Shown here: one piece after another, positions 1-25,204 of the stretch
How positions within the stretch are numbered: position 1 is the stretch's first letter
Layout: each line of letters starts with the position of its first letter
Origin: a virus
Virus record (IMG/VR): IMGVR_UViG_3300044615_000517
Coordinates: 1 to 25,204 of that record
Direction: 5' to 3' (one strand)
DNA length: 25,204 nt
Position numbers and translations under genes: made by a program
The notes under the pieces: model-generated
What the model saw: only the letters and a program-made list of their open reading frames with translations
Databases searched by the model: none
Told to the model about the DNA's origin: nothing

Positions 1-228
1 AACCACCGGCGCGGCACTCGCTTTCGTCTTCGTGGTTGTCACCGGTGGCGGCGCTTCCACGCGCTCGAAACAACTCCCCGGCGCGTTGGCAATGTTTGCC
101 TCAATGGCCGCCTTCAGTTCCGGCGACAACATGACTTCCCATTCGGCAATGTCGCGGGCCGGCACTGGCACATCAGCCACCACGAAAGCGCCGTTGCCGA
201 TGTATTTGTAGACAATGTCTGTGTTCAT
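1..228 (-). CDS. Hypothetical protein, N-terminal 76 residues (cut by window edge)
   Basis: The reading frame opens with an ATG whose last bases overlap the TGA stop of the preceding glycosyltransferase-like gene (ATGA), the same coupling used throughout this operon, and remains open to the window edge. The visible part starts MNTDIVYKYIGNGAFVV, includes a segment like other small phage proteins (VPARDIAEWEVMLSPEL), and ends in a proline- and alanine-rich stretch with threonine and lysine that looks like a linker or charged tail. I do not recognise a family. Its position suggests another small virion-associated or tail-module protein, but that is inference. The rest of the gene lies to the left of the window. 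Confidence 0.72.
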   Translation of the reverse strand, partial: MNTDIVYKYIGNGAFVVADVPVPARDIAEWEVMLSPELKAAIEANIANAPGSCFERVEAPPPVTTTKTKASAAPVV

Positions 229-887
229 ATCTTTTCTTTCCTTACCAACCCCTTTGCGTCCACGTCAGGCCACAACACCGCATCGCCTTCGATGTGGCCG
301 CACAAGACGCCGGTGTGCGTGAATTGCGGTATGCCGTAGGCGATGCAGTCCAGCGAAAATGCCCAGTCGTCAGCGTTTGCGCCGAATCTGTCCAGGCGAA
401 AGGCGATTTTTGCCAGCACATCCCGGCGGATCAACGTGCAGCCCATGCCGACACCTTGCGTCTCGATAGCTTGCGTGCCGTCGCCGAACCAGCGGCGGGC
501 GTAGTCGGCATCAGCCGAAACGAACTCATGTTCGGTCGGTGTCAGCCGTGTCAGCGCCAGCCACTCATGCGGCGCACCACGGCTGACATACAGGCTATAG
601 GCGACTGGTACATCTAGCGCCGCTAACTTTTGCAACGCATCGGGCGGTATCACCATATCCGCCTCCACCAGCAACAGCGCATCGTAGCCACCTTGCAGCA
701 CCATTGCCCGTGCCTGGTTGTGCTTGTCGCATAGGTCGTAAAACTTGCCCATGCGGTTGGGCGTGTCATTGCGGCCGTAGACAACGGGCATAGCGTAGGG
801 CCACACTAGATTGTCGATGCTGGCGGCGGTGAGAGGGCGTAGGCGTGGCTGCGTTGGATTTAGTGGCACGTAGGTCAGGACGCGCAT
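225..887 (-). CDS. Glycosyltransferase-like protein (GT-A-type fold likely)
   Basis: A 220-residue protein starting MRVLTYVPLN. The start is placed at 887 rather than the upstream in-frame ATG at 965, because the latter would lie deep inside the DNA methyltransferase gene; 887 leaves a 13-base overlap. Residues 69-85 hold a hydrophobic strand followed by EADMVIPPDAL, which resembles the acidic metal/nucleotide-sugar binding motif of GT2-like glycosyltransferases and phage Anp1-like proteins. Later motifs fit the same fold: GVGMGCTLIRRDVL (145-158), DDWAFSLD (173-180), and histidines 191 and 198. It would transfer a sugar to a base, protein or glycan; the acceptor is unknown. Sitting directly after a DNA methyltransferase, it could take part in DNA modification or virion glycosylation (inference). 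The canonical DxD is not exact. Confidence 0.7.
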   Translation of the reverse strand: MRVLTYVPLNPTQPRLRPLTAASIDNLVWPYAMPVVYGRNDTPNRMGKFYDLCDKHNQARAMVLQGGYDALLLVEADMVIPPDALQKLAALDVPVAYSLYVSRGAPHEWLALTRLTPTEHEFVSADADYARRWFGDGTQAIETQGVGMGCTLIRRDVLAKIAFRLDRFGANADDWAFSLDCIAYGIPQFTHTGVLCGHIEGDAVLWPDVDAKGLVRKEKI

Positions 888-1906
888 TTGTACGCCACCT
901 CCAGCAATGACGGTTGCACCGTCTGCGCTTGTGTTTCTATGCGCTGCCGTGTGCGATTTACCCACCGTTCGGACAAGTCGCAGCCGATGAAGCGCCGCCC
1001 TAGCTTGACGGCTGCAACGCCGGTTGTTCCGCTGCCCATGAATGGATCGAAAACGGTTGTGCCTTGCTTGCTACTGGCTTTGACGATATGTTCCATTAAA
1101 CTTAGTGGCTTTTCACAGCTATGCTTGCCCGCATAGGCTCGCGCCGTGGGAAATGTCCACACGTCGGTATAAGGTACGTCAGCCGACACAGTGAACGGGC
1201 GGCGTAGTTCCTCGTACTCGGTGCGTAGTTCCTCGTAGGGGCGCTGTAGGTACTGCCCGCCGTGGTTGCGATTGCTGAATATTTGACGCATTTTCTCGTA
1301 TTGTTCGGGCAGTGGTAACTTCCATTGCACCTGACTAAAGAAGTGCGAGTCATGTCCTGTCATGCCTAAATCGGCAATGACGAGACGGTGAGGAACCCCC
1401 GCCCGCTTGCGTTCCCCATCCAAGTACGCCCGCAGTGGTTCAAACACGAAGCCGCGCAATTCGTCGCATTTGGCAGCATAGCCCGCCTCACCTTTGGCGA
1501 TGTTGTCAGCGCCGTAGTGTTCAGCGAAGATGATGCGCTCGGAGTCGGCAAAGAACTGGCGCAATATTTCCTTGTCCGCCAGGTTTGCCCATGTCCCACC
1601 TTCTTTTTTCCACACGATATGATTCAACACATTGAACCGCTCCCCCACCGTCACTTCCACCCGCGCCGCCATGCGTGGACTAGCGAATAGGTACAGGCTA
1701 CCGTTCGGCTTGAGGATGCGGGCAAACTGTGCCAGCGCCGTATCAAGCCATGCAAGGAAGTCGCCCGCCGTCTTGTGCTGCCGATCCCAGGCTTCGTCCA
1801 TTTTTACGCGATGGTAGGGCGGATCGGTGGCTATCAAATCAACAGAATTGTCGGGCATGGTCGCCATGTATTCAACGCAATCGCCACAATGCAACGTGTA
1901 GCTCAT
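875..1906 (-). CDS. Site-specific DNA methyltransferase, beta class (N4-cytosine or N6-adenine)
   Basis: A 343-residue protein. The catalytic motif IV is ATDPPYH with DPPY at residues 28-31, and the SAM-binding motif I, FDPFMGSGTT, is at 286-295, followed by a conserved GRRFIGCDLS. This order, catalytic motif first and SAM motif last, defines the beta class of amino-methyltransferases, which methylate the exocyclic amine of adenine or cytosine. The long insert between them (about 100-270) includes a local duplication, YEELRTEYEELRRPF, near residues 228-242. The start overlaps the previous stop as ATGA. No restriction endonuclease is adjacent, so this is an orphan phage methyltransferase, plausibly protecting phage DNA from host restriction or marking it for packaging; the target site cannot be read from the sequence. 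Confidence 0.92.
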   Translation of the reverse strand: MSYTLHCGDCVEYMATMPDNSVDLIATDPPYHRVKMDEAWDRQHKTAGDFLAWLDTALAQFARILKPNGSLYLFASPRMAARVEVTVGERFNVLNHIVWKKEGGTWANLADKEILRQFFADSERIIFAEHYGADNIAKGEAGYAAKCDELRGFVFEPLRAYLDGERKRAGVPHRLVIADLGMTGHDSHFFSQVQWKLPLPEQYEKMRQIFSNRNHGGQYLQRPYEELRTEYEELRRPFTVSADVPYTDVWTFPTARAYAGKHSCEKPLSLMEHIVKASSKQGTTVFDPFMGSGTTGVAAVKLGRRFIGCDLSERWVNRTRQRIETQAQTVQPSLLEVAYKCAS

Positions 1907-2394
1907 GCCACCACCTTGTACGCCACCCCGCTAATGTCGGTTTCGTTGTACATGCGAATATCGTAACTCTTCAGCTTGCCGGTTGCATCAAACAGGTATG
2001 ACATTCCATCGGGCATGATGCGCCAGCAATCCACCGGAAACCTGTGCAACGGGTAGTTGGTATGCGTGATGATCGCCAGCATACCGCCAGGACGCAGCAC
2101 TCGCACCAACTCAGGAACCCACAGCCAAATGGCCTGTACATGCTCCATCGTGCTACCGCTGATCACGATGTCATAGGCGCTATCATCAATCGGGAACCGG
2201 TACGGATCGGGCGCTACAATGTCAACGTTGGGGCCGGCGGCCACATCCAAGCCCGTGTAGCGCCACCCCAGATAGTTGGCAATCGGGCGATAGGTGCCAT
2301 TAACGTCAGCGCTACCCACGTCAAGCACATGGGGGACATTGCCTTGCCATGTTTTCAGGATGCGTGCCATCTCACGGAATGAAGCGTCGTGCAT
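1903..2394 (-). CDS. SAM-dependent methyltransferase (Methyltransf_11-like)
   Basis: A 163-residue class I methyltransferase. The SAM motif I is HVLDVGSAD (22-30), followed by the acidic ribose-binding position in YTGLDVAAG (46-54), motif II-like YDIVISGSTMEHV (74-86), and the post-motif LVRVLRPGGMLAIITH (97-112). The length is short for the family and a target-recognition domain is not obvious. Unlike the neighbouring gene it lacks DPPY, so it is not an amino-DNA methyltransferase; the substrate could be a sugar, a small molecule, a protein or a modified base. The start codon overlaps the preceding stop as TAATG. Together with the DNA methyltransferase and glycosyltransferase-like gene it forms a three-gene modification cluster at the end of the head/connector block. 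Confidence 0.85.
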   Translation of the reverse strand: MHDASFREMARILKTWQGNVPHVLDVGSADVNGTYRPIANYLGWRYTGLDVAAGPNVDIVAPDPYRFPIDDSAYDIVISGSTMEHVQAIWLWVPELVRVLRPGGMLAIITHTNYPLHRFPVDCWRIMPDGMSYLFDATGKLKSYDIRMYNETDISGVAYKVVA

Positions 2395-2813
2395 TACGAC
2401 TCGTTTACCTTGACTGTAACCTCAATCCGCACACCAAACAACGTAGTCGTGTTGTACTGTAGCGGCAAGAAACGGTAGTTCAGCCCCTGTCCCCCGGTGG
2501 TATCCCACACGATATGAGACACAGCGCCGCCCAGCGTTTGATCGGCTTTCAGCACGGCGAAAGCCCGATCCGGCCAGGGTTTGGCAGCGTCTACCGTTTC
2601 GGGTAGATACTGACGCGCCAGGTAGATGTCAGCTACCAGCCGGTGCAAGCTGTAACCGCCGGACGCGGTATAGTACATCACGCCACCGGTGCCATAAACA
2701 ATCAGCGATGGAAATTCGCTGATGCTTTCAGGCGGATCGGCGTAGGTGCGTGTCAGCCCGGTCATGGTTGCCAGCCTTGTGCGCAGGCCATCAATGGCAG
2801 CGTCTAGACTCAT
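2394..2813 (-). CDS. Tail completion / tail terminator-like protein
   Basis: A 139-residue protein starting MSLDAAIDGLRTRLATM. The N-terminal helix, then strands around SEFPSLIVYG, HRLVADIYLARQYL and LFGVRIEVTVKV, give the alpha/beta pattern typical of tail terminator or minor tail proteins that cap the tail tube and join it to the head. Similarity is by layout rather than by a decisive motif. It follows the head-tail connector gene with an ATGA overlap and precedes the methyltransferases. In comparable phages the major tail tube and tape measure genes would follow soon; here they must lie left of the window, after the modification cluster. Confidence 0.6.
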   Translation of the reverse strand: MSLDAAIDGLRTRLATMTGLTRTYADPPESISEFPSLIVYGTGGVMYYTASGGYSLHRLVADIYLARQYLPETVDAAKPWPDRAFAVLKADQTLGGAVSHIVWDTTGGQGLNYRFLPLQYNTTTLFGVRIEVTVKVNES

Positions 2814-3391
2814 AAGCTTGGCCCCCTCGGTCGTAGCAACGCCAATACCTGTTTCGGGATAGACTCACTATAAACAAGCTGCCCCATTTCCTGGTTGGCG
2901 GTGGCATCCTGCAACGCGCTTTGATAGCGCTTCAGCAACCATCCCGCCCACATGGCGCACGCCTCAGCAACGTTGTCAGGTACGGTCAGCGAGTAGCCAA
3001 ACTTGCCGACAACGATGATTTCGCCATCATCATAGAACCCCCAGGCGTACCCCGCGCTGCTGACTAACTCTATGGTGTGCTTGCGTGGCTCATTGCGTGG
3101 ATGCAATCGGTACGCGTTAGACGGAATGATAACCGTATCACCGTTGGTCAATGTGGTCACGGACAAGCAAGGCGCGTCCAGATGTAGCCGCCCGCGATGG
3201 ATGGCGTCGTAGCCATAGTAGCGAGTAGTATCCGCTGCTACGGCAAAGCCGCCCGCCGGCAGGTTGTGCAGTTGATCTAGCCGTTGCGACACGGCGGCGA
3301 TCAACTGTGTAATGCCTGCATCCATGCTGGTGCTGGCAATGTCGAGCCGTGCCGCGTCGCGCACGTCACCCGGTGTGCAGTAGGCGGTCAT
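2810..3391 (-). CDS. Head-tail connector protein (HK97 gp6/SPP1 gp15-like)
   Basis: A 193-residue protein that begins MTAYCTPGDVRDAARLD, the usual opening of head-tail adaptors, in which an N-terminal helical bundle (about 1-45) docks on the portal. The middle, with DTTRYYGYDAIHRGRLHLD and strands to about residue 130, matches the beta insert of this family, and the C-terminal helices (DNVAEACAMWAGWLLKRY onwards) finish the fold. It would form the ring below the portal that receives the tail. The gene lies 3 bases after the small charged-tail protein and overlaps the next gene by 4. Family assignment rests on position and general pattern. Confidence 0.7.
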   Translation of the reverse strand: MTAYCTPGDVRDAARLDIASTSMDAGITQLIAAVSQRLDQLHNLPAGGFAVAADTTRYYGYDAIHRGRLHLDAPCLSVTTLTNGDTVIIPSNAYRLHPRNEPRKHTIELVSSAGYAWGFYDDGEIIVVGKFGYSLTVPDNVAEACAMWAGWLLKRYQSALQDATANQEMGQLVYSESIPKQVLALLRPRGPSL

Positions 3392-3394
3392 GCG

Positions 3395-3607
3395 TTATTC
3401 CTCGGCAGTTTTCTTGGGGCGCCCGCGCTTCGGCTTGGGCGCATCCTCTACCGGTGGTTCCTCTGTTGGTGGTTCCACGACTATCGCGGCGCCCTCCGCA
3501 ACGATATTTGCCGCCGCACCATCATCGAATTCGATAATAGTACCAGCTTCGTAAAATATCTCTCGCGTGAGTTTGCCGCGATAGCCGCGACTGAATTGAA
3601 TCAGCAT
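3395..3607 (-). CDS. Small phage protein with basic AT-hook-like C-terminus
   Basis: A 70-residue protein starting MLIQFSRGYRGKL. The start at 3607 is chosen because it overlaps the stop of the previous gene as TAATG; a longer in-frame reading to 3646 would intrude into that gene. The N-terminal half (RGYRGKLTREIFYEAGTIIE, then DDGAAANIVAEGAAIVVE) resembles small beta-rich proteins found between capsid and connector genes in many tailed phages. The C-terminal half is proline/glutamate-rich and ends KPKRGRPKKTAEE, whose RGRP core matches an AT-hook. It may contact packaged DNA or the connector; this is inference, and no function is established for it. Confidence 0.72.
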   Translation of the reverse strand: MLIQFSRGYRGKLTREIFYEAGTIIEFDDGAAANIVAEGAAIVVEPPTEEPPVEDAPKPKRGRPKKTAEE

Positions 3608-3984
3608 TAGGCGAATGTGATCCCTACCGGCGTACCAACAACCCACCAGTCACCGGCATACGCCTCAACGGTAAAATTATTGCCTTTTGCCGCGCCAAAC
3701 GTACCGACATCGCTGGCCGTACCGCCATCGTTCGTGCCAATAGTGGTGACCGTGACGGTGTGAGCAAAAGCCGTGGTACTCATGAACGTGATGCGCACGC
3801 CATCATGAGTACCAGAGGTAGGCGCGGCCAAAATGTAGGCTCCACCACTGCCCTTGGTGATGTAGACGGTCTTCTCGCCACGGGCGGGAATACTAACAGC
3901 CCCATTCGTGCTGATGGCTTCCACGACCCGACTAACGTCACTGCTATCGGTGCTACCCATTTTCAGGTTGTACAATGCAGACAT
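3607..3984 (-). CDS. Capsid decoration / head stabilisation-like protein
   Basis: A 125-residue protein rich in Gly, Thr, Val and Ala with the look of an all-beta domain: repeated short strands such as GEKTVYITKG, GVRITFMSTT, AHTVTVTTIG and NNFTVEAYAG, and a tryptophan pair near the end (DWWVVGT). It is the first gene after the capsid gene, with a strong ribosome binding site (AGGAGGT) a few bases before its ATG, implying high expression. Position and composition fit a decoration or cement protein on the capsid surface. A minor head or fibre protein is an alternative, since no diagnostic motif is visible. Confidence 0.6.
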   Translation of the reverse strand: MSALYNLKMGSTDSSDVSRVVEAISTNGAVSIPARGEKTVYITKGSGGAYILAAPTSGTHDGVRITFMSTTAFAHTVTVTTIGTNDGGTASDVGTFGAAKGNNFTVEAYAGDWWVVGTPVGITFA

Positions 3985-3996
3985 AGCAACCTCCTA

Positions 3997-6903
3997 TTAC
4001 AGCGTGACGTTGTAAGAAATCGCACTGGCTTCCGTGTCCCGGTAGACCATACCAACGCGCATCATGCCGACAATCACTGTGCTGTCGCTGATGGCGTCGC
4101 GCTGAACTTCAAACGTCCAGTTGCGCTTGTAACCCAGGCGCCATTGATCCCAGCGCACGGCCAGAATGCTGCCGGTCGTGTTATTGCTGGCGGTATCCAA
4201 GTCAACCTTGCCGGCAGTATTCGCCTTCAGCCCATAAGTGGCATCCTGGTTGGCACGGTGCATGTTGTTGGTCACAAGCACGTCATGGCCGTAGATACGG
4301 CGCAACAGACCCTCTTCGATGGTTGGCATCGAGTAGACATCCTGCGTCTTGAGTTCGGCCAGTTCCAGCGATTTCCAGTGCGTGAACATATCGAGAATAA
4401 AAGCGACGCGGCTTTTATCGACGGCGTTCTTCCCACCCAGCCCCATCAACTTGATGGTTTCCAGGTAGTCCTCAATCGTCAACGTACCAGCGCTGCGACT
4501 GTTGGCAGTGTTGGTCACAAGCGCCAACTTGCGGAAGCCGTCGAACAGCAGGAACGCCTCATTGCCGGCAGGGGTGCCACCGATGTCATTGATGTTGGTT
4601 GTGGCGCCGGTGGCGGTGTCGCCGTCGATGACCACATGTTCCAGCACCTCGGCGCCTTCCGCGATCAGGTCGCGGCGCAGTTCGGCAATCCACGGGATGA
4701 GCGAATCTTCTTCAAGTTCGCCGGAATAGTTGACAGCGGCGCCCAGCTTGGAAACGGTCAACGTCTTGTTGGTCGTCCCCATGCGGCTGGTGGTCACAGT
4801 CGGGGTAACACGGCCAGGGTTCGCATCCTGAGCGGTCGCCTGCGCAACCTTGTAGAAGGTCGGGCTGGTGGTGTTGACCGGAATCACAATGGATTCACTG
4901 CCCTGCGGCACAATCACGGTGGGGATGCGGCTGACAATCTGAGTTTGCAGACGAATCTTGTCCCAAAGTTGGGTACTGTAGGTCACGCCGATCCACTCGT
5001 CACCGAAACTGGAAAGCGTTGAGTAGTTCAACTCATTCGCCTTCATGGATTTAACGGCATCAGGCATAGCGCTCTTGGCGGCATTGTAGCCGGCGTCTTT
5101 GCCCTCGGCGGAATCCAGCAAGCGAATGGCAAGCGCACGGCGCAACCCATCAGAAGTGCCTGAACTCTCGCGCCCGTCGATACGCATACCCTTGGCGCTG
5201 TTCAGTACGCCGGACATAAACGCCAAGTCTTCGATGGATAACCCATCGTATTTGGCCTCAAACTTGGCAACATGCGGCGCACCACCAGGCAGGCGGCGGG
5301 CTTCGGCGGCTTCAGCCTTAGCAGCATCTGCGGCGCTCTTGGCGGCATCCAGTTCGGCTTGCATCGCCTCACGGGTGGCCTTGACGGCGGCATCGGCGGC
5401 ACTCTTGGCCGCATTCGTAATCTCGGCTTGGCGATCAGCCTCGGCCTTTGCGGCGGCGTCGCGCTGGGCGAATGCCACATTGACAGACTGAGCAACAAGC
5501 TCTGCAATCTGATTCTGTTCCATCTTCGTAACTCCTGTAGAAATGTCTTGTTGAGTGTCCGTCCCATTCGCTTTTGCCGATGCCCGCCCTTGTGACGATG
5601 TACGGTCGCCACCTATAGCTGCATCCTCTGGCGTCTGCGCAGAGTCGGTAAATATGTCATCAGGCAGGGTCAAACCCGCCTGGGCATAAACTGATTTAAG
5701 TACGGGCAACGCAACGGCGTATTGGTTCGCCGGTTGGCGCTTGCCCACGGCATCAAAAATGCTCAATTCCGCAACCGGCCAGTGGGTAATGTGGCCGTCG
5801 CGCTCTTTGCGCACCAAGTGTGTGATGCTGCCAGATGAAGCGCGAGCAATGCCTTGCTTGGCGGCATTCCAGACGCGCTGGGCATAATCGTTCGCCTTAT
5901 CCAAGATGACCTTGAACCAATGGCCTTTGCTGTCGGTACGGTCATACTTTGCCATGCCGATAAACTGCGGTTCACTGGACGGGTGGCCGGTTTCGTCGTA
6001 GCCGTGGTAGTAGACCGCTGGCACGGTGGCATACTGTTTGGCATAGATGTTCGTTTTCTGGCTGAAATATTCGCCGTCGCTGTCCTTGCCGCCGTTTGGG
6101 CCGCCAAACGGCACGCCCAGCACTTCAAGCGCCCATTCGCCATCGGATTTGATGGCACGCACCATACCGATGATCAGCGGTTGCGATCCGGTGGCGTCTA
6201 AATCAAATCCCTTCGCCGCCCCGCTCACTTCGATTTCAACTGTCACACCACCTTCACCCTCGCCATCAGCGTAGTCATCGCAAACCATATCGTCACCGGT
6301 CGCAAAGCCGTGCGCCTTGCACATGCCATCGCTATAGGCTTTGCACATCCCACACGATTTGTCACCATCGGCGGATCGGTAGTTTGGCGCGTCCATTCCG
6401 GCCTTGGCGGTGCGATCTACGTAGTCGGGAACGGTGGGCGCTTCGTCCGTTTCATTTGGCTCAAGTTCCATTGACGTAGAGACAATAGATTGCGCCGCCT
6501 TGCGCATATCCCGAATCCGTTGCCGGTCGCTTCGGTTGTTGCGATTACCTGCCTTCATGCCTTCGTCCTGCTCTCGTAAAATGCGATTCGCCCAAGTTCG
6601 CCCAGCATCGCCGCCCCAAAGTTGCCAGGCAATGTAACCAGCGGTTGGGCCACCGTCGCCTTCTTTTTCACCAGCGCCTCGGTTCTTCTCGTGGCGGCTG
6701 AAAAAGTTAGCCATGCGCTGGATCGTGTCCAAACTCACAGCGTCACCATTCGCCAAATTTGTCGCCCGTTGCACACCGCTGCCAATGCCCTGTTCGCTGG
6801 CTTCAGCATTAGACAAGCCACCGCGCCCCCACTCTTTTCGGAGGTCAAGCCCGCGGCGGGCGGCGCTGCGAACGTTTTGCGGTGGTACAAATGAATCAGC
6901 CAT
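3997..6903 (-). CDS. Prohead protease - scaffold - major capsid protein fusion
   Basis: A 968-residue protein combining functions usually split over two or three genes. Residues 1-110 are a helical phage domain (VRSAARRGLDLRKEWGRGG, then IAWQLWGGDAGRTWANRI). Residues 184-208 hold C-x2-C-x7-C-x12-C, a possible metal or Fe-S site. About 220-410 resembles a caudoviral prohead serine protease: candidate His300 in VYYHGYD, candidate Ser in ARASSGSITHL (353-363), then WPVAELSIFD and QPANQYAVALP. About 461-540 is an alanine/lysine-rich coiled coil acting as the scaffold (delta) region, and about 560-968 is an HK97-fold capsid subunit (DRTSS linker precedes; NELNYSTLSSFGDEWIG begins the mature-like part). 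The start at 6903 (MADSFVPPQ) is preferred over 6975, which would read through the terminator hairpin; its own ribosome site is poor. A second start is at 5523. Confidence 0.88.
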   Translation of the reverse strand: MADSFVPPQNVRSAARRGLDLRKEWGRGGLSNAEASEQGIGSGVQRATNLANGDAVSLDTIQRMANFFSRHEKNRGAGEKEGDGGPTAGYIAWQLWGGDAGRTWANRILREQDEGMKAGNRNNRSDRQRIRDMRKAAQSIVSTSMELEPNETDEAPTVPDYVDRTAKAGMDAPNYRSADGDKSCGMCKAYSDGMCKAHGFATGDDMVCDDYADGEGEGGVTVEIEVSGAAKGFDLDATGSQPLIIGMVRAIKSDGEWALEVLGVPFGGPNGGKDSDGEYFSQKTNIYAKQYATVPAVYYHGYDETGHPSSEPQFIGMAKYDRTDSKGHWFKVILDKANDYAQRVWNAAKQGIARASSGSITHLVRKERDGHITHWPVAELSIFDAVGKRQPANQYAVALPVLKSVYAQAGLTLPDDIFTDSAQTPEDAAIGGDRTSSQGRASAKANGTDTQQDISTGVTKMEQNQIAELVAQSVNVAFAQRDAAAKAEADRQAEITNAAKSAADAAVKATREAMQAELDAAKSAADAAKAEAAEARRLPGGAPHVAKFEAKYDGLSIEDLAFMSGVLNSAKGMRIDGRESSGTSDGLRRALAIRLLDSAEGKDAGYNAAKSAMPDAVKSMKANELNYSTLSSFGDEWIGVTYSTQLWDKIRLQTQIVSRIPTVIVPQGSESIVIPVNTTSPTFYKVAQATAQDANPGRVTPTVTTSRMGTTNKTLTVSKLGAAVNYSGELEEDSLIPWIAELRRDLIAEGAEVLEHVVIDGDTATGATTNINDIGGTPAGNEAFLLFDGFRKLALVTNTANSRSAGTLTIEDYLETIKLMGLGGKNAVDKSRVAFILDMFTHWKSLELAELKTQDVYSMPTIEEGLLRRIYGHDVLVTNNMHRANQDATYGLKANTAGKVDLDTASNNTTGSILAVRWDQWRLGYKRNWTFEVQRDAISDSTVIVGMMRVGMVYRDTEASAISYNVTL
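5532..5536 (-). promoter_or_regulatory. Internal ribosome binding site for a separate scaffold-capsid product
   Basis: On the minus strand AGGAG is followed by 8 bases and then ATG at 5523, in frame with the protease-capsid fusion (residue 461, MEQNQIAELV). The spacing and sequence are far better than at the fusion's own start at 6903. Initiation here would give a 508-residue scaffold-capsid protein (3997-5523) without the protease. This resembles the lambda C/Nu3 nested-start arrangement, but with the capsid subunit itself in the nested product. Confidence 0.7.
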
Positions 6904-6919
6904 AGTTAGAAAAATGAAC

Positions 6920-6969
6920 AAAAAAAGCGGCGTAACCAAACCGGATTTCTCCGATCTAATTACGCCGCT
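6920..6969 (-). terminator. Long hairpin with U-tract (intrinsic terminator or attenuator)
   Basis: Read on the minus strand, a perfect 10-base arm AGCGGCGTAA (6960-6969) pairs with TTACGCCGCT (6926-6935). Inside it is a 4x4 internal loop and then a 6-pair stem (6950-6955 with 6940-6945, one G-U pair) closed by a GAAA tetraloop (6946-6949). The outer stem is followed directly by seven T (6920-6926). This is a textbook Rho-independent terminator in form, ending transcription coming from the portal/gp10-like genes. It lies only 16 bases before the capsid fusion ATG and downstream of a promoter-like element at 7014, so it may also act as an attenuator or as the 3' end of a small RNA. Confidence 0.85.
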
Positions 6970-7013
6970 GGTCAAGTAAGACGGTTAGACGTTTAAGATA
7001 TTTTGTTGCGTTC

Positions 7014-7025
7014 AGTATATCACAA
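7014..7025 (-). promoter_or_regulatory. Extended -10 promoter-like element upstream of the capsid gene
   Basis: The minus strand reads TTGTGATATACT, i.e. TGn-TATACT, an extended -10 box. The -35 region 16-18 bases upstream is not recognisable, as is common for extended -10 promoters. The same 12 bases occur in the plus-strand promoter at 12446-12457. It lies in the 149-base gap between the gp10-like gene and the capsid fusion. Transcription would begin near 7007 and run into the hairpin at 6920-6969. Confidence 0.55.
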
Positions 7026-7052
7026 CTTTTGCAAAAATGCTATAGTGAGTTT

Positions 7053-7454
7053 TTAGGTTATTCGCCTACTCACCACCGCCTCAAACAGCCGCCGCGCCGT
7101 TGGCTCTTGCTGGTCGGCAATGTCATCCGTTGTAGGCCATCTGCCCCGGTGTTGCTCCGCCTGATCTTCCGGCCCCATAACATACGGCCCATAGGCCCGA
7201 TTGCCCCTACGTGACCGTACAGCATTGCCAAGCACGCCGGTAACGGCATTCGTGGACGTGCTAATCTCAAACGTCCAGTGTCGCCCCAGGTCGCCGGTAC
7301 GTGTGTACGTCGGCACGGATGGCGGCGCGTACAGAGTGTAATTGCCCAGGTGGTCAACCAGGTGGGCGCATACAGCTTCGACGCCATCGTGCATGATGTC
7401 CTGCATGTCGATGCGGTGTAGGTCGGTGCGGTCGCGAAAGGTAATGTCGATCAT
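7053..7454 (-). CDS. HK97 gp10-like / minor head-tail protein
   Basis: A 133-residue protein starting MIDITFRDRTDLHRIDMQ. Motifs typical of the HK97 gp10-like tail-completion family are visible: a central tyrosine/arginine strand pattern TYTRTGDLGRHWTFEIS (49-65), a strand with VTGVLGNAV (71-79), then RAYGPYVMGPEDQAEQH and a C-terminal helix with RRLFEAVVSRRI. Such proteins usually sit after the connectors; here the gene lies between portal and capsid. It is 40 bases after the portal-F gene, with a GAGGG ribosome site, and is the last gene before the terminator hairpin. Assignment is moderate because the family is diverse. Confidence 0.65.
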   Translation of the reverse strand: MIDITFRDRTDLHRIDMQDIMHDGVEAVCAHLVDHLGNYTLYAPPSVPTYTRTGDLGRHWTFEISTSTNAVTGVLGNAVRSRRGNRAYGPYVMGPEDQAEQHRGRWPTTDDIADQQEPTARRLFEAVVSRRIT

Positions 7455-7493
7455 ACAACCCTCTTCCAGACATCAACCGTGTCTATACTACGA

Positions 7494-9986
7494 TTAATCG
7501 AAGCCCTCTACAACTGGAACGGGTGTCAACCAGCAACGACAGCGCGGGTGCAGCGGTGGCATAGCGCCGGCCCAACCTGCCTGAACATCGGCGGTGGTTT
7601 GGTTGAGCGGCCCGCATTGCGGACAGGTGCGCTCATCACCCACAGCCTGCCAGCGCATTTTCTTGATGATTCGGCTATTTCGCCATGCGGCCCGGTTGCC
7701 CTCGGCATAGGCTCTAGTAATCTCCGTGGTCGCGATCATCTCGGCGCGCAGCCTGCCAAGCGCCGTCCTATCCAACTGTTGCACCAACTGGCGATAGCTC
7801 AAGTTATTGCGAATCCACTCACCAAAGATAGTACGCAGCGCATTCTCTGTCGTCTGCGTCATCGTGTCGAGTAATGCGTTAGCATAACCGTCGCCCAACC
7901 CTATCCCAAGCTGGCCGCCGCCTGTCACCCATTGCAAAGCGTTGACATTGATCATATCCCAGTCAACACCGGTCACGCTGACGGCCTTTGTCACGCCAAG
8001 CAGATATTCCACCTGGCGCTGGCCCACATCAGCGCCCAACAACACGCCATCGGTGAGCATGTCCACCAGGGCATCACGCACGATATTGCGATTATCGCGC
8101 CAGCGCTCAATGGCCTTATCTACCGTCACATTGCTTGTGGTGGTATTCTCTGGCGCTACTTTCAGCAACACCGTCTGAAACGCAACGTAAAGGCGCTTGG
8201 CGTGCTTGTTCTCTAGCGCCTCGCGTTCAGCGTCGCTACCATCCGCCCCCGGCATATCGTCGTCACGGGTAGCTTTCCCAGTCACGAAAAAATTTTCTTC
8301 AGGTGCGACCCCCTGGCGCACTTCGGCGTAGATGCTCTCTAATTCGCCTTGCGTGAGGTAGGCTGCTTTGAATGCTGACCAGTGGCGATCTGCCTTGCGC
8401 TTGAGCCACTTGCGATAGGCTTTAGCTTCCTGCTGGCGCATATCGTCGCCAACTTCTAAAGCCTGGTCGGGCGGCGCGTCCTGCGTCGGCTCATCTTGTG
8501 GCGCCATCAGTTGCCGGGGTTGCGCAACAGTGATGGTGTTTTCCACTGGCAGTAAATCGGTCGGCAACCCCATCAGGGTAAACATCGCTTCTACCGGCAC
8601 GCCCAGCGCCTTGCCGGCGGCGATGGCCTCGAATTTGGCTTTATACTCTGATGGCGGCGGCTGTGGCAACGGTGGCAATCCCAGCCCCGCACGCGCCTCT
8701 TCACGCGTCACAATGCCAGCCGTAACCTGATACTGGTAGACTTGCGACAATTGTGTCTGTTGGCTACTCGTGTCCGGTTGAGCGGGTGCCGATTGCACCG
8801 GCTCTGACAATAATCGTTCACCGCGTCCATCGGCCAGTGGCATCAAGTTGTAATACGTCTGCCGCAACTCATCAATTGTTTGCAGTCGTTCAGCGGCGCT
8901 TTGCTCGGCTAATTGCATTCCACGATCAGCGATGCGCACGTCCTGGAACGTTCCGATAAGATTTTCGCCATAGAGAGGTAGAACATCATTCGTGATTTTC
9001 TCGGCAATGGCAACACACGCCGGCCATACACCATACTCTTTTAATGTCGCCTTGCCCGCTTTGCTGTTGGCCTCGGTGGCATTGACAGCCAGCACAGATG
9101 CCAGCCCAGGCGCGTAGATGCCAAAAATCTCTTCCTTGTTTTTCTCGCGTCCCGCCAAAAACTCCATATCGCGTTGCGACAACGCCATGTTGATCCACTG
9201 GACGCCGCCTTTGCCGACATTGCGCAGCATCATCATTTGGCGACGGACACCGCCGTGCTTGCTATTGACATCCGCCTTAATCTTCTCCCAGGCGTCGTTT
9301 TCGATGGCGTCAGCAAATGCCAGCGCCCCCGGCGCCTTCGCGTTATCCTTGTCGAAATAGTTAGTGTTCCACTTCTGCATCGCCATGTCACCAGTGGCAA
9401 CAGTCGCCAAAGCCTCGATGGGCGACAACCCCCAAAACGGATTCGTGGGGTTGAATCGCTTAAAATGCACAACTTCGTGCGGCTGTAAAATAATTTCAGT
9501 TCCGTCATTTTCGTAGACATAGCCGCGAATGAACATGCGGCCATCGGGAATAGGCTTTACCATGTGCGTGGGAATCACCCAAATCTCGTCCGGTTCTGCT
9601 GTCTCGCTGGTCTTATTCAGCCACCAGAAGGCATTACCAGTAAGACGGTAATAACTGGCGGTAGCCTCCAAAAACTCAAAGCGCGACATTGACGGGTTGG
9701 GGTGGCGCAATCGCAACTCGAACGGGTGATTGACGATGTGTTCGGTTTTTTCCTGCTTCAACTCGGCAACATCGAACGCCGTCAGCGCAACGTCCTGCGC
9801 AACGACGGAGATCGCCATTTGTACCCAGGACAGCCGATTATACAAATCGCTCTGCGCCTGTGGCAGCGTCCGATCCGGAATGTTGTATTGCTCACTGTCC
9901 GCCATGACACGCAGCCAGTCCGCCTGCACACGGTCGTCGGCCTTGCGATACCCAAACCGCTCTGCAATTCTATCGATGATGCCCAT
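7494..9986 (-). CDS. Portal protein fused to Mu-F/SPP1-gp7-like head morphogenesis domain
   Basis: An 830-residue fusion. Residues 1 to about 400 are a HK97-type portal (MGIIDRIAERFGYRKAD; YNRLSWVQMAISVVAQDVA; LTGNAFWWLNK; HEVVHFKRFNPTNPFWGLSP; GIYAPGLASVLAVNATEANS), forming the DNA-translocation channel at one capsid vertex. A Gln/Pro-rich linker around 405-510 follows. The C-terminal part (about 545-830) carries the Mu gpF/SPP1 gp7 minor head signature: EMIATTEITRAYAEGNRAAW, then CPQC (788-791) and HPRCRC (813-818), a likely zinc site. gp7-like proteins bind the portal and enter the procapsid, so fusion gives a fixed stoichiometry. The start overlaps the preceding 74-aa gene by 17 bases. 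Confidence 0.92.
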   Translation of the reverse strand: MGIIDRIAERFGYRKADDRVQADWLRVMADSEQYNIPDRTLPQAQSDLYNRLSWVQMAISVVAQDVALTAFDVAELKQEKTEHIVNHPFELRLRHPNPSMSRFEFLEATASYYRLTGNAFWWLNKTSETAEPDEIWVIPTHMVKPIPDGRMFIRGYVYENDGTEIILQPHEVVHFKRFNPTNPFWGLSPIEALATVATGDMAMQKWNTNYFDKDNAKAPGALAFADAIENDAWEKIKADVNSKHGGVRRQMMMLRNVGKGGVQWINMALSQRDMEFLAGREKNKEEIFGIYAPGLASVLAVNATEANSKAGKATLKEYGVWPACVAIAEKITNDVLPLYGENLIGTFQDVRIADRGMQLAEQSAAERLQTIDELRQTYYNLMPLADGRGERLLSEPVQSAPAQPDTSSQQTQLSQVYQYQVTAGIVTREEARAGLGLPPLPQPPPSEYKAKFEAIAAGKALGVPVEAMFTLMGLPTDLLPVENTITVAQPRQLMAPQDEPTQDAPPDQALEVGDDMRQQEAKAYRKWLKRKADRHWSAFKAAYLTQGELESIYAEVRQGVAPEENFFVTGKATRDDDMPGADGSDAEREALENKHAKRLYVAFQTVLLKVAPENTTTSNVTVDKAIERWRDNRNIVRDALVDMLTDGVLLGADVGQRQVEYLLGVTKAVSVTGVDWDMINVNALQWVTGGGQLGIGLGDGYANALLDTMTQTTENALRTIFGEWIRNNLSYRQLVQQLDRTALGRLRAEMIATTEITRAYAEGNRAAWRNSRIIKKMRWQAVGDERTCPQCGPLNQTTADVQAGWAGAMPPLHPRCRCWLTPVPVVEGFD

Positions 9987-10194
9987 ACGCCGCCTTTTTT
10001 AATTGCTTGCCCGTTGGCAATGGTTCCATGCCCATCGCCTTGCGCCAGTATTGCGCCATGCTCATGGATAGCCGGTAGGCCGTCTCCGCGTCGCCGGCTG
10101 AAATCGCCACCATATCGCACGGTTGCCCGTCTATGCTGTGAATACGCATGACGCCGTTTGCGTCCACGCTTGCCTGTAGTGTGATAGTCTGCAT
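9970..10194 (-). CDS. Small hypothetical protein between terminase and portal
   Basis: A 74-residue protein starting MQTITLQASVDANGVMRI. The ATG at 10194 is preceded by TAGGAG at good spacing, while the longer in-frame reading to 10374 would lie inside the terminase gene, so the short form is chosen. The N-terminal half looks like strands (LQASVDANGVMRIHSIDG), followed by a helical part (DAETAYRLSMSMAQYWRKA) and a basic tail (GKQLKKAAYGHHR). I do not recognise a family. It sits 7 bases after the large terminase and overlaps the portal start, the place where phages often have small portal- or terminase-associated factors. Confidence 0.75.
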   Translation of the reverse strand: MQTITLQASVDANGVMRIHSIDGQPCDMVAISAGDAETAYRLSMSMAQYWRKAMGMEPLPTGKQLKKAAYGHHR

Positions 10195-10201
10195 TACGCT
10201 C

Positions 10202-11851
10202 CTACGCAAAATCAACCAGGGCCGCTGCATCAACAACTCTGAATATATGGTCAGGCGCCGCCGCCAAAACAAATCCGTCGCCATCATCCGGCGACCGCCC
10301 ACCGTGACGCTTGCGAAAAATGTCTTTATCCTCAAGCTTGCGCACCGTCCGCCCGGCCTTGCCAACAAACTCAAATAACCGGTCGGTAAGGTCCTCCTCT
10401 AATAATGGCGACGGATTGACAACGACATACCCTAGCAGTGTTTCGGCGGCTTCGGCGTACATTTCCGTTGCTAGATTGGCATACTTTTCTTCATTCCGTG
10501 GCAACCCGCCAAAATTAGCTTCGACTAGGCGAATGGTCTCAAACATTGCCCTGAATGCAAGATCTCGCCGCAACGGGTCAATGATACCGCCCGCAAAGCC
10601 GCCACCGCCATCAACACGCAGGTCAAGCCGCCTAGCGCCTTGCGTCACCAGCCACTCACACAGAACGAATAACGAATCACGATAAGCGTTGGTGTCCTGC
10701 CCCTGAATAGCAGCGTGCCGCCAGATGCGTCCATTGTGGCGACAATAGATCGTGCCGGCATCTGTACCATAGCGGGCAGCGTCAATGCCGATTCGTGCAA
10801 CCTCTGGCTCAATTGACGTAGCTGGGCGCTTACAGGCCACCTCGTAACGCCCAGCCGTGACGAATGCCCGTTCGGACAAGTTAGCCGGCGCCACCCCTAG
10901 CACACGGAACATGCACTCCGCATCGGGCTTGTAAATCACACCTGGTCGCCACGGTAACTCAAACGTGTGGTGATCAGCGCTGTGTTCGGTCACAGTCTCG
11001 CAATGCTCACGCGTCATGTTCTCGACATACTCACGCCGCACGGCTCCCGGCACAATTTCCCGGTCGGCTAACACGTTGGGATGCCACACGCACGAGATCT
11101 GAAAGTTGGCTACATCGGGCCGGCTACGCTGCTTGTAAAACTTGCTGGTGCGCGTGCGGGGATTTGCCAGCATCAACACAATGGCAATACCGCCGCTTGT
11201 CATGGATTCGATGGCGTCGAATACGAAGTCAGCCACGCCCTCCGCCTCATCAACAATGAACATGAGGTACTTACCATGTTGGCCCTGTACCCGCTCCGTG
11301 CCTTTGCCGTGGTTGTCGCTGGTAGCACGCCCCTTAGCGAAGTGGTTGCCGCTCAGTTTTAGCTCTGGCACTTCCAGCACACGTCCAGGCAAAGCGGCAA
11401 CACGCCGGTCGGTTCGGATCTCCTTCCAAAGTAGATCGTTGATCTGCTCATAGGATGGCGCAAAACTGTAAATGATAGCCGGCGGACAAGTGTCAAAGAA
11501 GTGGGAGAAGATACCAGAGGCGCATTTACTTTTACCTATGGTATGGCCTGCTTCAACCCGTATCCGGTTCTTAATCACCTGGCCGGGTGTCCAGTATTGC
11601 AACTGGTCAGCGGTACAGGTGCCTTGCTCGTAGTCGTAACGCTCATGTAGTTGGCGCAAAGCAAGCTCATACGCTTGCACCACCTCCACCTGGCCCGGGT
11701 GATCAGCGTCACCGGCCCACGGATGCCAGCCGAGTTTATCGGTGATATAGCGCAGCGGCTTAAAGCGGTATTGCTCGAATCGATTTTTGCCGGATATGCC
11801 ACGACGACGGCGCTCTTTTTCAATTTTGACTTTAAGCAGGAGACTGTCCAC
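10202..11851 (-). CDS. terL: Terminase large subunit
   Basis: A 549-residue packaging motor. The ATPase domain has a Walker A-like AGHTIGKS (101-108) and Walker B YLMFIVDEAEG (195-205; Asp201, Glu202), with the coupling-type motif LMLANPRT (226-233). The C-terminal RNase H-like nuclease has candidate metal-binding acids Asp357 in RIGIDAARYGTD, Asp414 in LRVDGGGGFAGG and Asp522-Asp525 in SPDDGDGF. It would cut concatemeric phage DNA and pump it through the portal. The gene overlaps the small terminase gene by 20 bases. Length and domain order are normal. Confidence 0.94.
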   Translation of the reverse strand: MDSLLLKVKIEKERRRRGISGKNRFEQYRFKPLRYITDKLGWHPWAGDADHPGQVEVVQAYELALRQLHERYDYEQGTCTADQLQYWTPGQVIKNRIRVEAGHTIGKSKCASGIFSHFFDTCPPAIIYSFAPSYEQINDLLWKEIRTDRRVAALPGRVLEVPELKLSGNHFAKGRATSDNHGKGTERVQGQHGKYLMFIVDEAEGVADFVFDAIESMTSGGIAIVLMLANPRTRTSKFYKQRSRPDVANFQISCVWHPNVLADREIVPGAVRREYVENMTREHCETVTEHSADHHTFELPWRPGVIYKPDAECMFRVLGVAPANLSERAFVTAGRYEVACKRPATSIEPEVARIGIDAARYGTDAGTIYCRHNGRIWRHAAIQGQDTNAYRDSLFVLCEWLVTQGARRLDLRVDGGGGFAGGIIDPLRRDLAFRAMFETIRLVEANFGGLPRNEEKYANLATEMYAEAAETLLGYVVVNPSPLLEEDLTDRLFEFVGKAGRTVRKLEDKDIFRKRHGGRSPDDGDGFVLAAAPDHIFRVVDAAALVDFA

Positions 11852-12380
11852 GGCGCGTCACTTGCTCTAAAGGTTCGCCCGCCTCTAGTCGGTCTAATTG
11901 TTCGTCGGTAAGCTCAGATAGGTTAACGTTGAGATTCTGCTGCTTCACCGGCGCATCCAATCCCAGCAGCTTGCACCGGCGTTCGATGCACGACATCACG
12001 CCGGCGAGAAAGGCGGGGTTGCCGTCGCGCTGCTCTCTCTCCATTGTCGCCCTGACAACGTTGGGCTTGCCGTCCTTGCTCTTGCCGTCGCTCTCCTGGC
12101 GCGCCCTGGTGCGTTCGTTTTTCGACTGCTCCCATGCCGCCCAATATTCCCGCTCTAAAATGTCCAGGCGCTCCAACTCCCGTTGCTTTGCCTCATTCAT
12201 GTCCATAATGGACGATTCACGCCACCGTTGCTGAATCAGTTTCAGATCGTGATTAACCTGCCCCTGTGACACGCCAACCACCTCAGCAATGTCGCGCTGC
12301 GTGCGGCCTTGCAGGTATAAGCGCGTGATCTGGACTAAGTCTTCCTCACGCTGGAATGGTGTTCGTTTTCGTGCTGCCAT
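11832..12380 (-). CDS. terS: Terminase small subunit-like DNA-binding protein
   Basis: A 182-residue protein directly upstream of, and overlapping, the large terminase. An N-terminal helix-turn-helix is visible (about 20-55: ITRLYLQGRTQRDIAEVVGV, then SQGQVNHDLKLI), followed by a long charged coiled-coil region (EAKQRELERLDILEREYWAA and onward) for oligomerisation, and a C-terminal tail (LSELTDEQLDRLEAGEPLE) that may contact the large subunit. Small subunits recognise the packaging start and regulate the motor. The gene is divergent from the regulator gene at 12477; an AAGG ribosome site precedes its ATG, but I see no convincing promoter for it in the 96-base gap. Confidence 0.82.
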   Translation of the reverse strand: MAARKRTPFQREEDLVQITRLYLQGRTQRDIAEVVGVSQGQVNHDLKLIQQRWRESSIMDMNEAKQRELERLDILEREYWAAWEQSKNERTRARQESDGKSKDGKPNVVRATMEREQRDGNPAFLAGVMSCIERRCKLLGLDAPVKQQNLNVNLSELTDEQLDRLEAGEPLEQVTRRGQSPA

Positions 12381-12425
12381 ATCAACCTTAAAGAAATCGA
12401 CTTTTCTTACGAGTTTCGCCCCAAA

Positions 12426-12465
12426 CTGTAGACAAGGGCGCTCCCTTGTGATATACTATCTACAG
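12426..12465. promoter_or_regulatory. Nested inverted repeats over the promoter (candidate operator)
   Basis: Two inverted repeats are present. The inner one, ACAAGGG (12432-12438) and CCCTTGT (12443-12449) around CGCT, fills the spacer between -35 and -10. The outer one, CTGTAGA (12426-12432) and TCTACAG (12459-12465), covers the -35 box and the start of the transcript. The two are not concentric. The layout fits an operator at which a dimeric regulator, most likely the ribbon-helix-helix-like protein encoded next, blocks polymerase. Confidence 0.65.
12429..12457 (+). promoter_or_regulatory. Near-consensus promoter for the plus-strand cassette
   Basis: TAGACA (12429-12434) and TATACT (12452-12457) are separated by 17 bases, each one mismatch from the housekeeping-sigma consensus, and TG precedes the -10 as an extended element (TGATATACT). 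An AGGAGGT ribosome site at 12464-12470 and ATG at 12477 follow, so the leader is very short. It drives the regulator and radical SAM genes. Confidence 0.82.
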
Positions 12466-12476
12466 GAGGTACACAG

Positions 12477-12683
12477 ATGCAAGTTCGTAAATCAATCAAG
12501 TTATCCGCCGACCTTTGGCGAAAGCTTGAAGCCATCGCCGCCGATGTCCAGGCCATTGCGCCACCTGGACAGGGAACCGGACAGCCGTCTTGGCGCTCAC
12601 TGTTTAGCGAGATTGCAAAAGGCAATCTTATTGTTACACGAAAGGAACAAACTCATGACCAATCTCAAGACTCGAACCTATGA
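12477..12683 (+). CDS. Ribbon-helix-helix-like DNA-binding regulator
   Basis: A 68-residue protein. The first part, MQVRKSIKLSADLWRKLEAI, is the beta-strand plus first helix typical of ribbon-helix-helix repressors (alternating basic residues in the strand, then Leu/Trp/Leu/Ile helix). A second helix follows at about 38-48 (SWRSLFSEIAKG). The 9-residue insert with Pro/Gly between the helices is longer than usual. The start is fixed by a strong AGGAGGT ribosome site. It heads a two-gene plus-strand unit, with its 3' end overlapping the radical SAM gene by 29 bases, and it is the natural candidate to bind the inverted repeats in its own promoter (inference). Its C-terminal residues (KEQTHDQSQDSNL) look unstructured. 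Confidence 0.75.
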   Translation: MQVRKSIKLSADLWRKLEAIAADVQAIAPPGQGTGQPSWRSLFSEIAKGNLIVTRKEQTHDQSQDSNL

Positions 12684-13482
12684 ACTCGAAGACAACGGTT
12701 GGAGCGTCAAAGGTTGCTCCATTGTCTACGCTCCTCGCGGTCAAGCTGGCGAATATGCCAAGCTTGCGACGAACCCTTACCGCGGATGCGGCCATGCCTG
12801 CGCTTATTGTTATGTTCCGAAGGTTCTCAAAATGGATCGCCCCACCTTCGACGCTGGCGCATTCCCTCGCACTGACTTTCTCGACGCCTTACGCAAGGAC
12901 GCCCGCAAGTATCAGGCGCTTGGCATTACTGAACAGGTTATGCTCAGTTTCACCACTGACCCCTATCACCCCGGCAACAACTCGCTGACCCGTGACGTGT
13001 TGACCACGTTGCAGAGCTACGGACTTGGCGTCTGTACGCTGACCAAAGGTGGCAGTCGGTCGATTCGTGACATTGACATCTTTCGCCCTGACCGTGACGC
13101 CTTTGCCAGTACCTTGACCACACTTGACGACGATTTTAGCCGCAAGTGGGAGCGGGGCGCCCAACTCCCCGGCGACCGTATCGCAACGCTTAAGCGCTTT
13201 CACGACGCTGGGATCTTTACTTGGGTCAGCCTGGAACCGACACTCAACACCGAATCCAGTTTGGCAATTATCGAACACACACACGAGTTTGTTGACCTGT
13301 ACAAAATCGGTCGGGCCAACTACCTGCCCATGACCAACACGACCGATTGGGAATCGTACACCCACCGCATTTTGGAAATGGTCAACCGGCTTGGCGTCAA
13401 GCATTACATTAAAAAGGATCTTCAGCCCTTTTTACCCGCTGGTTACTACAACCCGAAATATATCAACCAGCATCACGGTTAA
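12655..13482 (+). CDS. Radical SAM protein, SPL/SplB-like (COG1533 type)
   Basis: A 275-residue protein. Cys45, Cys49 and Cys52 in NPYRGCGHACAYCYVPKVL form the CxxxCxxC cluster-binding motif with an aromatic before the last cysteine, as in radical SAM enzymes that bind a 4Fe-4S cluster and cleave SAM. The context NPYRGCxHxCxYCY matches the spore photoproduct lyase-like group. Further fold features: MLSFTTDPYHPGN (96-108), LTKGGSRSIRDID (129-141), FTWVSLEPTLN (188-198). The start at 12655 (AGGAAC ribosome site) is chosen; the frame is open to 12289, but only antisense to the terminase. It is co-transcribed with the regulator and overlaps the opposite-strand methyltransferase-like gene by 20 bases at the 3' ends. 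The substrate is unknown: DNA-lesion repair or base/nucleotide modification are possibilities. Confidence 0.9.
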   Translation: MTNLKTRTYELEDNGWSVKGCSIVYAPRGQAGEYAKLATNPYRGCGHACAYCYVPKVLKMDRPTFDAGAFPRTDFLDALRKDARKYQALGITEQVMLSFTTDPYHPGNNSLTRDVLTTLQSYGLGVCTLTKGGSRSIRDIDIFRPDRDAFASTLTTLDDDFSRKWERGAQLPGDRIATLKRFHDAGIFTWVSLEPTLNTESSLAIIEHTHEFVDLYKIGRANYLPMTNTTDWESYTHRILEMVNRLGVKHYIKKDLQPFLPAGYYNPKYINQHHG

Positions 13483-14083
13483 ATAGTCCAGCATAGTGCG
13501 TCATTTGTTGCGCATGTCCACAATAGTATCCGGCCCAGCGAGTCAGCGTATAGCCACGTTGACTCGCTTTTTCTTGCAGCAATTCTTTGCATATTTCCAA
13601 GTAGTTGGCATACAGCGTATTGTTGCCGTAGACGCTGACCACATCCCGCAAGCTCTCCACTTTCCAACCGCCATTCATCTCGAGTCCCTGCCGTAGACCG
13701 TCATTAACGACAATTGCCAACGTTGGCGGAAACGGGCGGTCGCTCAGGAAGAAGGCGTCAAGCACCGGCCACGGCGCGCCATAGGGATCGCAATCCAGGA
13801 AGTTAACCGGCAAGTGAGAACCCACACCAGCCGCCAACGCCATCTCGCAATCACATTCATAGACGGCCCAGGCTGGCCGCTGTACGGCAAGAACCTTAGT
13901 CTTATCAGCATCCTTTTCAAAAACAACACCCTGCGCAATGTCCATATAGCATTGATTCCAGATCGCGCCGTAGCCGCCGTGTGTTTCCATTACTACTGGA
14001 TTATCGACCAGCTTTAGCAAATTGCGGCGCAGTGAAGTCTTCAAAAGATACGTCGAATTGTCCTTCTTCTTCCTCGTCGTCAT
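13463..14083 (-). CDS. Methyltransferase-like protein with Trm1-type DPYG motif
   Basis: A 206-residue protein of apparent Rossmann methyltransferase type. METHGGYGAIW (32-42) looks like motif I, GVVFEKDADK (52-61) like the acidic ribose-binding region, and NFLDCDPYGAPWPVLDAFF (94-112) strongly recalls the catalytic D-x-DP(F/Y)G-x-P segment of Trm1-like tRNA guanine methyltransferases. A substrate-recognition domain of full-length Trm1 is absent, so the substrate may differ. The start at 14083 (GGAG ribosome site) gives an unusually long 83-base overlap with the ParB-like gene; a later in-frame ATG at 13990 would delete the region before motif I. It ends the minus-strand unit and overlaps the convergent radical SAM gene. 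Confidence 0.72.
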   Translation of the reverse strand: MTTRKKKDNSTYLLKTSLRRNLLKLVDNPVVMETHGGYGAIWNQCYMDIAQGVVFEKDADKTKVLAVQRPAWAVYECDCEMALAAGVGSHLPVNFLDCDPYGAPWPVLDAFFLSDRPFPPTLAIVVNDGLRQGLEMNGGWKVESLRDVVSVYGNNTLYANYLEICKELLQEKASQRGYTLTRWAGYYCGHAQQMTHYAGLFNRDAG

Positions 14084-14684
14084 GTTGCTCCAAATAGAAT
14101 CGACAAATGGTCATGATTGCTTCACCGCGATTGCGCAAGCCAGTCGCTAGAATCGCCTTTTCAAAATCGGCTATTTCGTCGGCGTAAATTACCGGCTTGA
14201 TTTGCTTGCGCTTGTCGCCCAACATCCGGTCAGCACTGGCAGCACTGCTCTCTTCAATGGCGGTAGACTGAGCCGCTTCGATAATGGCGGCAATGTCATC
14301 AAAGCCCCAGGAAACTAAGTCTTCCTCAATCCCCCAGTTGGCGAGTTCTTCCCAGCTCCAGTCACCAGCCGCGCCTTTGTGTAGATACACCGTCAACTGT
14401 TGCCGCTCGCGTTCGGTCAATTCCCGGCTGGCAACGCGCACGTCAACTTCGTAATCCATGCCATATTGACCAGCAAGGACGGACAATCTTTGATGCCCAT
14501 TTAGCACAGAATTAAACGGATCAATCGCCAGCGTCTCCACTTGCCCGAACGTTTCCACGCTATCGATCAGCCGTTCGGCTTGCTTCTGCTTGATCGTGCG
14601 CGGGTTGTGTTCCCACGGGATGAGGTCGGCAAGCTTGCGCCGCTCGTTTGTCCAGGTGATGGATTGTGTCTTCTTCTTCGCCAT
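14001..14684 (-). CDS. ParB-like nuclease/CTPase-domain protein
   Basis: A 227-residue protein starting MAKKKTQSITWTNERRKL. The N-terminal ParB/sulfiredoxin-type fold is recognised by LADLIPWEHNPRTIKQKQ (18-35), ETFGQVETLAIDP (44-56) and LNGHQRLSVLAGQ (61-73); GHQR corresponds to the conserved GERR/GHRR box. The C-terminal half is acidic and helical (DDEEEEGQFDVSFEDF) without a clear helix-turn-helix. Start 14684 overlaps the previous stop as TAATG; a GTG at 14699 is possible. Phage ParB-like proteins near terminase genes are common and are thought to bind or nick DNA in packaging or regulation; the exact role is unknown. Confidence 0.85.
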   Translation of the reverse strand: MAKKKTQSITWTNERRKLADLIPWEHNPRTIKQKQAERLIDSVETFGQVETLAIDPFNSVLNGHQRLSVLAGQYGMDYEVDVRVASRELTERERQQLTVYLHKGAAGDWSWEELANWGIEEDLVSWGFDDIAAIIEAAQSTAIEESSAASADRMLGDKRKQIKPVIYADEIADFEKAILATGLRNRGEAIMTICRFYLEQHDDEEEEGQFDVSFEDFTAPQFAKAGR

Positions 14685-15355
14685 TATTCTACCGCCCACA
14701 TGTCAAAATTAAATGAAAAATCACCGTCAAGCGAGAAGTCATTGTCAACATCAGCACCCAGCGTCAGGGCGTTGAATGCCTCTGTAATTTTTTTGTGCGA
14801 CACGGACAAGCCCGCCGGAACACGCTGATAAAGGTCATTGACAACAGCATTAAAAAAATCATAAATCAGCGGATCGTCATCCAAATCGAATTGTTCCAAG
14901 CGCGGATTACGATTAAAGTTCATGCTAGTACGAATTGTAATCCGCCAGTCACCCGCAGCAATTAAAGCGAACTTGGCGTGTGTCTTGGTTTGGCGAATTG
15001 AATCAGCGCCCAACGCCCGCAATTCGTCAACGTATTGCGGGTGACGAGTGACAAAGGATCGGTCAACCAGCAGCCGAAATTTTGATAACCGGTGGTGGCG
15101 GATAAGCTCCGCCACGCTATCTATTTCACGTTTCCCCGGCGTCCATGTGCTAACCGTTAAATCGGCCACACCCACCTGGGGGAGTACGGCATCGATAATA
15201 TCTAGCAACGAGAACTGACCGCGATTGATACCGACAACACGACACCCCGGCGTCAGTACGCCCACGGCATCATAGGCGCTACCGGACGGGGCCGCGCTGA
15301 GTTTTGCCGCCCTTTGCCCTGGTCGCACCGACGATTTTGCTGTTCTAACGCCCAT
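14684..15355 (-). CDS. Phospholipase D-like (degenerate HKD) protein
   Basis: A 223-residue protein. Residues 124-146 read KTHAKFALIAAGDWRITIRTSMNF: His126 and Lys128 with a downstream Ser/Asn pair match an HxK...(S/T)xN phosphodiesterase motif, but the acidic residue usually four positions after the lysine is an alanine (133), so activity is uncertain. Earlier segments (CRVVGINRGQFSLLDIIDAV, and KFRLLVDRSFVTRHPQYVDE) fit the alpha/beta PLD fold. Only one motif is present, so an active enzyme would need to dimerise, as PLD-type nucleases do. It lies between the tail-fibre block and the ParB-like gene and is likely co-transcribed with both; DNA processing is plausible. Confidence 0.72.
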   Translation of the reverse strand: MGVRTAKSSVRPGQRAAKLSAAPSGSAYDAVGVLTPGCRVVGINRGQFSLLDIIDAVLPQVGVADLTVSTWTPGKREIDSVAELIRHHRLSKFRLLVDRSFVTRHPQYVDELRALGADSIRQTKTHAKFALIAAGDWRITIRTSMNFNRNPRLEQFDLDDDPLIYDFFNAVVNDLYQRVPAGLSVSHKKITEAFNALTLGADVDNDFSLDGDFSFNFDMWAVE

Positions 15356-15357
15356 GC

Positions 15358-15435
15358 CTACCTTCTCACTTCATACGCAATCAACACCGCCAGCAGCGTC
15401 AACAGTAGCAACGCTGCGACGGTTTCCAGGTTCAT
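15358..15435 (-). CDS. 25-residue single-helix membrane peptide
   Basis: The ATG overlaps the TGA of the DUF4406 gene (ATGA) and the TAG stop lies 2 bases before the next start, so it fills its slot exactly. The peptide MNLETVAALLLLTLLAVLIA then YEVRR is one hydrophobic helix with a basic end, expected to sit in the cytoplasmic membrane with its C-terminus inside. Its fit between neighbours and hydrophobicity argue for a real gene; function unknown. Confidence 0.6.
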   Translation of the reverse strand: MNLETVAALLLLTLLAVLIAYEVRR

Positions 15436-15833
15436 CGTTTCGCGCCCATAGCGGCGGCCATCTCGTCCAACGTCGCCTGGTTGGCGGCTTGGTGTTCGGC
15501 CCAGGTGTAATCCTGCCGAATCTGCGCACCAATGCTCTCTACGCTATACACCACCGGAATACCGCGCCGCCTTGCCTCTGCCACCTCCGCATCAGCACCT
15601 TTCGACTCACCGGGAAGCCGTACAACCAAATCTGCCACACTCACCATTGTCATGCACCATTGCATCCAACGTTCGTAGCTGGCGGGGTGGCGCTCGTCAA
15701 TGTAGTGACTCAGCAACGGCGCAATCGGCTGGTGGCCGGCGTCACGCAACGCAGCGAAGGCGTCAATCTGCACATTGACGGCAGCTTGCTTGTCGGCGTA
15801 GCCGCTGTAGGGCGATGCGATGTAGATGATCAT
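15432..15833 (-). CDS. DUF4406 / nucleoside 2-deoxyribosyltransferase-like protein
   Basis: A 133-residue protein. The opening MIIYIASPYSG (1-11), GHQPIAPLLSHYIDE (33-47), VADLVVRLPGESKGADAEVA (66-85) and ARRRGIPVVY (87-96) are the expected landmarks of the DUF4406 family, which shares the fold of nucleoside 2-deoxyribosyltransferases; ESKGADAEVAEA holds the usual glutamate (83). Members may act on nucleotides or NAD-type molecules, but the reaction is not established. It sits, oddly, among tail genes, 3 bases after a small structural gene. Its first 18 codons are duplicated at 17640-17693. Confidence 0.85.
   Translation of the reverse strand: MIIYIASPYSGYADKQAAVNVQIDAFAALRDAGHQPIAPLLSHYIDERHPASYERWMQWCMTMVSVADLVVRLPGESKGADAEVAEARRRGIPVVYSVESIGAQIRQDYTWAEHQAANQATLDEMAAAMGAKR
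15780..15833 (-). repeat. 5' end of DUF4406 gene, duplicated at 17640-17693
   Basis: Counting codon for codon, 45 of 54 bases match the segment 17640-17693 on the same strand, and similarity stops sharply after codon 18. This copy belongs to the intact gene; the other is joined to a different ending. It points to past recombination or partial gene duplication within the tail block. Confidence 0.8.
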
Positions 15834-15836
15834 GGC

Positions 15837-16163
15837 CTATACCCCGTCCACATAGTAATCTATATCGTAATTCATTGCCAGCGACGCGGACAGGTTGACG
15901 AACACGGCCTCGTTTGCGCCGCAGTAGACGCGCTTATCTGTCTCATTTTCGCCGCTCAAGTCCTCGACAATGCCCTGCGCTTTTGTCGCCATAAAGAAGC
16001 GCTTGAGCGATGTGCTACCGGATTTGAGCAACACCACCTGATCGCCGTCCACTTCCGCCTGGATACGCCAACCGTAAATCACAATGCGCAAACCCGCGCC
16101 AGGGGCGGCAATGACGGCGGTGCCGTCGCCACTTGTGTTGCGTGTACCAAATGCTCGTGCCAT
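15837..16163 (-). CDS. Small beta-rich structural protein
   Basis: A 108-residue protein starting MARAFGTRNTSGDGTAVIAA, with an AGGAG ribosome site at good spacing. Alternating strands (GLRIVIYGWRIQAEV, DQVVLLKSG, RVYCGANEAVFVNLSAS, YDIDYYVDGV) and no enzyme-like motifs suggest an all-beta virion protein. Similar small proteins accompany tail-fibre genes and may form a baseplate, fibre or decoration part. It lies one base after the stop of the lectin-like tail protein. Not assigned to a named family. Confidence 0.62.
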   Translation of the reverse strand: MARAFGTRNTSGDGTAVIAAPGAGLRIVIYGWRIQAEVDGDQVVLLKSGSTSLKRFFMATKAQGIVEDLSGENETDKRVYCGANEAVFVNLSASLAMNYDIDYYVDGV

Positions 16164-16164
16164 G

Positions 16165-17145
16165 TTATGCTCCTGGCAAATTGAACGGAATCACGACGCC
16201 ACCGAGACTAAATTCGCTGAACGTGCCACCGCTGTATGTCGAGAACAATCCGTACCGCGTGTTGTTGATGATGCCCGCATCGCTCACAGTCTGGTTGGTT
16301 CCGCGTTGCGTGCCGTTATACCAAAGCTGAAATGTGTTGCCTGACGGTCGGCGGATCTCGATTTGGGCATTGGCGGTAAAGGCCACGGTCGTAGTAATGA
16401 GATTTGTATATGTGCCTGCGACGCATTTATCCAATAGAACGCTAGTTCCATTGTGATAGGCGTTCAAGAAGTTTTTCGGGTTGCTGGCGCTGTCCAGTAG
16501 CGCCACGACGCCAGATTGCGTGCCGGTGGTCAGCGTGGCGATTTTGGCCGCGGCGGTCTGGTTGGACGATGCGCCGGTGATGGTGGCGAAGAGGGTGGGC
16601 AGAGAGATCGCCTTTAGGCTGGCATCATCCAGATAAATTGTCCGACCATTCGAAATGCCAGAAGTGCGGCCTAGCAGATAGTAATTGGCCCCAGTGGCTC
16701 GATGTGTCGATGCCCGCTCTGCCCATGTAGTCCCGCTGGACAGAAAAATTTCGGAGACTCCGGCCAACCCTACCACGAACTGAGTGGGTAGGTCAGATTG
16801 GACAAATACAGAGGACCGATACCAGCCGCCAGCAACTGTTCCGCCGAGCCTGGCGATCTGCGCCAGATCGCCCCCGACTGAAATATTGAGGCGACACGCA
16901 TACGTGCCTCCATGAATCGTGGTGGATTCGCGGTTGACCGTGCTTGTCCCCGCGATGAATTCGTCCCAACTAGTTAAATTGGTGGCACTTGTCCAATTCT
17001 CCAACCCACCATCGATCAGCAACTCACTGCCCAGCGTCGGCACATTGTACGCATTGCCCCCGCTCACGGCCCACGTCGCCCCCGCCCAGGCCGGCAACGC
17101 CACGCCACCCTGCGCAAACATCGGTAAAAATCCATTGCCTAGCAT
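16165..17145 (-). CDS. Tail fibre / receptor-binding protein with lectin-like domains
   Basis: A 326-residue protein. After a Gly/Ala-rich leader (MLGNGFLPMFAQGGVALPAW), residues about 38-175 look like a carbohydrate-binding jelly roll (LGSELLIDGGLENWTSA, then GGTYACRLNIS, with TIYLDDASLK closing it), and about 180-326 like a LamG/concanavalin-type domain (KNFLNAYHNGTSVLLDKC, IEIRRPSGNTFQLWYNGTQR, NNTRYGLFSTYSGG). Both kinds bind sugars. The start overlaps the previous stop (TGATG). It is expected to be an adsorption protein on the tail, binding host glycans; trimerisation elements are not obvious. Confidence 0.7.
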   Translation of the reverse strand: MLGNGFLPMFAQGGVALPAWAGATWAVSGGNAYNVPTLGSELLIDGGLENWTSATNLTSWDEFIAGTSTVNRESTTIHGGTYACRLNISVGGDLAQIARLGGTVAGGWYRSSVFVQSDLPTQFVVGLAGVSEIFLSSGTTWAERASTHRATGANYYLLGRTSGISNGRTIYLDDASLKAISLPTLFATITGASSNQTAAAKIATLTTGTQSGVVALLDSASNPKNFLNAYHNGTSVLLDKCVAGTYTNLITTTVAFTANAQIEIRRPSGNTFQLWYNGTQRGTNQTVSDAGIINNTRYGLFSTYSGGTFSEFSLGGVVIPFNLPGA

Positions 17146-17594
17146 CAGTTGAGCGCCTCCTGCACATCCGCAGCGCTCACGACTCCCAGCCCCAGCGTCA
17201 TGGCGATGCTGTCGCCGGGGATCGTCGCCGTCCAGGCCGGATCGGGTTCGGTTGCCTGCATGAGCGCCGTCAGCGCAGCAAGGCTCTGCTGACTCAGATC
17301 AGGCGCCGCAATCGCCATATACATTTGTAGCGCAACGCGGTCGCCAGCCTCAGCGGACTTCTGTACATCATCCCGATAGCCAGGGATCATGTACAATGCT
17401 CGCGCCTCCGCCGGCGTGATTGCGCCGAATAGGTCGCGGATGCCCAGGCGCTTGGCAACCTGCTGCTGTTGCGCCGGATTCGCCACCGGTGGCCGCTCAT
17501 TGAAAAGCGCCGCAACAGCAGGGTAATTGTCGCCCAGCGCCTGCATGGCGGTGTTGCCGTTGATTTCCGCTTTGATAATGTCTTTCCGTGCCAT
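17145..17594 (-). CDS. Hypothetical tail-module protein
   Basis: A 149-residue, mostly helical protein (MARKDIIKAEINGNTAMQALG; ANPAQQQQVAKRLGIRDLFG; ITPAEARALYMIPGYRDDVQ; DRVALQMYMAIAAPDLS; SAADVQEALN). No membrane segment or known motif is visible. A proline-rich break (NERPPVANPAQ) separates two helical parts. It overlaps the next gene by one base and follows the DUF4406 fragment by 3, so it is translated within the tail-fibre block and may be a chaperone or assembly factor for the fibres (inference). Confidence 0.72.
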   Translation of the reverse strand: MARKDIIKAEINGNTAMQALGDNYPAVAALFNERPPVANPAQQQQVAKRLGIRDLFGAITPAEARALYMIPGYRDDVQKSAEAGDRVALQMYMAIAAPDLSQQSLAALTALMQATEPDPAWTATIPGDSIAMTLGLGVVSAADVQEALN

Positions 17595-17597
17595 GAG

Positions 17598-17693
17598 TTA
17601 GCCTCCAACTATCAACAATTTCGGCAACCGCGACAAATCGGCGGCTTGCTTGTCGGCGCGCTTGCTGTAGGGCGATGCGGTGTAGATAATCAA
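17598..17693 (-). pseudogene. Truncated DUF4406 fragment fused to an unrelated C-terminal tail
   Basis: From a TTG at 17693 the frame reads IIYTASPYSKRADKQAA, clearly the beginning of the DUF4406 protein, then switches to DLSRLPKLLIVGG and stops at TAA, 31 codons in all. The ending resembles the C-terminus of short phage tail proteins. The copy has lost about 115 residues of the family and its ATG. It may be a dead remnant, or a short peptide still translated from the TTG behind a GGGGAG about 10 bases upstream. Confidence 0.75.
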
Positions 17694-17697
17694 GTCC

Positions 17698-17997
17698 TCA
17701 CTGCTCCCCGACAATAACGTAGATTGTGCGGTCATCGGTGCGCCCCGCCGATGTGGTGACACGGCAAGTCACGCTGTACCGTGCGCCAACTGAACCGCCA
17801 GACAGCCACACCACAACCGCCGTTGCCGTGTCCACCAGGGCGCTACTCTGCACCGTGATGCCATCGGCGGCAACAATGGTGTGGCCGGTGATGATTTCGC
17901 TGGCCGCCAGATAGTCACTCGTGCCATTGCCGTTAGTGGCGGCTTTCCAGTCGAAACGATAGTCGAGGATGGCGTTTGGATCTTTCGTAAAATTCAT
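17698..17997 (-). CDS. Phage fibre-tail adaptor-like protein
   Basis: A 99-residue protein starting MNFTKDPNAILDYRFDWKAA. The DPNAILDYRFDW opening, the strand GITVQSSALVDTATAVVVWL (46-65), GSVGARYSVTCRVTTSAGRT and the final DDRTIYVIV are the pattern of the small beta-sandwich fibre-tail adaptor family of tailed phages, in which a DPxAxLDYxxDW start is usual. It would connect the fibre encoded upstream to the tail. The start overlaps the previous stop as ATGA. Confidence 0.78.
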   Translation of the reverse strand: MNFTKDPNAILDYRFDWKAATNGNGTSDYLAASEIITGHTIVAADGITVQSSALVDTATAVVVWLSGGSVGARYSVTCRVTTSAGRTDDRTIYVIVGEQ

Positions 17998-18224
17998 TGC
18001 AGCCTCACTGGATAGACTCGCGACTGTCGGGTAATTGCCAGCACCCGCAACTGGCGGAAAATGGCATAGATACGCGCCGCCGGTGTCACGATGCTAACCG
18101 GCGTATAGGGCAGATACAGCCCCAAGAAAATAGCACGGTCATCCTTGCCAATCGTACCATCGGCGGGCGGCAGCATGACCACGGAGCGCCCTAGGGCGGC
18201 ACGGCGTTTTAGTACAGTGTCCAT
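17994..18224 (-). CDS. Small hypothetical phage protein
   Basis: A 76-residue protein, MDTVLKRRAALGRSVVMLPP onward. The ATG at 18224 shares a base with the TAA of the fibre gene (TAATG) and has GGGGAG 8 bases upstream; a GTG three codons earlier is less likely. The first half contains ADGTIGKDDRAIFLGLYLP, the second is basic (IYAIFRQLRVLAITRQSRVY). Small proteins of this kind sit just before the fibre-tail adaptor in many phages; function unknown. Confidence 0.7.
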   Translation of the reverse strand: MDTVLKRRAALGRSVVMLPPADGTIGKDDRAIFLGLYLPYTPVSIVTPAARIYAIFRQLRVLAITRQSRVYPVRLQ

Positions 18225-19963
18225 TATGACCACTCCCCGCGGGTCATTGTCGTGCCATCATCGCTCACGGTGCTTGTCCCAATGCTGGCGCTATCCGCAT
18301 CGTTGCGCAGCGTCTGCGTGGTGGCGTTCTGCGTGATCTTGTTGCGCGCCAGGGCGAACAGCCATTGAATCTTCGCCACCAGGGTTGACGTAGCCGCAGG
18401 GACGGCGGACGGTTCCGCGAACGTATCCACGTTCAGCACGTCCAGCACTTCGGCGTTGACACGTCCACGCGCCGTGGCACCAAGATCGTTGACCGTGCCG
18501 ACTGTGACAGCGCTTTGGTCAGCGGCAAGGCTGTAGCCGGTTTTGCTGCCACTGGCGACCACAACGCCATCAGTACCGGTGTCGGCCAGAATAGCGGCCA
18601 CGTTGTTGGTAATCGTCGTCAACGCGCCACCGTTGGGCAGCGCGTCGGTTACGGTTTTGATGGCTGCTACCTCAGTATCCACCGCCGCCAGAATCGCGGC
18701 AACCTCGGTGTCGAGATAACCGGTAATCGTCGTCAATGTCGCTTCGTTGGCGGGTAATGCGGGTAGGTTGTCAGTTTTCGCCTTGATAGCCGCCACTTCG
18801 GTGTCAACATACGCTGTCAATGTCGCCAGGTTGGTAGCACTGGCAACTGCTGTCAAGCCCGCTCCGGCAGCGCCAATCTGCGTTTGTAGGTCGTTGGTGT
18901 CGGTCTGAATACTGGCGGTTTCGGCTTTTATGGCGGCAATGTCAGCGCTTACGCTTGCACCGGCGGGCGTGCCGAGTTTCGCTAGTTGCGTGCTGTTGCT
19001 ATCCATCTCCGTTCGCACATTAGCGGCCGTGTGACTGCTTCGGCTGCTAATCGTGGCATTGATGTTGTCGGCCAATAGCTTGCCGATGCTGCCAACAGTG
19101 GTCAGCGCACTTGTCAACGCATCCCAGATGGCTTGTACACCTGCGCTGCTTAGGCTGTAGCCGGTTTTGTCATTGTTGGTCGTTACCGTTACCCCAGACG
19201 CTACGCTACCCACGGCGCCGGTCACGCTGGCAATGGTCACGTCGCTGGCAACCTTGTCGTCCGTGATGGCATTGGCGGCAATAGCCGTACCCGTGATAAC
19301 ACCCGCCGCCAAGCCATTGACGGTTGTGACATTCGTCACGGTCGGGATCACGTTGTTTGTGCCAGCGTAACCTGTGCCGTCAAAAAACGATTCAGCGTTG
19401 TCGGCTGCGGTGGCGTCCGACGAAATGGCGCCCACGTTGGCGTCAACGCGCCCGCCAACCAGCGCCGCCGGAATACGGGATTGAATGTCTTGCGTGTCTG
19501 CCTCCACATCGGTGGCAGTTTTAACGGTCGTGCCAGATAGATTGACGGTCGTTGTTGGGCTGCCGATGTTCGCCCAATCGATGCCAACCTCGCCGCCTGT
19601 CGTTACGTCGATACCACGGCCCGATGTGGTTGGATAGGCGAGATCATCAATCTGGCGCGCCGCTGTTTGAATGTTGACAATCAGATCTCGCCACTCGGCC
19701 CCGGCCGCATCGCTGGCGATGACCGTCACATTGTCGGCGCTCATCTCGGTGGCCGACAGCGTGATTTTGACCATCTTGCCAGATGCCGGGGTGACGGTTG
19801 GCAACGTGGTTAAGTTGGCAAGAGTTCCGCCATCCTTGCTAATCTTGAAATCGCCCGCGGCTACCGTTGGATTGCTCTGGAACGCGCCAGCCGTGGCAAC
19901 CGAATCAAGGCCCACATAAAAAATGTATTCGGCGCCATACTTCGCCGGCACGTATGACGCCAT
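18224..19963 (-). CDS. Long tail fibre protein with coiled-coil repeats
   Basis: A 579-residue protein low in Cys and Trp, rich in Ala, Thr, Val and Asp. Residues 1-105 form a beta domain (YVPAKYGAEYIFYVGLDS; DFKISKDGGTLANL; KITLSATEMSADNVTVIASD) of the kind found at the tail-attaching end of fibres. The remainder is long repetitive rod: threonine/valine-rich turns, then tandem segments with DTEVAAI seen three times (coding 18660-18810), each followed by an LP turn or a new helix, typical of a trimeric coiled-coil. The last 60 residues (VNAEVLDVLNVDTFAEP; KIQWLFALARNKITQNATTQ) resemble the C-terminal cap of such fibres. It overlaps the 87-aa gene by one base. Confidence 0.78.
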   Translation of the reverse strand: MASYVPAKYGAEYIFYVGLDSVATAGAFQSNPTVAAGDFKISKDGGTLANLTTLPTVTPASGKMVKITLSATEMSADNVTVIASDAAGAEWRDLIVNIQTAARQIDDLAYPTTSGRGIDVTTGGEVGIDWANIGSPTTTVNLSGTTVKTATDVEADTQDIQSRIPAALVGGRVDANVGAISSDATAADNAESFFDGTGYAGTNNVIPTVTNVTTVNGLAAGVITGTAIAANAITDDKVASDVTIASVTGAVGSVASGVTVTTNNDKTGYSLSSAGVQAIWDALTSALTTVGSIGKLLADNINATISSRSSHTAANVRTEMDSNSTQLAKLGTPAGASVSADIAAIKAETASIQTDTNDLQTQIGAAGAGLTAVASATNLATLTAYVDTEVAAIKAKTDNLPALPANEATLTTITGYLDTEVAAILAAVDTEVAAIKTVTDALPNGGALTTITNNVAAILADTGTDGVVVASGSKTGYSLAADQSAVTVGTVNDLGATARGRVNAEVLDVLNVDTFAEPSAVPAATSTLVAKIQWLFALARNKITQNATTQTLRNDADSASIGTSTVSDDGTTMTRGEWS

Positions 19964-20226
19964 TAGCTACCCCCAACAACCAATTTGAGTTGTTCCTGCA
20001 GCGCGGCCTTAGCGTTGTTGACCGCCGTGATCGCCGCTTGCTTGGCCGCTACCGCCGCGTCTAGTTCATCTTGCAGCGTTTCAATCTGCGCATTCGCCGC
20101 GCTGATCTTGGTGGTGATACCGCCGATGGTCACGATGGCCGCCAGGTCTGCCGGTCGCAGCCCGTTGGCGATAGCCGCGCCCACCATTGCGCCAATGTAT
20201 TCAGCGATCTGTTCCTGTGTTGCCAT
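19963..20226 (-). CDS. Small coiled-coil protein
   Basis: An 87-residue protein. The first half (MATQEQIAEYIGAMVGAAIA, then RPADLAAIVTIGGITTKI) is helical and small-residue rich; the second half, ISAANAQIETLQDELDAAVA and beyond, is a strongly predicted coiled coil. A GGAGG ribosome site lies about 9 bases before the ATG in the 45-base gap, suggesting good expression. It immediately precedes the long fibre, so a fibre-base or fibre-assembly role is plausible; no family recognised. Confidence 0.75.
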   Translation of the reverse strand: MATQEQIAEYIGAMVGAAIANGLRPADLAAIVTIGGITTKISAANAQIETLQDELDAAVAAKQAAITAVNNAKAALQEQLKLVVGGS

Positions 20227-20271
20227 GATGTGTATCCTCCGAAATATATCTACATGCAGCCGGTTGCCGCG

Positions 20272-21210
20272 CTATGTCACTGTCGTCCATGATAGCCCGT
20301 ACCGCGTCGCCATGTCCGCGCCGATGGTGTTGTGGTTGGTGGTGCTGATGGCGACGTTGAGAATTATTAAATCTGTCATGTTGCCCGCAAACGCGTCTAC
20401 ACTATAGTTTGCAAAGCGCCCAATCGCTAGCGCCTCTGTGCCGCTGATGGCGGGGGTGGTAGTCGCATGTCCCGTTGATGCCGCAGAAGTGCCGTTTCGA
20501 TAAATTTCCGATGTTGTGTTAATCGCGCCAGCAAGTTTTTTGTAGCTATGCACGTACCACGTAGTATTTGATGGTGCTGTCATCATGAAATTTTGGTTGC
20601 CAGCGTATGCGAAAGCTCGCAAACCGGACGTTCCATCGACATAACCAGCAGATTGCAAACCGACGCCGGTGTTCCCCCATCCGAACAGGTTCCCCAATGC
20701 ATTATTTGATTTTTGCGCAACACAGATGGTCGTAAATGCCGGATTACCAGACAGACTGGCATTCGTGCCAAAACTCGTTGCCGTGGTCAGCACATCGTTG
20801 CTGCCATCAAAGGTTAAAGCCGGCTTACTATTTACGGCTGACAGCGCAATCGACGGCTGACTCTGCGCCGTCGTCTGCGTCGCATCTCGCCCATTGCCGC
20901 TCTGGTCATACCACGTTTTGACGAATCCACTACCGCCACCAACGAACGCACTAAACGCAGCGCTGTCAAACTCGCCACCGCCATCAAAACCAATATCTTG
21001 CTCAGTCGAATCAGACGAACGCCGCACGCGCACGGCGCTCCCGGCGTAGGCGCTCCGCAACTTGCGCAGACTGTACGCCGCGGCCACGTTGCTGATACCG
21101 TCAAGGACGCCGGATGCCGCCGCAGCAGCAGCCACCCGTGGCGACCACACCTGTACGCCAGGCGACGGAATCACCACCCGTTGCCCCGGTCGAAAGATTG
21201 TCACGCCCAT
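20272..21210 (-). CDS. Tail protein with arabinofuranosidase B-like and LamG-like region
   Basis: A 312-residue protein. Residues 44-67 (AAYSLRKLRSAYAGSAVRVR and RSSD) and 97-112 (VKTWYDQSGNGRDATQ) are the hallmark sequences of the catalytic fold of GH54-type alpha-L-arabinofuranosidase B, a concanavalin-like beta sandwich, and appear often in phage tail proteins. Later strands (KPALTFDGSNDVLTTATSF, TTICVAQKSNN, EALAIGRFANYSVDAFAG, DLIILNVAIS) complete a lectin-like fold. Whether the active-site acids are present cannot be decided by eye, so binding rather than hydrolysis is equally possible. N-terminal residues 1-40 are a short linker with alanine run. Confidence 0.78.
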   Translation of the reverse strand: MGVTIFRPGQRVVIPSPGVQVWSPRVAAAAAASGVLDGISNVAAAYSLRKLRSAYAGSAVRVRRSSDSTEQDIGFDGGGEFDSAAFSAFVGGGSGFVKTWYDQSGNGRDATQTTAQSQPSIALSAVNSKPALTFDGSNDVLTTATSFGTNASLSGNPAFTTICVAQKSNNALGNLFGWGNTGVGLQSAGYVDGTSGLRAFAYAGNQNFMMTAPSNTTWYVHSYKKLAGAINTTSEIYRNGTSAASTGHATTTPAISGTEALAIGRFANYSVDAFAGNMTDLIILNVAISTTNHNTIGADMATRYGLSWTTVT

Positions 21211-21275
21211 AGCGCGTACACCCCATAGCTAACGGCGCCAACCAGCGCCAAACAGTACACGCCCAGCCAGGTCAT
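21201..21275 (-). CDS. 24-residue single-helix membrane peptide
   Basis: The ATG shares the ATGA overlap with the stop of the 45-residue peptide gene. The product MTWLGVYCLALVGAVSYGVY then ALWA is one hydrophobic helix with no charge. Alternative in-frame start 21296 would give 31 residues. The gene overlaps the start of the following tail protein by 10 bases. Given its size it could be spurious, but the coupled start and hydrophobicity support it. Confidence 0.45.
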   Translation of the reverse strand: MTWLGVYCLALVGAVSYGVYALWA

Positions 21276-21409
21276 TGCAGCAATCCTGGCAACCATGCCA
21301 GATCCACGCCTTGCCACAATGCCAGGCCGATCAACGACGCCACGCCGACGATCATTGCAATGCGGGTTGGCGTGTCTGCCGTCCGCCACGCGTCTCGAAG
21401 TAGTTGCAT
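21272..21409 (-). CDS. 45-residue single-helix membrane peptide
   Basis: A strong GGAGG ribosome site 5 bases before the ATG, and a promoter 37 bases upstream, support this gene, which is short but well placed as the first of its transcript. The product, MQLLRDAWRTADTPTRIAMI continuing to WLPGLLQ, has a basic N-terminus and one membrane helix at about residues 17-33. A role in lysis timing or membrane signalling is possible because of the neighbouring lysis-type genes, but this is inference. Confidence 0.72.
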   Translation of the reverse strand: MQLLRDAWRTADTPTRIAMIVGVASLIGLALWQGVDLAWLPGLLQ

Positions 21410-21445
21410 TTTTGCCTCCAACTGAGAATCATTCTAACTAACGAT

Positions 21446-21474
21446 AGTATAGCACAGGTTTTCGGAAAGTTCAA
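21446..21474 (-). promoter_or_regulatory. Promoter for the small-membrane-peptide/tail-fibre unit
   Basis: On the minus strand TTGAAC (21469-21474) and TATACT (21446-21451) are 17 bases apart, with TGTGC just before the -10 giving an extended TGn element. It lies in the 83-base gap after the phosphoesterase gene and drives the block starting at 21409. Confidence 0.78.
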
Positions 21475-21477
21475 TGG

Positions 21478-21496
21478 GTAACTACAATGTAATTAC
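21478..21496. promoter_or_regulatory. Imperfect inverted repeat upstream of the promoter
   Basis: GTAACTACA (21478-21486) and TGTAATTAC (21488-21496) are complementary at 8 of 9 positions around one base. The site abuts the -35 box and overlaps the end of the phosphoesterase gene. It could be an operator or activator site, or chance. Confidence 0.35.
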
Positions 21497-22497
21497 AGGC
21501 TAAAATACTGCTTTCCGATCATCGCCTTGTAATCCGGCGTAAACAGTACCGGCTCAATCTGCACGGCCCCATCACGCACAACGAACAGCGTAACGCCTTG
21601 CACCCAATCTGGATCAACCATGTATTCTGGGTCGAGCGTACACATGCAAGGCGTCTCCTGACCTACGCTATAACCTGTGCCGATGCGTGTCTGAAAGCGG
21701 CCCGCTCTATGCACATGGCCGGTAATGGTAGAGATGCTGTAGCGCCGTTGCTCCTGTTCCAACCGTGCCGTGTAGCCCGCCCACTTGCTGACGCGGGTGC
21801 CATGCGTGACTTCCAACACATGGCCGAACCGTACCCGCAATTCGGCGTACTCTATCCCGTAGCGGCGCAACTGCATCAACTCTGGCAACTCAAGCGCTGC
21901 AATCCCAAATAGATCGGGATTCGCCCAGAGCTTGCGCCGTAGTCGGTCTTCGTGGTTCCCCGGCACTTTGATTTTGCGTGCCTTGCCCAATGCCGCATTT
22001 AGTGGAGCAACGCATTCGACATGCCACGTATCAATCTCGTCTTGCGTTCTGGCGGTGCGATTCGGGTTTTTGTCGAAGCGGCTCAACTGGTAGAAATCCA
22101 CGTCATCGCCGTTGTAAATCGCTACGTCCGGTTGCCACCACTTCGCAATCTTGGCAGCCAGGGCGATGGCGTTGCGGTCATGGTAGGGCGCATGAATGTC
22201 GCTGAACACAATGCCGCTCACGTTGCCATTGACGGTGATGGTGCGTTGATATTCCCGCGCCGCCGTCCCCAGCTTCTTACGGATGCGCTCACGTTGCTCA
22301 GGGTTGCGGTTGAACAGCCCACGCCACGCGGCGCTCGTCAGGTCAATGTCAAAGGCGTCATTGACGGCTCTGCCAACGTTGGCGAGTGTGTCAAATCGTG
22401 GCGCCAGTTCAAGCGCCTTTGCAAACAGCTCTGTGTTATCTCTCTGTGGTTCGGTGTCGGCTGCGATGTCGTGAGCGGTGTTCTGCTCAGTCATCAT
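21493..22497 (-). CDS. Calcineurin-like metallophosphoesterase
   Basis: A 334-residue protein. The dinuclear metal site is complete: SDIHAP (99-104), NGDDVD (129-134), VPGNHED (178-184), THG (231-233) and TGHVH (259-263). Enzymes with this site hydrolyse phosphoesters in DNA, RNA, proteins or nucleotides; phages use them for DNA processing or nucleotide turnover. Residues 22-75 (FAKALELAPRFDTLANVGRA; WRGLFNRNPEQRERIRKKLG) are helical and look like a small DNA-binding domain, an N-terminal extension seen in phage members. It lies 3 bases after the holin-like gene. The substrate is unknown. Confidence 0.9.
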   Translation of the reverse strand: MMTEQNTAHDIAADTEPQRDNTELFAKALELAPRFDTLANVGRAVNDAFDIDLTSAAWRGLFNRNPEQRERIRKKLGTAAREYQRTITVNGNVSGIVFSDIHAPYHDRNAIALAAKIAKWWQPDVAIYNGDDVDFYQLSRFDKNPNRTARTQDEIDTWHVECVAPLNAALGKARKIKVPGNHEDRLRRKLWANPDLFGIAALELPELMQLRRYGIEYAELRVRFGHVLEVTHGTRVSKWAGYTARLEQEQRRYSISTITGHVHRAGRFQTRIGTGYSVGQETPCMCTLDPEYMVDPDWVQGVTLFVVRDGAVQIEPVLFTPDYKAMIGKQYFSL

Positions 22498-22500
22498 TGA

Positions 22501-22797
22501 TTATGCCCTCAATCTCCGCCACAAATGCCACGCGTGAAAAATTAAAGCCGCCAGTAACATAAATCGGGTGGCAACAATCCAAGCGCGAAGATCCTCAATG
22601 TCGAGTACCGGATCGGTGCCGGTTGTCAGTACCAGTAACACCATCGTGGCAAATTCGGCAAAGAAGCATAGCGCCTGTGATAGCGCCACGTTGGTGCGTC
22701 GCCGCATGGCCCAGAACAGGAGAGATAGCCCAGCCACCAACAGAAACGCTGCGGCCAGAATGGGGTAGAGGATGCTCATAATCAAGCGAATGTCCAT
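22501..22797 (-). CDS. Holin-like three-helix membrane protein
   Basis: A 98-residue protein with three hydrophobic segments: about 8-30 (MSILYPILAAAFLLVAGLSL), 41-59 (QALCFFAEFATMVLLVLTT) and 71-91 (RAWIVATRFMLLAALIFHAW). RRR after the first and RR at the C-terminus put both sides in the cytoplasm, giving an outside-N, inside-C topology as in class I holins. It lies close to the endolysin and CHAT genes, so it is the best holin candidate, although no conserved holin motif is visible. The start lies one base after the upstream stop and has a GGGGGGG ribosome site. Confidence 0.65.
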   Translation of the reverse strand: MDIRLIMSILYPILAAAFLLVAGLSLLFWAMRRRTNVALSQALCFFAEFATMVLLVLTTGTDPVLDIEDLRAWIVATRFMLLAALIFHAWHLWRRLRA

Positions 22798-22798
22798 A

Positions 22799-23575
22799 TT
22801 ACCCCCCCATCGCCATCAAAACATACAGCCCATAGCCCAGTAGCAGCGCAATGACAACCAGCGCCGCAACAATCCGGTTTGACTGGCGTTCGCTCAGTAA
22901 TGGCTTTGCTACATTCCCGGCGCGCTCAATTTGCTCCACGCGCCTGGTGAGTAGGATAATCTCCATTTTTGTGCGCTGCTCACTGAGCGCTATTTCGTTC
23001 TGTAGTGCATAGATCGCCTTCGTCAAATCTTGCATTTGAGTAGCCAGCCGATCATCAATACGTTCCTCTCGCATGGTATTTTTCTCCCCTATACTGCTAG
23101 GAAAATAGCGCAGAGGCGTTGTACCGGCTGGTGCCGCCGAACGAACAGCCCGCAATATGTTTCCGACATTCAAGTAATTGCGCGCCACCAGGGACGCGGT
23201 ACGCCATGCTGCGATGTCGGCAATCTCGGTGATGTAGGCGTAGCAATCGTGTGCGTAAATGGTCTGTAGCCGGTTAACAAACAGCCCGGATTCGCACGAG
23301 TTAAAAAAGCTCCACTCGACGTTGGCGCTGGACAGGTATTGCGCCAGCGCGTCAACCGGCAACAGATAGTCGTTCGATAGCAGTAGGCCACGTTCCGAAG
23401 CGTGACCGGCAAACCAAAAGCCCTCTACATCGTCGGTAAGCGCATTCTGTAGCGTCGCTTCGGACACGTCACCTTGTACCAAAATCGGACGGTGGAAGCA
23501 GCTTACAATGGCGGCTACTTCGTTGTCCAGCGTTGTCAGTGCCGGTTGACGTGGGGCGACAATGAGGATGCTCAT
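22799..23575 (-). CDS. CHAT (caspase-like) putative protease with coiled coil and membrane anchor
   Basis: A 258-residue protein starting MSILIVAPRQPALTT; this ATG overlaps the endolysin stop as ATGA, and the 46 residues upstream in the same frame are antisense-free but lie in the endolysin gene. Residues 51-64 (EGFWFAGHASERGL) and 88-97 (WSFFNSCESG) are the CHAT signatures: candidate catalytic His58 and Cys94, with GLLLS between them as in CHAT enzymes. The rest of the fold continues to about 150 (CYAYITEIADIAAWRTASLV; VGNILRAVRSAA). About 168-222 is a charged coiled coil, and 234-254 (RIVAALVVIALLLGYGLYVL) a C-terminal membrane helix that by the positive-inside rule leaves the protease domain in the cytoplasm. 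Its place next to the endolysin suggests a role in lysis or host killing; no substrate can be read. Confidence 0.82.
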   Translation of the reverse strand: MSILIVAPRQPALTTLDNEVAAIVSCFHRPILVQGDVSEATLQNALTDDVEGFWFAGHASERGLLLSNDYLLPVDALAQYLSSANVEWSFFNSCESGLFVNRLQTIYAHDCYAYITEIADIAAWRTASLVARNYLNVGNILRAVRSAAPAGTTPLRYFPSSIGEKNTMREERIDDRLATQMQDLTKAIYALQNEIALSEQRTKMEIILLTRRVEQIERAGNVAKPLLSERQSNRIVAALVVIALLLGYGLYVLMAMGG

Positions 23576-25155
23576 TTGCCGCATTCTTTCATCAAATCCG
23601 CCACCCGTCGCGACCATGCCGCCCCGTACAATCGCCACCCGTCGATCTTGGTGTAGAACTCTAACCGCAATGCTAGGTAGCGGTAAGCGCTGCTCTCCGA
23701 CTGCTGTAGCCACCGTTGCGCCTTGCCGACGCCCGCATTGACGGCACTATCGAACACAACCAGATTGAGCGGCCAGGGCAACTTGTCAGCGCCGGAACGT
23801 TGCCAGTAATCACGTTCGTAAATTTGCACGGCTTGCTCTTTGGTTAGGTTGACAATATCCACGGTTGGATAACTGCCGGCGCTGATACCAAACTTTGTGC
23901 CTTTGAATTCACCGACGCCCACTTTGCCACCGGTGTAATTGCCTGGATCGTTCTTGTCGGCGGAAAAACCACCCTCCCAGCGCAAAACGAATTCGATAGC
24001 CTTTTGCCAGTCGGTGCGTTGATCCTGCGTTGATTCAATGCTGATCGTCGGCTTGGCACGACTCACCCATGTCGCCAACATCCAGCCGGTTAGCGCGCCG
24101 TAGGCGACTTGCAGCCAGCCGTCACGCTGGCCGGTGACAGTGACTTTTTCACCGGTCACAACCTCGGCCCGCACATTGCTATTTGTATCAGGTTCCGCAC
24201 GGAGCCGCAGAAAAGGCGATGCGGTGACATAACCTGTCCACTGCTCTGGCGCTGGCAACACTTGTGGCTGTGCCTCTCGCCATTGATAGCCAAGCGCGAC
24301 GGCGGCGCGTAGGTCGTCATGCGCCTGGTTGCATTGCGACATATCCCACCGGCTATCGTGGCGCGCCCAACGGAACAACGCAACGCAGCGGATCTGCTGG
24401 TTTCCCGGTTTGGCGTTCCATTGCTCAATCTGTTGATACAGCGCTTGCACCCACCCCGCCTGATAGGTTGCCCACGGCTGATTACCGTTGGCCTCCGTCA
24501 CCATGACAGGTAAGTGGCGCATATATAGCGGGATTGCCGCCATGAACTCCCAAAGCGTCTCCCAACCGCTGTAATGATGATTCCACGGCGCATCCATCAC
24601 GGCGCCAGTTACAAACGCACTAGGCGCATAACCGCGCGTGTAGGCGTGCAGGCAGATCCAGTCCACCAGGCCGTCAAGCGTCAGTAACATTTGGCGAAGC
24701 TGCAAAATCCAGTCCCGCGCATCCGGCGTCGAAGCATTCCACGGCGCAACAGCCTGCGGTGCAATCTTGACGTGCGGCGCAACGGCCTTGATTGCCTTGT
24801 AGCATTGCCGGTAGCAATCCAGATAACTGGCGAGGCTGATAGGCTGGTTGGTCGGCCATTCCCACTCAAGCGCGATTTCGTTGCCTATCACCAGCCACTC
24901 AACGCCTCGGCTTGCGGCAACCCAGGCGGCGCACTTCTGCGCAAATTCGGCGTAGCGGTCGGGGGTGGGGATTGTACCCGCGGGGGCGTAGCCGTTGTTG
25001 ATCCTGACGATTACGCCCAGCCCCTGATCGGCGTAGCGCCGGTAATCGCCTGGTTGGCTATCGGCGGTTTCGGTAAACACAACCCAGCCGCGTCTGCTGA
25101 GGAGGTGTTCGCCGCCGGGATCATGGATGCCGTACAAAAACTTAGAGGTTGACAT
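23572..25155 (-). CDS. Multidomain endolysin: clan GH-A glycosidase, SH3, GH108
   Basis: A 527-residue protein. Residues 1-295 form a TIM-barrel glycosidase: IGNEI (90-94, acid/base Glu93) and VTEANG (219-224, nucleophile Glu221) are the clan GH-A pair. Residues 305-367 are a bacterial SH3 domain (LRLRAEPDTNSNVRAEVVTG, GWLQVAYGALTGWML), a wall-binding module. Residues 383-527 are GH108-type lysozyme: FVLRWEGGFSADKNDPG with catalytic Glu394, then DSAVNAGVGKAQRWLQ. The ATG at 25155, with AAGGTG upstream, is preferred over GTG at 25161; the frame is open to the edge. No signal peptide, so a holin is required. The start overlaps a partial upstream gene. Confidence 0.9.
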   Translation of the reverse strand: MSTSKFLYGIHDPGGEHLLSRRGWVVFTETADSQPGDYRRYADQGLGVIVRINNGYAPAGTIPTPDRYAEFAQKCAAWVAASRGVEWLVIGNEIALEWEWPTNQPISLASYLDCYRQCYKAIKAVAPHVKIAPQAVAPWNASTPDARDWILQLRQMLLTLDGLVDWICLHAYTRGYAPSAFVTGAVMDAPWNHHYSGWETLWEFMAAIPLYMRHLPVMVTEANGNQPWATYQAGWVQALYQQIEQWNAKPGNQQIRCVALFRWARHDSRWDMSQCNQAHDDLRAAVALGYQWREAQPQVLPAPEQWTGYVTASPFLRLRAEPDTNSNVRAEVVTGEKVTVTGQRDGWLQVAYGALTGWMLATWVSRAKPTISIESTQDQRTDWQKAIEFVLRWEGGFSADKNDPGNYTGGKVGVGEFKGTKFGISAGSYPTVDIVNLTKEQAVQIYERDYWQRSGADKLPWPLNLVVFDSAVNAGVGKAQRWLQQSESSAYRYLALRLEFYTKIDGWRLYGAAWSRRVADLMKECGK

Positions 25156-25204
25156 TTTCACCTTCCCACGGTGCGGCGATTGGCCCCCACCATCGTCCGA
25201 TATG
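25142..25204 (-). CDS. C-terminal end of an unknown gene (cut by window edge)
   Basis: The frame in phase with the edge reads HIGRWWGPIAAPWEGENVNL and then TAA, overlapping the endolysin start by 14 bases. The tryptophan-rich ending looks like real protein and such overlaps are normal in this operon, but 20 residues cannot identify a family, and the endolysin frame is also open here. Confidence 0.4.
   Translation of the reverse strand, partial: HIGRWWGPIAAPWEGENVNL

Follow-up and report, generated by a model that had tools for sequence, protein, structure and literature searches.

A caspase-like CHAT protein with a predicted C-terminal membrane anchor in the late/lysis cassette of a phage, and its relatives in other phages

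The CHAT proteases known to us come from host immune systems and cell-death pathways. SAVED-CHAT of type III CRISPR (PDB 8tl0) is a SAVED-domain-activated filament of host immunity. TPR-CHAT/Csx29 (Craspase) of type III-E CRISPR is likewise a CHAT-type cysteine protease, and works with Cas7-11 and target RNA through its TPR repeats (PMC9729208, PMC10028731). In a literature search that reached few subscription journals, no account of a CHAT or caspase-like protein with a part in phage lysis turned up. Here we describe a gene from a phage sequence of 25,204 nucleotides (IMG/VR record IMGVR_UViG_3300044615_000517), referred to below as the window. Fold, dyad, homologues and synteny give good support for reading its product as a protease of the CHAT/caspase type, anchored in the membrane at its C-terminus and encoded in a late/lysis cassette of the phage.

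The gene lies at positions 22799-23575, the coordinates given in a preliminary description of this DNA, and is read on the minus strand (23575 to 22799), as are the other genes of the cassette. According to the open reading frame, the fold search and an alignment of eight homologues, its 258-aa product consists of a CHAT domain, a long helix (coiled coil) and a transmembrane (TM) segment. The ATG of the gene (23575-23573) shares bases with the TGA of the endolysin gene (23572-25161, minus strand), which bears out the ATGA coupling reported earlier; Pfam and PHROG matches divide the endolysin into a GH39-like N-terminus (weak), SH3_3 and Glyco_hydro_108. The next gene starts at 22797, one base past the CHAT TAA, and encodes a holin-like protein, again in agreement with the preliminary description. 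This 98-aa protein (22501-22797, minus strand) has three hydrophobic segments and was assigned three TM segments on the basis of hydropathy and a model with three helices (pLDDT 68). Its gene is syntenic with the CHAT gene in 5/8 phages; the protein matched no family at threshold, including any known holin family. The gene run continues with a metallophosphoesterase (21493-22497, minus strand; PF00149, phrog_221). Between it and a small one-TM ORF of 45 aa (21272-21409, minus strand; from translation) lies a sigma-70-like promoter, TTGAAC-17-TATACT (21446-21474, minus strand), identified by consensus match only. The small ORF resembles, by eye, ORFs that follow the CHAT genes of two relatives introduced below (L001 and L042). 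Elsewhere in the window we noted a structural protein of the virion that matches arabinofuranosidase B-like PF09206 (20272-21210, minus strand), a single 992-aa ORF that looks like a head protease/scaffold region fused to a major capsid protein (3997-6975, minus strand), and an ORF on the plus strand, opposite to the late genes (12289-13482), with the cysteine cluster CGHACAYC and a radical SAM-like look.

The CHAT domain spans residues 1-163 (23087-23575, minus strand). An AlphaFold2 model built with the eight homologues reached block pLDDT values of 84-93 over residues 1-160, and the best solved match of its residues 1-163 was SAVED-CHAT 8tl0 (Foldseek E 2.3e-7), to which VIA-align superposed 158 residues at 2.5 A with a Z of 17.4. 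The next structural matches were procaspases/caspases, gingipain, legumain and separase, with Z about 12. CHAT proteases carry a His/Cys dyad at the ends of the core strands. Both residues of the proposed dyad were found in the translation, His58 in GHASERGLLLS (codon 23402-23404, minus strand) and Cys94 in FFNSCESG (codon 23294-23296, minus strand). A profile of the eight homologues searched against the PDB returned SAVED-CHAT (E 4.5e-4); in this alignment His58, predicted to be catalytic, fell on the GH of SAVED-CHAT, and Cys94, the predicted nucleophile, on its NAC cysteine. The Pfam CHAT profile (PF12770, clan CD) scored 15.8 bits on the window protein, below the cut-off of 24, which was passed by two relatives, L039 (27.8 bits) and L042 (25.3 bits). 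The model fold, the profile match to SAVED-CHAT and the relatives above the Pfam threshold together settle the CHAT assignment, and we consider the caspase-like fold and the His/Cys dyad close to certain. Behind this domain, the coiled coil of the preliminary description was recovered as a long predicted helical region (residues 163-222) of low confidence (pLDDT about 50-60). The single C-terminal TM segment was predicted by Kyte-Doolittle hydropathy at residues 235-253 (22817-22873, minus strand), within a modelled helix of residues 229-256.

Pattern and profile searches of IMG/VR yielded seven relatives (L001, L003, L008, L020, L029, L039 and L042), which form a family of eight with the window protein. 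Identities ranged from 77% (L001) down to about 21%, and an HMM of the close family found L039 at 1e-13 and L042 at 1e-15. The motifs W-F-x-G-H and N-[ST]-C were kept in all relatives, and the dyad was invariant in the alignment (8/8). The preliminary description had named a fold other than caspase-like, or loss of the dyad in homologues, as evidence against a CHAT protein; structure prediction and fold search gave a caspase-like core, and no homologue had lost the dyad. Behind the CHAT half, all eight proteins have a charged and probably helical segment with a hydrophobic end. The hydropathy threshold for a TM segment was reached by seven of them, the C-terminal stretch of L008, where the layout is weakest, falling below it. 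Over residues 78-163, dN/dS between L001 and L003 was about 0.06, and this part of the CHAT domain evolves under purifying selection. The invariant dyad, the low dN/dS and the caspase-like fold show that the CHAT observation is more than chance. Dyad conservation and purifying selection also make it likely that the window protein is a proteolytically active CHAT protease.

In a library of viral structures, the best match of the whole model was an unnamed 264-aa viral protein (UniProt A0A1P8DJ94; Foldseek E 8.9e-16). It is likely another family member as judged from the models, and the CHAT family is therefore probably wider than the eight. Single-sequence searches of phage and plasmid collections returned no significant relatives. 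A gapped DNA pattern picked out four stretches in genome contigs, which were rejected, as none gave a CHAT protein on translation and their genomes had no match. Among the PADLOC defence profiles there was no match for the window protein and only noise for the relatives, and no NCBIfam family rose above noise.

The preliminary description had tied its reading to lysis genes near the homologues, and this association held in part. An endolysin gene lies directly upstream in three of the eight phages (the window, L001 and L003) and the same multi-TM gene directly downstream in five (the window, L001, L029, L039 and L042). No endolysin could be recognised beside the CHAT gene in L008, L020, L029, L039 and L042, and L003, L008 and L020 lack the 3-TM gene. 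Both neighbours occur together in the window and L001, and L003 combines an endolysin with a small TM ORF. The distant multi-TM proteins share only 19-25% identity and entered the alignment because of their gene position, so that synteny and hydropathy outweigh the sequence match here. The CHAT genes of L042 and L020 stand just upstream of the genes for the small and large terminase subunits (terS/terL), a slot that in lambda-like phages is the site of lysis genes. The CHAT gene of L039 shares bases of its start codon with the stop codon of a tail-region gene (ATGA). In L008, genes for an SH3-like and a small TM protein come upstream of the CHAT gene, and a metallophosphoesterase gene of the same kind as in the window comes downstream. 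These contexts place the CHAT gene in late modules, many but not all of which have recognisable lysis genes, and the link of the family to lysis is good but not universal. The three adjacent endolysins differ in catalytic domain (Muramidase in L001, Glyco_hydro_108 otherwise). A dependence of CHAT type on endolysin catalytic type was rejected because L003 pairs Glyco_hydro_108 with an L001-type CHAT N-terminus.

Modules recombine at the CHAT/anchor junction: L001 has its CHAT half in common with L003 and its anchor in common with the window protein. A mosaic exchange was also seen between the window (23345-24030) and L001 (L001:1260-2007), where the endolysin catalytic domain (Glyco_hydro_108 in the window, Muramidase in L001) and the first 77 CHAT codons differ and the flanking coding regions are nearly identical. 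A search for a free-standing copy of the anchor module found none. XhlA (PF10779), the helix-plus-C-terminal-TM lysis protein of Bacillus PBSX, has a general layout like that of the C-terminal module but lacks a CHAT domain. It was rejected as a source of the anchor module, since none of the eight records matched its profile even with E allowed up to 5.

The same junction carries features that suggest a two-product site, a point absent from the preliminary description. In the window, a Shine-Dalgarno-like (SD-like) sequence, AGGGGAG (23084-23090, minus strand), precedes an internal ATG from which a putative 91-aa helix-TM protein would start at Met168 (22799-23074, minus strand). The predicted anti-SD duplex energy is -8.3 kcal/mol at AGGGGAG versus -1.7 at the gene's own ATGA-coupled start. 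With the junction codon picked by eye, an ATG or GTG with an SD energy of -7.0 or better was present at the junction in seven of the eight homologues, compared with 7/88 of the other internal ATG/GTG codons. The residues before the junction start vary (GEKNT, GGQR, GRGA, DGSK, GGEKKK, AEVKKK). When synonymous codons were reshuffled with the amino acids fixed, the internal SD was not exceptional (P 0.2-0.8); because of this null result and the choice of the spot by eye, the SD evidence is suggestive only.

At the same place, L039 and L042, the most distant of the relatives, each contain a run of ten A (A10; L048:7337-7346 in record G005 and L049:2408-2417 in record G006). The next-longest A/T run is 5 in L039 (16 kb, 64% G+C), where Lys is encoded by AAA six times versus AAG 49 times, and 7 in L042 (10 kb, 59% G+C). 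A slip of one base in either direction would end translation within about 16 codons and yield a predicted anchor-free CHAT protein, and we regard these runs as candidate sites of programmed slippage. Both devices have precedents: poly-A transcriptional slippage gives two length variants of the type VI secretion protein tssM (PMC4256274), and some endolysins have internal translation starts (PMC4777826, PMC12203907).

The tools gave us fold, dyad conservation, a hydrophobic C-terminus, gene order and purifying selection; proteolytic activity, topology, two products, a substrate and, from gene order, a role in lysis are what we infer. Our preferred reading, to which we assign a probability of roughly 0.45, is that the late/lysis module includes a tethered CHAT protease, which acts at the membrane, helps to set the terminal membrane event and occurs in two length forms. 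The gene product would be a caspase-like cysteine protease of the CHAT family (clan CD) that has the His58/Cys94 dyad, is expressed late in infection with the endolysin and the 3-TM holin-like protein, and is tethered to the cytoplasmic side of the membrane through its C-terminal helix and TM anchor. With the anchor, the protease might oligomerise and cleave a protein close to the membrane, candidates being the linked 3-TM protein, one of its regulators or a protein of the host envelope; this cleavage would help to determine or set off the terminal membrane event. The two length forms, a free helix-TM form from Met168 in the window phage and an anchor-free CHAT protein by slippage on the A10 run in L039/L042, would make the junction a control point. 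A bolder proposal, which we consider rather unlikely, is that this phage family times or triggers lysis with a protease-pore pair made of the tethered CHAT protease and its small multi-TM partner, with a switch at the junction, by recoding or an internal start, setting the ratio of anchored to shorter product.

As the main rival we see an accessory, moron-like gene with a part in counter-defence or exclusion. In this somewhat doubtful alternative its membrane CHAT protease would cleave a host defence component or exclude superinfecting phages, and the gene would simply travel with the late operon, placed between the genes for lysis and terminase. The sparse distribution of the family, its varying position (by the endolysin, before terS, after tail genes or by the metallophosphoesterase) and the known part of CHAT proteases in bacterial defence (PMC9729208, PMC10028731) are consistent with such cargo. 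Translational coupling to endolysin or tail-region genes and the recurrent multi-TM neighbour (5/8) argue against it, as does the PADLOC result with no match above noise.

The junction also bears on a quite improbable alternative, that the helix-TM protein is holin-like and CHAT serves it as a regulatory head without catalysis; the long form would then restrain the short one as in dual-start holins. A strong SD-like sequence at the internal start with a weak SD at the main start, a single TM segment with a long helix, and a multi-TM partner speak for it. However, His and Cys are invariant down to 21% identity, unlike in a pseudo-enzyme, and the A10 run in two relatives is predicted to free the CHAT half instead. 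The late-gene position, and the L039 start that overlaps a tail-region stop, might point to a virion or assembly protease acting in particle maturation and not at the host membrane. We regard this as very improbable, given the C-terminal membrane anchor, the neighbouring membrane genes and contexts tied to no single head or tail gene.

If the preferred reading of a tethered, lysis-linked protease is true, a conserved membrane-anchored CHAT protease of phages would extend the holin/endolysin scheme by a step of proteolysis; alternatively, phage CHAT might serve as a weapon at the membrane against pathways of the host. The window and at least seven other environmental phages hint at the use of a death-type protease by some phages late in infection. 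At the junction, two-product coding could be tested in a protein family that would use two different devices at one and the same place.

Compared with described systems, the two length forms per gene predicted here would arise by the same two devices as in endolysins with internal starts and in tssM, proteins unrelated to the CHAT-anchor family. LysF1b of Mycobacterium F1 phages, a holin-like single-TM protein paired with a multi-TM protein, both of which are needed for efficient lysis (PMC13056207), is like the window protein a single-TM protein of a lysis cassette beside a multi-TM partner, but its TM segment is N-terminal and it has no protease domain. The transmembrane anti-sigma factor DdvA (PDB 8rw5) matched residues 1-159 in structure (Z 12.4) and is likewise a membrane protein; as a cellular anti-sigma factor it belongs to another setting than phage CHAT. 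Unlike TPR-CHAT/Csx29, the window protein has no TPR. SAVED-CHAT remains the closest solved fold, with its His and Cys aligned to those of the window protein, and in contrast to that SAVED-activated filament the locus described here presents a minimal, phage-encoded CHAT with a membrane anchor.
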